Assembly: GCA_016867975.1 (NCBI GenBank)
Contig: VGIC01000006.1
Coordinates: forward strand, 1 to 64,000
Reading direction: 5' to 3'
DNA length: 64,000 nt
DNA from: Betaproteobacteria bacterium
Lineage (GTDB): Bacteria; Pseudomonadota; Gammaproteobacteria; Burkholderiales; Methylophilaceae
Positions within the stretch are counted from its first letter, which is position 1. Every line of letters begins with the position of its first letter. Made by a program: the position numbers and the translations under genes. The notes under the pieces were generated by a model, which saw only the letters and a program-made list of their open reading frames with translations, was not told where the DNA came from and did no database searches. Shown piece by piece: positions 1-64,000 of the stretch.

Positions 1-138
1 GATATTACGCTGAATCAACAGTTGCTCTTTTCTCGTAAGGAAGCAGGCCGTTTTCCTGAAGCCAAAGAGATTAAACAATTGGTGCGTGATGTCATAGCCC
101 CGAGTCGTCATCTAGGACATAGCGATAAAGCTGGTTGA
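1..138 (+). CDS. SelT/SelW/SelH (Rdx) family protein, C-terminal end
   Basis: Reading frame 1 is open from the window edge to a TGA at 136-138 and gives 45 residues ending in ...IAPSRHLGHSDKAG. The segment FSRKEAGRFPEAKEIKQLV followed by a basic RDxIAP stretch is typical of the C-terminus of bacterial Rdx-family (SelW-like, thioredoxin-fold) proteins. The redox CxxC/CxxU motif lies near the N-terminus and is outside the window. The family's physiological role in bacteria is not settled. A terminator-like hairpin follows at about 200-227. The identification rests on recalled family similarity of a short tail. Confidence 0.65.
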   Translation, partial: DITLNQQLLFSRKEAGRFPEAKEIKQLVRDVIAPSRHLGHSDKAG

Positions 139-199
139 AGGTTCAACTCAGATTCTCCATTAGGAGATTTTTCATCTACAGTTGATCAAACTTGTCCAT

Positions 200-227
200 T
201 TTGTGCCTTGTTTTGCACAAATTTTTT
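200..227 (+). terminator. Rho-independent terminator after the SelW-like gene
   Basis: TTTGTGC (200-206) and GCACAAA (215-221) form a 7-bp stem with an 8-nt loop, followed by six T residues (222-227). It lies between the plus-strand SelW-like gene and the convergent minus-strand NlpC/P60 gene. Confidence 0.7.
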
Positions 228-280
228 GTCAATAGAGTGACTATTCACGCAAAATTAGCGCAAAAGCTGATAGCGCGCGC

Positions 281-835
281 TCAGCGAGATTGGTCGCTTT
301 TCTCTATGCGCTGGGCACCGTTGAAGCGCTTTAGCCAGTAACTGTTTTGCATGCTCTCTACCCTCACGTTACCACCACTACCGGGGGCATGAATGAACTT
401 GTTGTTTCCCAGATAGATGCCCACATGAGAGAACGCCGATTTAAGCGTGTCGAAGAACACCAAATCACCGGGCTTGAGCTCTGGTCTGGGAATGGCTTTT
501 CCTAGATGGCTCATGGCGCGTGCGTTGTGAGGCAAGGTGAGACTGGTTGCCTGGAGGTAGACATAGCGCACAAAGCCACTACAGTCGAATCCTGTTTCGG
601 GGGAGTGCCCCCCGAATTGATAGGGTGATCCGGTCAGACTGAGCGCGTGCAATAATACCTCTCGTGCTTGTTGTGACCAGCTGGCATCGATTTCAATTGG
701 GTCAGCATTTACCGGTAAATTGGGCGTGGGGTCATCTGGAATGCTGACTTCCCCTGTAGGCGTGGTTGTGCAGGCGACGCTCATAAAGGTCAGGGCGAGA
801 TACAGCAGGTAAGAAACCGACAAATGCTTCATCAT
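281..835 (-). CDS. NlpC/P60 (C40) family cell-wall hydrolase, lipoprotein-like
   Basis: A 184-residue protein when started at the ATG at 835 (a second ATG follows at 832). A longer open frame to 916 exists, but it would run into the divergent helicase gene and place 27 residues before the signal peptide. Residues 1-21 are a hydrophobic export signal ending MSVA with Cys22 as possible lipidation site; the lipobox is imperfect (Ser at -3). The NlpC/P60 domain follows: catalytic Cys85 in FDCSGF, His137 in SHVGIYLG and a third polar residue His149 in FIHAPG. Family members are endopeptidases cutting peptidoglycan stem peptides, here in the periplasm. It resembles E. coli Spr/NlpC in size. Its exact bond specificity cannot be read from sequence. 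Confidence 0.88.
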   Translation of the reverse strand: MMKHLSVSYLLYLALTFMSVACTTTPTGEVSIPDDPTPNLPVNADPIEIDASWSQQAREVLLHALSLTGSPYQFGGHSPETGFDCSGFVRYVYLQATSLTLPHNARAMSHLGKAIPRPELKPGDLVFFDTLKSAFSHVGIYLGNNKFIHAPGSGGNVRVESMQNSYWLKRFNGAQRIEKSDQSR

Positions 836-907
836 TCCACCATTATAAGTTAAGTCATCGCAGACATTTGCGCTGAGTTCCCTAAGTCGTGGGATAATGC
901 CCGCCTT

Positions 908-2845
908 ATGAATCAACGCCGCATACGTCAGATTTTTGAGAAAGATGGAATCTTAGCCCATCATATTCCTGGTTATCATGAACGTACCCAGCAATTAGAA
1001 ATGGCGCTGGCGATTGCAGATGCGATCGAACACAATAGCCAGTTGGTGGCAGAGGCCGGTACTGGTACCGGTAAGACTTTTGCTTATTTAGTTCCTGCTT
1101 TGCTTTGTGGGGGCAAAGTCATCATCTCGACAGGCACCAAAAACCTACAAGATCAGCTTTATGCCCGTGATTTGCCAAACATTCGTGAGGCGATCAAAGT
1201 GCCAGTGACGGTTGCCATACTAAAAGGGCGCGCCAATTATGTGTGTCATTACCACTTGCGGCGTGCAGCCACCGAGGGGCGTTTTACCTCGCGTGAGGAT
1301 GCTAAATATGTGCATGTCATCCAGCACTTTGCTGAGCATAGTAAAACCGGAGATAAAAGTGAGCTAAGCAGTGTGCCAGAAAATGCTTCCGTCTGGACGA
1401 GCGTCACATCTACGCGAGACAACTGTATAGGCGGTGAATGTAGTGACTACAAAGATTGTTTTGTGATGGAGGCGCGTAAGCAGGCGTTGGCAGCTGATGT
1501 GGTGGTGGTGAATCACCACTTATTTTTTGCTGATGTGATGTTGCGTGATGAAGGGGTGTCTGAGTTGTTGCCCAGCGCCAATACCGTGATCTTTGATGAG
1601 GCGCACCAATTGCCGGAAGTGGCGGGTTTGTTCTTTGGTGAAGATATCTCCACCAGTCAATTGATGGAGCTGGCACGTGATAGTGGCAATGCACATCTGA
1701 GCCTTGCGAAAGATTGTGTCGAGCTGGGAGAGGTGATTCCCGTTCTGGAAAAGGCTTGCAAGGATTTTAGATTGGTTTTTGCCTATGAAGGCTCTCGTAT
1801 GCCAGTGCAGAAATCGCTGGCATTGAAAGGATTTCAGGAGGCGTTCACGCATATGCAGGCGAAACTGCAACACTTGTCTCAGGTGTTGGAAACGCAAGCC
1901 GCGCGTGACCCTTTGCTGGAAAAATGCTGGCAACGTAGCCTGTTATTATCTGAATTGTTGCAAAGCTGGCAGTCTGCTGAGAACGGTAATTTGGTGCGCT
2001 GGGTGGAAGTGTTTACTCAGTCTGTGCAGTTGCACGCGACGCCGCTCAGTGTGGCAGAAGGTTTCGGGAAGCAGTTGGATGCGCAGCCACGGGCTTGGAT
2101 TTTCACATCGGCCACCTTGGCGGTGAAAAGTGATTTTAGCCATTACCTGACACAAATGGGGCTACAGGGAGCGAAGACGGCCGCATGGCAGAGCCCATTT
2201 AATTATCAGGAGCAAGCACTGTTTTATGTGCCACCTGATATGCCTGATCCGAATAGCGCTCATTACACCAGCAGTGTCGCAGCAGCTGCGCTGCCTGTGC
2301 TACAGGCAAGTGGTGGCCGAGCATTCGTGCTTTCCACCAGTTTGCGTGCCATGCGTGAAATACACGCTTTGCTCAAAGAAGCCTTTGCCGAGCACGGGAT
2401 AGAAAGTCCGCTGTTATTACAGGGTGACAGTTCTAGAACAGAATTGTTGGAGCGCTTTCGCCAACTGGGTAATGCGGTGCTGGTGGGGAGTCAGAGTTTT
2501 TGGGAGGGAGTCGATGTGCGAGGAGAGGCGCTGAGTGTGGTCATTATCGATAAACTGCCCTTTGCGCCACCGGATGATCCGGTACTGGCCGCACGGGTGG
2601 ATAAGTTGAATGCCGAAGGTAAAAATGCCTTTATGGAATACCAATTGCCATATTCTGTGATTACCTTGAAGCAGGGAGCAGGCCGATTGATCCGGGATGA
2701 GCGTGACCGAGGGGTGCTGATGATCTGCGATCCACGTTTGATCAGCAAATCTTATGGCAGAAGAATCTGGCAAAGTCTGCCACCTTTCAAGCGCACCAGG
2801 GTGCTGGCAGATGTTCAGGCATTTTTTAGCGAAGCCGGTCAGTAA
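908..2845 (+). CDS. ATP-dependent DNA helicase, DinG/YoaA (XPD-like Fe-S) family
   Basis: 645 residues. Walker A GTGTGKT at about 51-57, DEAH box at 230-233, and four cysteines in the positions expected for the XPD/DinG 4Fe-4S cluster (Cys113, Cys173, Cys178, Cys184). C-terminal helicase motifs include GSQSFWEGVDVRGE and QGAGRLIRDERDRG near residues 525-600. This family unwinds DNA 5' to 3' and acts on damaged or blocked replication intermediates. Length and motif order fit YoaA (about 640 aa) better than E. coli DinG (716 aa). The gene heads a tight plus-strand group: tsaB starts within about 80 bp (or 11 bp, depending on the start chosen). Confidence 0.9.
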   Translation: MNQRRIRQIFEKDGILAHHIPGYHERTQQLEMALAIADAIEHNSQLVAEAGTGTGKTFAYLVPALLCGGKVIISTGTKNLQDQLYARDLPNIREAIKVPVTVAILKGRANYVCHYHLRRAATEGRFTSREDAKYVHVIQHFAEHSKTGDKSELSSVPENASVWTSVTSTRDNCIGGECSDYKDCFVMEARKQALAADVVVVNHHLFFADVMLRDEGVSELLPSANTVIFDEAHQLPEVAGLFFGEDISTSQLMELARDSGNAHLSLAKDCVELGEVIPVLEKACKDFRLVFAYEGSRMPVQKSLALKGFQEAFTHMQAKLQHLSQVLETQAARDPLLEKCWQRSLLLSELLQSWQSAENGNLVRWVEVFTQSVQLHATPLSVAEGFGKQLDAQPRAWIFTSATLAVKSDFSHYLTQMGLQGAKTAAWQSPFNYQEQALFYVPPDMPDPNSAHYTSSVAAAALPVLQASGGRAFVLSTSLRAMREIHALLKEAFAEHGIESPLLLQGDSSRTELLERFRQLGNAVLVGSQSFWEGVDVRGEALSVVIIDKLPFAPPDDPVLAARVDKLNAEGKNAFMEYQLPYSVITLKQGAGRLIRDERDRGVLMICDPRLISKSYGRRIWQSLPPFKRTRVLADVQAFFSEAGQ

Positions 2846-2922
2846 GTATTGTCAATATGAGTGAGCAAAGCTGGCGTGTGCGTGGCAAAATAGCGGCTGG
2901 TGAATATGAACATGAATCTCAC

Positions 2923-3612
2923 GTGAATCTACTTGCATTTGATACTTCCACGGAATATCTGTCGCTCGCGCTGTTGCGAGGCGACGATGTCTTTACGTTC
3001 AATACCATGGCAGGGCAATCACACTCTCAGCTCATTTTGCCGCAACTGCAAAAGTTATTGCATGAGGCTGAGCTGCAACTCGAAGAATTACAAGGCATTG
3101 CTTTCGGCGCTGGACCAGGGTCATTCACTGGCGTGCGGATTGCGGCAGGAGTTGCACAGGGGTTGGGCTTCGGGGCTCATTTGTCAGTGGTTGGCGTGTG
3201 TACGCTGATGGCGCTGGCAGAGGGAAGTGGGGCGGATCAGGTGATTACCTGCTTGGATGCACGCATGGGGGAGGTTTATCATGCTGCGTATATCAAAGAG
3301 GCAGGTACGTGGCGAGCTGAACGAGCTCCTGGGTTGTATAAACCGGATGCTGTTCCCCGATTGGACGGTTTTGGCTGGGTTGGTGCAGGGAATGGTTGGC
3401 AAGCCTACAGTGAGGCGCTGGGGCAAGTCTATGCCGACCAGTTGCAGGCGGTGCGGGCCGAGTTGGTGCCCACTGCCAACTCGATCTTAACGTTAGCCTT
3501 ACCCGTTTTTTCAAAGGGCGAAGCAACGCCAGCTAGTGAAGCACTGCCTGTTTATATCCGCAACCGGGTTGCCTTAAAGACCGAGGAGCGTGCGCAAGGG
3601 CTCGCCTTATGA
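2923..3612 (+). CDS. tsaB: tRNA threonylcarbamoyladenosine biosynthesis protein TsaB
   Basis: Non-catalytic partner in t6A37 modification of ANN-decoding tRNAs; with TsaD and TsaE it transfers the threonylcarbamoyl group made by TsaC/Sua5 (a Sua5-type gene lies at 30276-31244). The N-terminus LLAFDTSTEYLSLAL and the motif GPGSFTGVRIAAG are characteristic of the ASKHA-fold TsaB family. The frame is open from an ATG at 2857 (251 aa), but homologues begin two residues before LLAFDTS, so GTG at 2923 (230 aa) is preferred; neither start has a convincing Shine-Dalgarno site. The 3' end overlaps rimI by 4 bases (ATGA), indicating translational coupling. Confidence 0.9.
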   Translation: MNLLAFDTSTEYLSLALLRGDDVFTFNTMAGQSHSQLILPQLQKLLHEAELQLEELQGIAFGAGPGSFTGVRIAAGVAQGLGFGAHLSVVGVCTLMALAEGSGADQVITCLDARMGEVYHAAYIKEAGTWRAERAPGLYKPDAVPRLDGFGWVGAGNGWQAYSEALGQVYADQLQAVRAELVPTANSILTLALPVFSKGEATPASEALPVYIRNRVALKTEERAQGLAL

Positions 3613-4073
3613 ATGCGGCCCAGTTAAAACCGCAGTATCAATTCGAGCCGATGCAGATGGGCGACTTGGATGTAGTCATGCAGATTGAGCCTGCCATTTA
3701 TTCGCATCCATGGACGCGAGGTAATTTTTCCGATTCGCTCAAGTCAGGATATCCTGCTTATGTGTTGTGGTGCAACAAGGAAATCATTGGATATGCTGTG
3801 ATGATGATGGTGTTGGACGAGGCGCACCTGTTAAATCTGAGCATTGCTAAGCAGCATCAGAAGCAGGGATGGGGGCATTTGCTGTTAGCGCACATGATCG
3901 GTGTGGCACAGTCAGAACAGGCTGCCAACATGTTTCTGGAAGTACGTCAAAGCAATGTGTCGGCAATCGCTTTGTATGAGCGTGTCGGCTTTAACGAAAT
4001 GTCGATTCGTCGCAACTATTATCCAGCGCATCATGGTCGGGAAGATGCCGTGCTGATGGGGTTGGCATTATGA
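3609..4073 (+). CDS. rimI: Ribosomal protein S18 alanine N-acetyltransferase RimI
   Basis: 154-residue GNAT acetyltransferase. The acetyl-CoA binding loop appears as HQKQGWGHLLL at about residues 89-99, and the C-terminal block SAIALYERVGFNEMSIRRNY is typical of RimI. RimI acetylates the N-terminal alanine of ribosomal protein S18. The tsaB-rimI pairing is widespread in Proteobacteria and supports the name. It overlaps tsaB by 4 bases at its start and the next gene by 4 bases at its end, so the three are probably co-translated. Confidence 0.88.
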   Translation: MNAAQLKPQYQFEPMQMGDLDVVMQIEPAIYSHPWTRGNFSDSLKSGYPAYVLWCNKEIIGYAVMMMVLDEAHLLNLSIAKQHQKQGWGHLLLAHMIGVAQSEQAANMFLEVRQSNVSAIALYERVGFNEMSIRRNYYPAHHGREDAVLMGLAL

Positions 4074-4687
4074 TGACGCGCGAAGATCTATTAAGAGAAT
4101 TGGAGTTGTTGCCTAGGTGGGAGCTACGGATGCCAATGCCGCCCCGCGACATCAGCCCCGCAATTGCACCAACATCCCAGCCTGCGGAGCTGCCATCGGA
4201 TGAAGAGCCATTGCCCCCGCGCGAACTGGACACGGTGCAAATGATGGAAGCGCCTGCATCTAACGCTTCATTGCCTGTGGGGGATGTGGCACAATCATTT
4301 AGTCACCTTGTCAGTGAGCAAGGCGATTATTTGTTTTTACTGCCAATAGCGATTCAACTAGATGAAATGCTCTTGATGCGCAATATATTGAGCGCCATGG
4401 TCATCAAGGGGCGCCCGCTGGTAGAACATTCCTTAGATCTGTCTCATCCTGAGTTCAAGCTGGTGATTGCGATGGGAGAATCGGTGGCTCAAACCGTGTT
4501 GCAAACCAAACAGTCACTCAATGCGTTACGCGGTCGCGTGCATGCCTTAGGTCATCATTCACTCGTGGTGACGTATGATTTGGCACACCTTTTAAGCCAT
4601 GCGGCGGACAAGCGGCACTGTTGGCAGGATTTGTGTATGGCCATGCGCTTTGTGGCAGAGGTTATAAGAGAAAGTAAGAATCAGTAA
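4070..4687 (+). CDS. Degenerate uracil-DNA glycosylase superfamily homologue
   Basis: 205 residues, overlapping rimI by 4 bases. The N-terminus (DLLRELELLPRWELR) and the C-terminal half (LVIAMGESVAQTVLQTK, then LRGRVH, then VVTYDLAHLLSHAADK) follow the layout of family 4/5 uracil-DNA glycosylases, which often sit downstream of rimI in betaproteobacteria. The features needed for activity are missing: no four-cysteine Fe-S set (only Cys184 and Cys189), no recognisable GExPG motif, and the usual TYHPxxLL active-site motif reads TYDLAHLL. Residues 20-75 are Pro/Glu-rich and probably disordered. It is therefore probably a pseudoenzyme or a repurposed fold. The family call is an inference from recalled motifs. 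Confidence 0.6.
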   Translation: MMTREDLLRELELLPRWELRMPMPPRDISPAIAPTSQPAELPSDEEPLPPRELDTVQMMEAPASNASLPVGDVAQSFSHLVSEQGDYLFLLPIAIQLDEMLLMRNILSAMVIKGRPLVEHSLDLSHPEFKLVIAMGESVAQTVLQTKQSLNALRGRVHALGHHSLVVTYDLAHLLSHAADKRHCWQDLCMAMRFVAEVIRESKNQ

Positions 4688-4688
4688 C

Positions 4689-5345
4689 ATGTTGAGAAGC
4701 TTATTCTTGGGATGTATTTTAGCGGTTATTGCTATGAACGCGGGCGCTGACATCTCTGACATTACCGCCATTTATAAAAACACCCCTATGCTCGATGCGT
4801 TTGAGGTTTGTCAGGGAGGGGGGGGTGCAGATAGGCGTCAAGTCTCGTTGAATGACGAGGAATGGGCAGAGATCACCGCGATTTTTACGGATGCAGATGA
4901 TGTGCTATTGGATGATGCTACACGTGAGCGTAAACAGATTGCAGAGGCAATCGGCGCACTGGAGAAAATCATCGGTGATAAAGTGGGAACCTCGGAAGAT
5001 CGAGCTGGCACCTTTGATAACTCGGATTATGCGGGGCAAATGGATTGCAATGATGAGGCGATTAACTCGACCACTTATATGCGCTTAATGGTGCAAAACG
5101 GCTTGATCCGCCTGCATCAGGTTGAAGATATGCGCACACGTAATTTCTTCTTTACTGGTTGGCCGCACAGCACGGCGGTGATCCACGAAGTGGCCACAGG
5201 AGAGCGCTATGCAGTGGATAGCTGGTTTTATGACAATGGGGAACCTGCCATCATTGTGCCTTTTGCTCTCTGGAAATCAGGGTATATTCCAGAAAACAGC
5301 CCACTGCGCCATGTGCGCAGTGCGCATTATACTGATAGTTGGTAA
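4689..5345 (+). CDS. Exported protein of unknown function
   Basis: 218 residues with a signal peptide at 1-20 (hydrophobic, ending NAGA before Asp21). It starts one base after the previous stop, so it belongs to the same transcription unit. No named family is recognised. A Cys120 in DCNDEAINSTTY, His160 in GWPHSTAV and Asp177 in RYAVDSWF occur in the order and rough spacing seen in papain-like/transglutaminase-like cysteine hydrolases, but this is only a pattern. The C-terminal part (YDNGEPAIIVPFALWKSGY) looks conserved rather than low-complexity. Similar exported proteins appear in other betaproteobacteria as far as I recall, always without assigned function. Confidence 0.75.
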   Translation: MLRSLFLGCILAVIAMNAGADISDITAIYKNTPMLDAFEVCQGGGGADRRQVSLNDEEWAEITAIFTDADDVLLDDATRERKQIAEAIGALEKIIGDKVGTSEDRAGTFDNSDYAGQMDCNDEAINSTTYMRLMVQNGLIRLHQVEDMRTRNFFFTGWPHSTAVIHEVATGERYAVDSWFYDNGEPAIIVPFALWKSGYIPENSPLRHVRSAHYTDSW

Positions 5346-5349
5346 CTGG

Positions 5350-5378
5350 CTGACTAATCAATAGATTGTCTGTAAAAT
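5350..5378 (+). promoter_or_regulatory. Candidate sigma-70 promoter for proS
   Basis: CTGACT (5350-5355), a 17-base spacer, then TAAAAT (5373-5378), about 35 bases upstream of the proS ATG at 5413. Matches are 4/6 and 5/6. Located from consensus only. Confidence 0.45.
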
Positions 5379-5412
5379 CCATTTTTCTTTAAGTTTTTGA
5401 GTGGTTTATCCC

Positions 5413-7119
5413 ATGCGAGCATCACAATTTTTCTTCAATACCCAGAAAGAAGCGCCCAATGAGGCAGAGCTACAAAGCCATATCTTGATGGTGCGGGCCG
5501 GACTGATCAAACGTCTGGGTTCAGGGCTTTATAGCTGGATGCCACTGGGGTTAAAGGTCTTACGCAAAGTAGAGACCATCGTTCGTGATGAAATGAACAA
5601 GGCTGGAGCGCTGGAGCTACTGATGCCTGCGGTTCAACCGAAAGAGTTATGGGAGGAGACTGGGCGTTGGGCTGTGTTTGGCCCGCAAATGCTTAAAATC
5701 CAAGACCGGCACGAGCGAGAATTCTGCTTTGGACCCACCCATGAGGAGGTGATCACTGATATTGCCCGCAAAGAAATTCGTAGCTACAAGCAGTTGCCTC
5801 TGAATTTTTACCAGATTCAAACAAAGTTCCGTGATGAGATTCGACCACGTTTCGGTGTGATGCGTGCACGTGAATTCATGATGAAAGATGCGTATTCCTT
5901 TCACACCGATTTTGCTTCTTTGGAGCAAACTTATCAGACCATGTACCAGGCCTACAGCAATATATTCACGCGCCTGGGTCTGAAGTTTCGTGCAGTCAAG
6001 GCGGATACCGGTGCCATTGGCGGCGATGGTTCACATGAGTTCCATATGTTGGCTGACTCAGGTGAAGATGGCTTAGCCTATTGTAAGACCTCGGATTTTG
6101 CGGCCAATGTGGAGTTGGCAGAAGCGCTGACAGATCAAACAGCCAGAGCCGTTGCAACAGAAGCAATGCAGGAAGTCAGTACGCCCAAACAGACTGCGTG
6201 TGAAGATGTAGCCAAGCTGTTAGGAGTCAGCATTGAGCGCACGGTGAAAGCCATTGCGCTAATGGCGGGTGGGCGGTTTTATTTGGCATTGTTGCGCGGC
6301 GACCATCAGTTAAACGAGGTGAAAGTAGGCAAGCTGACTGGTTTCGCAGATTTCAGGTTCGCCACTGAAGAGGAGATTCGTGCTCACCTCAATTGCCCTC
6401 CAGGCTTTATCGGACCAGTGGGTGTGGATGCCAATGTGAATGTGATTGCGGATAGAACCGTGGCATTGATGAGCGACTTTGTCTGTGGGGCGAATAAACC
6501 TAAATACCATTTAAGTGGCGTGAATTTTGGGCGAGATTTGCCTGAGCCATTACTCGTGGCAGACATCCGTAACGTGGTGGCAGGGGATGTCTGCCCGGAT
6601 GGCCAAGGTATCCTGTCACTTTGCCGCGGTATCGAGGTCGGGCATATCTTCCAGCTACGTACCAAATACTCTCAGGCAATGAGTGCAACTTATTTGGATG
6701 AGCATGGGCAAACTCAGGTCATGGAAATGGGCTGTTATGGCATCGGTGTGTCACGTATCGTAGGTGCGGCCATCGAGCAGGGCAACGATGAGCGCGGCAT
6801 CATTTTTCCTAGGAGCATGGCGCCGTTTGAAGTGGTGATTTGTGCTATCGGCTATGATAAATCGGAGACGGTCAAAGCTGCGGCTAAGCAGTTACACGAT
6901 GAATTGCAAGCAGCTGGCGTGGATGTACTATTGGATGATCGGGGCGAGCGTCCTGGAGTGATGTTTGCTGAAGCTGATCTGATGGGCATCCCACACCGCA
7001 TTGTGATCGGAGAACGCGGTCTTGCAGAAGGCAACGTGGAATATAAAGCGCGAGTGGCAGCAGAAGCGCAGTCCATACCACTCGCTTCAGTGATTGAGTT
7101 TGTACACAAACTGGCGTAG
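5413..7119 (+). CDS. proS: Proline--tRNA ligase
   Basis: 568 residues from ATG 5413; an in-frame GTG at 5401 adds four residues, but homologues begin MRASQFF. Class II synthetase of the bacterial type: motif 2 region [21 protein letters not shown] at about 140-160 (quoted in part: [11 protein letters not shown]), a YbaK-like editing insertion at about 225-400 that hydrolyses Ala-tRNAPro, motif 3 [13 protein letters not shown] near 443-455, and a C-terminal anticodon-binding domain. Catalyses ATP-dependent charging of tRNAPro in the cytoplasm. Length fits the E. coli enzyme (572 aa). No anomalies seen. Confidence 0.97.
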
Positions 7120-7163
7120 CACGATTTTGGCCAGTTGTGCCCAAGTTTGAGAGCGTAAGTCAT

Positions 7164-7714
7164 ATGAACAAGAAAGTGTATCTTTGCATACTGGCTTTGA
7201 TTGGCGCATTGATGTCTATGGCAGGACACGCGGGGTCCCAGATTGACCTTTGCAACCGAGGAGGAAGGTCTGGCCTGGATGGGTGAGATGTCTGTGCGGC
7301 TCAAAAACGGATGCCAGATAAAGCGTACCGTGAGGATTTCTTGCGCACCGTGCATTATGAGGCCAGTCGAGCTGGTTTGGATCCGCAGATGGTGTTGGGG
7401 CTAATTCAGGTTGAGAGTGGTTTTAAGAAATATGCAGTTTCATCCGTAGGTGCCCGCGGCTTCATGCAGGTGATGCCGTTCTGGGTGCGCAGTATCGGTG
7501 AAAACGATCATAATCTCTTTTTGTTGCGTACCAATTTACGTTATGGGTGCACGATATTAAGACATTACATTGACATTGAGCGCGGTATCTCTATCGCGCT
7601 TTAGGTCGTTATAATGGCAACCTGGGCAAGCCTGAATATCCTAATCTCGTGTTGGGTGCTTGGCGCAAACACCGGGACTATGCCCCTAAACATTGGAGCG
7701 CAGTTAATAGTTAA
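7164..7714 (+). pseudogene. Lytic transglycosylase (SLT domain), broken by three frameshifts
   Basis: Starts with an intact signal peptide (MNKKVYLCILALIGALMSMA) at 7164 and then needs three frame changes to stay similar to an SLT-domain lytic transglycosylase. It moves to another frame near the G-run at about 7232 (reading FATEEEGLAWMGEMSVRL), again at the A-run near 7305 (from MPDKAYREDF), and again near 7585 (YRALGRYNGNLGKPEYPN). It stops at 7712-7714. The catalytic Glu is in IQVESGFKKYAV and the following GARGFMQVMP motif is intact in the middle fragment. The coding similarity runs end to end, so this looks like a recent inactivation; sequencing indels at homopolymers cannot be excluded for two of the three sites. 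Confidence 0.82.
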
Positions 7715-7752
7715 GGTAGCGTCTAGGTTCGGCGCGTCTCATGCTCAAGGGG

Positions 7753-8622
7753 TTACTTCAGGATTTTAAATCCGTAATAAGTGCCAAACTCGCCTTCAGG
7801 TTCGTGAAATACGAACAGCATGTTGTTGGCAAAACCAGTGCCATTGAAATGGTTCTTTGATCGAAGTTTCAGCGCTTTAGGTAATTCACTTTTTCCCGCA
7901 TAACGGCCATTGAGATCAAAAACCAAGATGGCCTTATGGTCGATGTCCAGCATCGCTAATTCTTCACCAGCGACTCCCGTATAAGCGATGAATAAGTCGC
8001 TAACCTCGTCATGTGCGACCTTCGCATTTTCAAAATCCAGCACGATTGTCCCGATTCTTTCTCTAAGTTTAGGGTCTACTACGAACACCAGATTGCTACG
8101 ACCTTGCTTGGCAAAGTAACGATTATGTTCGGCATCATAAGCCGGCATGGTGCCAGCGTGTCCAAAAGCCGGGTTGAATTGCGATATCTCATTGGAGCTG
8201 TTTTTGATCTCACCTTTTTCCGATACATCCAGCGCATAAATTCCGGTGTTAGGCGAGAATCCGACATCACTAGATACGTTGTAAGTAATGGTTTCGAGCT
8301 TTCCACTATTGGGGTTGAAGTAGATCGAGCGGTTGTCGTAGCCAGGTTTAGCGGAGTTGATATACTGGCCGTTGGCATTATAGGCATGCACTTCCGATTT
8401 GGATGTGGCCACCTCATATTCAGATCCCATCGGGGCAAGACCACCATCCGCGATGTAATACATCTTGAGTGTAGGCATGTAAGCCACGGTCATCGGACGC
8501 GTGGTCGGACTCTTGCTCAGCGGGATTTTGATGCCCACTTGAGCCTCAGGCAAGATCTCGGCTTGTGTGGATTGCAGGCAAACCAACAGGACACAGGAAA
8601 GTAGGGTGGTAGAAATACGCAT
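7753..8622 (-). CDS. Exported protein of unknown function, possibly a beta-propeller
   Basis: 289 residues with a signal peptide at 1-21 ending STQA. The mature part alternates short beta-rich units, for example MYYIADGG, YALDVSEKGEI, LVFVVDPKLRERIGTIVLD and ILVFDLNGRYAGKS. These resemble the strands of NHL/YVTN-type propeller proteins, but no named family is recognised. It contains no cysteines after the signal peptide and no transmembrane segment. It stands alone between the decayed transglycosylase and queA, both separated by short gaps, and is probably periplasmic. Confidence 0.75.
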   Translation of the reverse strand: MRISTTLLSCVLLVCLQSTQAEILPEAQVGIKIPLSKSPTTRPMTVAYMPTLKMYYIADGGLAPMGSEYEVATSKSEVHAYNANGQYINSAKPGYDNRSIYFNPNSGKLETITYNVSSDVGFSPNTGIYALDVSEKGEIKNSSNEISQFNPAFGHAGTMPAYDAEHNRYFAKQGRSNLVFVVDPKLRERIGTIVLDFENAKVAHDEVSDLFIAYTGVAGEELAMLDIDHKAILVFDLNGRYAGKSELPKALKLRSKNHFNGTGFANNMLFVFHEPEGEFGTYYGFKILK

Positions 8623-8696
8623 GATTAACTCTTATGTCTCAATTAAATTGTCGTTGTGCAGTCTGTGGTTAAAAATTTTAAACTAGATTGCCTATT

Positions 8697-9725
8697 TTAA
8701 ACGTCTTTCTCAATCAGCATGGCATCGCCATAGCTAAAAAAGCGATATTCATGATCGACAGCGTGTTGATAGGCATGTTTGATCAGGTTGAAGCCGCCAA
8801 ATGCGGATACCAGCATCAGCAAGGTGCTTTTGGGTAAATGGAAATTGGTGAATAAGCGATCCACCACATTGAAATGATAGCCTGGCGTAATGAAAATACT
8901 GGTTTCGCTGTGGCCAGATTGCAGGGTGCCGTTGCTGGCAGCGCTTTCTAAGGCACGCATGGCGGTCGTTCCCACTGCGGTGACCTTGCCCCCGCGCATT
9001 TTCGTCATGGTGATCATGTCAACCGTAGCCTGTGGGATGTCGTAAAGCTCACTGTGCATCTTATGTTCGTGGATATTATCTACTCGCACCGGTTGAAATG
9101 TACCAGCTCCGACATGTAGCGTGACATAAGCAATGTTGATGCCCTTTTGCATGATTTTTTCCAAAATAACCTCGTCAAAATGCAAACCGGCAGTGGGGGC
9201 GGCGACCGCGCCAGGATGTTTGCTGTAAACAGTCTGGTAGCGCTCTTCATCCCGTGCTGATGCCTCATGTGTAATATAAGGTGGCAAAGGCAATGCGCCG
9301 TGCCGGTCTAGCAATTCGAGTGCGTTGGTTTCGTTGGGTAATTTTAGTTCAAACAGATCATCATGGCGAGCAATCACCTCTACATTGAATGCGTCTGAAA
9401 GTCGGATGATGCTACCTGGCTTGGGGGAGCGGGATGCCCGCACATGGGCATATACCGTGTGGTCATTGAGGATACGCTCCACCAGCACCTCCACCTGTCC
9501 GCCTGATTGCTTTTGCCCGAACAGGCGTGCCTTGATAACGCGCGTATCATTGAATACCAGCAAGTCTCCTGCGTTGAGAAAGTCTGGCAGTTCGCTAAAA
9601 TAGTGGTCAGTGATGCTATTTCCTGATGCGTCTACGTGCAACATCCGGCTGCCGCTACGTACCGATGTGGGATATTGCGCAATCAGGTGTTCAGGCAACA
9701 AAAAATCGAAATCAAGGGTTCGCAT
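8697..9725 (-). CDS. queA: tRNA preQ1(34) S-adenosylmethionine ribosyltransferase-isomerase
   Basis: 342 residues, the usual length. N-terminus [15 protein letters not shown], central [17 protein letters not shown], and C-terminal [18 protein letters not shown] are hallmark QueA segments. QueA transfers and isomerises the ribose of SAM onto preQ1 in position 34 of GUN-anticodon tRNAs, giving epoxyqueuosine. In many Proteobacteria queA sits directly upstream of tgt; here tgt-yajC-secD-secF lies about 4 kb away on the same strand, with the tRNA-Leu gene and its island between secF and queA. Confidence 0.96.
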
Positions 9726-9747
9726 TAATCAAAGACTTTGCTATAAT
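9719..9747 (+). promoter_or_regulatory. Candidate promoter for tRNA-Leu
   Basis: TATAAT at 9742-9747 with TTCGCA at 9719-9724 and a 17-base spacer. The -10 is perfect and the -35 weak. It would start transcription near 9754, about 34 bases before the tRNA. Confidence 0.55.
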
Positions 9748-9787
9748 GGCGGGATCGCAATTATACAGCAATGTGTAATGCCAACAG

Positions 9788-9872
9788 GCCCAGGTGGCGG
9801 AATTGGTAGACGCACGGGACTCAAAATCCCGCGCCGCGAGGCGTGCCGGTTCGATTCCGGCCCTGGGCACCA
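9788..9872 (+). tRNA. tRNA-Leu (anticodon CAA)
   Basis: 85 nt. The acceptor arm GCCCAGG (9788-9794) pairs with CCTGGGC (9862-9868), followed by discriminator A and an encoded CCA (9870-9872). The anticodon stem CGGGA/TCCCG encloses loop CTCAAAA with anticodon CAA at 9822-9824. A class II variable arm and the T-loop TTCGATT are present. It reads UUG leucine codons. Its 3' 53 bases (9820-9872) are repeated perfectly at 13582-13634, so the gene is the intact end of an integration site. Confidence 0.97.
9820..9872 (+). repeat. Attachment-site repeat, tRNA-proximal copy
   Basis: 53 bp identical to 13582-13634. It spans the anticodon loop to the 3' CCA of tRNA-Leu and so also forms part of the functional gene. 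Confidence 0.9.
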
Positions 9873-9881
9873 AAATAAAAC

Positions 9882-9911
9882 AAGCACTTAACCTAAATTG
9901 GTGCTTTTTTT
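9882..9911 (+). terminator. Terminator of tRNA-Leu
   Basis: AAGCAC (9882-9887) pairs with GTGCTT (9901-9906) and is followed by a T-run to 9911. A near copy lies after the distal repeat at 13642-13672. Confidence 0.6.
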
Positions 9912-10174
9912 ACGTCTATTGGTATGGGTATTTTAAGTCAGGCACTTCACTCAACACTAATTTTCGTGAATTCCGACATTTTTCAAAGTAAGTGTCAAAA
10001 GAATGGACACATGAGAGTAAGGTCTATTTCAGCAAGAATAAAATAGGGAGCTTGGGCTCCTTTTAAATTGTCTTAAGCTCAGCCATACATTCCTAAAGTT
10101 CCAATTCCGAACATTCGAAAATCAAAGCTGGCCGGCTGAAAGATCCCCTTAGACGACTGTCCGCATCAACATCT
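9912..10174. other. Island left end, non-coding
   Basis: About 260 bases between the tRNA terminator and the DJ-1/PfpI gene. It contains a short hairpin with a T-run (GGAGC at 10047 with GCTCC, then TTTT) and no convincing coding frame. The first part (to about 9950) resembles the sequence that follows the distal repeat at 13673-13700, including the shared CACTTCACTCA. Confidence 0.6.
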
Positions 10175-11053
10175 TTAGCTTAAGCGTTTTTTTGCACGTT
10201 TTGCGGTTTGCTTTGCCGTTTCCACCATGCCAGAAAACATATCGTTCAAAAACTGAGCCACTTCTTTTGGGGCTTTTTCTGGCGTGCCTGCATCAAATGG
10301 CGGTTCTGGGTTATATTCTAGGTAAAGTTGCACCGCCTTTGCGTAATTTTCGTTACGTAATAGCGATGCAATTTTCAACCCAAAATCAATGCCTGCGGTT
10401 ACGCCACCACCAGTAATTCTATTTCTATCCACCACAATTCTTTCCTTGGTTGGAATAGCACCAAGCTCAGATAGCACATCTAATGTTGACCAATGTGAGG
10501 TGGCTTTATAACCATTCAATAAACCTGCGGCCCCCAAAATGAGCGAGCCTGTGCAAACGCTAGTGATATATCGCGCGGTTTTGCTTTGCTCCGCTAAAAA
10601 CATCAAAACTTCCGGGTCTTCCATTATTGTAAAAGTGCCTGGTACGCCGCCTGGCACAAACAGCACATCGAGATTTTTAGGACAATCTTTAAACGTGGTG
10701 GTAGGCTTTATTGGGATAAGGACTGGATGCTCAGGTTTTTCGTTGCCAACAGGATTAATATCTTTCCAAACCAAGTGAATATCGCGATTCATTAAAGACT
10801 CAAATACTGCCAATGGCCCCACTAAATCTTGCAAAAACATGCCAGGATATACCAGCATGCCGATAGTTAGCTTTGCGCCCCCAGTGAGTTCTGCATATTG
10901 CTGCATTGCATCCATGTGCTGCTGGTCAGCCGAATCTTTTGTAACAACTGGCGCTTGTTTTTTCGACTCAGTAGCACCAACCGCTGCAATCTTAGCTAAT
11001 GCGATAGCAGCACCGGCGCTTGAGGTGAGTTTGATAAACTTTCGGCGGTCCAT
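10175..11053 (-). CDS. Tat-exported DJ-1/PfpI family protein, isonitrile hydratase-like
   Basis: 292 residues. The N-terminus MDRRKFIKLTSSAGAAIALA is a twin-arginine signal, so the folded protein should reach the periplasm. The DJ-1/PfpI (class I glutamine amidotransferase-like) domain spans about 62-235: nucleophile Cys167 with Thr168 in SVCTGSLILGAAGLL, followed by GYKATSHW, and Asp76 in FLQDLVGP. The Cys-Thr pair plus the N-terminal Asp are the residues I recall as essential in Pseudomonas isonitrile (isocyanide) hydratase, which converts R-NC to an N-formamide. The C-terminal 50 residues are Lys/Ala-rich. The start lies one base after the receptor stop, so the two form an operon. Known isonitrile hydratases are cytoplasmic, so the Tat signal is unusual. 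Other DJ-1 subfamilies remain possible. Confidence 0.8.
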   Translation of the reverse strand: MDRRKFIKLTSSAGAAIALAKIAAVGATESKKQAPVVTKDSADQQHMDAMQQYAELTGGAKLTIGMLVYPGMFLQDLVGPLAVFESLMNRDIHLVWKDINPVGNEKPEHPVLIPIKPTTTFKDCPKNLDVLFVPGGVPGTFTIMEDPEVLMFLAEQSKTARYITSVCTGSLILGAAGLLNGYKATSHWSTLDVLSELGAIPTKERIVVDRNRITGGGVTAGIDFGLKIASLLRNENYAKAVQLYLEYNPEPPFDAGTPEKAPKEVAQFLNDMFSGMVETAKQTAKRAKKRLS

Positions 11054-11054
11054 T

Positions 11055-13277
11055 TTAATATTTCATTGAGAATGATAGATAGGCTTGTGTGCCGTTGTCT
11101 GGCGCAATGCGACCACCTAGATAATTATAGAACTGGTAGTAATCTTCATTGGTCAGGTTTTTTACCGTCAAGCCAACATTGTAGCGAGCTGTTTGATAAT
11201 TAATTGCAGCATCAATCGTGTGGTAGCTATCAGCTTTAAAGGTATTGGCATTGTCTACATAGGCTTCTGATTGCCAATACGCACCTAAGCCTGCACTCAG
11301 GCCTGATACACCCAATGATGCAAAATTGTAATTTGCCCATAGCCGGGCACTATTTTTCGGCACGCCTTGCAACTGGTTGCCGCTGACGATTGTAGTGCTG
11401 GCATTCTTGGTAAATTCTGCATCGGTGTAGGCATAGTTGCCAAGGAATTTAAGCGAGGGCGTAGCTTGCCATGTCAGGTCGGTTTCAAAACCCCTGGAGC
11501 GCTGTTCACCATTGGTGAGTGACCGTGAAAGGCTGGCCGGGTCGGCGATCACCACGTTGCTTCTGTCAATATGGTAAACCGCCACTTGACCAGTCAAACT
11601 GCCTGTATCTACTTTAATGCCTGCCTCGCGCTGACGGGTCTCTTCGGGTTTTGGGGTGTCGCTGAATAATGCAAACGGCTGTCCTCTTAAGCCCTCGCTA
11701 TAGTTGGCAAACACGGAAAGCTTGTCCGTCACATCTATCACGGCTCCTAGTCTAGGCAGCAATTTGTTCTTTTCCGTATTCGCATTTGCCTGCTGATAAA
11801 CCGAAGTGAAGTTGCCCCATGCAACATTTGTCAGTGTGGCAGCTAAGTCCAATTCCTGACCTGAGAAATCAATCTCCACGTGAGCCTGGCGCAAGCTGGC
11901 TAACAGGTGCATCCTGTCGGCGATGGTGCTTTGCCATTGGGCGTAGGCACCATAGGTGGTGTTGGTGACAAAATTATTGTTAACACCAGCGCCCGGTTTG
12001 CTATACGGTGTAAAAGTTGGGTTGGTTAAATCCACCGGCGTTGAGCATGGAAAGCCAGACAATGCCGCTGTAGCACAATCATTGAGGGCGAGCACTTTGA
12101 GGGTATCAGCATCAAATGCCGCGTCAAGATCCATAAAGCCTTTGTCTTTGAATTGACTGTAATCCGCACCTAGTAACACAGTATTCTTTGTTACCCCTAA
12201 ATCAAATTTGGCAGTAGCATTTGCCAATACCGTTTTTTCGGATTGCTCCTGATACAACTGCGTGTTGTATATTCCCCAGCTTGCAGGGCTGACATCGGTT
12301 CTATCCGGTGTGTTGTCGCCAAAAACCTGGGCTTTTTGGTCAAATTTCGATTCAGCATACCTGCCTTTTACATTAAATGACCAAATATCATTGAGCTTAT
12401 GGTCCAGCGTTGCCCAAATGCCATCAAACTCGGTGGTGCTATCAGGCAAATCATTATCGCCAATAAACAAATCCGATTTGAGTTTAAAGTTGCCGGCCAC
12501 TGTTCCTGTCGCTGGCAATCCCTGGTAATCCTGTTGTTCCCAGCGAGAAACCTTGGCTTGCAAGGTCAAAGTGGTTGTCTCGTTATTGGTAAAAGTGATG
12601 GCCGGGTTAATGTTGTAGCGTTTTTGCTCAACCACATCCGTATTGCTATCGGCGCTTGTATATTCGCCAGTAATCCGAAATAACACATTCTCGCTGAGAG
12701 GCTGGTTAACATCGAAGAATGGTTGTACAAAACTGTCTGTACCAACCTTGATGCCAAATTCGCCAAAAGACTGACGCTGCGGCAACTTGGATACGATATT
12801 CACCACCCCGCCGACCGGGGAGCCTGAGCCACCGCTATACAAAATGGCGTTTGATCCCTTTAAGACATCCAGACTCTTAACATTCACCAAACTCTCTCTA
12901 TCACCCGAGTTGTAGTATTGGGTGAAGCCATCCAGCAACTGCTCGGCTCTGAAGCCTCTAATTTTAGTGGCCTCGAATGAGGGGGTAGAAAATTGATTGT
13001 TGACAACAACGCCGCTTACATTGCTTAACGCTTCGCCAACAGTGATATTTTGTTGATCGTCCAAGACCGCACGCGGGATGATAATGATGGATTGAGGAGT
13101 CTCCTTTATCGGAGTATCTGTTCTAGTGGCAGAACTACTGTTTTTTACAGCATAGCTCGTATCGTCTTTAGGTGCAGTAACACTGATTACATCTAAATTG
13201 ATTATTTCATTATGCTCTGCATGCGCTAGTGAAGGTAAAGTTGCTAAAACTGCGACTAATATTTTTTTGGATCCCAT
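11055..13277 (-). CDS. TonB-dependent siderophore-type receptor
   Basis: 740 residues. Signal peptide at about 1-20 (ending SLAHA). The plug domain at about 45-190 has IKETPQSIIIIPRAVLDD, TKIRGFRAEQLLDG and VLKGSNAILYSGGSG, all typical of the FhuA/FhuE/FoxA siderophore subgroup; a 22-strand barrel follows, ending ...AYLSFSMKY with the aromatic C-terminal residue needed for outer-membrane assembly. It would import a metallophore using TonB energy, but the ligand cannot be told from sequence. It is the first gene of a two-gene operon with the exported DJ-1/PfpI gene and both lie on the tRNA-Leu island. No Fur-box consensus was seen upstream; a 16-bp palindrome is present at 13325-13340. Confidence 0.93.
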   Translation of the reverse strand: MGSKKILVAVLATLPSLAHAEHNEIINLDVISVTAPKDDTSYAVKNSSSATRTDTPIKETPQSIIIIPRAVLDDQQNITVGEALSNVSGVVVNNQFSTPSFEATKIRGFRAEQLLDGFTQYYNSGDRESLVNVKSLDVLKGSNAILYSGGSGSPVGGVVNIVSKLPQRQSFGEFGIKVGTDSFVQPFFDVNQPLSENVLFRITGEYTSADSNTDVVEQKRYNINPAITFTNNETTTLTLQAKVSRWEQQDYQGLPATGTVAGNFKLKSDLFIGDNDLPDSTTEFDGIWATLDHKLNDIWSFNVKGRYAESKFDQKAQVFGDNTPDRTDVSPASWGIYNTQLYQEQSEKTVLANATAKFDLGVTKNTVLLGADYSQFKDKGFMDLDAAFDADTLKVLALNDCATAALSGFPCSTPVDLTNPTFTPYSKPGAGVNNNFVTNTTYGAYAQWQSTIADRMHLLASLRQAHVEIDFSGQELDLAATLTNVAWGNFTSVYQQANANTEKNKLLPRLGAVIDVTDKLSVFANYSEGLRGQPFALFSDTPKPEETRQREAGIKVDTGSLTGQVAVYHIDRSNVVIADPASLSRSLTNGEQRSRGFETDLTWQATPSLKFLGNYAYTDAEFTKNASTTIVSGNQLQGVPKNSARLWANYNFASLGVSGLSAGLGAYWQSEAYVDNANTFKADSYHTIDAAINYQTARYNVGLTVKNLTNEDYYQFYNYLGGRIAPDNGTQAYLSFSMKY

Positions 13278-13324
13278 TCTTATACTCTCGTTACTTCAGT
13301 TAAATAAGCCTTCTTTAAAATAAC

Positions 13325-13340
13325 TTGTAACAATATACAA
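13325..13340. promoter_or_regulatory. Palindrome upstream of the receptor gene (possible operator)
   Basis: TTGTA, six bases, TACAA, located 48-63 bases before the receptor ATG. It does not match the Fur consensus as I know it. Short AT-rich palindromes arise by chance, so this is weak. Confidence 0.25.
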
Positions 13341-13581
13341 TTTATAAGAAAGTTGGAATGTGGCAAATTGTCGCACCTATCGTTCATCATGAGTGTCACT
13401 AATGGCCCATAACGGAAGTTGCCTCGCCAAACCTGTACGGCTACTTTATTTAAAATAAGAGATTTGTGATTGTTTTAAAGCCTAAAAACTTTGGACAGTT
13501 CTCTCATAACCCCTCTCAACACCGGGAAAATAGGGGGTTTAACCAATTGAAAGATTACGGTGAAATTAACGCTTTTGGACT

Positions 13582-13634
13582 CTCAAAATCCCGCGCCGCG
13601 AGGCGTGCCGGTTCGATTCCGGCCCTGGGCACCA
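13582..13634 (+). repeat. Attachment-site repeat, distal copy (tRNA-Leu 3' fragment)
   Basis: 53 bp identical to 9820-9872. It starts in the anticodon loop and lacks the tRNA 5' half, so it cannot give a functional tRNA. It marks the secF-side end of the island. Confidence 0.9.
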
Positions 13635-13641
13635 ATAAAAC

Positions 13642-13672
13642 AAGCACTTAACGTCAAGTTGGTGCTTTTTTT
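13642..13672 (+). terminator. Terminator copy after the distal tRNA fragment
   Basis: AAGCAC (13642-13647), GTGCTT (13662-13667), then T-run to 13672. Near copy of the terminator at 9882-9911, with changes in the loop. Probably the ancestral tRNA-Leu terminator. Confidence 0.55.
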
Positions 13673-13741
13673 ATGTCTACACACTTCACTCAGCACTTTT
13701 GTAACGTAAATCGTCGCATAACGAGACGCTTGAAAATAAAA

Positions 13742-13764
13742 AAGCCCACGGTTTAGGTGGGCTT
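13742..13764 (-). terminator. Rho-independent terminator, minus direction
   Basis: AAGCCCAC (13742-13749) pairs with GTGGGCTT (13757-13764); read on the minus strand it is followed by TTTTTTATTTT. It lies beyond a first terminator downstream of secF. Confidence 0.6.
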
Positions 13765-13889
13765 TGGATTTATGCTAGAAAGTCGTTTTAAACGACTTCT
13801 GGCGGTTGTCCATTACCCGAGCTAGAAATTAAACTAGCTTGCGTGAAGGCATTACCAGAAACAACTTTTATACCTGATGTGAAGAAAAA

Positions 13890-13910
13890 AAGACCTACTA
13901 AGCAGGTCTT
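13890..13910 (-). terminator. Terminator of the tgt-yajC-secD-secF operon
   Basis: AAGACCT (13890-13896) and AGGTCTT (13904-13910) form a 7-bp stem with T-runs on both strands. It lies 37 bases after the secF stop. Confidence 0.75.
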
Positions 13911-13946
13911 TTTATTGTGTCGCACAGTTTAGTGCGTGGCGACAGG

Positions 13947-14900
13947 TTAGGCGAATTCAGATGGATCAGGCTCTTTGAGATTGCCGTCTTTCTTCTCGAT
14001 ATCACTAATCAGATTGGCGCGATTGACGCCGAGATACATGGCGATCGGGCAGGCTACTAGCACAGAGGAGTAGATGCCGAACAGGATGCCGATGGTGAGC
14101 GCCAAGGCAAAATTGTGCAACACCTCGCCCCCGAACATGAGCATGGACAATACCATCAGTTGTGTCGAGAAGTGCGTGATGACAGTGCGTGACATGGTGC
14201 GAGTGATGGCGTTGTCGATCACCTGCACTACATTCGCTTTGCGCATTTTTCTGAAATTTTCTCGAACGCGGTCAAATACAACGACAGATTCGTTGACGGA
14301 ATAGCCCAGAACTGCCAGCACGGCGGCCAGTACGGTCAGGTTGAATTCCCACTGGAAGAAGGCGAAGAAGCCGAGGATGATCACCACATCATGAAGATTG
14401 GCGATGACAGCAGCCACTGCAAAGCGCCATTCAAAACGCATGGCCAGATATAGCACGATACCTGCGACAACGAGCATCAGCGCCAGTGCGCCGTTCTCAT
14501 ACAGCTCTTCACCCACTTGAGGCCCAACGAACTCCACGCGGCTCATGGAGACCGTGTTGTCGGCAGCCTTGAGGCTGGTCAGCATTTGTTCGGAGAGTTG
14601 GGAGCTGGTCACGCCGGTGCGCACGGGCAGACGAATGAGGACATCGCGGCTACTACCGAAGTTTTGTACCGTTGCATCTTTCAGGCCGATGCTATCAACG
14701 GTATGACGGATCTGGTTGAGGTCGGCTGGATGCGGGTAACTGATTTCCATCATGGTGCCGCCAGTGAAGTCCACACCGAAATTCAGCCCGCGCGTGGACA
14801 GGAAGAACACCGCCAGAATGAACGTGAACAAGGAGATGGCTGTCGTGAGACGGCCATAGCTCATGAAGGGGATGTCATTTTTTACTTTAAATAATTCCAT
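13947..14900 (-). CDS. secF: Protein translocase subunit SecF
   Basis: 317 residues, usual length. N-terminal transmembrane segment at about 17-35, a periplasmic loop with GVDFTGGTMMEI, then five transmembrane segments in the C-terminal half with the block GYSVNESVVVFDRVREN typical of SecF/SecD. SecDF uses proton flow to pull preproteins across the inner membrane after SecYEG. It lies 54 bases after secD and is followed by a strong terminator, so it is the last gene of the operon. Confidence 0.97.
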   Translation of the reverse strand: MELFKVKNDIPFMSYGRLTTAISLFTFILAVFFLSTRGLNFGVDFTGGTMMEISYPHPADLNQIRHTVDSIGLKDATVQNFGSSRDVLIRLPVRTGVTSSQLSEQMLTSLKAADNTVSMSRVEFVGPQVGEELYENGALALMLVVAGIVLYLAMRFEWRFAVAAVIANLHDVVIILGFFAFFQWEFNLTVLAAVLAVLGYSVNESVVVFDRVRENFRKMRKANVVQVIDNAITRTMSRTVITHFSTQLMVLSMLMFGGEVLHNFALALTIGILFGIYSSVLVACPIAMYLGVNRANLISDIEKKDGNLKEPDPSEFA

Positions 14901-14954
14901 AATAATCGACTCATTAAAATTCGTTTGGTCTCGATGGTGATGTCTGCTGATTGC

Positions 14955-16784
14955 TTAGCCAATGGCGACATGGATGGTTTTGCGGCGATAGCCATAGATT
15001 GCATTCACCACAGCTCTTGAAACCACAACAGCGCTGAACATCGAGGTCAAAATACCCAGTACGTGTACGACTGCGAAGCCTTTGATCGGACCTGAGCCAA
15101 ACATGAAAAGTGCCAGACCTGCGATCAAGGTAGTGATATTGGAGTCTAGGATTGTATCCCAAGCACGGTCGTAGCCGGCATGAATGGCTGCCTGAGGCGT
15201 GTTGCCGTTGCGTAGCTCTTCCCGAATGCGTTCGTTGATCAATACATTGGCGTCAATGGCCATACCCAGTGTTAACGCCACCGCTGCAAGTCCTGGCAGT
15301 GTCAGCGTTGCCTGTAGCATCGACAATATTGCTACAAGTAATAGCAAGTTGATGCTCAGTGCCAGCACGGAGATGCCGCCGAACAAGGTGTAGTAAATGA
15401 TCATGAATATCGCAATCGCTGCGAAGCCCCATAGTGTGGAGTGCATGCCTCGTTTGATGTTTTCTTCACCCATGCTTGGTCCGACCGTGCGTTCTTCGAT
15501 AATGTCCATGGGGGCAGCAAGTGCGCCAGCACGTAACAGCAATGAAATGTCGGTGGCTTCTTGCGTATTGGCCATGCCGGAAATCTGTACTCGGCCACCG
15601 CCGATCTCTTCGTTGATAACAGGGGCGGTTACCACCTCGGTATTGCCTTTTTCAATCAGTAGGATCGCCATGCGTTTGCCTACGTTCTCACGTGTGGCTT
15701 GCTGGAATATGCGTGCGCCACGCCCGTCTAAGGTCACGTTGACCACAGATTGGCCGGTCTGACTGTTTACACCTGGGCCTGCGTCGGTGATGTAATCGCC
15801 AGTCAGCACCACGTTCTTTTTGACCAAAATGGTGCGGCCTTCTCGGTCTTTGAACGCTTCATCTCCTAGAGGCGCTTGTCCCTGAGTAGCCTTTTCCAAA
15901 GTGGCGGCATCAGATTTCTCTTCGTCCACCATGCGAATCTCTAACGTTGCGGTGCGTCCAAGAATCTCCTTGGCTTTTGCGGTGTCTTGAACGCCTGGAA
16001 GTTGCACCACGACGCGGTCTGCACCTTGTTGTTGGATGATGGGCTCAGCAACGCCCAACTCGTTAATGCGGTTATGTAAGGTTTGAATGTTCTGTTTTAA
16101 GGCAAAATCCTGGATGCGTTTTTGCTCAAGCAAGCTGAGTGAGGTCACTAGCAATCGATTCTCACCGTCAAATTTTTCTGTCAGCGTCAAATCTGGATAC
16201 TCTTTGCTGATGATTTTTCTTGCTTTCTCAAGTTCAGTGCTGCTGGTGAAGCGAATTTGCACCGTCTGACCTTCGCGAGTCACGCCCCCATATGAAATGC
16301 GCTCTTTTCTTAAAGCCGTTCTGAAGTCGCCAACAAAGCGTTCAGAGGCCTTGTCTAGCGCGGCTTTCATATCAACTTGCAGTAAAAAGTGAACTCCACC
16401 ACGCAGGTCCAGGCCCAAGTACATCGGTTTGGCACCTAAGTTGCGTAACCAGTCAGGTGAGCGCGAGAGCAGGTTGAGTGCTACGGTGTAGTCTTTGCCC
16501 AAGTGTCCTTGTAATACATCTTTGGCCTTGATCTGGGTGTCCGTGTTGTTGAAGCGTGCCTTGATGCCACGGCTGTCCTGATAAATGCCATCGAATGGGA
16601 TGTTTTCTTGCTTAAAGATGCCTTCGACTTGCGCTAAAAGTTCAGGGTCGAGCTTTGCAGAGTTTTTCGCTGGGGTGATCTGTACAGCAGGAGATTCACC
16701 AAAGAAGTTGGGAACGGTATACACCAATCCCAAAAAAATCATGAGAACAACAACAATGTTTTTCCATAAAGGATAGCGGTTCAT
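14955..16784 (-). CDS. secD: Protein translocase subunit SecD
   Basis: 609 residues. First transmembrane segment at about 9-28 (IVVVLMIFLGLVYTVPNFF), the DLRGGVHFLLQVD motif at about 125, a large periplasmic P1 domain, and a C-terminal bundle of five segments containing LTLGMAIDANVLINERIRE. Partner of SecF in proton-driven protein translocation. Length matches E. coli SecD (615 aa). It sits between yajC and secF. Confidence 0.97.
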   Translation of the reverse strand: MNRYPLWKNIVVVLMIFLGLVYTVPNFFGESPAVQITPAKNSAKLDPELLAQVEGIFKQENIPFDGIYQDSRGIKARFNNTDTQIKAKDVLQGHLGKDYTVALNLLSRSPDWLRNLGAKPMYLGLDLRGGVHFLLQVDMKAALDKASERFVGDFRTALRKERISYGGVTREGQTVQIRFTSSTELEKARKIISKEYPDLTLTEKFDGENRLLVTSLSLLEQKRIQDFALKQNIQTLHNRINELGVAEPIIQQQGADRVVVQLPGVQDTAKAKEILGRTATLEIRMVDEEKSDAATLEKATQGQAPLGDEAFKDREGRTILVKKNVVLTGDYITDAGPGVNSQTGQSVVNVTLDGRGARIFQQATRENVGKRMAILLIEKGNTEVVTAPVINEEIGGGRVQISGMANTQEATDISLLLRAGALAAPMDIIEERTVGPSMGEENIKRGMHSTLWGFAAIAIFMIIYYTLFGGISVLALSINLLLLVAILSMLQATLTLPGLAAVALTLGMAIDANVLINERIREELRNGNTPQAAIHAGYDRAWDTILDSNITTLIAGLALFMFGSGPIKGFAVVHVLGILTSMFSAVVVSRAVVNAIYGYRRKTIHVAIG

Positions 16785-16847
16785 AGTCAGACTCTAATCA
16801 ATTTAATTGCGAGTGGACGAGTGAGGCATTGGCCAAGGTTCGATCCG

Positions 16848-17180
16848 TTAGATGCTTTTGATGGTGCCTTTTGGCAGTACACTTTGTACCGCATGTTTTT
16901 GTACGTGAATCTCGGTATTCGCCGCGATCTCAACGGTGACGAAAGTTTCGGTGACTCGCGTGATTTTGCCGACGATGCCGCCGTTGGTCACAATTTCGTC
17001 GCCATTTTGCAGTGCTTCAATCATGCCGCGGTGTTCTTTTGCTTGTTTCATCTGCGGGCGAATAATCATAAAAAAGAACAATACGAAAATGATGATCAGC
17101 GGTAAAAAACTGACCAGATCATTGGTTGGTGCGGTTGCAGCGTAAGCGTTTGAAATGAACACGATAAAACTCTCTGTCAA
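16848..17180 (-). CDS. yajC: Sec translocon accessory subunit YajC
   Basis: 110 residues with one transmembrane segment at about 23-42 (FLPLIIIFVLFFFMIIRPQ), followed by the conserved motif NGDEIVTNGGIVGKI. YajC binds SecDF in the inner membrane. The gene lies 63 bases upstream of secD in the standard tgt-yajC-secD-secF order. Confidence 0.95.
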   Translation of the reverse strand: MTESFIVFISNAYAATAPTNDLVSFLPLIIIFVLFFFMIIRPQMKQAKEHRGMIEALQNGDEIVTNGGIVGKITRVTETFVTVEIAANTEIHVQKHAVQSVLPKGTIKSI

Positions 17181-17267
17181 TTGAATAAAATAATAAAAAT
17201 CAAGCGCGAAATTCTAACACAGACTGGATTGATGGTGAGAAATCGCGCTGTTATTGCCGATAAAGCC

Positions 17268-18401
<1,134 letters not shown>

Positions 18402-18533
18402 CTAACATAAGTGCCTGCATCAGCGCACAGCGTCAATATGCTTTTTGTGTGTGGGATTTCAGATGGCTATCTGTCTGAATATTGCCATGCATGTTGCGTA
18501 CTTGTTTGTGCTGGATGAATTCAGATGTAATAT

Positions 18534-19328
18534 ATGCATATGAATGATACTAGACGAAGATCTCAAAACGGGAGATTGGACAGCCCTACACTGAGAGCGC
18601 GAGGCATTTATTTGCTTCCCAACCTATTCACTTCAGCCGCGTTGTTTGCGGGCTTCTTTGCCATTGTGCAAGCGATGAACAGCAAGTTCGAACTGGCGGC
18701 GATCGCAATCTTTATCGCTATGGTCATGGATGGTCTGGACGGTCGTGTCGCACGGATGACTAACACTCAGAGTGCGTTTGGGGCCGAATACGATAGCCTG
18801 TCCGACATGGTGTCGTTTGGTGTAGCGCCTGCACTGATTCTTTATGTATGGGCATTAAAACCCTTAGGTAAGCTAGGCTGGATTGCCGCCTTCATCTACT
18901 GTGCCTGCGCGGCGTTGCGTCTAGCAAGATTTAACACCAAACTGGATGACGATGCGCAAGATAAGCGCTATTTCCAGGGGTTGCCGAGCCCCGCGGCGGC
19001 GGCTCTGCTCGCAGGGTTTGTGTGGGTGTCTTATGAATACGGCGTGAGTGGGCGCGAAGTGTTCTTCGGTGTGCTGCAGATGAAATGGATGGCCTGGGCG
19101 GTCACGGTGTTTGCGGGGGTGTCGATGGTGAGTGACTTACGTTATTACAGCGGCAAAGATATCAATCTTAAACAGAGTGTGCCGTTTATCGTGATTGTGG
19201 GCATTATGCTGGCCTTTATTCTCATTTCGTACAGCCCTCCTGAGGTCTTGTTTGTTGTCATGGTGGTTTATGCCATGTCGGGGTATTTCATGTGGATGCG
19301 CCAAAAATTTTTTGCAAAAGTCAGATGA
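18534..19328 (+). CDS. pssA: CDP-diacylglycerol--serine O-phosphatidyltransferase
   Basis: 264 residues (ATG 18534; a second ATG at 18540). CDP-alcohol phosphotransferase signature with Asp66, Asp69-Gly70, Ala73-Arg74, Gly83, Asp87 and Asp91 (DGLDGRVARM...AEYDSLSD), plus about seven transmembrane segments. This is the membrane-type II enzyme (like Bacillus and many betaproteobacteria), unlike the peripheral E. coli PssA. It makes phosphatidylserine, the precursor of phosphatidylethanolamine. In betaproteobacteria pssA commonly lies before leuA, as here. It is divergent from tgt. Confidence 0.93.
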   Translation: MHMNDTRRRSQNGRLDSPTLRARGIYLLPNLFTSAALFAGFFAIVQAMNSKFELAAIAIFIAMVMDGLDGRVARMTNTQSAFGAEYDSLSDMVSFGVAPALILYVWALKPLGKLGWIAAFIYCACAALRLARFNTKLDDDAQDKRYFQGLPSPAAAALLAGFVWVSYEYGVSGREVFFGVLQMKWMAWAVTVFAGVSMVSDLRYYSGKDINLKQSVPFIVIVGIMLAFILISYSPPEVLFVVMVVYAMSGYFMWMRQKFFAKVR

Positions 19329-19347
19329 GGCTCGTGTAGTTAATCAC

Positions 19348-19376
19348 TTGCAGAAGCACATAAAAAACATTATATT
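19348..19376 (+). promoter_or_regulatory. Candidate promoter of the leuA leader
   Basis: TTGCAG (19348-19353), 17-base spacer, TATATT (19371-19376). The predicted transcription start is near 19383, only a few bases before the ATG of the Leu-rich leader ORF at 19386. Confidence 0.6.
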
Positions 19377-19385
19377 CACACCACT

Positions 19386-19502
19386 ATGTCGAATACATAT
19401 ATTTCTTTTGCTTTTTATGCACTTAGCTTGATTGCGAGCGCTTCACTTTTGCGCAAATACCTTGCGTTGCGACTGGCCACCCGTCGCGCATATTTGCGCT
19501 AG
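19386..19502 (+). CDS. Leucine-rich small ORF in the leuA leader (putative leader peptide)
   Basis: 38 codons, eight of them Leu (positions 13, 15, 21, 22, 26, 28, 30, 37) and six Arg, ending at TAG 19500-19502. It begins almost at the predicted start of a well-formed promoter and ends 114 bases before leuA. The last codons and the stop lie inside two mutually exclusive hairpins (next entry). No Shine-Dalgarno is seen, so it would be leaderless. It could control leuA by leucyl-tRNA supply, or be a small membrane peptide, or be chance. No classical T-run follows, so a standard terminator-type attenuator is not shown. Confidence 0.4.
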   Translation: MSNTYISFAFYALSLIASASLLRKYLALRLATRRAYLR

Positions 19503-19510
19503 CGCGCAAA
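19451..19510 (+). promoter_or_regulatory. Competing hairpins in the leuA leader
   Basis: GCGCAAATA (19451-19459) pairs perfectly with TATTTGCGC (19491-19499). TTTGCGC (19493-19499) pairs perfectly with GCGCAAA (19504-19510) across a 4-base loop containing the leader stop codon. The middle strand is shared, so the two helices exclude each other. Confidence 0.5.
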
Positions 19511-19616
19511 CATTCCCCCCATTTAAAGATCGATGATGTTGCGTGGACCATTTCAGTGGCAGCGTGTTTGAGCCTGATAGATCAATAGGCTAAACTGAAC
19601 AAAAAGTTAGGTATTC

Positions 19617-21158
19617 ATGATGAAACAAGATCAAATCATTATTTTTGATACGACATTGCGTGATGGCGAGCAAAGCCCAGGTGCGGCCATGACCAAAGAG
19701 GAGAAAATTCGCATTGCGCGCCAGCTTGAAAAGTTGGGGGTGGATGTGATTGAGGCGGGCTTTGCGGCAGCAAGCCCTGGGGATTTTGATGCTATTCATG
19801 AGATTGCGAAAATCATCAAGAATTCCACTGTTTGTTCACTGGCCCGCGCTAGTGAGAATGATGTGCGCCGTGCCGGTGAGGCTATTAAGCCAGCCGAGAA
19901 AGGGCGCATCCATACTTTTATCGCTACCAGTAAGATTCACATGGAGAACAAGCTTCGTATGACCGAAGATCAGGTGGTGGATCGTGCGGTGCAGGCGGTG
20001 AAATGGGCGCTGGAATATACTGATGATGTTGAATTCTCGGCGGAGGATGCGGTGCGATCCGAGATCGATTTTTTGGTGCGCGTGTTCGAAGCGGTCATTG
20101 AGGCTGGTGCTAAAACAATCAACGTGCCAGATACTGTGGGTTACAGCATTCCTGCGCCTTGGGGTGAGCGAATGGCGACGCTGATTCAGCGTGTGAAAAA
20201 TAGCGATAAAGTCGTGTGGTCGACCCATTGTCACAATGACTTGGGAATGGCAGTGGCTAACTCATTGGCGGCTGTTATGGGCGGGGCGCGTCAGGTGGAA
20301 TGCACCATCAACGGTTTGGGCGAGCGTGCTGGTAATGCGAGTCTTGAAGAGGTTGTCATGGCCATCAAGACGCGTAGTGATATTTTTAATCTGACCACGC
20401 GCATCGATACCACACAAATTGTGCCGGCAAGTAAGCTGGTTTCATCCATCACTGGGTATCCTGTGCAGCCGAATAAAGCCATTGTTGGCGCGAATGCGTT
20501 CGCACACGAATCGGGGATCCATCAGGATGGGGTGTTGAAGCACCGTGAGACTTACGAGATCATGCGCGCTGAAGAGGTGGGCTGGAATGCTAACAAATTA
20601 ACCTTGGGCAAACTTTCTGGGCGGAACGCATTTAGAACACGTTTGAAAGAATTGGGTATTGAACTTGAGTCTGAAGACCTGTTGAACGCTGCTTTTGCAC
20701 GGTTCAAGGATCTGGCAGATAAAAAGTCGGAGATATTTGATGAGGACCTCCATGCCTTGGTAAGTGATGAGTTTGTGCAGGAAGCTACCGAAAACTTCAA
20801 GCTGGTCTATTTGCAAGTGACTTCGCAGACAGGCGAGATTCCTCATGCCTTGATCACTGTGTCGGACAACGGTGCGGAGACCAAGGCAGAAGCCGATGGG
20901 GGTGGTCCGGTTGATGCTTCCTTCAAGGCAATCGAGAAGATCGTCAACAGTGGGGCAGAGTTGTTGCTCTACTCCGTGAATAACATCACCAGTGGCACAG
21001 ATGCGCAAGGTGAGGTCACGGTGCGTTTGTCGAAAGGCGGGCGTATTGTGAACGGTCAGGGTGCCGATACCGATATCGTGGTAGCGTCAGCCAAAGCCTA
21101 TTTGAATGGTTTGAACAAATTGCATAGCAAACTGGAGCGTGCGCATCCACAAGTGTAG
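19617..21158 (+). CDS. leuA: 2-isopropylmalate synthase
   Basis: 513 residues (ATG 19617 or 19620). Catalytic TIM-barrel domain with [13 protein letters not shown] at 11-23, metal-binding HCHNDLGMA near 203-211 and [18 protein letters not shown]-terminal LeuA regulatory domain from about 390 to 513 that binds leucine for feedback inhibition. Condenses acetyl-CoA with 2-oxoisovalerate, the first committed step of leucine synthesis. It is preceded by the Leu-rich leader region and followed by a strong terminator. Confidence 0.97.
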
Positions 21159-21179
21159 CGTGCCTGCTAAGAGAAGCTT

Positions 21180-21224
21180 AGGCGCTATATACCAGTTGGT
21201 TGATATAGTGCCTTTGTTGTTTTT
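21180..21224 (+). terminator. Terminator of leuA
   Basis: AGGCGCTATAT (21180-21190) pairs with ATATAGTGCCT (21203-21213) with one G-T wobble, followed by a T-rich tract (TTGTTGTTTTT). Confidence 0.75.
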
Positions 21225-21250
21225 ATCATTTAATAATCTAAGGAGATAAC

Positions 21251-21640
21251 ATGGAAGTTTTATTGGTAGGTGCAGCTGCATGTATCACAGCGCTGATTGG
21301 CTCTGCTTGGTTAATGACTTTTGCTAAATGGTTCCCAATCAAAGGGGTGGATGAGTTTCTGATTGATTACAAGACCATGATTCGCGCGCATGTGGATTAC
21401 GCGTTGATGGCGTTGTTCGGTGTGGCGTTTTATGGCTCTGGTGTTGAGCTGCCGATAGCTGCATGCTGGTGTGTTGCAATCGGTGGTTTTACGAATCCAA
21501 CGATTTTTACCATTGCAGCGTTTGATACAAACTTCTGGGAAAAGACGCATTGGAGAGTGTTTACTGCATTAAGCTTTGTGATTTCTAGTATCGGTTTTGT
21601 TTGGATTGCTTACACGTTTATTCAACATGCCTTAGGCTAA
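21251..21640 (+). CDS. Small four-helix membrane protein of unknown function
   Basis: 129 residues with about four transmembrane segments (near 4-27, 50-70, 73-93 and 103-127). A good Shine-Dalgarno (AAGGAG) lies 7 bases before the ATG. The loop IDYKTMIRAHVDYALMALFG resembles small membrane proteins related to hydroxylaminobenzene mutase-like families, but no assignment is firm. It is a stand-alone gene between terminators, which suggests its own promoter. Confidence 0.75.
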   Translation: MEVLLVGAAACITALIGSAWLMTFAKWFPIKGVDEFLIDYKTMIRAHVDYALMALFGVAFYGSGVELPIAACWCVAIGGFTNPTIFTIAAFDTNFWEKTHWRVFTALSFVISSIGFVWIAYTFIQHALG

Positions 21641-21644
21641 AGAC

Positions 21645-21666
21645 AAGGAGGCTTAAAAGCTTCCTT
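21645..21666 (+). terminator. Hairpin after the four-helix membrane protein gene
   Basis: AAGGAGGCTT (21645-21654) and AAGCTTCCTT (21657-21666) form a 10-bp stem with a 2-base loop and one wobble. There is no T-run, so termination is uncertain; it may protect the 3' end. Confidence 0.45.
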
Positions 21667-21710
21667 GCAGTATTGGTTGTTATAAGTTGGCACCATAGCA
21701 ATTCAAAGAG

Positions 21711-22589
21711 ATGATCAATAGAAGCCAGTCTATTCTTATTGTGGGTGCTTTATTCTGTACCTATTTCATTTGGGGCTCTACCTATCTAGCCATCCGTTTT
21801 GGTATTGAGAGTTTTCCACCGTTCTTGATGGCGGCCACACGTTTTACTGTGGCTGGCTTGATTTTATATGCGGTGATGCGCTACTTGGGTTCGCCCAATC
21901 CCAGCAGAAAAGAGTGGGTTGGCGCCAGTATCGTTGGGTTGTTATTGCCGGCCTTGGGTAATGGTACGGTTTGTTATGTCCAGCAGACAGTTTCCTCCAG
22001 TGTGGCCGCTTTATCGATTGCAACAGCACCCATTTGGATGGCGATATTTTCCTCAATCTGGGAACATAAGATTACCGCGATGGAGTGGCGGGGTATTGCA
22101 ATCGGGGTTGCTGGCATTATCCTGCTTAACCTCGGTGGCAGTTTACATGGTGATTGGTTCAGCGCACTGTTATTGATTTTTGCTGCGGCAAGTTGGTCGT
22201 TTGGTTCGGTTTTGGGTAAGCATCTTGCCATGCCTGAGGGCTTGATGGGCGCAGCCTGTCAAATGTTGACAGGTGGCGTGGTACTGATGCTGGCAAGTGC
22301 TTATGCGGGTGAAGCTTGGCCTCAAACCATCAGTGCCAAATCTTGGGGTGCGATGCTGTTTTTGGTGGTTTTGGGTTCTTTGGTCGCTTATAGTGCTTAT
22401 CAATATTTGCTAAAAACGGTACGGCCCTTAGTGGCGAGTAGTAATACATTTGTAAACCCAGTGGTGGCCTTTGTGGTGGGGGTATGGCTTGCCCATGAAC
22501 AGATCACCATGAATGAATATATTGCGCTCGCTATTATTTTGGCTGGGGTGTTTTTAGTGCTTTCTGCAACAAATCATAAAGAAATCTAA
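21711..22589 (+). CDS. EamA/DMT-superfamily transporter, YedA-like
   Basis: 292 residues with ten predicted transmembrane segments and two EamA repeats (about 10-145 and 150-288). N-terminal FIWGSTYLAIRFGIESFPP and VCYVQQTVSSSVAALSIATAP are typical of the YedA/drug-metabolite exporter group. Such proteins export amino acids or small metabolites; the substrate here is unknown. The HAD-family gene begins one base after its stop, so the two are co-transcribed. Confidence 0.85.
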   Translation: MINRSQSILIVGALFCTYFIWGSTYLAIRFGIESFPPFLMAATRFTVAGLILYAVMRYLGSPNPSRKEWVGASIVGLLLPALGNGTVCYVQQTVSSSVAALSIATAPIWMAIFSSIWEHKITAMEWRGIAIGVAGIILLNLGGSLHGDWFSALLLIFAAASWSFGSVLGKHLAMPEGLMGAACQMLTGGVVLMLASAYAGEAWPQTISAKSWGAMLFLVVLGSLVAYSAYQYLLKTVRPLVASSNTFVNPVVAFVVGVWLAHEQITMNEYIALAIILAGVFLVLSATNHKEI

Positions 22590-22590
22590 T

Positions 22591-23256
22591 ATGCAAAATT
22601 TGGCTTTATTTGACTTAGACAATACATTGCTCGCGGGTGACAGTGATTACAACTGGAGCTTGTTTTTGATCGGAGAGGGCTTGCTGGATGCTAAAACGCA
22701 TCAGGAGCGCAATGAGCAGTTCTATCAGGATTATAAAAACGGCTGTTTGGATATTGATGCATTTTTGGAATTTCAATTAAAACCGTTGAGCCAGCATCCA
22801 AAGAAATTCTTGGACGAGCTGCACTTGAAGTACATGGAGAAAATCATTCGCCCGATGATGACGCGAAAGGCGCAAGACTTAGTCAATCGGCACAAAGCCG
22901 CAGGCGATCTGTGCGTGGTCATCACCGCCACCAATAGTTTTGTTACTAAACCGATTGCGACCGCTTATGGGATTGAACATTTGATCGGCACAGACCCGGA
23001 AATGGTGGGTGGAGAATATACTGGAGGAGTCAGTGGTGTGCCCAGTTTCAAAGAGGGTAAGGTGACCCGCATCAACCAATGGTTGGCTGAGCAGGGCAAG
23101 CAACTGGATGACTTTGCTGCCAGTTATTTTTACAGTGACTCACACAATGATTTGCCGTTGATGCGAATAGTCACTAACCCAGTTGCGGTTGACGCCGACG
23201 ACACCTTGGCTGCCTATGCCGCAGAGCAAGGCTGGCCAAGTATCAGCCTGCGGTGA
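22591..23256 (+). CDS. HAD-IB family (SerB-like) phosphatase
   Basis: 221 residues. HAD motif I DLDNTLLAGDSDYNW at 8-22 (nucleophile Asp8), motif II around Ser/Thr in VVITATNSF near 109, and motif IV YFYSDSHNDLPLM near 180-190. The class I cap with all-helical insertion and the sequence pattern fit the HAD-IB hydrolases related to phosphoserine phosphatase and CicA. The substrate is not known. It is co-transcribed with the YedA-like exporter. Confidence 0.88.
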   Translation: MQNLALFDLDNTLLAGDSDYNWSLFLIGEGLLDAKTHQERNEQFYQDYKNGCLDIDAFLEFQLKPLSQHPKKFLDELHLKYMEKIIRPMMTRKAQDLVNRHKAAGDLCVVITATNSFVTKPIATAYGIEHLIGTDPEMVGGEYTGGVSGVPSFKEGKVTRINQWLAEQGKQLDDFAASYFYSDSHNDLPLMRIVTNPVAVDADDTLAAYAAEQGWPSISLR

Positions 23257-23401
23257 TTAAGGGTATATCTATCAATACATGTTTTTCGAGCATCAGCATC
23301 GCTGCTTGCCTGCTTAACCCACTTGAGCGCATATATTCCACGGACATGCCCTGTACGTACGGATAATACTGCAACTCAAACTCTGCATTTATAGAAGTAC
23401 C

Positions 23402-24217
23402 CTAATGCTTAAGTAAAATCTGCAGCACGAATTGGGTGCCGATATAGGCGAGTATCAGCAAGAAAAATCCAGCCAATGTCCAGCGAATGGCCTTAAGCCC
23501 GCGCCAGCCGTATCGGTATCTGCCGAATAACAGAGCGGCATAGATGAGCCAACTGACCATTGAGAAGATGGTCTTGTGGTTAAACTGTAAAGGCTTGTGA
23601 AAGATCTCTTCTGAGAACCACATACCACTGGCCAGCGTAACCGTCAATAATACGAACCCAGAACTGATGATTTTGAATAGCAAAGACTCCATCAGCATGA
23701 GAGGAGGGAAGTTTGGCAATTCGATCAGTGTGGCCTTGTGGTGCAGCGACCGTTCAGCAACTGCCATTAGGATCGCATGCAAGGCGGCAAAGGTAAACAG
23801 GCTGTAGGCAATCATCGCAATCCAGATGTGAGCCATATAAAGACCGTTTTGCGCAACAGGCAGGTAGTGATCATTGACGGTAAAGGCAGGCAGAAGTGCA
23901 AAGAAAGCTGCGGGCGGCAGTACAAATGCTTGCAAGCTATGTAACGCATGTTGCCGGTCTGTGATCCAGTAGATGAGCACAGTGAGCCAGAATATGGCTG
24001 AAATTGATTGGTAAAATCCCAGATTGAATCCATGCGAAAAGATGCCTTGGTGTAATAGCCAACCATGAATCAATAAGCCAAGCGCAATCATTACCGAGTG
24101 GAGTGTCAGTTGTTTGTGTTCCGGGTTTTTAATTGCACGCCAATAATCGATGGCGACAGCCAGGTAAATAAATACGACCACCAGATAAGGTATCAATTTT
24201 TGTATTGTCAGATCCAT
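23402..24217 (-). CDS. CcsA/YpjD-type cytochrome c assembly-related membrane protein
   Basis: 271 residues from ATG 24217; the frame extends to 24283 but those 22 residues are not membrane-like and overlap the ffh promoter region. Eight transmembrane segments are visible, with histidines in helices (HGFNLGFYQ, MAHIWIAMIAY, FNHKTIFSMVSW) as in the CcsA/ResC haem-handling family. It lacks the tryptophan-rich WGxxWxWD motif of true CcsA, matching the YpjD branch that commonly lies divergent from ffh. The role in cytochrome biogenesis is inferred. Confidence 0.85.
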   Translation of the reverse strand: MDLTIQKLIPYLVVVFIYLAVAIDYWRAIKNPEHKQLTLHSVMIALGLLIHGWLLHQGIFSHGFNLGFYQSISAIFWLTVLIYWITDRQHALHSLQAFVLPPAAFFALLPAFTVNDHYLPVAQNGLYMAHIWIAMIAYSLFTFAALHAILMAVAERSLHHKATLIELPNFPPLMLMESLLFKIISSGFVLLTVTLASGMWFSEEIFHKPLQFNHKTIFSMVSWLIYAALLFGRYRYGWRGLKAIRWTLAGFFLLILAYIGTQFVLQILLKH

Positions 24218-24299
24218 GTCGCAATTATGGCGCAAATATGCGGTAAAGATAATAGCTTGATGTAAAATTGACCCACAATCCATTTGTTAAGAACCTGTT

Positions 24300-25664
24300 A
24301 TGCTAGAAAATCTAACTGGACGCCTGCAGGGCGTCATCAAAAATCTGCGCGGTCATGCGCGCCTGACTGAAGATAATATTGCCGATGCCATGCGTGAAGT
24401 GCGTATGGCCTTGCTTGAAGCCGACGTGGCCTTGCCGGTAGTGAAAGAATTTATCGCTGCGGTGAAGCAGCGTGCGCAAGGTAAAGAAGTGCTTCAAAGC
24501 CTCACGCCTGGCCAGGCCGTGATCGAGGTGGTGAATGATGAGCTGGTAACCTTGATGGGTAAAGCTAACGTCGGATTGAATTTGGCCGCTGTTCCACCGG
24601 CGGTTATTCTGATGGCAGGTTTGCAGGGTTCCGGTAAAACCACAACCTCTGCAAAACTGGCAAAACTGCTTAAAGAACAAAAGAAAAAAGTGCTATTGGC
24701 TAGCGCTGACGTATATCGGCCGGCCGCGATTGAGCAGCTGAAGGCACTGGCACAGCAGTTAGAAATCGAATGTTTTGACAGCCATGTAGGTCAGAAACCC
24801 TCTGATATCGCCACGGCAACCTTAGATTTTGCCAAACGTGGTTATTATGATGTCGTCATCTTCGATACTGCCGGTCGTTTGGGCATTGACGAAGCAATGA
24901 TGGTCGAAATCAAAGCTCTGCACGCGCAACTCAGTCCGGTTGAAACCTTATTCGTGGTTGACGCAATGCAGGGTCAGGATGCGATTAACACTGCCAAAGC
25001 CTTTGGTGAGACCTTGCCGCTGACTGGCGTAATCTTAACCAAGATGGATGGGGACTCGCGCGGTGGCGCAGCATTGTCCGTGCGCCACGTGACCGGCAAG
25101 CCCATCAAGTTCATTGGGGTGAGTGAGAAGGTGGATGGACTGGAGCCATTCTACCCAGATCGTATGGCCTCCCGGATATTAGGGATGGGTGATGTGCTCG
25201 GTCTGATTGAACAGGCCCATAAAAATGTCGACATGACCGAGGCGCAGAAGTTGGCTGACAAGGTCAAATCTGGCAAGAATTTTGATCTGGATGACTTTAA
25301 AGCGCAGATGTCGCAAATGCGAAAAATGGGCGGCATGGGAGCGTTGATGGATAAAATGCCAGCACAACTTGCCGGCATGGCAGCAAAAGTGAATCCGGAA
25401 GATGCAGATAAGAGCATCCGTCGTATCGAGGGAATCATCAATAGCATGACCCCCTTGGAGCGTCGTAAACCAGAAATCATCAAAGCAACACGCAAAAAAC
25501 GTATTGCCGATGGGTCTGGTGTGCAGGTTCAGGAGGTCAATCGTCTCCTGAAGCAGTTTGAAGAAACTCAGAATATGATGAAGATGTTCAGCAAAGGCGG
25601 AATGGCCAAAATGATGCGGGCAATGGGTGGGCTGATGGGGGGCAAGCTCCCCGGCATGCGCTAG
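24300..25664 (+). CDS. ffh: Signal recognition particle protein Ffh
   Basis: 454 residues. N domain at 1-95, G domain with P-loop GLQGSGKTTT at about 103-112, DVYRPAAIEQL, DTAGRLGID, TKMDGDSRGGAA, and a methionine-rich M domain from about 325 (MSQMRKMGGMGALMDKMP) ending MMRAMGGLMGGKLPGMR. Binds 4.5S RNA and signal sequences and delivers nascent membrane proteins to FtsY. Divergent from the YpjD-type gene. Confidence 0.98.
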   Translation: MLENLTGRLQGVIKNLRGHARLTEDNIADAMREVRMALLEADVALPVVKEFIAAVKQRAQGKEVLQSLTPGQAVIEVVNDELVTLMGKANVGLNLAAVPPAVILMAGLQGSGKTTTSAKLAKLLKEQKKKVLLASADVYRPAAIEQLKALAQQLEIECFDSHVGQKPSDIATATLDFAKRGYYDVVIFDTAGRLGIDEAMMVEIKALHAQLSPVETLFVVDAMQGQDAINTAKAFGETLPLTGVILTKMDGDSRGGAALSVRHVTGKPIKFIGVSEKVDGLEPFYPDRMASRILGMGDVLGLIEQAHKNVDMTEAQKLADKVKSGKNFDLDDFKAQMSQMRKMGGMGALMDKMPAQLAGMAAKVNPEDADKSIRRIEGIINSMTPLERRKPEIIKATRKKRIADGSGVQVQEVNRLLKQFEETQNMMKMFSKGGMAKMMRAMGGLMGGKLPGMR

Positions 25665-25767
25665 TGATAACTGATTGAAGCATGAGTAATCTTAGGCGGC
25701 TCGATTTAACACGGCGTTTTTCAGCCCAATTAACATTAAAAAACCTGAAATATTTGCTAGTTTTTGA

Positions 25768-25796
25768 TTGACCAGGCTGAAAGTTTCTAGCATAAT
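25768..25796 (+). promoter_or_regulatory. Promoter of tRNA-Lys
   Basis: TTGACC (25768-25773), 17-base spacer, CATAAT (25791-25796); 44 bases upstream of the tRNA. Confidence 0.65.
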
Positions 25797-25840
25797 TGCG
25801 CCCTTTCGTAAGTGATGAAAATTGCTGATCGAAATGGAAT

Positions 25841-25916
25841 GGGGTGTTAGCTCAGCTGGTAGAGCAGCGGACTTTTAATCCGTTTGTCGTGGGTTCGATC
25901 CCCGCACACCCTACCA
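25841..25916 (+). tRNA. tRNA-Lys (anticodon TTT)
   Basis: 76 nt. GGGGTGT pairs with ACACCCT (G1-U72 wobble), D-arm GCTCAGCTGGTAGAGC, anticodon loop CTTTTAA with TTT at 25874-25876, T-arm GTGGGTTCGATCCCCGC, and encoded CCA at 25914-25916. It has its own promoter and terminator. A reverse-transcriptase fragment lies about 100 bases downstream. Confidence 0.97.
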
Positions 25917-25922
25917 AAATTC

Positions 25923-25952
25923 AATGGCTTAGAGAAATCTAAGCCATTTTTT
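25923..25952 (+). terminator. Terminator of tRNA-Lys
   Basis: AATGGCTTAGA (25923-25933) and TCTAAGCCATT (25938-25948) form an 11-bp stem with a GAAA loop, followed by T residues. Confidence 0.85.
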
Positions 25953-25965
25953 TGCTTACACACTC

Positions 25966-26018
25966 CTTACACACTTACTTTATTGACTACTTCAGCTATT
26001 CCTTCACTTACACACTTA
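25966..26018. repeat. 12-bp direct repeat at the reverse-transcriptase fragment end
   Basis: CTTACACACTTA occurs at 25966-25977 and 26007-26018, with a partial copy CTTACACACT at 25955-25964. The second copy contains the stop codon of the reverse-transcriptase fragment. It may mark an insertion or deletion junction. Confidence 0.55.
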
Positions 26019-26294
26019 GTAGTCATGTTTCAATGCAAGCTCATTAACTTCATCAAACATTTTTTGTGATGATAAAAAAGCGATTACTCCACTAATCGGG
26101 CTTCCAGTTGGAAGACACGAATTATTAAAGATGCATAACTTTGCAATTGTCCAAGAAATATCTGGAGTGCATTTGAATGTGTTTTTAAATAGTCCAAAAA
26201 TTCTAGAGAAAGTAATACTTGGATAAAAATTAGCTATGTCAGTTTTTATAACTGGATGTTCGCCTATGTGCTTTTTAGCATTGGTGATATACAA
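26016..26294 (-). pseudogene. Reverse transcriptase (retron-type) fragment
   Basis: An open frame of 92 residues, readable from a TTG, that matches the middle of retron-like RNA-directed DNA polymerases. It has YITNAKKHIGEHPVIKTDI, the motif A region KTDIANFYPSITF with the first catalytic Asp, and the motif B region LPTGSPISGVIAFLSS. The N-terminal third is absent (an in-frame TAA lies just upstream) and the frame stops after ALKHDY, just before the expected YxDD motif C. It cannot be active. It lies directly downstream of tRNA-Lys, a common integration target, so it is probably the scar of a lost defence or mobile island. No retron msr/msd RNA was recognised. Confidence 0.75.
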
Positions 26295-26575
26295 AAGTGC
26301 TAAGCGCCTAGATTAGAATCTTTTGCCAATACAGCACTGACAAGCAATAGGGCAATGCCTAAGTATACAGCGATCTGGCGAATTCGCTTTTGGCAGGCAT
26401 TTAAGCATAGCTCAAAGCTCACGCAACGCAGTGATTAGCCATCAGAAACGGTGCTACAACGGCCTCTTTTATCTCGCCAATCCCAAAATGACCACTGCCG
26501 TTGTACAATAGCCCCTATTCGCATCACGTTATGATTTTACCTAGAACTTAATCTAGATCCTTTAGAAAGCACATT
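26295..26575. other. Intergenic region between reverse-transcriptase fragment and dienelactone hydrolase
   Basis: No gene is supported. It holds one copy (26423-26442) of a 20-bp sequence that recurs with one mismatch at 47135-47154. The upstream region of the dienelactone hydrolase gene shows no convincing promoter. Confidence 0.6.
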
Positions 26576-27316
26576 ATGAACATTCAAAGCCACATTGTTG
26601 ATCTTGACACCCCTACGGGCGTCATGCGTACCTACATCCATCGCCCAGTGGGAGAAGGAACATACTCGACCATTTTGTTCTATTCTGAAATTTTTCAGCA
26701 GACTGGTCCGATCGAGCGTGCGGCGAAAATCATGGCAAGTAATGGTTATGCGGTGCTGGTGCCTGAAGTCTTCCATGAGCTCAATCCTATCGGCACAGTA
26801 CTGGGGTATGACGATGCAGGTCGCGACAAAGGCAATGCAGACAAAGCGACCAAAGATGTGCAAGGGTATGATACTGACAATGAGGCGATGATTTGCTTTG
26901 TGAAGCAACAGAAGTGGTATAACGGTAATATTGGTGCCATGGGGTTCTGTATTGGAGGTCATTTAGCTTTCAGGGCTGCGCTACAGCCAGAAATTAAGGC
27001 CACCGCCTGCTTTTATGCCACAGATTTACATACCCAGACTATCCCTAACCAGCCAGGTCAGCACAGCATGGACAGGTTGAAAGACATTGCAGGGGAGTTG
27101 TTGATGATCTGGGGTAAACAGGACCCTCATATCCCAGCGCCAGGCCGCGCTGAAGTGTATAAGAAACTTAGCGATGCTAATTTAGTGTTTACATGGCACG
27201 AATTCAACGCACAACATGCATTTATGCGTGATGAAGGCGAGCGTTATGATCCCCAAACTGCGATGATTGGCTACCAGTTAGCACTGAACTTGTTCAGCAG
27301 AAGGTTGCATCAATAA
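26576..27316 (+). CDS. Dienelactone hydrolase family protein
   Basis: 246 residues, alpha/beta-hydrolase fold. The DLH-type triad is visible: Cys125 in GFCIGG, Asp183 in WGKQDPHIP and His214 in NAQHAFMRDEG. Family members hydrolyse dienelactone or other small esters and lactones in the cytoplasm; the actual substrate is unknown, since no aromatic-degradation genes accompany it. It stands alone and converges on gnd with a shared terminator. Confidence 0.9.
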   Translation: MNIQSHIVDLDTPTGVMRTYIHRPVGEGTYSTILFYSEIFQQTGPIERAAKIMASNGYAVLVPEVFHELNPIGTVLGYDDAGRDKGNADKATKDVQGYDTDNEAMICFVKQQKWYNGNIGAMGFCIGGHLAFRAALQPEIKATACFYATDLHTQTIPNQPGQHSMDRLKDIAGELLMIWGKQDPHIPAPGRAEVYKKLSDANLVFTWHEFNAQHAFMRDEGERYDPQTAMIGYQLALNLFSRRLHQ

Positions 27317-27380
27317 ATTGAAAGGACTTGAGAGACCTTTGCCGACCTAGGCTGCGCAAAGACCATTTGAATCAAATAAA

Positions 27381-27405
27381 AACCCCGCATACGCGGGGTT
27401 TTTTT
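27381..27405. terminator. Bidirectional terminator between the hydrolase gene and gnd
   Basis: AACCCCGC (27381-27388) and GCGGGGTT (27393-27400) with loop ATAC; A-run before and T-run after, so it works on both strands. Confidence 0.85.
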
Positions 27406-27415
27406 GATTAGCAAC

Positions 27416-28927
27416 TTAAATTTCCAGCTGAGGGCGACCTGGTTCTGGCCAATCCAAATGGTAGAACTGGCCGCGTGGCTGATCTTTACGCTCATAGGTG
27501 TGCGCGCCAAAGTAGTCACGTTGCCCTTGTAACAAGTTCGCTGGTAAATCGGCACTACGGTAGCCATCATAGTACGCCAAAGCAGCACTGAATCCCTGTG
27601 CAGGAATGCCATTAGTGACGGCCAAGGCAATCACTTTACGCCACCCTGCCTGCCCTTCATTCATCGCATTGGTGAAATAAGGATCAAGCATCAAGTTCTT
27701 CAGGCGAGAGTTCAATGCATAAGCATCAGTGATCTTTTGCAGGAAGCGGGCACGGATGATGCAGCCCCCGCGCCAGATTTGAGCAATTTCACCGAAACTC
27801 AGCTTCCAGTTATAAGCCACTTGTGCTTTATCAATCAGTTGGAAACCCTGTGCATATGCGCAAATCTTAGAGCAATACAGTGCATTTTTAATTGCTTCGA
27901 TGATGGCGGCTTTATCACCCTCAACTTGGATGGCCGGCCCTTTCAGGATCTTGCTAGCTTCTACACGCTCCTCTTTCAGGCTTGAGAGCGCGCGTGCATA
28001 AACAGCGGCAGCAATCGCATTGGCGGGAGCGCCCAATTCCAAGGCATTAGCTGCTGTCCACTGCCCAGTCCCTTTTTGACCTGCGGTATCTAGAATCTGA
28101 TCGACCAAGAAGCCTTTGGTCATTGGGTCTTTTTGTTGCAGAATGTCTGCTGTGATCTCGATTAAGAAGCTTGATAGTTCGCCTTTGTTCCACTCTGCAA
28201 ACACCTTGCCGATCTCATCTGCTGGCATGCCGAGCAGATTCTTCATCAACCAATAAGCTTCACAGATCAGCTGCATGTCAATGTATTCGATACCGTTGTG
28301 CACCATTTTCACATAGTGACCAGCTCCATCAGGACCAATGTACTCAGCACATGAGAACCCGCCTTCTACTGGCTTACCTGGCGTACCGCCTTCCATAGGT
28401 GCGCCTGTGACAGGATCAACCTTCGCAGCGATGTCACGCCAGATCGGCTCCAGTGAAGACCACGCCTTACGTGTGCCGGAAGGCATCAATGAAGGACCGA
28501 AGCGTGCTCCGGTTTCACCGCCTGAAACGCCCGAACCGATAAACTCGATACCTTTAGCTGAAAGTTCTTTTTCACGGCGGATCGTGTCTGTCCATAGTGA
28601 GTTACCACCATCAATAATGATGTCGCCCTGCTCTAGGAATGGTAACAAGGCATTGATAGTCACATCAGTGGCACTTCCTGCCTTCACCAGCAGAACGATC
28701 TTACGTGGACGCTTGATGCTTAGAACAAAAGAAGCGATATCAGAGTGCCCGATCACATTTTCATGCGAAGGCTCGTTCTTTTTGCATTCTTCAATAAAAT
28801 TAGCAGTTTTCTTAGGATCGCGATTGTAAACTGCAATGGTGTAACCATGGTCAGCAATGTTCAGCGCCAGGTTCTGACCCATTACCGCTAGACCAACTAG
28901 GCCGATATCAGCATTTTTTGTAGGCAT
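27416..28927 (-). CDS. gnd: 6-phosphogluconate dehydrogenase (decarboxylating)
   Basis: 503 residues. N-terminal Rossmann fold [17 protein letters not shown], then GGNSLWTDT, substrate-site block [20 protein letters not shown], catalytic KMVHNGIEY with Lys and His, and C-terminal helical domain ending in the dimer tail. Converts 6-phosphogluconate to ribulose 5-phosphate plus CO2 with NAD(P)H. In ribulose-monophosphate methylotrophs this step closes the dissimilatory cycle that oxidises formaldehyde. Cofactor preference cannot be read safely. A single gene with its own terminator. Confidence 0.96.
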
Positions 28928-29122
28928 TTATCTTCTCTTTTGGAGTTGTTGAATGGAAAGGTTTTTTGTGCGCAATATTATAAATCTTTTTAGACTAAAC
29001 GCATGTAAATTCTTAGACGTCAAAGCATTTATTCCATCAGGGCATGGCATGCCTACTGCCATACATCCTAAGAATCGCATACTCACCGCACTTAACTGAG
29101 GGGTCTAGGATGATGCGGGCAC

Positions 29123-29341
29123 TCAATAATCACTAAGTCTGCCAGTGGCATACCCAGGCGTCATGTCATTTTGTAACGAGCCACAGTCAGCACACCGGTG
29201 ATTGTGCATGGTGGGGCATAGTTCTAAATGTGTTGAACCACAAAATTTACATTGAGTAGGATATAAGGGTGTTTTTTTGTGATGGCTCTCGTGATGTTCG
29301 GTGGCCACCTTTGAGCTTCCTAAACCGTATTTATTGTCCAT
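29123..29341 (-). CDS. Small zinc-ribbon protein of unknown function
   Basis: 72 residues. Two CxxC pairs (Cys31/Cys34 and Cys50/Cys53) plus Cys42 and nearby histidines form a zinc-ribbon pattern (QCKFCGS ... RCADCGS). The N-terminus is His-rich (EHHESHHKK). No family is recognised. The cysteine spacing argues that it is a real gene rather than chance. It could bind zinc or be a small nucleic-acid-associated protein. Confidence 0.55.
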   Translation of the reverse strand: MDNKYGLGSSKVATEHHESHHKKTPLYPTQCKFCGSTHLELCPTMHNHRCADCGSLQNDMTPGYATGRLSDY

Positions 29342-29880
29342 AATAACCGCCTACTGGCAAGATCAGGATGTTGTGAAGTTTTAACTTACGCTTTTTTGTT
29401 GTATTTAGCAAGCCACCTTAGTCGTGACAAGTTGCTATATGGTGGGCATGAATGGCGCGTGGTTGCTATGCTTGCGCCCATATGCCGTTGGCGTCGATGG
29501 AGTTGTCCAGTTATCTACCTGATCGGCTGGCATAAGTTTGGCACACCTGACCAAGTCGCATATAAAGTTGTTTGGATGCAGTTTCTAGACTCACGCGCTG
29601 GAGTGAAGTCTGATCATGCCACTTTTATCTACGATCGCGGAAAACCACTGTCAAGTAGGTGCAAGTTTTGGATTTAGTCATGCGCTTCTGTTGGATCTGC
29701 ACCAAATAATGTTCAGTCTGATGTTTGAACAGCATAAAAAGTGCCCCCAGTAGTCAGAGCTATTGGCAACAGAATCTATAGATGGCTGATATTTCTTTAA
29801 CATTTGGAAAAGACTTGTCCAAAATGACGTCGTACCATAGTTATGCAATATGCTCGGTGCTATCCCTGTTGACCGTATCG
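29342..29880. other. 539-base region without a supported gene
   Basis: Open frames exist (for example 29396-29677 on the plus strand) but have no recognisable similarity, no Shine-Dalgarno and unusual Trp/Arg-rich composition. No repeat, tRNA or strong hairpin was found. Confidence 0.6.
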
Positions 29881-30237
29881 CTATTTGTTCAATGGTACTT
29901 TGCATCCGGTATAGGCAATCTTTTCGCCATCATTCAGCGTGACCTCATTGCCACTGATGACAAGGGTAATCGCGCCACTGACATAGCGATTGTCGTTCCC
30001 CGCTGCCTTGCTCAGATTCACTTCATGCGTCGGGTAAATCAGCCAAGCGTCACGACCATTGTTCAGCATGCGTAGGTAGAACCGCTTATTGCCTTCACAC
30101 AGATATTCAGTGGCATCCTTGGGGGCGCGAGCGCGTTCCTTGTTGTCTGATCCGAAAGGGTTGGGCAGACTGATGGTGCTACATGCGCTCAATAGCGTTG
30201 CGAATAACGTCATAAAAAAGAACGGTGTCAGTTTCAT
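29881..30237 (-). CDS. MliC-like lipoprotein (possible lysozyme inhibitor)
   Basis: 118 residues. Lipoprotein signal peptide with Cys19 in LLSACS. The domain at about 42-115 has the MliC/PliC layout: Cys47 in YLCEG, a central NRYVSGAITLVI block, and Cys112 in AYTGC, which would form the disulphide. MliC proteins are membrane-anchored inhibitors of C-type lysozyme. The match is to pattern and length only; the key Ser/Lys pair of the family is not clearly aligned. Monocistronic. Confidence 0.55.
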   Translation of the reverse strand: MKLTPFFFMTLFATLLSACSTISLPNPFGSDNKERARAPKDATEYLCEGNKRFYLRMLNNGRDAWLIYPTHEVNLSKAAGNDNRYVSGAITLVISGNEVTLNDGEKIAYTGCKVPLNK

Positions 30238-30275
30238 CTAATATGTATCTTTATTTTCATGTCCAAAGAATTTAA

Positions 30276-31244
30276 CTATATGGCACCGGCACGTGTCAAT
30301 CGATCCCTTACGGCGACCCAAGCAGGTGAATCTGGGGGTAGTTCTACGAGCAAGTACGCGGCTCCCAAGTCATCCAAGTCGTGCAAACTCGCATAAAGCA
30401 ACTCTGCGGCCTTGCCTGGCTGGTCAGGTAGGGTCGTTGTAGGGCAGTCGGGCACATTGCCTCCGCCTATCAGCATTGCGGCGCAAGCGGTTTTGCGTTC
30501 AGCATATTGCGCATACGCGCTGAGCAAAGCTTGGCGATTATCAAACAAACGCAATGGGGTGTGCGGTGAATAGTGTAGTGCGTGTTGTCCAGGCACTTTA
30601 GGAACGCCTTGTGACTGATGTTGTTCTGCTGGTTTAATCTGATGTTCTGCGCCTGCAACTCTACATATCTCTGCCTCGCCAATCATCCCCGGTCTCAACA
30701 GTTGCCACTTACCGTCCGCGGTGACGCTGACGATGGTTGATTCAATGCCTACCTGACAGGCGCCACCATCCAGCACCGGGATATGATGACCCAGACCATT
30801 TTCTACGTGCTGTGGCGTGGTCGGACTCAGTTGGGTAAATAAATTGGCTGAAGGAGCAGCCACACATAAATCGCCTTTCAGTAGTAGCTCACGTGCCACT
30901 GGATGATTCGGTATACGCAAGGCGACCGTCGACTCCCCTCCCCGCACTACTCTGGAAACGTGATCTTGTGCGGGCAGTACCAAAGTGAAAGGCCCAGGCC
31001 AGAAGGCCAAGGCCAATTTGCGGGCGGTTTCAGGAAAAGTGGTGGCCCAGTGTCTGATTTGATGTATCTCGCCAATATGCACAATCAAAGGGTGATCAGC
31101 AGGGCGCTGCTTGATTGAAAATATCTTTTCGAGTGCCGAATCATTAGTCGCGTCTGCAGCCAAACCGTAAACGGTTTCGGTGGGTATCGCAACGACCCCT
31201 CCGTTTTTAAGTTCGGCAATCGCCTGCTCTAAGCTAACACGCAT
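30276..31244 (-). CDS. L-threonylcarbamoyladenylate synthase, Sua5 type
   Basis: 322 residues. The YrdC domain (about 1-190) has the KxR-SxN type site, seen as IPTETVYGLAADATN, KQRPADHPLIVHI and CVAAPSANLF. It is followed by a Sua5 C-terminal domain (about 215-322), so this is the two-domain Sua5 form rather than short TsaC. It makes threonylcarbamoyl-AMP from threonine, bicarbonate and ATP for t6A37; TsaB is encoded at 2923-3612. Two tandem 12-bp units (31283-31306) lie in the upstream region. Confidence 0.93.
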   Translation of the reverse strand: MRVSLEQAIAELKNGGVVAIPTETVYGLAADATNDSALEKIFSIKQRPADHPLIVHIGEIHQIRHWATTFPETARKLALAFWPGPFTLVLPAQDHVSRVVRGGESTVALRIPNHPVARELLLKGDLCVAAPSANLFTQLSPTTPQHVENGLGHHIPVLDGGACQVGIESTIVSVTADGKWQLLRPGMIGEAEICRVAGAEHQIKPAEQHQSQGVPKVPGQHALHYSPHTPLRLFDNRQALLSAYAQYAERKTACAAMLIGGGNVPDCPTTTLPDQPGKAAELLYASLHDLDDLGAAYLLVELPPDSPAWVAVRDRLTRAGAI

Positions 31245-31282
31245 GATGATTGATGGTGAGTAAAACCGCCATTCTACACCTT

Positions 31283-31306
31283 TACCGTGGCATGTACCGT
31301 GGCATG
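31283..31306. repeat. Tandem 12-bp repeat (two copies)
   Basis: TACCGTGGCATG at 31283-31294 and again at 31295-31306, in the region upstream of the Sua5-type gene. Confidence 0.7.
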
Positions 31307-31339
31307 AGTAAAATGCACCCTTTTGAAAAAGGAGCCCGC

Positions 31340-31402
31340 ATGAGCGAGATCACCATTGAGAAGAGCCTCAGTCAGTCGCATTTAGATGCACTGCACGCCC
31401 GG
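31340..31402 (+). pseudogene. Start fragment of a cupin-domain gene
   Basis: A Shine-Dalgarno GGAG at 31331 and an ATG at 31340 open a frame of about 21 residues, MSEITIEKSLSQSHLDALHA, that closely resembles the N-terminus of small cupin proteins as I recall them, then stops. No cupin core follows in any frame up to the lysC stop at 31489. It is probably the stump of a deleted gene. The evidence is a short match. Confidence 0.4.
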
Positions 31403-31488
31403 TGATGGGGCCGCTACGCAAAACGTAATGAATGCCTATATCCAAAAATCGATCACGCCATGCACTGGAACAAAAAATCCGGAATGGA

Positions 31489-32715
31489 CTATGCCTCTTC
31501 CAACTCAAACGCTTTGTGTAGGATGCGCACAGCAAGTTCCAGATATTTTTCATCAATCACAACGGCAATTTTGATTTCTGATGTAGAAATCATTTGAATG
31601 TTGATTCCTTCTTCAGCCAGTGTGCGGAACATTTGGCTGGCAATACCTACGTGTGAGCGCATACCCACACCAACGATTGACACCTTGGCGATCTTATCAT
31701 CGCCGCTAATCTCGCGCGCACCAATATGACCCTGCACTTTGTCGCGCAGAATATTAAGTGCTTTGTTCATCTCATTCTTATGAACAGTAAAAGTGAAGTC
31801 AGTTGTGCCATCAGCGCCTGTGTTTTGGATGATCATATCCACATCGACATTAGCATCAGCGATTGGGCCAAGAATCTGATACGCTATTCCTGGGCGATCT
31901 GGCACACCAAGCACAGTGATTTTGGCTTCATCACGGTTAAAGGCAATGCCTGAAATGACGGGTTGTTCCATATTATTTTCTTCCTCAAATGTGATCAATG
32001 TGCCATCGCCCTCATCTTCGAAGCTTGAAAGCACACGCAATTTAACTTTGTATTTCCCGGCAAACTCAACAGAACGAATTTGTAGCACTTTACTGCCTTG
32101 CGATGCCAGCTCCAGCATCTCTTCGAACGTAATCTTGCTTAATCGACGCGCCTCTGGCACCACGCGCGGATCGGTGGTATAAACACCATCCACATCGGTG
32201 TAGATTTGGCATTCGTCTGCTTCTAAGGCAGCAGCCATCGCCACCCCAGTGGTGTCAGATCCGCCACGACCAAGCGTGGTAATGTTACCGTTCGCATCCA
32301 CCCCTTGGAAACCAGCCACCACGACCACATAGCCATCATCCAGATCTTGTTTGATATTGTGCTCATCAATACTCAAGATGCGCGCCTTCGTGTAGGCATC
32401 ATCCGTGAGAATCTTCACTTGCGACCCGGTATAGCTCTTAGCCCTGACCCCAAGCTCCATTAGTGCAAGTGCAGTCATGCCAATAGTAACTTGTTCACCC
32501 GTTGAAACTATCACATCCAGCTCGCGTGGATCTGGATCTGGCATGATTTCCTTGGCCAATGCGATCAGACGATTGGTTTCACCCGACATCGCTGAAACCA
32601 CCACCACGATTTTATGTCCCATAGCCTTGTAACGCGCAACACGACGTGCCAGATTACGAATACGCTCAGGATTGGCGACTGAAGTGCCGCCGTATTTTTG
32701 TACAATAAGTGCCAT
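31489..32715 (-). CDS. lysC: Aspartate kinase
   Basis: 408 residues. N-terminal kinase domain with [15 protein letters not shown] at 4-18, [15 protein letters not shown] and [16 protein letters not shown]; two C-terminal ACT domains (about 265-405) that bind lysine/threonine for feedback control. Phosphorylates aspartate, the entry step to lysine, threonine, methionine and diaminopimelate; dapB lies at 61299. Of the monofunctional alpha/beta-type length. The upstream gap to alaS holds a 32-bp inverted repeat. Confidence 0.96.
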
Positions 32716-32734
32716 ATATTCTAAAGTCTAAAAT

Positions 32735-32876
32735 TTAGCCACAGATAAACGCAGATACACACAGATAAAATCAAGCCTCATGTATAGTTTTTAAAAATGG
32801 CTGTTAGTTAAAAAGTCACAGTGCTCAGAAAAACCAGAATATTAAATCTGTGTACATCTGCGTTTACCTGTGGTTA
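32735..32876. repeat. Imperfect 32-bp inverted repeat between lysC and alaS
   Basis: Left arm 32735-32766 and right arm 32845-32876 are reverse complements with four mismatches, around a 78-base AT-rich centre. Each arm holds repeated CAGAT units (for example CCACAGATAAACGCAGAT). The right arm reaches into the alaS stop codon. It looks like an intergenic repeat or small non-autonomous element, or a large hairpin in the mRNA. Confidence 0.7.
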
Positions 32877-35510
32877 ATTTAGTTTTTCCTTTACCCAAAT
32901 TTCTACGCTGTTGAGTGCTTTTGGTAGCTGGCTGGCATCCGTACCACCCGCCATTGCCATGTCCGGCTTACCTCCGCCTTTTCCCCCGACTTGCCCTGCC
33001 ACAAAATTAACCAACTCTCCCGCTTTGATTTTACCGATTAAATCAGCGGTAACGCCTGCTGCCAAGCTTACCTTGCCATCGTTGGTGCTTGCCAGAACAA
33101 TCGCTGCAGATTTTAATTTATCTTTCAGCCTGTCCATGGTTTCACGTAAGGCATTTGCATCGGCACCCTCAAGCATTGTTGCAAGTACTTTGATGCCACT
33201 CACTTCCAGCGCCTGTGTAGCCAAGCCATCTCCTTGAGTGGAGGCAATTTTGGATTTCAAGCGTGCCAATTCTTTTTCCAGTGATTTTGCATGTTCAGAA
33301 AGCTGGGCGACTTTGTTGACCAGTTCCGTGGCAGGTGCTTTGAATTCTTCGCTTAATTTTGCGATGAGTGATTGCTGAGCATTGATGAGCCTCAGTGCGC
33401 CTTCGCCTGTGGTGGCTTCTACGCGACGTACGCCTGCGGCAACGCCACTCTCTGATGTGATTTTGAACAGACCGATGTCGCCAGTGCGGCTTACATGGGT
33501 GCCGCCGCACAGCTCGCGTGAGCTGCCAATGTCCAGTACGCGAACTTCATCACCATATTTCTCACCAAACAGCATCATGGCACCAGTTTTTTGTGCGGAC
33601 TCAATGTCCATGATACGTGCTTGAGTGGCTGAGTTAGCAAGAATCTCTGCATTAACAATCTGCTCAACTCTTGCAATCTCAGCATCATTCATTGGTGCAT
33701 TGTGTACAAAATCGAAGCGGGTTTTATCGCCATCCACCAGTGAGCCTTTTTGCTGCACATGCTCGCCTAAAACTTCACGCAGCGCTTTGTGCATCAAGTG
33801 TGTGGCTGAGTGGTTACGCATGGTGTTGGCGCGCGCCACTAGGTTCACATTTGCCTGAATCAAGTCCCCAACATTCAGCGTGCCAGTTTTTAATATGCCG
33901 TGATGTCCAAATACTGCCGCCTGAACCTTTTGCGTATCTTCTACTGCGAAAATGCCGTTGCCACCTTTGATGATGCCGCTATCGCCGACTTGTCCGCCTG
34001 ACTCGGCATAGAAAGGGGTATTGTCTAAAACGATGATGCCTTGGTCACCTTCGGTAATTTGTTGCACCTGTACGCCATCTTTGTAAAGCGCAACGATTTG
34101 TCCAACCGTTTCCAGCTTTTCGTAACCGTGGAATGTTGTTGCTACGCCATTGTATTCAAGGTTGGCTGTCATTTTGAACTTGCCGGCAGAGCGAGCCTGC
34201 TCTTTTTGGCGTGCCATGGCTGCATCAAAAGCGACCGTATCAACTGTTACGTTACGTTCGCGACAGATGTCTGCAGTTAGGTCGAGTGGGAAGCCGTAAG
34301 TGTCGTGCAGTTTGAATGCCGTTTCACCATTGAACACATCTTTGGTATTGGCGAGCTCCGCTTCCAGAATGGTCATGCCATTTTCAATGGTTTCAAAGAA
34401 GCGGTCTTCTTCGAGTTTCAGCATGTCGGCGATACGTGATTGGTTCGTAAACAGCTCAGGATAGGCTTCGCCCATCGCCGAGACTAAATCAGGCACGATT
34501 CTATGAAAGAATGCCGCGCGGCTACCCAATTTGTAGCCATGACGAATCGCTCGGCGAATGATACGACGTAATACATAGCCGCGACCTTCGTTGCCTGGAA
34601 TCACGCCATCAGCAATCAGGAATGAGCATGCGCGGATATGGTCGGCCAGTACTTTGAGTGACGGGCTGTTCAAATCTGTAGCTTTGGTTTCACGGGCAGC
34701 GGCTGCGATGAGTTTTTGGAACAGGTCAATTTCATAGTTCGCATGTACGTGCTGCAACACGGCAGAGATGCGCTCCAGCCCCATGCCGGTATCAACACTT
34801 GGCTTGGGCAATTTGTGCATCACGCCAGCTTCGTCGCGATTGAACTGCATGAATACGTTGTTCCAGATTTCGATGAAACGGTCACCATCTTCATCCGGGC
34901 TGCCTGGAGGACCACCGAAGTGGTGGTCGCCGTGGTCATAGAAAATCTCTGTGCATGGGCCGCACGGACCGGTATCGCCCATCATCCAGAAGTTGTCTGA
35001 TGCGTAGCGTGCGCCTTTATTGTCGCCAATGCGGATAATGCGCTCAGTCGGCACACCGATAACTTTGCTCCAGATGTCATAGGCTTCGTCATCTTCGGCG
35101 TACACAGTGACTGTGAGTTTGTCTTTAGGTAGCTTAAAAACTTCCGTCAGCAGCTCCCATGCATATTTGATGGCATCCTCTTTGAAGTAATCACCAAAAC
35201 TGAAGTTACCCAGCATTTCAAAGAAGGTATGATGGCGAGCGGTATATCCCACATTCTCAAGATCGTTATGTTTGCCGCCGGCGCGCACACACTTCTGGCT
35301 TGATGTTGCACGGGTGTAGGGGCGTTTATCGAAGCCAAGAAACACGTCCTTGAACTGGTTCATGCCTGCGTTGGTGAATAGCAGTGTCGGGTCGCCATGC
35401 GGAACCAGAGAACTGGATGTCACAACTTCGTGACCTTTTGATGCGAAAAAGTCCAGAAAAACCTGACGGATTTCATTACTACTTGGGGTGCTGCTTAGTT
35501 TAATTGTCAT
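32874..35510 (-). CDS. alaS: Alanine--tRNA ligase
   Basis: 878 residues. Class II catalytic domain at the N-terminus ([16 protein letters not shown]-like start, [21 protein letters not shown]), tRNA-recognition domain, editing domain with HSATHLMH and [13 protein letters not shown] zinc-site residues, and the C-Ala domain ending [15 protein letters not shown]. Charges tRNAAla and hydrolyses mischarged Ser/Gly-tRNAAla. Lies 45 bases downstream of recX in the same direction, so recA-recX-alaS may be partly co-transcribed. Confidence 0.98.
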
Positions 35511-35555
35511 AACCTGTTTTAATCGTAATTGTTTTACTTGCTAATCATTCACTCG

Positions 35556-36005
35556 TTAATCAATAGCTTCGTTGTTTAATACTTTTTTAATGATTTCGAA
35601 ACCAAAACCACGGCTTTGTAAAAATCTTGCCTGCTTAGCCCACTCTTCACGACTCTGTGGGGCGTTTCTAAATTTTTTACGCCAAACCTCGTGTGCGTTT
35701 TCGAACTCATTGCCCTTAAGCTGAACAACCGCATCTGCAATCAGCTCGTTGGCGATACCTTTTTCGCGCAGTTCGTGTGCGATTCTTGCGCTACCAAATT
35801 TGACTTGTCTTGCATGCACAATCTGCTCGGTAAATCTGACATCTGAAAGCCAACCGCGTGCTTTAAAGTCATCCAGCAACGCTTCGATATCGTCTGATTC
35901 CTCAGCAAAGGCTTTTAATTTTTGCCCAAGTTCGTAATAAGAGTATTCGCGCTTTGTCAGATAATCTAAAGCACGCTGACGTAGCGACTTGACCGGCTGT
36001 TCTAT
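35556..36005 (-). CDS. recX: Regulatory protein RecX, apparent non-standard start codon
   Basis: About 149 residues if started at an ATA at 36003-36005. The frame gives PVKSLRQRALDYLTKREYS, ELGQKLKAFAEESDDIEALLDDF, then three-helix repeats typical of RecX, ending ...IIKKVLNNEAID. No ATG, GTG or TTG lies in frame between the upstream in-frame TAA (36015-36017) and a TTG at 35879, which is well inside the conserved region. An AAGGA sequence sits six bases before the ATA, so initiation there is plausible; otherwise the start codon has been lost by mutation or sequencing error. RecX binds RecA filaments and limits their growth. It lies 28 bases after recA. Confidence 0.82.
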   Translation of the reverse strand: MEQPVKSLRQRALDYLTKREYSYYELGQKLKAFAEESDDIEALLDDFKARGWLSDVRFTEQIVHARQVKFGSARIAHELREKGIANELIADAVVQLKGNEFENAHEVWRKKFRNAPQSREEWAKQARFLQSRGFGFEIIKKVLNNEAID

Positions 36006-36033
36006 TTTTCGTCCTTACTTAACTCTCTAGTAT

Positions 36034-37062
36034 TTAGTCATCCTCGCTACGAGGCGCCCCCATAATCTCGTTCAGAGCCTTCATGTTAGCGCGAATCTTT
36101 GCGTCAATTTCATTGGCGATGTCAGGGTTCGCACGCAGGAACTCACGTGCGTTGTCTTTGCCTTGACCAATTTTCTCGCCATTGTAGCTGTACCAAGCAC
36201 CGGCTTTTTCAACCAGCTTGGCGTTTACACCCAATTCAATGATTTCACCTTCACGTGAGATACCCTCGCCATACAAGATATCAAACTCAGCCTGTTTGAA
36301 CGGAGGTGCCACCTTATTCTTGATCACTTTCACGCGGGTCTCAGATCCAATAACCTCATCCCCTTTCTTAATCGCACCAGTGCGACGAATATCCAAGCGT
36401 ACAGAGGCGTAGAACTTCAATGCATTACCGCCTGTCGTCGTTTCAGGGTTGCCGAACATCACGCCTATCTTCATGCGAATCTGATTAATGAAAATCACCA
36501 GCGTATTCGTCCGCTTGATATTGCCGGTCAACTTACGCAGGGCTTGGCTCATCAAGCGAGCTTGCAGGCCCATGTGAGAGTCCCCCATCTCACCTTCAAT
36601 TTCCGCACGCGGAGTCAATGCCGCCACCGAATCCACCACCACGATATCCACAGACCCTGAGCGCACCAGCATATCTGCGATTTCAAGCGCCTGTTCGCCA
36701 GTATCTGGTTGTGAAATCAATAAATCAGGAACATTCACACCCAATTTTGCCGCATACTGCGGGTCCAAAGCATGTTCAGCATCAATAAAAGCGGCCACGC
36801 CCCCCATTTTCTGCATCTGCGCAATCACAGAAAGCGTCAATGTGGTCTTGCCTGACGATTCAGGTCCGTAAATCTCAACGATACGGCCACGCGGCAATCC
36901 ACCAATGCCAAGCGCTATATCCAGACCGAGTGACCCCGTTGAAACCGCTTGTACGTCTTCACCGATATCACTGTCGCCCATGCGCATGATCGACCCTTTA
37001 CCAAACTGTTTTTCAATTTGTGAAAGAGCCGCAGAAAGGGCTTTGGCTTTGTTGTCATCCAT
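36034..37062 (-). CDS. recA: Recombinase RecA
   Basis: 342 residues. Walker [11 protein letters not shown] at about 66-75, the LexA-cleavage/ATPase core [21 protein letters not shown]2-loop [22 protein letters not shown], and an acidic C-terminus (APRSEDD). Forms ATP-dependent filaments for strand exchange and triggers LexA cleavage. No recognisable LexA box was seen in the 70 bases upstream. pncC lies upstream in the same direction with a 69-base gap. Confidence 0.98.
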
Positions 37063-37131
37063 GGTGTTTACCTTTATTTAAAAGTGCTTGAATTAACGGA
37101 GACCTTTGCAGAAGCCTCAGCGGTCATTATT

Positions 37132-37632
37132 TCACAAATTGCTACTTATAGTAAGGTGCAGCAAGCCCTCCAGACAGACTTTCACTGCCTGCTGACGTAC
37201 CTCAGCGCGTGTTCCAGAAAAACATTTTGTCGTGGTAATCAGCGGCTTTCCAACGCCAGCCCAGCCAAAGCAGACCGTTCCAACTGGTTTATTTGCCGTA
37301 CCCCCCGTTGGCCCCGCTATGCCGGTGATGCTAGCGGCAAGATTTGCTCGCCCTTTTAACAGCGCTCCAGCCGCCATTTCTGCAGCCACTTCCTCGCTCA
37401 CAGCACCAAACTGCTCAAGATTGAATGCTGAAATGCCCAGCATGTCTTTTTTGGCTTGATTGCTATACACCACATAAGCACTATCAAACCAGGTTGAGCT
37501 TCCTGGAATCTCCGTCAATAACGCACTCACCAACCCTCCCGTACAGGATTCCGACAAAGTAAGCACACACTGACTACGAACCAGCTGTAACGCGAGTTCG
37601 TTCGCTAAAACTTGTAATGTGCGATCAACCAT
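37132..37632 (-). CDS. pncC: Nicotinamide-nucleotide amidohydrolase (CinA C-terminal domain family)
   Basis: 166 residues consisting only of the CinA C-terminal domain: TLSESCTGGLVSALLTEIPG, AYVVYSNQAKKDMLGI and GIAGPTGGTANKPVGTVCFG. This domain deamidates nicotinamide mononucleotide to nicotinate mononucleotide in NAD recycling. Its start overlaps the end of pgpA by 28 bases. Gene order thiL-pgpA-pncC-recA is common in betaproteobacteria. Confidence 0.93.
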   Translation of the reverse strand: MVDRTLQVLANELALQLVRSQCVLTLSESCTGGLVSALLTEIPGSSTWFDSAYVVYSNQAKKDMLGISAFNLEQFGAVSEEVAAEMAAGALLKGRANLAASITGIAGPTGGTANKPVGTVCFGWAGVGKPLITTTKCFSGTRAEVRQQAVKVCLEGLLHLTISSNL

Positions 37633-38114
37633 TGCAGTATTTCTAGGCAGAGCATGGCATAACCAGCTGCCAACAAATCATCTAGCATCACACCTAACCC
37701 GCCTTTGATATGTTGATCACATTGGCGAATAGGGAACGGTTTCCATATATCGAACAGGCGAAAGAGCGCAAACGCGGCCAACCACCATGACCATTGCACT
37801 GGTGTCACGGTTAGCACCAGCATCATCGCCACAATTTCGTCCCAGACGATGGCGCCATGATCAGCCACACCGAGCGCCTCCCCTGTTTTATCACAGCAAT
37901 AAATGCCAAACGCAAACAGTAGTGCTAAGAGACCAAACTGTATGCTCACCCCCAACGGCGCGATCAATAGATACAAGGGGAAGCCAACCAAAGTGCCGAA
38001 CGTCCCTGGCGCCTTCTTAGCCAGACCACTGCCAAAGCCCAGCGCAAAAAAACATGCCGGATGAGAAATGAGCAGCTTCAAGTTGGCTTGTGTGGGATTA
38101 GCCAAAATGATCAT
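37605..38114 (-). CDS. pgpA: Phosphatidylglycerophosphatase A
   Basis: 169 residues from the ATG at 38114; an upstream start at 38153 would overlap thiL by 56 bases. Conserved GSGLAKKAPGTFGTLVGFPL near residue 25-45 and VWDEIVAMMLVL, plus several transmembrane segments. Dephosphorylates phosphatidylglycerophosphate to phosphatidylglycerol at the inner membrane. Overlaps both neighbours, consistent with translational coupling in a thiL-pgpA-pncC unit. Confidence 0.93.
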   Translation of the reverse strand: MIILANPTQANLKLLISHPACFFALGFGSGLAKKAPGTFGTLVGFPLYLLIAPLGVSIQFGLLALLFAFGIYCCDKTGEALGVADHGAIVWDEIVAMMLVLTVTPVQWSWWLAAFALFRLFDIWKPFPIRQCDQHIKGGLGVMLDDLLAAGYAMLCLEILQWLIAHYKF

Positions 38115-39036
38115 ACCCTGCTCGACCGAACGAAAGCGCTTCGCCGCACTCATTCTTGACCACCACTCCTGGCTCGGCCACTATCTCTCCGATGCAACTT
38201 AACTGCAGCCCCAACTGCTCGCCAATCTCTATCACACGCGTATAGAGATCCGCAGGCACAGTAAAGCACAACTCGTAGTCATCACCGCCTGTTAAAGCCA
38301 AACGCAAAGCCTCTGGATGCTGGACATGGGGAATCAGCCGAGCCTGAACAATGGCACCTACACCGGAACACGCCAAAATATGCCCCAAATCCGCCAGCAG
38401 TCCATCCGATATATCAATAGCGCTATTGGCCACGCCTTGCAGAGCCAAGCCAAGCGCCACCCTTGGCATCGGGGCATGCAACGCATCCTCACAGCAAGCG
38501 CGTAAATCATCCGGCAGGACTATTTGATGCTGCAAGTGGGCCAACGCCAGCGCAGCATCCCCCAGCCGACCTGAAACCCACACGCCATCCCCGACCTTTG
38601 CCCCGCTGCGTTTAATGGCTCGCCCCACGGGCACTTCACCCATGATTTGCACACTAATTGTGAGCGGACCTCGTGTGGTATCACCCCCAATCAAATCGAT
38701 GTTGAACGCATCTGCGCAGGCGAAAAATCCGCATGAAAACGCTGCCAGCCAAGGCTCGTTCACCTCAGGCAATGCCAGTGCTAAAGTCGCCCACTTGGGC
38801 TGAGCACCCATCGCAGCCATATCGGAGACATTCACCGCCAACGACTTCCAGCCTATTGTATAGGGGGCAGCATCGGCAAAAAAATGGGTGCCTGCCACCA
38901 ACATATCAGCAGAGATTGCTAACTCCATGCCGGGTAATAATGCGATCAAAGCCGAATCATCCCCTACACCCAAAAGAGTCTGGCGTGTAGTGCGAGTGAA
39001 ATACCTAGCGATCAAGTCAAATTCTAGCGTCATCAC
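38098..39036 (-). CDS. thiL: Thiamine-monophosphate kinase
   Basis: 312 residues. AIR-synthase fold with N-terminal GVGDDSALIALLPG, LAVNVSDMAAMGAQP and LIGGDTTRGPLTIS, the Mg-ATP site residues of ThiL, and C-terminal LTGGDDYELCFTVP. Phosphorylates thiamine monophosphate to the active diphosphate. Start at 39036 or 39033. Directly abuts mogA. Confidence 0.96.
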   Translation of the reverse strand: MMTLEFDLIARYFTRTTRQTLLGVGDDSALIALLPGMELAISADMLVAGTHFFADAAPYTIGWKSLAVNVSDMAAMGAQPKWATLALALPEVNEPWLAAFSCGFFACADAFNIDLIGGDTTRGPLTISVQIMGEVPVGRAIKRSGAKVGDGVWVSGRLGDAALALAHLQHQIVLPDDLRACCEDALHAPMPRVALGLALQGVANSAIDISDGLLADLGHILACSGVGAIVQARLIPHVQHPEALRLALTGGDDYELCFTVPADLYTRVIEIGEQLGLQLSCIGEIVAEPGVVVKNECGEALSFGRAGYDHFG

Positions 39037-39608
39037 TACTTTTTAGGTCTAAACGCTTTAACGACTGCATCATTGGTTTCCAGGTAAGGCGCGCCAATCA
39101 GATCGAGACAGTAGGGTACCGCCGCAAAAATACCATGCACTTTCTGATGGCCAGCCTCATCTTTTAAGCCTTCCAGCGTTTGTGCGATGGCTTTGGGTTG
39201 GCCTGGGAGGTTGATAATCAAGCACTGTTTGCGGATGACGGCAACTTGTCGTGACAAAATGGCGGTCGGCACAAAATTCAGGCTAATCTGGCGCATTTGC
39301 TCGCCAAAGCCTGGCATCTCCTTATCGGCAACAGCCAGCGTGGCCTCTGGGGTGACATCACGCAATGCGGGACCCGTGCCACCAGTCGTGAGTACCAAAT
39401 GACAACCTTCATTGTCCACCAAATCAATCAAGGTAGCTTCAATTTCATCACGCTCATCTGCAATCAGCCTTGCAGAAAACTGTATAGGACTGACAAGCGC
39501 TTTATCCAACCAGCTTTTTAGGCTCGGTATGCCCTGATCCTCATATACACCGCTACTAGCGCGGTCGCTGATTGAAACTAATCCAATTTTAATGAATTCT
39601 TTTGTCAT
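39036..39608 (-). CDS. mogA: Molybdopterin adenylyltransferase
   Basis: 190 residues. KIGLVSISDRASSGVYEDQG at about 7-26, TTGGTGPALRDVTPEA near 82-97 (MPT-binding), and C-terminal INLPGQPKAIAQTLEGL. MogA adenylates molybdopterin before molybdate insertion. First gene of the mogA-thiL-pgpA-pncC cluster, sharing one base with thiL. Confidence 0.94.
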   Translation of the reverse strand: MTKEFIKIGLVSISDRASSGVYEDQGIPSLKSWLDKALVSPIQFSARLIADERDEIEATLIDLVDNEGCHLVLTTGGTGPALRDVTPEATLAVADKEMPGFGEQMRQISLNFVPTAILSRQVAVIRKQCLIINLPGQPKAIAQTLEGLKDEAGHQKVHGIFAAVPYCLDLIGAPYLETNDAVVKAFRPKK

Positions 39609-40030
39609 TCGCTTGTTACCGTGATTGCATCAAGATTGAATCATATCATCATCAACCACCAAAGGTTTTCTCGGTGTTCTTATATTTTCCCTTGACTACA
39701 TAGCCGTTAATTGTTGATGTGCAATTTCCAAAGTAGCGGCGAGCATCGCTGTCGGAATAGAGTTATACGGCGCCATCAATCAAACTGCGCCAACCAAGAC
39801 CATGTGACAGATGGCGGGTCGCTATATCATGGAAACGGCATAAAACAGGAGAGGAATCCCCCTGGAAACTCGAATAAAACCACTCGCATACTGAATCTTT
39901 GCGTCGCGCGCGAAAAATTTATCCAAAAACGAAATGGGGGTGAGTAAATCGAAAGTTTGTAGAAAAGCCCTGATCGAGCGATTAACTGCGGCTTTAGGTT
40001 TAAGGATGTATATTAGGATGGGGATTAAGG
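39609..40030. other. 421-base region without a supported gene
   Basis: A 78-codon plus-strand open frame (39711-39947) is hydrophilic, Asn/Arg-rich and matches nothing known. No RNA gene or strong terminator was found. It may be decayed DNA between two minus-strand genes. Confidence 0.55.
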
Positions 40031-40483
40031 CTAGTGAGAAACTCTAGTGGTGCCCCCACTCTCAAGCAGTCTCACTTTATCACCAGCCTTAAATTCTTCA
40101 TCCGCCTCTTGCACAATAGCAACTAAGCCGCCACCATCAATTTTTACCGTGATTTCAATACCATCTTTTCTGGTAATACCCTCTTCAATGGCAGAGCCTG
40201 CAATCGCGCCCGCTACCGCACCGACTACTGCGGCAATCGTGCTACCTTTGCCATGGCCAATAGAACTACCTGCAACCCCGCCCACAGCACCGCCAGCCAC
40301 TGCACCAACGGCTGACTTGGTGCCTTCCAACTTCACTTGGCGCACACTTTCCACGATGCCTGTTTTTACGGTATGTACTTTACGTGCTTCGTCTCGGCTG
40401 TAAACGCTTCCAGAGTTCGAGCTGGCACAGGCTATCATTAGCAGACTCAAAACACCCATCACTATCAATCTAAAAATTTGCAT
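40031..40483 (-). CDS. Glycine-zipper outer-membrane lipoprotein, SlyB/Pcp-like
   Basis: 150 residues. Lipoprotein signal with Cys19 in LLMIACAS. Residues about 58-100 are a glycine-zipper segment (GAVAGGAVGGVAGSSIGHG ... GAVAGAIAGSAIEEG) typical of the 17-kDa antigen/SlyB family. C-terminal beta-rich part GIEITVKIDGGGLVAIVQE. Such proteins sit in the outer membrane; SlyB in E. coli belongs to the PhoPQ stress response, but regulation here is unknown. Confidence 0.88.
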   Translation of the reverse strand: MQIFRLIVMGVLSLLMIACASSNSGSVYSRDEARKVHTVKTGIVESVRQVKLEGTKSAVGAVAGGAVGGVAGSSIGHGKGSTIAAVVGAVAGAIAGSAIEEGITRKDGIEITVKIDGGGLVAIVQEADEEFKAGDKVRLLESGGTTRVSH

Positions 40484-40549
40484 ACTGCTACTCCCTTACA
40501 TTCTTCTTTTAAAGTGACCTTAACCTAACATCTGCTAAGTTAGACATTG

Positions 40550-41506
40550 CTACTCTGCAATCGTTTCGCCAGCGAGCGTTTCATTTACTAAAGCCTGTGT
40601 GTAGATTGCTTCAATGTCGGTGCGCGTAGGTTTGTGGTTCTGTCCTCCGCGACTGGCAATCTTGATTGCGCCCATCGTTGCAGCCAGTCTGCCACAGGTT
40701 GGCCAATCCCAGCCTTTAGCAATGCCATAAAGCAAACCAGCCCGGTAAGCATCTCCGCAACCTGTTGGATCAACAATCTCTTTCGCTTCAACGCATGGAA
40801 TGTCATAGCGTTGACCATTCGCATAGATTTGGGAGCCATTCCCGCCTAATGTGACGACAAGCGCTTTCACCTTGGTTGCGAGCTGTGCAAGACTGAGGCC
40901 GGTTTTGTCCTGAATGATTTGAGACTCATAGTCATTCACAGCCAAGTAGTCGGCCATTTCAATAAAATAAAGTAACTCCTCTCCATTGAACATCGGCAAC
41001 CCCTGTCCAGGATCAAACATGAACGGGATGCCTGCTTCATAGCATTCGCGGGCATGCAGGAACATACCGTCGCGTCCGTCTGGTGCAATCACAGCCAAAC
41101 TGACATTGATGGCTTCATTCACACTGTTTTGGTGTGACTCGATCATAGCGCCGGGGTGAAAAGCGGTGATCTGGTTGTCATCGGTGTCTGTGGTGATGAA
41201 TGCTTGTGCGGTGTATGTTCCAGGTATGATTTTAATATGTGAGGAATTGAGCTGATTTTTGTTTAGCCACTGTGCGTAATTGGCAAAATCTTCCCCTGCT
41301 GTTGCCATGATGAGTGGATTGCCATCCAGAAGTTGTAGATTGTAAGCAATGTTGCCTGCCGTACCACCAAACTCACGGCGCATTTCCGGCACATAAAAAG
41401 CGACGCTCAGGGTGTGAATCTTATCCGGTAGAATATGATTCTTGAATTGGTCTTGGAACACCATAATGGTGTCAAAAGCGAGTGAACCGCAGATTAGCGT
41501 GTGCAT
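40550..41506 (-). CDS. PfkB-family carbohydrate/nucleoside kinase
   Basis: 318 residues, ribokinase fold. N-terminal GGTAGNIAYNLQLLDG near residue 47 and the second signature DPTGCGDAYRAGLLYG near 247 with the catalytic Asp. Similar proteins in betaproteobacteria are annotated adenosine kinase or PfkB kinase; substrate cannot be fixed from sequence. Monocistronic between hemJ and the SlyB-like gene. Confidence 0.88.
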   Translation of the reverse strand: MHTLICGSLAFDTIMVFQDQFKNHILPDKIHTLSVAFYVPEMRREFGGTAGNIAYNLQLLDGNPLIMATAGEDFANYAQWLNKNQLNSSHIKIIPGTYTAQAFITTDTDDNQITAFHPGAMIESHQNSVNEAINVSLAVIAPDGRDGMFLHARECYEAGIPFMFDPGQGLPMFNGEELLYFIEMADYLAVNDYESQIIQDKTGLSLAQLATKVKALVVTLGGNGSQIYANGQRYDIPCVEAKEIVDPTGCGDAYRAGLLYGIAKGWDWPTCGRLAATMGAIKIASRGGQNHKPTRTDIEAIYTQALVNETLAGETIAE

Positions 41507-41565
41507 AGAGTACTCTACTGGTGAAAAAAGCCTATTATCTTAGCTGTTAGCTGATGCTGGCAAGT

Positions 41566-41991
41566 TTAAAACGGTTTTACCACCACTAAGATGACGACGG
41601 CAGTGAGTATCAATACTGGCAACTCATTAAACCAGCGGAACCATACATGCCCATGCTTATTTTGCTTGTTGCTGAAATCTTTAAGCAGTTTTCCGCAGTA
41701 CAGGTGATAGCCAATCAGAATAAGTACAAGCGTTAATTTGGCATGCATCCACGCGCCAGAGAAGCCAAAACCCAGCCATAACCATAGGCCGGACCCCAGT
41801 GCGAGCACGGCTAGAGGAAGCATAAAGCGGTATAACTTTCTTTCCATGAGCTGTAAACGCTCAGATGTGGCAAGGTCGATATCATGCGCATCCAGTACCA
41901 TTGCGTGATTGACGAATAATCTTGGCAGATAAAATAAGCCGGCAAACCAGCTGGTAACAAAAATGATGTGTAGTGACTTAACCCAAAGCAT
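41566..41991 (-). CDS. hemJ: Protoporphyrinogen oxidase HemJ
   Basis: 141 residues with four transmembrane segments. WVKSLHIIFVTSWFAGLFYLPRLF at the start (quoted in part: SLHIIFVTSWFAGL) with the conserved His, and WMHAKLTLVLILIGYHLY with His and Lys, match the HemJ/CopD-like family. HemJ oxidises protoporphyrinogen IX in haem synthesis in bacteria without HemG/HemY. Overlaps the thioredoxin gene by one base. Confidence 0.85.
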   Translation of the reverse strand: MLWVKSLHIIFVTSWFAGLFYLPRLFVNHAMVLDAHDIDLATSERLQLMERKLYRFMLPLAVLALGSGLWLWLGFGFSGAWMHAKLTLVLILIGYHLYCGKLLKDFSNKQNKHGHVWFRWFNELPVLILTAVVILVVVKPF

Positions 41992-42491
41992 TATTGATTC
42001 AATTCTTTGTTTAGGCGTTGATGAAGTGCACTGAAGTCCAGATTCCCCATGGTGCGCTGCATTAGATGACCCTTCTTATCATAAATAAAGGCAGTAGGTG
42101 TTAGGCTGACTTTTCCGAACTTTTCTGAAATAGCAGCGGTGGTATCGTGCATCACCGGGAAAGGGATGGCCTGCGCTTTACTGTAATTTTCCACTTGGCT
42201 GGCCAGATCGTAGTGCATTGCAACCGCGATTATCTCTAGACCTCGGGGATGGTACTGTTGATATGTTTTAATTAGCTCGGGCATTTCTTGGATACAACTA
42301 GGGCAGTCAGTCGCCCAAAAGCTCACCAACACGACCTGGTTTTTCAGATGGCTCATGGATATTTGCCTACCATCTAAGGTATTAAAAATAACATCAGGTG
42401 CGGTGGCTTTATTATTCAACTGCAGAAACAAAGCGACTAGCAATGCAATGATGACAGTCGGCATCAGTGATTTTTTCAATAGAGTCTTCAT
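41991..42491 (-). CDS. TlpA-like membrane-anchored thioredoxin
   Basis: 166 residues. An uncleaved N-terminal anchor or signal at about 10-27 and a TlpA/ResA-type thioredoxin domain with active site CPSC (SFWATDCPSCIQEMPEL) and the cis-Pro in VSLTPTAFIYD. It probably works as a periplasmic thiol reductant or oxidoreductase, for example in cytochrome c maturation. It is joined to hemJ by a one-base overlap. Confidence 0.88.
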   Translation of the reverse strand: MKTLLKKSLMPTVIIALLVALFLQLNNKATAPDVIFNTLDGRQISMSHLKNQVVLVSFWATDCPSCIQEMPELIKTYQQYHPRGLEIIAVAMHYDLASQVENYSKAQAIPFPVMHDTTAAISEKFGKVSLTPTAFIYDKKGHLMQRTMGNLDFSALHQRLNKELNQ

Positions 42492-42651
42492 GGTAGCAGT
42501 ATAACGTCTTTAAATGACATACATAGGACAAAACCATTTTAATATGGTCCATATGGTGTGCTCAAGCAAGAATCCATCCCGCAACAAGAGTTTTGGCTTG
42601 GGAAAATCAATTGCGGAACTGGGGTGATATTTTAACTGGGTGATATTTAAC

Positions 42652-42680
42652 TTGCAATCCATCTACAAAATAGCTACAAT
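42652..42680 (+). promoter_or_regulatory. Promoter of rpsT
   Basis: TTGCAA (42652-42657), 17-base spacer, TACAAT (42675-42680); 46 bases upstream of the rpsT ATG. Confidence 0.7.
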
Positions 42681-42726
42681 CCTCGGCTACCTTATTTTTA
42701 ATAATAGCTTTTTAGGAAAAAATCAA

Positions 42727-42990
42727 ATGGCAAATACCGCACAAGCCAGAAAACGTGCTCGTCAGGCAGTTAAGCAACGTGCTCACAACGCGAGCTTGCG
42801 CTCAACTTTGCGCACAGCGATTAAGAAAATCATTAAGGCTGTAGAAGCAGGCGACAAAGCTACCGCTACTGTAGCTTACGCTGAGAACGTAAGCGTGATT
42901 GACCGCATCGCGGACAAGAAGATTATCCACAAGAACAAAGCATCTCGTCACAAAAGTCGTCTGAATGCCGCAATTAAGGCCATGGCATAA
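42727..42990 (+). CDS. rpsT: 30S ribosomal protein S20
   Basis: 87 residues beginning [20 protein letters not shown], the classic S20 N-terminus, and ending NAAIKAMA. An upstream in-frame extension to 42640 is ignored because it crosses the promoter. Highly basic helical protein that binds 16S rRNA. Promoter and strong terminator enclose the single gene. Confidence 0.98.
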
Positions 42991-43016
42991 ATTTATACCT
43001 CGCACAATGCAAATAA

Positions 43017-43044
43017 AAAAGCCGAACAATTGTTCGGCTTTTTT
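43017..43044. terminator. Bidirectional terminator between rpsT and purK
   Basis: AAGCCGAACA and TGTTCGGCTT form a near-perfect stem with T-runs on both strands. Confidence 0.85.
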
Positions 43045-43060
43045 ATTACCTCGCTCTGAA

Positions 43061-44212
43061 TCAAGCCCCGATATTCAATGCCTCTCGCACCTGCATCGCA
43101 CACTTGATTGCCTCATCCCTACTGGGGTTCAGCACGGTAAAATGCCCCATCTTCCTGCCTGCTCGTGCCTCATGCTTGCCATACAAATGCATCTTAAGCT
43201 GTGGATTGTTAAGCGCCAAATGCCACGCAGGTTCGGATTGACCACCATTCGGCCAAACGTCTCCTAAAATATTTACCATCACCGCTGCGCTATGCTGACG
43301 CGCACTTCCCAACGGCAGACCAGTCATAACACGCACCTGCTGTTCAAATTGATCCGTGACACACGCATCCAATGTGTAGTGTCCGGAGTTATGTGGACGT
43401 GGCGCAATTTCGTTCACCAATAATTTACCGCCACACACAAAGAACTCAACCCCCAACACTCCAGTGTAATCCAGTTTCTCAGCCACACTGATGGCGAGCT
43501 TCTGTGCCTGGTGGCTGACAGCGTCACTTCCCCTGGCCGGCACGACACACACATCCAGAATACCATTCAGATGACTATTCTCTGACGTTGGGAAGGACAT
43601 CACTTGCCCGTGAGCATCTCGCGCCAATACGACTGAGACTTCATAATCCAACTCGAGCATCTTTTCCAGAACACATTCTTCTTGCGAGAATCTCGCAAAT
43701 GCCTCTTTTGCCTGGGTCTGATCAACCACCCGCGCCTGACCTTTACCATCATAGCCGAATCGAGCCACCTTCAAGATCGCTGGATAGAGATCACTTCCAT
43801 CATCAGGCAAGTCAGTTTCGCTCCTTATCACAGCAAAAGGCGCTACCGGTAGTCCTGCATTTTTCAGAAAACTCTTCTCACTGACACGGTGCTGGGCAAC
43901 AGCCACACTTTGCGCTGAAGGGCGCACTGGAACTGTCTGCGCCAATGTTTCCAACGTCGCTGCCGGCACGTTCTCGAACTCAGTCGTCACCGCCAGACAT
44001 GTCTCCGCCATTTGCTTCAAAGCCGCTACATCGTCATACTTTGCACAAAGGTGCACATCGGCAATCCTACCTGCCGGACTATTCGCGTCAGGATCTAATA
44101 CCGTCACCTTATAGCCCATCTCATGTGCCGCGATGACAAAAAATCGCCCTAGTTGACCACCGCCTAGCATTCCCAGCATGGCCGGTGGAAGAATCACTTT
44201 ACTCACACTCAT
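43061..44212 (-). CDS. purK: 5-(carboxyamino)imidazole ribonucleotide synthase
   Basis: 383 residues, ATP-grasp fold. [20 protein letters not shown] near 14-33, [19 protein letters not shown], and [18 protein letters not shown] with metal-binding residues. Carboxylates AIR to N5-CAIR in purine synthesis, the partner step of PurE. Start overlaps the end of purE by 4 bases. Confidence 0.97.
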
Positions 44213-44703
44213 GGTTTTTCACTTAACTCCATGTGGCACACTTTTTCTGTCTGCTTCTTTCTAAACTCACCCAATCTAGCCGCCAAACCTGCATCATGAT
44301 TCGCAAGTATCGACACCGCAAACAAGCCCGCATTGGCAGCACCCGCCTCGCCGATCGCAAATGTTGCCACGGGTATTCCTTTAGGCATCTGCACAATCGA
44401 AAGCAATGAGTCTTGCCCTTGCAAATGCTTAGATGGCACTGGCACCCCTAGCACTGGCAACGTAGTCTTGGCCGCGATCATGCCTGGCAGGTGGGCTGCC
44501 CCCCCCGCACCAGCAATAATCACCTGCACACCTTCTTGCGCAGCCTTTTCAGCAAAGCTAAACATCAAGTCTGGCGTGCGATGCGCCGAAACCACCTTTG
44601 CCTCATAGGCCACACCAAAGTCTGCGAGCATTTGCGCGGCCTGCTTCATCACAGGCCAATCACTGTCAGACCCCATCACAATGGACACCAATGGTTTACT
44701 CAT
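44209..44703 (-). CDS. purE: 5-(carboxyamino)imidazole ribonucleotide mutase
   Basis: 164 residues. [14 protein letters not shown] at 6-19 and [11 protein letters not shown] near 38-48 are the class I PurE active-site motifs, with [11 protein letters not shown]. Converts N5-CAIR to CAIR. Forms a purE-purK operon. Confidence 0.97.
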
Positions 44704-44732
44704 GATTTCATCTCTCTTAACAATCTAATGCA

Positions 44733-46923
<2,191 letters not shown>

Positions 46924-47032
46924 CTAAACGTATATTCAGCCATGCCCAGGATGCAACAAACATAAAAGAGACCTTTACAGAAGTGCTTATCTGAATGAAG
47001 AGCGAGGCGCACGGAACACAGAAACCGGGATA

Positions 47033-47062
47033 GTATACGGCATACAGCGTGGTTGCGACAAC
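47033..47062 (-). promoter_or_regulatory. Candidate promoter of obgE-proB
   Basis: On the minus strand TTGTCG (47062-47057), an 18-base spacer, TATACT (47038-47033). Confidence 0.5.
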
Positions 47063-47191
47063 GCCAGTTACGGTGCAGGCTAACTCACGTAGCAACATTA
47101 AGCCACGAAGTGGCGACCGTAACCAAAAAACCGAGCAACGCAGTGATTCGCCATAAAAAGCCGTTTTGCAAAGGTCATTAAGTGTACCAAA

Positions 47192-47221
47192 TAAAAAAGC
47201 CCCATCAAAACGACAGGGCCT
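47192..47221 (-). terminator. Terminator of rplU-rpmA
   Basis: On the minus strand AGGCCC (47221-47216) pairs with GGGCTT (47203-47198), followed by a T-run to 47192. Confidence 0.6.
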
Positions 47222-47241
47222 CTTTGCTTAATGCGTAAAAA

Positions 47242-47499
47242 TTAAGCTGGAATAATATTCACTGTCTTACGTCGCAACGCACCTTTAACAGCAAAACTCA
47301 CCTTGCCGTCAGCTTTAGCATACAACGTGTGATCTTTGCCCATTCCGACATTTTCACCCGCATGCATTTTTGTACCGCGCTGACGCACGATGATACTACC
47401 TGCTGTAACAAATTGCTCACCGAATGCTTTAACGCCTAGGCGCTGCGCCTGTGAATCGCGACCATTACGTGAACTACCGCCTGCTTTTTTGTGTGCCAT
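47242..47499 (-). CDS. rpmA: 50S ribosomal protein L27
   Basis: 85 residues beginning [20 protein letters not shown], the classic L27 start without the cleavable Firmicutes extension. Its N-terminal tail reaches the peptidyl-transferase centre. Second gene after rplU with a 26-base gap. Confidence 0.98.
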
Positions 47500-47525
47500 G
47501 ATTTAATCCTTAATTCTTGAATTAC

Positions 47526-47840
47526 TTATTTAGCAGCAATTGCTTCAATTTTAATTTCAGTAAAACTTTGGCGATGCCCTTGTGTTTTACGATAGTGCTT
47601 ACGACGGCGCATTTTGAAAATCATCACCTTGTCACCACGACCATGTGACAACACAGTTGCCTTAACTTTTGCACCTTTAATGATAGGTGAGCCAATCGTC
47701 GTATTGTCGCCGTCTGAAACCATCAATATCTGATCCAAAGTCACAGTACCACCGACTTCAATGTCCAATTTCTCAACTTTTAATTTTTCGCCTTGAGCAA
47801 CGCGATATTGCTTACCACCAGTTTTGATTACTGCATACAT
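47526..47840 (-). CDS. rplU: 50S ribosomal protein L21
   Basis: 104 residues beginning [20 protein letters not shown] and with the basic [17 protein letters not shown] near the C-terminus, which binds 23S rRNA. First gene of the rplU-rpmA pair, with a good promoter upstream. Confidence 0.98.
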
Positions 47841-47877
47841 GATTATGCCTTTAACTCACACATCAAAAGAATCGCGC

Positions 47878-47905
47878 ATTATACGCAAAATCTACCACAA
47901 AGCAA
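47878..47905 (-). promoter_or_regulatory. Promoter of rplU-rpmA
   Basis: On the minus strand TTGCTT (47905-47900), 16-base spacer, TATAAT (47883-47878). Confidence 0.6.
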
Positions 47906-47996
47906 ATCCTAAATTATGCAATAAATGAAAAATTGCAAAACTTGCTGTTAAGTCAGGATTTTCTCACCTACGACACCCTTAAGACAAGCAGATAAT

Positions 47997-48028
47997 TTGA
48001 CTCTCCATCATATGCGCTGTGCTAGAAT
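47997..48028 (+). promoter_or_regulatory. Candidate promoter of ispB
   Basis: Extended -10 TGCTAGAAT (TAGAAT at 48023-48028) with TTGACT at 47997-48002; the 20-base spacing is long, so the extended -10 probably carries the activity. Confidence 0.4.
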
Positions 48029-48055
48029 AGCGGCAATTTTTGTGGACTCCTGAAC

Positions 48056-49024
48056 GTGATATTAGGTAGCATTCAATCTTGTATCGGTGACGATATGCAC
48101 TTGGTGGACTCGGTCATCCGCGACTCACTTCACTCCGAAGTGACGCTAATTAACCAAATTTCCGAATACATCATCAACAGTGGTGGCAAGCGTCTACGCC
48201 CCATGCTGGTATTGCTTTCTGCTGGCTTATTTGGTGACATTCAGCCTAATCATCATAAACTTGCGGCCGTCGTAGAGTTCATTCACACCGCAACCTTATT
48301 GCATGATGATGTTGTGGACGAATCTTCAAAACGTCGCGGCCAAAGCACAGCCAATGCGCTGTACGGAAACGCCGCCAGCGTCTTGGTAGGTGACTTTGTT
48401 TACTCTCGTGCTTTCCAGATGATGGTTTCCGTACAGAACATGCGCGTGATGGAGGTGTTAAGCAACGCAACCAACACCATTGCTGAAGGCGAGGTACTTC
48501 AGCTTCTTAATATTCACAACGCCGACATCACCGACGAGGCTTACCTGCAAGTAATCCATTACAAAACAGCCAAACTGTTCGAAGCAGCCACTCGCCTAGG
48601 TGCCATCATTAACCACGCCAGCCCGAACGATGAAACCGCTCTTGCAAGGTATGGCATGCATCTTGGCACAGCCTTCCAACTGGTTGATGACATCCTCGAC
48701 TATAATGGCGACAGCGAAGCTATTGGCAAAAATCTTGGTGACGACCTTGCTGAAGGCAAACCGACACTCCCCCTGCTCTATGCAATGCGCAACAGCAATG
48801 CTGAACAAAGTCAATTAATTAGGATGTCCATCGAGAGCGGAGGACTTGACCACTTATCCAAAGTCATTGATATCGTCAAAAACTCTGGCGCTTTGGAGCA
48901 CGTTAAAAAACTAGCAGAAATTGAGTCTGCCCTATGTTACACATCAATTGAACATTTCCCACCGTCGACCTTTAAGCAGGCATTGTTAGATTTAGCAGAC
49001 TTCGCTGTGAAGCGTAGTTTTTAA
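48056..49024 (+). CDS. ispB: Octaprenyl diphosphate synthase
   Basis: 322 residues from a GTG start. First aspartate-rich motif LLHDDVVDE near 87-95, second motif LVDDILDYNGD near 212-222, and GGKRLRPMLVLLSAG. Makes the C40 side chain of ubiquinone. Divergent from rplU-rpmA, the standard arrangement. Confidence 0.95.
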   Translation: MILGSIQSCIGDDMHLVDSVIRDSLHSEVTLINQISEYIINSGGKRLRPMLVLLSAGLFGDIQPNHHKLAAVVEFIHTATLLHDDVVDESSKRRGQSTANALYGNAASVLVGDFVYSRAFQMMVSVQNMRVMEVLSNATNTIAEGEVLQLLNIHNADITDEAYLQVIHYKTAKLFEAATRLGAIINHASPNDETALARYGMHLGTAFQLVDDILDYNGDSEAIGKNLGDDLAEGKPTLPLLYAMRNSNAEQSQLIRMSIESGGLDHLSKVIDIVKNSGALEHVKKLAEIESALCYTSIEHFPPSTFKQALLDLADFAVKRSF

Positions 49025-49060
49025 CTCCCTCTAAAGACTCCTAGTGCCTGATAAAACACT

Positions 49061-49432
49061 TTAATTTAAAGTGATTTTCTCGCCTGTTTCTGCATGATAA
49101 TAAGTCAAGTGAGCGCAATCGCTAGTGCCCGAGGTCAGTGAGCCATCAAACAACGACTCGCCGTCAACATCGACCACAGCATAGCCATTATGATAGAGCG
49201 TGACCTCTGCCACCTTGGGCGTCTTGTTGGATACATCCCGCATTGAGAAACTAATACAGTTCTCGCCCTCATCCTCTGAATATACCTGCCAGCCCCGCCC
49301 ACCTGCTAACTGGGTCAGCCAGCCGGGCAAGTCAACCTCCACGCGACAGATGACAGGCTCATCCCATTCCAGATGATGCGCCTCCGCCTGAGAAAACTCA
49401 GTTGCATCTTGTTGATTAGTCATGATTGTCAT
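49061..49432 (-). CDS. Protein of unknown function
   Basis: 123 residues. A strong Shine-Dalgarno GGAGG lies about 8 bases before the ATG at 49432. No family recognised. Acidic protein rich in Glu, Asp and Trp with no signal peptide or membrane segment; blocks such as VICRVEVDLPGWLTQLAGG and YHNGYAVVDVDGESLFDGS look conserved. The gene is convergent with ispB. Confidence 0.65.
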   Translation of the reverse strand: MTIMTNQQDATEFSQAEAHHLEWDEPVICRVEVDLPGWLTQLAGGRGWQVYSEDEGENCISFSMRDVSNKTPKVAEVTLYHNGYAVVDVDGESLFDGSLTSGTSDCAHLTYYHAETGEKITLN

Positions 49433-49620
49433 CTTGTTTACCTCCAGCCTTACATATTGTCATTATAATGTCGATTCAACATCTCTACCCATTAATGGTG
49501 GCATAGCAGGAAAATTTCAAGCACACACTGACTAACATTTCCAGTTATAGAGTTGCCACAGCTCAATAACGATGCGATGATACATACCGTTTACATTTAA
49601 GGAAGCATTGACTCTAATTC

Positions 49621-50532
49621 ATGAGTAAAGTTAAGGATTCAATGACAGATTCACTGATCGCAATATCTCACTTACTACAACAAAACGAATATGTCTTTAT
49701 TGTCGCATCCATCATCTTCGGTCTGATGGTCGGTAGCTTTCTGAGCGTGGTCATCCACCGACTACCGAAAATAATGGAGAATGAATGGCTCCAAAACTGC
49801 CTAGAGCTACAAGGCAAAGAAATACCGAGCCAAGCCCGCTACAACCTGATCACCCCTCGCTCAGCTTGCCCAAAGTGCGAGCACCAGATTTCTGCATTGG
49901 AGAACATTCCCATCATCAGCTTCCTTGCATTGAGGGGCAAATGTCGCGCATGCCATACGCCTATTAGCGTGCGCTATCCGCTCACAGAAGCCCTTTCCGG
50001 ACTACTCATCGGATTAATCAACTGGAAGTTTGGCTACACGACTTTGACACCTTTTGCATGGATATTTACTTTTGCCTTAATCGCACTGACTCTTATTGAT
50101 TTCGACACACAGCTATTACCTGACGATATTACACTCCCCTTACTTTGGACAGGACTACTATTCAACCTCAATAATGGATTTACAGACATCCAATCCGCTG
50201 TAATCGGCGCAGTAGCCGGCTACCTGATGCTCTGGTCAGTCTACTGGTTATTTAAGCTCATACGTGGAAAAGAAGGAATGGGCTATGGCGACTTTAAATT
50301 GCTCGCCGCAATCGGCGCATGGTTCGGCTGGAAAATGCTACCCGCCGTCATCCTGCTCTCTTCCGCACTTGGCGCGATTGTCGGCATTTTACTCATCATA
50401 ATCACAAAGCGTGACAAAGAAGTCCCCATGCCGTTCGGACCATTCTTGGCCATAGGGGGCATCTCTGCCCTATTCATTTGGCCAACAACTGGCCAACCTC
50501 TATTTACCCTCACCATCGTCACCTTAACTTAG
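49621..50532 (+). CDS. pilD: Type IV prepilin peptidase/N-methyltransferase
   Basis: 303 residues from ATG 49621, or fewer if the ATG at 49642 is used. A24 aspartic protease: the N-terminal cytoplasmic zinc domain has two CxxC pairs (CPKCEHQ and CRACHTP), and the two catalytic aspartates are in LIDFDTQLLPD and GMGYGDFKLL. Cleaves and methylates type IV pilins and type II secretion pseudopilins at the inner membrane. First of the pilD-coaE-zapD-yacG cluster typical of the group. Confidence 0.95.
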   Translation: MSKVKDSMTDSLIAISHLLQQNEYVFIVASIIFGLMVGSFLSVVIHRLPKIMENEWLQNCLELQGKEIPSQARYNLITPRSACPKCEHQISALENIPIISFLALRGKCRACHTPISVRYPLTEALSGLLIGLINWKFGYTTLTPFAWIFTFALIALTLIDFDTQLLPDDITLPLLWTGLLFNLNNGFTDIQSAVIGAVAGYLMLWSVYWLFKLIRGKEGMGYGDFKLLAAIGAWFGWKMLPAVILLSSALGAIVGILLIIITKRDKEVPMPFGPFLAIGGISALFIWPTTGQPLFTLTIVTLT

Positions 50533-50544
50533 AAAATAAATCAT

Positions 50545-51162
50545 ATGCATACCATCGGACTGACTGGCGGAATAGGTTCTGGAAAAAGCGAAGCAGCAAA
50601 ACTATTTTCAAGACTGGACGTACCGATTGTCGACACGGACATCATCGCTCACTCGCTTACCGCCAATGGCGAACCAATGTTAGCTCATATCGCAACCACA
50701 TTTGGCCCAGACTTCCTAAATGAAGATGGGGCGCTAAATCGTGCCAAATTAAGAACCCATATATTCAACAACCCTGATGAGCGAAAAAAGCTCGAAACAT
50801 TGCTACATCCCGCAATTTACGAACGAGCGGTAGCGCAACTTCAGGACAACCAAAAGCGATTGAACCCCGACTATCAGATACTTGTTGTCCCTCTATTGTT
50901 CGAGGCGGATAAATACTTAGCACTTGTACAAGAAACTTTAGTAATTGACTGCTTGGAGGAGACTCAAATCAAGCGCGCCTCAGCACGGAGTCATCTAACC
51001 GAACTGGAAGTCAAGACCATCATCCAAGCACAAATGTCTGGTAGCGACCGATGCAAGCTTGCCAACCACGTCATAGACAACAACGGGACACTCGATGAAT
51101 TGGCGGAAAAAATTCATAAGACCCATGAAAAATTCATTAAAACTTGCATAGTGAGTAAATAA
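50545..51162 (+). CDS. coaE: Dephospho-CoA kinase
   Basis: 205 residues with P-loop GLTGGIGSGKSEAAKLF at 5-21 and the substrate segment DTDIIAHSLT. Phosphorylates the 3' hydroxyl of dephospho-CoA, the last step of CoA synthesis. Twelve bases after pilD. Confidence 0.97.
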   Translation: MHTIGLTGGIGSGKSEAAKLFSRLDVPIVDTDIIAHSLTANGEPMLAHIATTFGPDFLNEDGALNRAKLRTHIFNNPDERKKLETLLHPAIYERAVAQLQDNQKRLNPDYQILVVPLLFEADKYLALVQETLVIDCLEETQIKRASARSHLTELEVKTIIQAQMSGSDRCKLANHVIDNNGTLDELAEKIHKTHEKFIKTCIVSK

Positions 51163-51253
51163 GTTTAATAATTCTGTCAACTTTGAAGCACCCACTGAAT
51201 CTTCTTTCTTGATCGTTAACCACGACATGGGGATATTGGCTACAAACGAAATC

Positions 51254-52012
51254 ATGGCGAGTTACGATTATCCATTTAATGAGCGCGTACGGACATTGTT
51301 GCGCGTGGAGGACTTGTTTGCAAAAGTCTTGTTCAATGTCCAATCCGATCATGAATGCCATCATCACTTCGCACTGATCACACTCATGCAAATCCTAGAT
51401 GTGATTGACAGAGCCGAGTTAAAGCTGGATTTGCTACAAGAACTTGATAGACAGAAGAATGCTATGCGCGCATTGGTAGGCAATCCCGCCATTGCATCGG
51501 ACATCCTGAACAAAATGCTGGGTGATATTCAACGTGTCTCGGAAAACTTACGAATAGAGGCCAGCAAAATTGGCCAAACGTTACGTGCCAACGAGTGGCT
51601 AATGGGCATCAAACAACGCGCCATTATCCCTGGTGGACTCTGCGAATTCGACCTGCCGTCCTACCACTACTGGCTAGGACTCGATGAAGCCAAAAGAAGA
51701 GAAGACCTCAACATGTGGATAAAGCCGCTGTTACCCATGCATGAAGCCATTGTGATTATTCTGCGCATACTGCGCGGCAGTGGCACCGCCTGCAAATTGC
51801 TGGCTACAGAGGGCGCTTATCAGCAAATGCTCACAGGGACTAAACCCGCTCAAATGATGAGGATTGAAATTAACGACAACTTAAACTGCTTCCCCGAAGT
51901 AAGCGCCAATAAATACGCAATTAACATTCGCTTCAATAAACTTGATATTGCACAAAAACCACAAAAAGCTGAAGAGGATGTCGCATTCTCTCTGACACTT
52001 TGCAATTTGTAA
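51254..52012 (+). CDS. zapD: Cell division protein ZapD
   Basis: 252 residues from ATG 51254. The frame is open from 51209, but homologues begin just before YPFNERVRTLLRVEDLF. Helical N-terminal domain then a beta-rich domain (PGGLCEFDLPSYHYWL, LRILRGSGTACKLLATEG). ZapD cross-links FtsZ filaments at the division site. The coaE-zapD-yacG order supports the name. Confidence 0.93.
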   Translation: MASYDYPFNERVRTLLRVEDLFAKVLFNVQSDHECHHHFALITLMQILDVIDRAELKLDLLQELDRQKNAMRALVGNPAIASDILNKMLGDIQRVSENLRIEASKIGQTLRANEWLMGIKQRAIIPGGLCEFDLPSYHYWLGLDEAKRREDLNMWIKPLLPMHEAIVIILRILRGSGTACKLLATEGAYQQMLTGTKPAQMMRIEINDNLNCFPEVSANKYAINIRFNKLDIAQKPQKAEEDVAFSLTLCNL

Positions 52013-52029
52013 CCCCTGATTGATTTACG

Positions 52030-52239
52030 ATGACCTTCAATGTCATGACCACGACAAAAGTACGCTTAGTCACCTGCCCGACCTGCAAAAAATCATCGGA
52101 GTTTTCTTTGGAAAACCCGTATCGTCCATTTTGTTGCAAGCGTTGCAAAATGATTGATCTCGGCGCATGGGCAAGCGAGCAATACACAATCCCAGCGACA
52201 AAAAATGATGAATTCAATAACGACCTAACACCACAATAA
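52030..52239 (+). CDS. yacG: DNA gyrase inhibitor YacG
   Basis: 69 residues. Zinc-binding cysteines CPTC at about 19-22 and CCKRC at about 38-42, followed by [15 protein letters not shown], the conserved YacG core. In E. coli it inhibits GyrB. The frame is open from 52030 with a second ATG at 52042. Confidence 0.9.
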
Positions 52240-52260
52240 CCTACTCACTGAGAAATACAC

Positions 52261-52785
52261 ATGTCCCTTAGATCTCGCTACAAACTATTACAATTGACCT
52301 CTTTTTTTGCCATAACTTGCGCACTGGCATACCACGCCCACGCTGATGATTCCAAAACACGGAACAAGGATTTCAGCAGTGTGGTCGCCATGGAAAACGC
52401 ATGGGTCTCCCCCACACAAAAAGGACAAACCGTCGGATCGGCCTACATGACGCTTACCAGCAAACAAGATGCAACACTCATTAAAGTTGAGAGCAATGTC
52501 GCCAAAGCGGTAGAAATCCATAGCATGTCCATGGAGCGAGGGGTTATGAAGATGCGCATGCTTGACAACCTTGTGCTCTCTGCAGGAACTCCCTACCAGC
52601 TCGAACCTGGCGGGTTGCACTTGATGCTGTTTGACTTAACAACACCACTCAAAGTCGGCGGGGAGGTTGAGTTCGAACTCACTTTCAAAAACCAAAAGAG
52701 CGAGACTTTCAAACAACGGATAAGAGCAAAAATACGGACCGAAGAATGTGCAAACGATGCCCATGCTCACCACGGACATCATTAA
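52261..52785 (+). CDS. PCuAC-type periplasmic copper chaperone with His-rich tail
   Basis: 174 residues. Signal peptide at about 1-28 (ending HAHA). The copper motif H-X10-M-X21-H-X-M is exact: His87, Met98, His120, Met122. The C-terminus DAHAHHGHH adds further metal ligands. PCuAC proteins carry Cu(I) to the CuA site of cytochrome oxidase, usually with Sco proteins. No sco gene is in this window. It follows yacG by 21 bases and may be co-transcribed. Confidence 0.92.
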   Translation: MSLRSRYKLLQLTSFFAITCALAYHAHADDSKTRNKDFSSVVAMENAWVSPTQKGQTVGSAYMTLTSKQDATLIKVESNVAKAVEIHSMSMERGVMKMRMLDNLVLSAGTPYQLEPGGLHLMLFDLTTPLKVGGEVEFELTFKNQKSETFKQRIRAKIRTEECANDAHAHHGHH

Positions 52786-52797
52786 GCGACTGCGCGC

Positions 52798-53808
52798 TTA
52801 AATTTGCCAAGCGCTCCGCAACATGGCAATCCCATGGGCACCATGAGACCTAGCCGTATGCAAATCTGTTAGCGTCATGCCGCCCAGCGCGTAGACCGGG
52901 ATAGGATAATGCTTAATCAGGTTTGAAAACCCCCGCCACCCTAAATGCGCTTGCCCCTCATGGCTGTGTGTGGGTTGTACCGGGGAAAGAAGCACATAGT
53001 CCAATCCTAATTGAGTAGCACGAGCCAACTCTTCGGCATTATGGCAAGACGCACCGCATAATAATTCATCAGGCCGCTCTTGCATGCTGTGCAATTGGTG
53101 CGATGTCAAATGCACCCCTGCCGCACCTAATTTTCTCGCCAATCCGATGTCTGAATTAATAAAAACCTTTGCCCCAAAGGGCGTTGTCATTTCAATCACG
53201 CGCTCTGCAAAGCATTCCAGATCTTCTGGCGAAAGCTGTTTTTCCCGCACCTGTATCATCATGAGACCATGACTAACTGCTGTTCTTAGGCGTTCAAAGA
53301 AAAGCTCCTCCCCCAGCTCGCTCAAATGCGTAATTGCATAAACAGGTGACAACCCAAGCCCATTCAATATCGAGGCATTGGCAGGCAACATGGGCCCCAC
53401 CTTCACATGTTCCGGATTTTGCCAACTGAGTACCTGTCGCTCCAATCCTTGAGGATCCCCATCCCATTGGACAACAACAAAAAAATGTAATTTAACAGTC
53501 TTGGCTGGAGACTCAAGCATCCCAGTTGCAGTGTATTGAGCTGGATACGCATAAGTGCGTGTCAGCCACGGATAGAATTGCCTGACGCTGATGCCCAGCT
53601 CCTCTTTTAACTCTCTTACCAGCGCATGCTCTGGGGTTTCATTGAGCTCGACTTTCCCACCTGGGAACTCCCAATAACCAGCCCAAGGTTTACCTGCAGG
53701 ACGCTGCCCCAACAGCACTAAGCCATTATCGCGCAGTATTACGCCAACTGCGGCATGCGTAATTTCGCCAACATGCCCGCTGCTCGACATTGACCCTGTC
53801 AAATCCAC
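52798..53808 (-). CDS. Nudix hydrolase fused to a ThiE-like domain
   Basis: 336 residues. N-terminal MutT-type Nudix domain (about 15-140) with complete box GKVELNETPEHALVRELKEE at about 51-70, and a C-terminal TIM-barrel domain related to thiamine-phosphate synthase (about 155-336; KVFINSDIGLARKLGAAGVHLT, LSPVQPTHSHEG). The fusion is common in betaproteobacteria and is usually annotated as MutT-like 8-oxo-dGTP diphosphatase; the role of the ThiE-like part is unclear. It ends 12 bases after the PCuAC stop, converging with it. Confidence 0.92.
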   Translation of the reverse strand: MDLTGSMSSSGHVGEITHAAVGVILRDNGLVLLGQRPAGKPWAGYWEFPGGKVELNETPEHALVRELKEELGISVRQFYPWLTRTYAYPAQYTATGMLESPAKTVKLHFFVVVQWDGDPQGLERQVLSWQNPEHVKVGPMLPANASILNGLGLSPVYAITHLSELGEELFFERLRTAVSHGLMMIQVREKQLSPEDLECFAERVIEMTTPFGAKVFINSDIGLARKLGAAGVHLTSHQLHSMQERPDELLCGASCHNAEELARATQLGLDYVLLSPVQPTHSHEGQAHLGWRGFSNLIKHYPIPVYALGGMTLTDLHTARSHGAHGIAMLRSAWQI

Positions 53809-53839
53809 TTAACGCCTGAATTAATCTCGCGCCAAACGA

Positions 53840-55066
53840 TTAAGAGCGATAGTCCGCATTAATCTTGACGTAATCATAGGAAAAGTCGCAGGTCCAAATC
53901 TTAACACTTTCAGCACCTCGATTAAGTACCACGCGCACAAGAATATCGGACTCTTTCATGATGGCGACCCCTTGCTCTTCCAGATAAGAAGCAGCTCTGC
54001 CACCTTTTTCAGCTACCAGTACATCGCCCAGATACAGTCGCAATGTGTTCACATCAAGATCCTCCACCCCGGCATAGCCTATCGCTGCTAAGATGCGGCC
54101 CAAATTAGGGTCGGATGCGAAGAAGGCGGTTTTAATTAGTGGCGAATGTGCGATTGCATAGCCCACTTTGCGACACTCATCTACACTCTTGCCGCCCTCG
54201 ACACTTACCGTCATGAATTTGGTTGCACCCTCACCATCGCGCACGATTGCTTGAGCCAATTCAACGGCAACATCCGTCAAGGCATCTCGCAACTTAATAA
54301 AGTCCGCACTATGCTCCGTGATTTCTGGATTTCCTGCCTGATTGGTCGCCATCAAAACCAAGCTGTCATTGGTTGAAGTGTCGCCATCCACGGTAATGCA
54401 GTTAAATGACTTATTCACGGCATATTGAATGACATTCTCTAGCGCTGCCTGACTCACTGCCGCATCGGTTACGATATAACCCAGCATGGTCGCCATGTTA
54501 GGATGAATCATGCCAGAGCCTTTACTGATACCCGTGATGGTCACTGTTTTGCCGCATAACTGAATCCGCCGCGATGTCCCTTTGGCAACAATGTCTGTTG
54601 TCATAATCGCTTCAGCAGCGTTCAACCAGTTATCTTCCTGCAGATTGGCAATTGCCGCTGGCAAACCGGCAATTACTTTATCTACTGGCAAAGGTTCAAG
54701 AATCACACCGGTAGAAAATGGCAACACTTGATTAGCCTGAATATTCAGCAAAGCGGCCAATGCATCGCAGCTTTGCTGAGCGCGACTAAGGCCATCATCA
54801 CCCGTACCAGCATTGGCACAACCGGTGTTAACCAACAGCGCACGTATGCCCGATTTTTGCGCCAAAAAGTCTTTACACAGAATCACCGGCGCGGCGCAGA
54901 AACGGTTCTTGGTGAACACGCCAGCCACGCGACTACCTTCTGCCAATGTCATAACCAATACGTCTTTGCGGTTAGGTTTTCTCACACTGGCTTCCGTGAA
55001 GCCCAACTTCACACCCTTAACAGGCAAAAGTGACGAAGCTTGTGGAGCGGTTAATTTAACTGGCAT
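53840..55066 (-). CDS. argJ: Bifunctional glutamate N-acetyltransferase/amino-acid acetyltransferase
   Basis: 408 residues. Self-cleaving Ntn-type enzyme with the processing site in [15 protein letters not shown] (cut before Thr). [15 protein letters not shown] and [11 protein letters not shown] follow. Recycles the acetyl group in arginine synthesis; whether it also makes acetylglutamate from acetyl-CoA is not readable. Confidence 0.97.
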
Positions 55067-55130
55067 ATGACTTCCTTACTTGACTCTAAAATATGTTCAA
55101 AACTATCAGGATTATCCAACTATGGGCAAC

Positions 55131-56534
55131 CTAAGCGCGACGCCAAGTAGTGCCTTGTGGCGAGTCTTCCAAAACAATACCGGCAGCCGCCAGTTGCTTG
55201 CGAATCGCATCTGCCTGTGCAAAATCTTTATTTTTCTTTGCGCTCAGTCTTGCCTGAATCAGTGCATCAATATCCAACGCTTCACCCGCGAACACATGGG
55301 CTGCGTCACCCTGTAAAAACTCCTCTGGGCTACGCTCCAGCAGACCCAATATGCCTGCAAGATTCTTAAGCAATCGGACCGACGTTAGCGCTTTGCTCTT
55401 ATTGATCTCATTTGCAAGATCAAACAACACTGCAATCGCTTCGGGGGTATTAAAGTCATCATTCATCGCATCTCTGAATCTCGCTGCTTGCGGATGTTGC
55501 CAGTCAATTGTCAAATCTACCACTTCATGTCCGCGCAAAGCTGTGTATAGGCGAGTAAGTGCCGATTTCGCATCATCTAAATGCTGATCGCTATAATTGA
55601 GTGGGCTACGATAATGCGCACGCAGAATAAAAAAGCGTACGACTTCTGCATCGTACTTCTCTAACACGGTACGTATTGTGAAGAAATTGCCCAGTGATTT
55701 GGACATCTTTTCATCATCCACACGGACAAAACCATTATGCATCCAATAATTCACCATCTTGCATGGTTTGCCATCGTGGCTATGCGCAGCTTCTGATTGC
55801 GCAATTTCATTCTCATGATGCGGAAACTGCAGATCCTGTCCGCCACCATGAATATCAAAATGATGTCCAAGGTGATGCGAGCTCATCGCAGAACATTCAA
55901 TATGCCACCCCGGGCGCCCCTTGCCGCTGTTTGGGCCACCAAAGGGCGAATTCCAGCTTGGCTCACCCGGTTTGGCTGCTTTCCACAACACGAAATCCAT
56001 CGGGTCCTTTTTGAACGTATCTACTTCCACACGCTCACCCGCTCGCAGGTCCTCGAGTGATTTACCCGATAATTTACCGTAACCAGGAAAATGGTTCACT
56101 GAATAGAACACATCGCCATTATCCGCGCGATAAGCAAATCCTTTCTCAATCAATGCATTGATCATCTCAATCATGCCTTGCACAAACTCTGTTGCCTTAG
56201 GCTCGATATCAGGACGTATCACACCTAATCGGGCTGCGTCCTCATTCATTGCCTCAATGAAGCGCTGTGTCAGCTGAGCGATGGTTTCGTTATTCTCATT
56301 GGCTCGTTTGATAATCTTATCGTCGATATCGGTAATGTTGCGCACATAGGTCACATCGTAACCTGACGCACGTAACCAGCGACTCACCATATCAAATACC
56401 ACCATCACCCTTGCGTGTCCCAAGTGGCAGTAGTCATATACGGTCATGCCGCATACGTACATACTAACTTTTCCATGAACAATAGGGGTGAAGACTTGCT
56501 TTTCGCGTGCTGAGGTATTGTAAATTTTAAGCAT
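55131..56534 (-). CDS. cysS: Cysteine--tRNA ligase
   Basis: 467 residues from ATG 56534; the frame opens at 56570, but homologues begin MLKIYNT. HIGH-type motif CHLGHARV near 35-42 and KMSKSLGNF near 270; zinc cysteine in CGMTVYD. Charges tRNACys in the cytoplasm. Divergent from the TPR-protein gene. Confidence 0.97.
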
Positions 56535-56820
56535 AATTGGGCTACAGGTTGTTAAATTACTCGCTTCCACTACATGCGTCTCTAAAAAGGATCATCTCTG
56601 GATGCGTAGTGAAATTTATTGATTTTCCCCCATGAAGTCTTGGAGGTTGCATGCGCTATTGATAGAATTACACCTTAATCTAGATTTTTAGGCGATTTTC
56701 ATCTACTTGAATGCTAACCTTCTCACCTTGCACTCTAATTTCGTGCAAATGTTATCAATTCAAGTCCTAATGAAAAATCTGAGTTTAATCTATTTAACTT
56801 ACTGCGAAAAGTATATCACA

Positions 56821-57801
56821 ATGAACAATTTTATTGCCCCACTGACCCCGTCCATCATTAAGTTGGTGCTGATTGCTGCAGTAAGTTTCACGCTCTCAAC
56901 AGCGCGCGCAGATGAACTTAAGGAAATCTCGCAGTTGGCCGACCAAGGTCAAGTTGCTGTTGCCCTTGATCGGGTGAGCACGTTCATTGCCGCCAATCCA
57001 AAAAATCCCCAGGCAATTTTCATGAAAGGGGTTTTACTTGCGGAACAAGGACGTCGTGACGAAGCTATCAAAACGTTCACCGAAGTCACTGAAAAGTTCC
57101 CGAACCTGCCTGAACCCTATAACAATTTGGCAGTGCTGTATGCCGACCAAGGCCAATTTGACAAGGCACGTAAAGCGCTTGAGACCGCTATCAAAACCCA
57201 TCCAACCTACGCAACTGCACATGAAAATCTAGGTGATATCTATGCGCGCATGGCCAGTGAAGCCTACGACAAGGCGTTGCAACTCGATACCAGCAACACC
57301 CGCGCCCAAGGCAAGCTTTCATTGATTAAGGACCTGTTCGGCACCGGCAACAAAACAACCATTGCCTCGGTAAAAGACACCACAAAAAACACAGCCGACA
57401 CCAAACCTGCTGACAACAAGAAAGAAAGCAATGCCCCTGTTACAGAAAAAACAGCCAATGCTCATGAAACAATCACCTCCGCCGTCAACCAATGGGCTCA
57501 AGCTTGGTCCAACAAAAACCTAAAGCATTACTTTGCCAGTTATAGCGATACATTTAAACCATCCAAAGGGCTAAGTCGCCAAGTTTGGGAAGAGCAGCGA
57601 CGGAATCGCATCAACAAACCATCTAAAATTAACGTGGAACTTTCCAATATCATCATTGCCTCTAATGGGAGCGATTCCGCGAACGTCAAGTTCAAGCAAA
57701 CGTACCGCGCGGACGGAAAACCAATTCGAACTACCAAGACTCTGATCATGAAAAGAGTCAGTGATAGTTGGCTGATTGAAGAAGAAATCGCAAATAACTA
57801 A
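56821..57801 (+). CDS. TPR protein with C-terminal NTF2-like domain
   Basis: 326 residues from ATG 56821. Signal peptide at about 1-32 (ending STARA). TPR units between about 35 and 165 (AQLADQGQV..., YNNLAVLYADQGQFDKARKA, HENLGDIYARMASEAYDKAL), a Lys/Asn/Thr linker, then a C-terminal domain from about 220 (SAVNQWAQAWSNKNLKHYFA) that matches the end of the next gene product. It is 11 bases before the L,D-transpeptidase gene. Together they look like a periplasmic envelope pair; the interaction is inferred. Confidence 0.85.
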   Translation: MNNFIAPLTPSIIKLVLIAAVSFTLSTARADELKEISQLADQGQVAVALDRVSTFIAANPKNPQAIFMKGVLLAEQGRRDEAIKTFTEVTEKFPNLPEPYNNLAVLYADQGQFDKARKALETAIKTHPTYATAHENLGDIYARMASEAYDKALQLDTSNTRAQGKLSLIKDLFGTGNKTTIASVKDTTKNTADTKPADNKKESNAPVTEKTANAHETITSAVNQWAQAWSNKNLKHYFASYSDTFKPSKGLSRQVWEEQRRNRINKPSKINVELSNIIIASNGSDSANVKFKQTYRADGKPIRTTKTLIMKRVSDSWLIEEEIANN

Positions 57802-57812
57802 GTTATAAGAAT

Positions 57813-59066
57813 ATGGTAGCGAACAAAGTTCTGACCTATACCCTACTGGCGATGATCACGCTCACCCCGTGGAACGCCACCGCGGTGCATCGATTTAGCC
57901 TGAGCAACTTGTTGCCTAAGGCTAAGTTGAGTACGTTCTTTGGTGACAACACCCGCAACCCTGCAGATTTAGCCGAGAACTTATTGGTGAAAGGTCTGCT
58001 GGAAATCACTCAAGGTCAGAACGAAAAAGCACTTAACACAATCGATCAGGTCATTAAAGCCACCCCCAACTTCAAACTTGCACATTTGGTGCGTGGGGAT
58101 TTACTGATGGCGCAAGGTAGGTCTATACAATCATTTGGCAACCATGGCACTAACCAGTCAGAGCAGATTAAAGACCTTCAAGATGAAGCACGGGCGAGAA
58201 TCGAGAGTTATCTATCGCAAAGAAACAGAAAAAAAATACCTGACCTCATCATTGCCCCCAATGAGCAACAGTCGCATTTAATTGTGGTAGATGCTGACAG
58301 ATTCAGGCTCTACTTGTACAAAAATGAAGACGGCACGCTTAAGTATATGGCCGACTACTACGTGACTGTAGGTAAGAATGGCATCATCAAACAATCGGAA
58401 GGTGATAAACGCACGCCTATCGGTGTGTATGTTGCCAGGTCGAAACTCACTCAACCGTTGCCAGATTTTTACGGAGACGGTGCATTTCCGCTTAACTACC
58501 CTAATGCCTGGGATAAAGAAAACAACCGCAACGGATCTGGCATCTGGATACACGGCACCCCAAGCAATACCTACAGCCGCCCGCCACGTGCGAGTGATGG
58601 ATGCATTGTCGTCACGAATCAAGATTTACAAGCACTGGCGCCCTACCTGCAATCCGGCAAGACGCCCGTCATCATTGCCAATCATCTTAATTGGCTTGAT
58701 AACACCGATCAAGCGACAGCAAAACAACAAACGCTTAGCGCCACCATCGATCAATGGTTGAATGACTGGCGTGAGCAAAACACAGAAGCATACCTTTCTC
58801 ATTACTCAAAAGAATTTAGCAGCAACGGCATTCTCTATCCACAATGGGCAGAGCATAAACAGCGTGTGCAAACTGGAAAACCAGAGGTCACCATATCACT
58901 CTCTGACATGAGTATCTTTTCCTACCCAGATGAGCAAAAACAAATGGCTGTAGTCGATTTTGTCCAATCATTCAACAGCGCAACATTAAAGAACAAAATG
59001 TATAAACGTCAATACTGGATACAAGAAGACGGTCACTGGAAGATCATCTACGAAGGCGCTGCTTAA
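57813..59066 (+). CDS. L,D-transpeptidase (YkuD) with C-terminal NTF2-like domain
   Basis: 417 residues. Signal peptide at about 1-24 (ending NATA). A short helical repeat region at 50-105 is followed by a YkuD domain at about 155-290 with His247 in IWIHGTP and catalytic Cys264 in ASDGCIVVTN (usual SHGC reads SDGC here). The C-terminal domain at 305-417 (ATIDQWLNDWREQNTEAYLS) is related to that of the preceding TPR protein. L,D-transpeptidases cross-link peptidoglycan or attach proteins or D-amino acids to it. The architecture resembles Cds6/YafK-like proteins, but the exact reaction is unknown. Confidence 0.9.
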   Translation: MVANKVLTYTLLAMITLTPWNATAVHRFSLSNLLPKAKLSTFFGDNTRNPADLAENLLVKGLLEITQGQNEKALNTIDQVIKATPNFKLAHLVRGDLLMAQGRSIQSFGNHGTNQSEQIKDLQDEARARIESYLSQRNRKKIPDLIIAPNEQQSHLIVVDADRFRLYLYKNEDGTLKYMADYYVTVGKNGIIKQSEGDKRTPIGVYVARSKLTQPLPDFYGDGAFPLNYPNAWDKENNRNGSGIWIHGTPSNTYSRPPRASDGCIVVTNQDLQALAPYLQSGKTPVIIANHLNWLDNTDQATAKQQTLSATIDQWLNDWREQNTEAYLSHYSKEFSSNGILYPQWAEHKQRVQTGKPEVTISLSDMSIFSYPDEQKQMAVVDFVQSFNSATLKNKMYKRQYWIQEDGHWKIIYEGAA

Positions 59067-59121
59067 TCTGGCCTACAACCATGCCCTAATCGGCGATCCA
59101 ATACCAACCAAAGGAAACGAT

Positions 59122-59688
59122 ATGCGTTATTTACTTGCGGTCTTTGCACTTGCTATCTCCTGCAGTCATGCAGTCGCAGCCAATCCCCAAGTCACGATTG
59201 AAACCAACCAAGGCAGCATCATTCTAGAGCTGTACCCTGAGAAGGCTCCAAAAACCGTTGAGAACTTTTTAAAATACGCGAACTCTGGTTTCTATAAGGA
59301 CACCATTTTTCACCGTGTAATCAACAACTTCATGATTCAAGGCGGTGGCTTTACCGCCAGCATGGCCGAAAAGGAAACACTCGCACCAATTGCCAACGAA
59401 GCGGCCAATGGTCTTAAAAACGAGGTCGGCACCATTGCGATGGCCAGAACCTCTGAGCCAGATTCAGCCACATCCCAATTTTTTATCAACTTACAGAATA
59501 ATGCTTTCTTGAATTTTAGGGGGGCAGAGCCTGAGTTGATTGGTTACTGTGTATTTGGACGGGTCTTGAAAGGGATGGATGTGGTTCGTGAAATCGGAGT
59601 TACACCAACTGGTTATGTTGGTCCCTATGCTGATGTCCCCAGAACGCCCATTACAATTCTGCAAATAAAGGTTCGTGAATCAAAGTAA
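59122..59688 (+). CDS. ppiA: Peptidyl-prolyl cis-trans isomerase, periplasmic cyclophilin
   Basis: 188 residues with a signal peptide at 1-20 (ending AVAA). Cyclophilin core with [16 protein letters not shown] and SATSQFFINLQNN. Catalyses proline isomerisation during folding of periplasmic proteins. Followed 44 bases later by the cytoplasmic-type copy. Confidence 0.93.
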   Translation: MRYLLAVFALAISCSHAVAANPQVTIETNQGSIILELYPEKAPKTVENFLKYANSGFYKDTIFHRVINNFMIQGGGFTASMAEKETLAPIANEAANGLKNEVGTIAMARTSEPDSATSQFFINLQNNAFLNFRGAEPELIGYCVFGRVLKGMDVVREIGVTPTGYVGPYADVPRTPITILQIKVRESK

Positions 59689-59732
59689 TCGACATTATCA
59701 AATTTATCTTCAATCTCTCATAAGGAATCATC

Positions 59733-60224
59733 GTGGTTAAATTACAAACGAATTTTGGTGACATCACACTAGAGCTCAACTTAGAAAAAGCACCTGTCAG
59801 CGTCGCTAATTTCTTGCAATATGTTGACAATGGCTTTTACGACGGAACCATCTTCCACCGCGTCATCAATAACTTCATGATTCAGGGAGGCGGTTTTGAT
59901 ACGTCGATGAATCAGAAACCAGCGGATGCTGAAATCAAGAATGAAGCTGACAATGGTTTAGCGAATGACAAATACACCATCGCCATGGCACGTACATCAG
60001 CACCGCATTCAGCGACTTGCCAGTTCTTTATCAATGTATCTAACAATGACTTCTTGAACCATACCGCACCCACAGGTAGCGGTTGGGGGTACTGTGTGTT
60101 CGGCAAAGTCATCGACGGAATGGATGTCGTTGACAAAATCAAGGTCGTAAAAACCACCAATGCTAGGGGTCATCAAGATGTTCCTGCAGAAAATGTGATC
60201 ATTGAGCGTGCTTTTCGCGTTTAA
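59733..60224 (+). CDS. ppiB: Peptidyl-prolyl cis-trans isomerase, cytoplasmic cyclophilin
   Basis: 163 residues from a GTG start with Shine-Dalgarno AAGGA six bases upstream. No signal peptide. Cyclophilin core [30 protein letters not shown] and [15 protein letters not shown]. Proline isomerase in the cytoplasm. The ppiA-ppiB-lpxH order matches other betaproteobacteria. Confidence 0.95.
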
Positions 60225-60263
60225 TCCAAACGCGGTGAGCAAACAGGCACAAGCTGAGCTGTT

Positions 60264-61085
60264 ATGAGTCAGACTGAAGGCAGCGCAATATCAGATGCAA
60301 CTCAGCCCGGCCCATCTTCAGCCAATGTGATTGCATTGCACGGTGCTGACGGTACTCCAATAAGTTGCTGCCTGTTCATTTCAGACCTTCATCTCTGTGC
60401 CAGTCGCCCTGCAATAACCCACACTTTTCTTAAATTCTTATCGCATGAAGCCCGACATGTTGATGCCATTTTTATCCTAGGAGATCTGTTCGAATATTGG
60501 GCGGGAGATGATGACATCGAGGATGAGTTTCACAAAAGCATCATTCAGGCATTCCAGACACTTAGCCAAAACAACACCAAGATATTTTTCATGCATGGTA
60601 ATCGGGATTTTCTGATTACGGACACATTTTGTGACAAAGCCAAAATTACCTTACTGCAAGATCCGACACTCATTGAAGTACATCAAACAAAGATACTACT
60701 GAGCCATGGCGATACGCTTTGTACGGATGACACAGATTACCAGACATTTCGCAAACAAGTACGGAATCAACAGTGGCAATCAGAATTTCTGAACCTGCCT
60801 CTTGCTGTTCGCAAACAACACATTGCGGCCATTAGACGGCGCAGCGAATCTGACAAATCAAAAAAATCCTCTCAAATCATGGATGTCAATGCAGAGGCCA
60901 TTCATTTGTTGCTAAAAGCGTATGATCACCCAGCGCTATTGATTCATGGTCACACCCATAGACCCGCCCAGCACACCATGATATTGGATGGGCATCAAAC
61001 CACTCGCTGGGTACTGGGTGACTGGTACGAACAAGGAAGTTACCTTTCTTTATCCAAGACGGGATTAGAGAGCAAATCACTTTAA
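60264..61085 (+). CDS. lpxH: UDP-2,3-diacylglucosamine diphosphatase
   Basis: 273 residues. Metallophosphoesterase motifs LFISDLHL at about 37-44, LGDLFEYWAGDDD, MHGNRDFLI, LSHGDTLCTDD and HGHTHRPAQH. Cuts UDP-diacylglucosamine to lipid X in lipid A synthesis. The N-terminus is about 33 residues longer than in E. coli; a GTG at 60327 could be the real start. Confidence 0.93.
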   Translation: MSQTEGSAISDATQPGPSSANVIALHGADGTPISCCLFISDLHLCASRPAITHTFLKFLSHEARHVDAIFILGDLFEYWAGDDDIEDEFHKSIIQAFQTLSQNNTKIFFMHGNRDFLITDTFCDKAKITLLQDPTLIEVHQTKILLSHGDTLCTDDTDYQTFRKQVRNQQWQSEFLNLPLAVRKQHIAAIRRRSESDKSKKSSQIMDVNAEAIHLLLKAYDHPALLIHGHTHRPAQHTMILDGHQTTRWVLGDWYEQGSYLSLSKTGLESKSL

Positions 61086-61189
61086 GCATTACGGTTGGTA
61101 ACCTAAAATTTTTGACTCATCCACTTCATCGATCTGTTCGGACGAACGGCTACAATATCAATTTGCCAGAAATGAATAATAAGCACACG

Positions 61190-61218
61190 AACTTTCACGC
61201 GCTTTAGCGCGTAAAGTT
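61190..61218. terminator. Hairpin between lpxH and dapB
   Basis: AACTTT-C-ACGCGC, loop TTTA, GCGCGT-A-AAGTT makes a 12-bp stem with one internal mismatch. It has no T-run on either strand, so its role as terminator is uncertain. Confidence 0.4.
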
Positions 61219-61298
61219 GGAGTCACGGGGGCTGCACCTGTGGTAAAACTCACTTCCGCATGAGCCACCGATTGACCCATCTAACTTACGCGCCATCA

Positions 61299-62108
61299 TC
61301 AGCGCAATGACAAAACGTCCTGCATGTCAAACAGGCCTGTTTGCTTACCTGCCAAAAATTTGGCTGCACGCAATGCACCCACCGCAAACGTGGTACGACT
61401 GCTGGCTTTGTGTGTAATCTCCACCCGCTCGCCTATGCCGGCAAACACCACGGTATGATCACCCACCACATCACCACCCCGCATGGTCGCAAAACCTATC
61501 TTGCCGGCTGTACGCTCACCAGTGACGCCTTCGCGCGCATAAATGGCACAGTCAGCCAGATTTTGGCCGACACCCTTTGCAGCCGCCTCACCTAAACGTA
61601 GCGCGGTTCCTGAAGGGGCATCCACCTTATGCCGATGATGCATCTCGACCACTTCAATATCGTAACCTGAGTTCAGCACTTTGGCTGCCTGCTCAACTAA
61701 GTTGATCAGCAAGGTCACCCCCACGCTCATATTAGGTGCAAATACTATAGGAATATTCTTGGATGTAGCCTGAATAGCCAGCTTCTCTTCGGCAGAAAAA
61801 CCCGTTGTACCTATGACCAGCCCAACCTTGGCTTTTTGACAAGCTTCCAGATAAATCATGCTAGCTTCCGGACGCGTAAAGTCCACCAGCACATCAGCCC
61901 CCTTTAGCGCAGCTTCAACATCATCAGTTAGCTTAACGCCCGTTAATTTACCAAACTGCTCACCAGCATCCTTTCCCAATCGCGCACTCTCGCTACGGTC
62001 CAATGCACCATGTAACACCAACGCACTGTCCGAAAACACGCTTTCTAACAAAGCATGGCCCATTCGACCTGTACAACCAGCAATCACGACTTTTAGGGGA
62101 TGACTCAT
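61299..62108 (-). CDS. dapB: 4-hydroxy-tetrahydrodipicolinate reductase
   Basis: 269 residues from ATG 62108 (an ATG at 62114 is also in frame). Nucleotide-binding [16 protein letters not shown] at 7-22 and catalytic [20 protein letters not shown] near 160-178. Third step of the lysine/diaminopimelate pathway begun by lysC. In many betaproteobacteria dapB follows fur and bamE, as here. Confidence 0.97.
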
Positions 62109-62249
62109 TACCATTCAAACCTATCTTAATAAAACTCAAAATAAAACACCACTGCGACTGATGTCATGCGCAGATACACAGCAACTAGGTACATCGCAGT
62201 GTAGCAAGATATCAGCAAACACGGGCGCCGGAACAGGTACAACCCATCA

Positions 62250-63254
62250 CTAGAAACCAATTCTCTCTAAAATTCTGTCAAAAAAACTGGGCTCATTCTC
62301 CGGCGGAAAATCTTTAGGCTTAGGCACCGTCTTGTTGCCTGCACGCGGAGCATAATCAGCAGGCTTGACCTCTGGCTCCAATGTGACGGAATGCAAAGTT
62401 CTATCAAACAACAGCCTAGATTCCGTTGGATAGATAGACGGCTTCACTGGCTCAGCAGGAGGCAATGCTTGCGACGCTGATGACTCCTCTACCCTGACTC
62501 CATTAGCCTCCACAACAGGAGCGACTTGCTTGACAGCAGGTTTAGGAGTTTCCGGTTGAGCGGCAACGACTTCAGGTGATGATGCTGTGGGCGGCAAGGG
62601 AGCAGATTCTGGCACCGCCACAGGCGCCACGGGGGTAGCCTCAAGCGGGACTGCCAGTATTGATTTAGGCTCTTCAGCCGTGGGAGCTACCGCAGTTTTC
62701 TTAGCCTCCGCCTCTGCTGCCGATTTGGCAAGCGCCTCTGCCTTGGCTTTTGCAGCAGCCTCTTTTTCAGCTGCTTTTTTTGCTAACTCAGCTTCATCTT
62801 TCTCCCAAAATTTGAGTTTGCTGAGTAAACCCTTTTCTTCAGGCTTCTTATAAGGCTGAACAACTCTGGTACCAGCTTGCGCACTACTTTCTTCCTGTGT
62901 AGAGCCAGCACTACCGGATGGGACCACATCGCCACGCACTGCTTTTAAAAGATCTTTCTCAAAGTCTAAAATTACACGACGTTGCTCTATAACCTTACCA
63001 GCCTCTCGCATCTGATAGACGTAATCCCAACGATTGCCGTGAAAACTGTCCTGCACCAAAGGTGTCCCCATGATAAAGCGCACCTGCGACTTGGTCATAC
63101 CAGGACGCAACTGCAACAACATCTTCGACGTGACCACGTTGCCTTGCTGCACATCCATTTTATAAGGCTTGATGGTTGGCACTGCCGTGCCACATGCTGA
63201 ACAAAACAGCACAAACAAAATGACGAAATGACGAAGAGCAGAAAAGTAATGCAT
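62250..63254 (-). CDS. bamE: Outer-membrane assembly lipoprotein BamE with long C-terminal extension
   Basis: 334 residues. Lipoprotein signal with Cys21 in LFCSACGT. BamE/SmpA domain at about 28-110 with LRPGMTKSQVRFIMGTPLV and NRWDYVYQMREAGK. BamE is the small lipoprotein that stabilises BamD in the BAM complex; family members are usually 110-180 aa. Here about 220 extra residues follow: a Lys/Ala/Glu coiled-coil-like part (EAAAKAKAEALAKSAAEAEA), a Pro/Val/Ala-rich linker, and a conserved-looking tail (FDRTLHSVTLE, SFFDRILERIGF). Divergent from fur. Confidence 0.9.
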   Translation of the reverse strand: MHYFSALRHFVILFVLFCSACGTAVPTIKPYKMDVQQGNVVTSKMLLQLRPGMTKSQVRFIMGTPLVQDSFHGNRWDYVYQMREAGKVIEQRRVILDFEKDLLKAVRGDVVPSGSAGSTQEESSAQAGTRVVQPYKKPEEKGLLSKLKFWEKDEAELAKKAAEKEAAAKAKAEALAKSAAEAEAKKTAVAPTAEEPKSILAVPLEATPVAPVAVPESAPLPPTASSPEVVAAQPETPKPAVKQVAPVVEANGVRVEESSASQALPPAEPVKPSIYPTESRLLFDRTLHSVTLEPEVKPADYAPRAGNKTVPKPKDFPPENEPSFFDRILERIGF

Positions 63255-63347
63255 ACCATGACTTTAATTTAAATTGGCGTTAATATACCACGTAGCGGGA
63301 CAACCCAAAACCACCCTCTTGATTATATAGTGAACAAACCATCCACC

Positions 63348-63770
63348 ATGCAAGACCAAAAAGATTTAAAAAATGCGGGACTTAAAGCTACCTTGCCAAG
63401 ACTCAAGGTGCTCAGCCTATTTGAGAATAGCAAAGAGCGCCATATGTCGGCAGAAGACATTTATAAAATCATACTCAACGCTGGCGAAGATGTCGGCTTA
63501 GCTACGGTCTATCGCGTACTAACTCAATTTGAGCAAGCCGGCTTGCTGATCCGCCATCACTTTGAAGGTGGAAAAGCTGTATTCGAACTCAGTTCGGGAG
63601 GCCATCATGACCATATCGTCTGCGTGAAATGCGGGCGAGTGGAAGAATTCTACGATGCTGAGATTGAGAAAAGACAAGAAGCAGCGGCTGCACGCTTAGG
63701 CTTCACCGTGACGGAACATGCCCTTACGATATACGGTATCTGCGCGCAACAGCCGTGTATAAAAAAATAG
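63348..63770 (+). CDS. fur: Ferric uptake regulator Fur
   Basis: 140 residues from ATG 63348; a GTG at 63330 would add six residues. Winged-helix DNA-binding half with KATLPRLKVLSLFE and VGLATVYRVLTQFEQAGL. The metal-binding half has HHDHIVCVKCGRVEEFYD and a CAQQPC pair. Represses iron uptake when Fe(II) is bound. Usual neighbour of bamE and recN. Confidence 0.96.
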   Translation: MQDQKDLKNAGLKATLPRLKVLSLFENSKERHMSAEDIYKIILNAGEDVGLATVYRVLTQFEQAGLLIRHHFEGGKAVFELSSGGHHDHIVCVKCGRVEEFYDAEIEKRQEAAAARLGFTVTEHALTIYGICAQQPCIKK

Positions 63771-63788
63771 CCTACGGACTCTGGCTGA

Positions 63789-64000
63789 TTACTTCGCCAG
63801 CATCTCCTGTGCATGCTGGCGCGTGGTGTCCGTGATCTCAATTCCACCCAGCATACGCGCGACCTCTTCAACACGCTCAGCTTTATCCAGCCTCGCAATC
63901 GTACTCAAAGTTTGACCACTTATTTGTGATTTGCTGACGCATAAATGGTGTACACCCAAAGCTGCGACTTGCGGTAAATGTGTAATCACCAAAACCTGCC
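63789..64000 (-). CDS. recN: DNA repair protein RecN, C-terminal end
   Basis: The frame is open from the window end to a stop at 63789-63791. QVLVITHLPQVAALGVHHLC and TLSTIARLDKAERVEEVARMLGG are the RecN C-terminal signature (D-loop/His switch region of an SMC-like ATPase). The N-terminal part lies beyond the window. Converges with fur, the common order. Confidence 0.93.
   Translation of the reverse strand, partial: QVLVITHLPQVAALGVHHLCVSKSQISGQTLSTIARLDKAERVEEVARMLGGIEITDTTRQHAQEMLAK

Follow-up and report, generated by a model that had tools for sequence, protein, structure and literature searches.

A candidate AUA start codon in recX of a Methylophilaceae bacterium, and the recurrence of AUA, AUC and AUU at the same site in its genus

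The recA-recX-alaS locus

The stretch of DNA analysed here (hereafter the window) comprises the first 64,000 nucleotides of contig VGIC01000006.1, from assembly GCA_016867975.1 of a member of the Methylophilaceae. Three genes of interest lie next to one another on its minus strand: recA (36034..37062; ATG start; TIGR02012, 574.4 bits), recX (35556..36005 as read here, i.e., 149 codons from an AUA, plus a stop), and the downstream neighbour of recX, alaS (32874..35510; ATG start; TIGR00344, 1034.2 bits). The recX frame, open over 35556..36014 on the minus strand (152 residues), is the sole recX match in the window's genome, a draft of 1.56 Mb in 44 contigs with an estimated completeness of 92.7%. 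It carries the three RecX three-helix domains (PF21982, PF02631 and PF21981), each above its cut-off, and matches the NCBIfam equivalog model NF001055 at 160.9 bits (cut-off 129); the remaining RecX models listed in the NCBIfam search fall below their own cut-offs. By its domains and the equivalog model the frame is a member of the RecX family, and its product is predicted to inhibit RecA filaments. A search for relatives of this recX in viruses confirmed none.

Downstream of an in-frame TAA (36015..36017; minus strand), the recX frame reads GGA CGA AAA ATA GAA CAG CCG GTC AAG TCG. Three codons thus separate the stop from the ATA at 36003..36005 (minus strand), the only feasible start codon in the frame. 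An initial annotation had stated that the frame contains no standard start codon (ATG, GTG or TTG) ahead of an inner TTG; this is borne out, with ATA as the only candidate between the stop and the conserved domain. The AAGGA that it placed six bases before the ATA is indeed present, at 36016..36012 on the minus strand, as a Shine-Dalgarno (SD) sequence whose duplex with the 16S tail has an energy of -4.8 kcal/mol. The next in-frame standard codon is, as described, a TTG 42 codons in (counting the ATA as 0); a GTG follows at codon 62. One detail required adjustment: similarity to other RecX proteins, said to begin two to four codons past the ATA, sets in slightly later and is strong from the fifth codon.

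The recA stop (36036..36034) lies 28 nt 5' of the recX ATA, and the intervening spacer (36006..36033; minus strand) is free of terminator-like hairpins. In E. coli, recX also lies directly 3' of recA; there, however, the K-12 gap is 68 nt, contains a 9-pair terminator-like hairpin, and is followed by an ATG-start recX, as opposed to 28 nt, no such hairpin, and ATA in the window. A test for a hairpin plus T-run that detects the E. coli K-12 example found none in the spacers of the 44 related loci described below, hairpin lengths of 14–41 included. The RNA around the recA-recX junction was also examined for a regulatory fold, and its folding energy was not below that of shuffled sequences (z = -0.11). 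No LexA box of the E. coli type (consensus CTGT-N8-ACAG from E. coli, at most one mismatch) was found near the recA start, at window positions 37062–37200; over the whole window the same pattern occurs 23 times, against 23.2 expected. Spacers of more than 100 nt were observed in four related loci with an ATA-start recX (L072–L075), and in two of these (L073 and L075) the spacer includes a palindrome-like stretch resembling a dispersed repeat.

Start codons of recX in the genus, family and order

A recX gene was found in 47 of the 52 genus genomes and in 167 of the 187 family genomes. Loci were taken from all 47 of the genus, from 80 of the 120 other family matches, and from named genomes (34 loci), giving 161 loci, of which 131 are distinct. 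Two distant loci (L063 and L064) were dropped before SD strength was assessed, and the remaining 129 received rule-based labels: 73 standard, 41 ATH (that is, ATA, ATC or ATT; AUH in the mRNA), eight ATH with a far standard start, six CTG, and one without any start. Subsequent curation (i) relabelled L053, L056, L057 and L145 as standard, (ii) kept L029, L078, L080 and L081 as ATH their TTG being located ahead of the SD, (iii) reassigned L028 to ATH, an alignment gap having masked its ATA, (iv) left out loci of less than 56% identity, including L151 and L152, and (v) no longer counted as standard a TTG that falls within the conserved K-S-L motif, as had first been done for L024, L027, L042, L050, L051 and L079.

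The recurrence of ATH at the aligned start of recX is clear. Within the genus, the inferred start is ATA in 16 loci, ATC in 14, ATT in four, ATG in eight and TTG in five; 34 of 47 loci therefore carry an ATH codon, and the 13 with ATG or TTG indicate that AUH is not obligatory for recX. Ten more ATH loci were found elsewhere in the family, bringing the total to 44 distinct loci, in which the third base is A in 18, C in 20 and T in six (invariance of the first two bases follows from the definition of the set). Over the 115 family loci of the final count, the classes are ATH 44, ATG 43, TTG 17, GTG 10 and CTG 1; L010 and L080 were labelled by hand, and the ATG, TTG and GTG counts are approximate, since ATG, and then the nearest codon, was preferred where several standard starts were possible. 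The nearest relative (L002, from genome G006), with an 80% identical RecX, also has an ATA with AAGGA upstream. Among named genomes the best match is a metagenome-assembled genome of Methylotenera oryzisoli (L031; 80%), with a recX region identical to that of L002, and other close named relatives are labelled Methylotenera and further Methylophilaceae. Methylotenera-type bacteria are known for growth on one-carbon compounds.

The surroundings of the ATH codon are distinctive. On the nucleotide level, purines occupy position -10 in 44 of 44 loci, position -9 in 35 and position -8 in 43. On the protein level, amino-acid identity among the 44 loci is 0.07–0.29 over the eight codons that precede the ATH, 0.27–0.49 at codons +1 to +4, and 0.87–0.91 at +5 to +12, the stretch that holds the conserved block K-S-L-R-Q-R-A. 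An in-frame stop lies 0–17 codons upstream of the ATH in every locus (median 4) and directly precedes it in seven. A standard start codon in frame before the conserved block is absent from 40 of the 44 loci; the other four (L029, L078, L080 and L081, all among the 34 of the genus) carry an in-frame TTG 6–8 codons upstream, ahead of the SD.

As controls, the same reading was applied to the two neighbouring genes. Of 49 recA loci with the start in view, all have a standard start and 48 have ATG at the aligned site. For alaS, the script located a standard start within reach in 120 of 126 loci, and inspection by eye placed an ATG a few codons deeper into the gene in the other six. Sampling was also extended to the order, where 193 of 200 genomes contain recX. 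In 26 of the best 30 order loci a standard start is present within codons -10 to +2 relative to the aligned N-terminus. The exceptions are L193, L196, L197 and L217, with no standard start in that range, and L196 is the only one of them without any in frame.

Two further sets of atypical recX starts were observed. In L196, from another genome of the order, CTG and ATT are candidate starts, there being no ATG, GTG or TTG before the conserved block. In Methylophilaceae with small genomes (L147–L153) and in L130, recX has no ATG, GTG or TTG in reach, and CTG codons near the recA stop are candidate starts.

Start-site strength, codon use and competing readings

Across the 44 ATH loci, the median energy of the SD duplex with the 16S tail is -5.9 kcal/mol, and it is -5.8 kcal/mol if the worse candidate is used in the four loci with two ATH codons. 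An earlier SD run gave a median of -5.9 kcal/mol for 49 ATH-labelled loci versus -1.9 kcal/mol for 2541 other ATH triplets of the same loci; that run chose the better-SD candidate in loci offering two ATH codons (four of the 44), and of its 49 loci six are absent from the final set, to which L028 was later added.

SD strength differs between the start classes. ATH starts never overlap recA (0/44), whereas ATG starts overlap the end of recA in 32 of 43 loci; the SD median for ATG is -2.1 kcal/mol in overlapping and -2.4 kcal/mol in separate cases. TTG starts that are separate from recA (16 loci) have a median of -5.8 kcal/mol. GTG starts (10 loci) have weak SDs, at -1.4 and -1.9 kcal/mol, and so fall outside a trade between codon and SD. 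The ATG of recA itself comes with an SD of -4.0 kcal/mol and that of alaS with a median of 0.4 kcal/mol (78 loci); since alaS also pairs ATG with a weak SD, this pairing is not peculiar to recX. A strong codon with a weak SD, or a weak codon with a strong SD, fits a low overall rate of initiation, in a comparison of related loci whose standard starts were chosen by rule. Equally, a weak codon may just depend on a strong SD in order to work.

To place the codons phylogenetically, a DNA tree of recA plus recX was built from 114 of 116 loci (L010 and L080, in which recA is too short, were left out). A single group of 38 tips contains 33 ATH tips and a nested five-tip ATG/GTG group. Within the 38-tip group, support values span 0.46–1.0, with 0.68 at a 34-tip node; the group's own node bears none after midpoint rooting. 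Fitch parsimony requires six third-base changes among the 33 ATH tips, and 10 changes between ATH and other codons over the whole tree. The five nested tips (L124, L125, L098, L099 and L112) have ATG or GTG starts overlapping the end of recA, an apparent switch of architecture.

Among the ATH tips the third base of the codon switches between A, C and T. Statistically, an avoidance of AUG falls short of significance: G is likewise missing from 23 of 107 four-fold sites of the main clade that have six or more changes, and from 12 of 91 four-fold sites with at least 10 changes across all ATH tips. Both comparisons are generous, the ATH tips having themselves been picked for lacking G.

Taken as a whole, the observations make it quite probable that recX translation starts at AUA with reduced yield. 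Whether the weakness of this start is itself selected is a separate matter, on which we lean, with some reserve, towards selection. The principal competing account, which we regard as rather unlikely, accepts the AUA start and holds that RecX dosage is little constrained, so that start codons drift. In keeping with drift, starts are diverse over the family (all five classes occur among the 115 loci) and the absence of G at the third base is not significant. On the other hand, the association of ATH and separate TTG with strong SDs, and of ATG with weak ones, resembles balance over decay, and ATH has been kept by 33 of the 38 tips of one clade.

The remaining readings dispute the start itself. 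The first treats the ATH as Ile within a longer RecX that begins upstream, via frameshifting or read-through from recA. An Ile codon would likewise give A, C or T and no G at the third base, and in some loci (e.g., L045) no stop interrupts the recX frame back as far as the final recA codons. Yet the codon's composition departs from that of internal Ile positions: in the main clade the 33 ATH tips have ATA 16 times, ATC 13 times and ATT four times, whereas the 23 Ile sites that are constant in recA and recX of these tips total 759 codons, of which 512 are ATT, 225 ATC and 22 ATA. ATA makes up 10.3% of Ile codons over the coding frames of the window's genome. The tips being related, no probability is attached to the ATA excess over the Ile sites. 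The stops upstream of the codon (immediately before it in seven loci, at most 17 codons away in all) and the poor conservation of the upstream residues also stand against this reading, as does the SD at start-codon spacing. It is on stops, SD and codon use together that we read the codon as a start rather than as Ile, and an extended RecX with an internal Ile at this position is very improbable.

A second reading holds that the start codon has been lost by mutation, leaving recX a decaying pseudogene in this genome, or that the base is an assembly error. ATA is indeed one base away from ATG, and the genome is a draft of 44 contigs. Against this, the rest of the recX frame is intact and constrained, and the same class of codon recurs in 34 of 47 genus members, including, with its AAGGA, the closest relative; mutation or error in this genome can hardly be the explanation. 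With regard to the initial annotation, its proposal of AUA initiation is therefore favoured by the comparison across the genus and the 44 loci, and the comparison with close relatives that it recommended returned ATA with AAGGA in L002. Its alternative, mutation of the start codon in the window's genome, is unsupported, in view of L002 and the 44 ATH loci, and so is a frame-shifted upstream start in relatives, given the stops within 0–17 codons and the little-conserved upstream residues.

Finally, initiation at the inner TTG (codon 42), which is the first standard codon in frame and would give a shorter RecX, is the least probable reading of all, because starting there (residue 46 of 152) would delete nearly all of the first three-helix domain, RecX_HTH1 (residues 12–48), and because codons 5–41 change at rates of 0.30/0.27/0.63 at positions 1/2/3 against relatives of at least 70% identity, much like the codons beyond the TTG (0.36/0.31/0.59; both from the same ungapped comparison). 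Protein-level constraint seems to act on the codons ahead of the TTG as it does on the rest of recX; synonymous sites are saturated there, so that no dN/dS is usable.

Proposed initiation at AUA, RecX dosage and the parallel with infC

The proposed mechanism consists of three steps: (i) the AAGGA SD would position the ribosome at the AUA (36005..36003) of an intact recX, (ii) the ordinary initiator tRNA (anticodon CAU) would read AUA as formyl-Met despite the third-base mismatch, and (iii) IF3 would discriminate against the AUH codon, such that only a fraction of ribosomes start. Since recA and recX are 28 nt apart and no terminator lies between them, one shared mRNA is expected, on which a weak codon would hold RecX well below RecA. 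We infer initiation at AUA, co-transcription with recA, low yield and IF3 control, and a low RecX dosage is a plausible purpose of the AUA start. The E. coli-type hairpin is missing from the ATH spacers, and the weak codon probably stands in for the terminator as the brake on RecX. An altered initiator tRNA was considered and rejected: the anticodon-arm pattern was found in one copy, with anticodon CAT, in each of 44 of the 52 genomes, and the other eight gave no match.

Published work, as far as the accessible text of each source goes, is compatible with this scheme. In vitro, IF3 is described as preferring strong third-base pairs and excluding weak ones (PMC10158994). Conserved AUA and AUU starts of Staphylococcus aureus are reported to yield about 10% of AUG, with ccpN reaching up to 30% in rich medium (PMC13009471). 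In E. coli, RecX is stated to be ~500-fold less abundant than RecA, through transcriptional and translational down-regulation (PMC9252578, citing Pages 2003), and UV resistance is said to drop both upon loss of RecX and upon its overexpression (PMC9252578).

Several known systems invite comparison. E. coli pcnB (AUU) and S. aureus ccpN (AUA), citZ (AUA) and cvfC1 (AUU) resemble recX in having AUH starts that limit expression; the starts of ccpN and cvfC1 are described as conserved in the accessible part of PMC13009471. These four genes differ from recX in that their starts are experimentally supported, and none of them is recX or a recombination gene. Mycobacterial recX, like that of the window, lies immediately 3' of recA, with which it is co-transcribed, but overlaps it by 32–35 bp (according to the portion of PMC3062782 at hand), an arrangement never seen in AUH-start recX (0/44). 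Judging by the alignments, recX would add to a known and small class of AUH-start genes. We found no report of an AUH start for recX in the literature searched, outside which most subscription journals lie; the available portions of PMC10158994, PMC13009471, PMC3062782, PMC9252578, PMC4457935 and PMC7082066 describe none, and a search of the same literature for Methylotenera together with recX returned no paper.

To our knowledge, natural AUA, AUC or AUU starts are limited to just a handful of bacterial genes (see also PMC13009471). With the recX genes of this genus, the grading of start codons by IF3 could be tested on a naturally occurring series, in which the third base shifts between A, C and T while the SD stays strong; the series would also test how cells keep RecX under RecA without a terminator. 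The presence of an AUH start in most of the genus species examined suggests a built-in means of keeping RecX scarce. In practical terms, a gene caller restricted to ATG, GTG and TTG would be expected to miss or shorten recX.

The closest parallel within the genus is infC, encoding IF3, which shares with recX an AUH start and a strong SD. It was found in 49 of 52 genomes, and in all 30 Methylotenera loci read (L162–L191) it starts with ATA, mostly in the context GGAGAA-TTTGAT-ATA (SD -6.4 kcal/mol); the copy of the window's own genome is L181 (G000:C7, about 5845). In E. coli, infC starts with AUU and is autoregulated. Unlike recX, whose codon varies between ATA, ATC and ATT and whose product acts in DNA recombination, infC encodes translation's own factor and has an invariant ATA in the 30 loci. 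An AUA start of infC is also reported for S. aureus in the accessible text of PMC13009471. A more speculative extension, which we put forward tentatively and with doubt, is that in Methylotenera recX and infC constitute a pair of genes with AUH starts that IF3 discriminates against, so that the level or activity of IF3, together with the supply of initiator tRNA, would set the ratio of RecX to RecA. If so, stress that lowers the fidelity of initiation would raise RecX and trim RecA filaments, and recombination would be tuned directly by translation status.

The coding frames of the window's genome were surveyed with a dicodon-based scan for genes whose coding sequence extends above their first standard start. 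The scan used 950 coding frames in 1.23 Mb, about four-fifths of the genome; 204 of the 950 had at least 12 codons above their first standard start, and an AUH-start gene escapes it if a standard start follows within a few codons. Seven candidates emerged, of which recX ranked first and infC, with its ATA, third. The top rank of recX, like the recurrence of ATH in 34 of 47 genus loci, speaks against a chance occurrence. The last four have low scores and poor SDs (-2.8 to +1.2 kcal/mol). The second-ranked frame (L244, about 681, minus strand) lies where contig 4 begins, has the transposase domains rve and HTH_21, and lacks a standard start of its own. This frame resembles orfB of IS3-type elements, which is usually produced by frameshifting.
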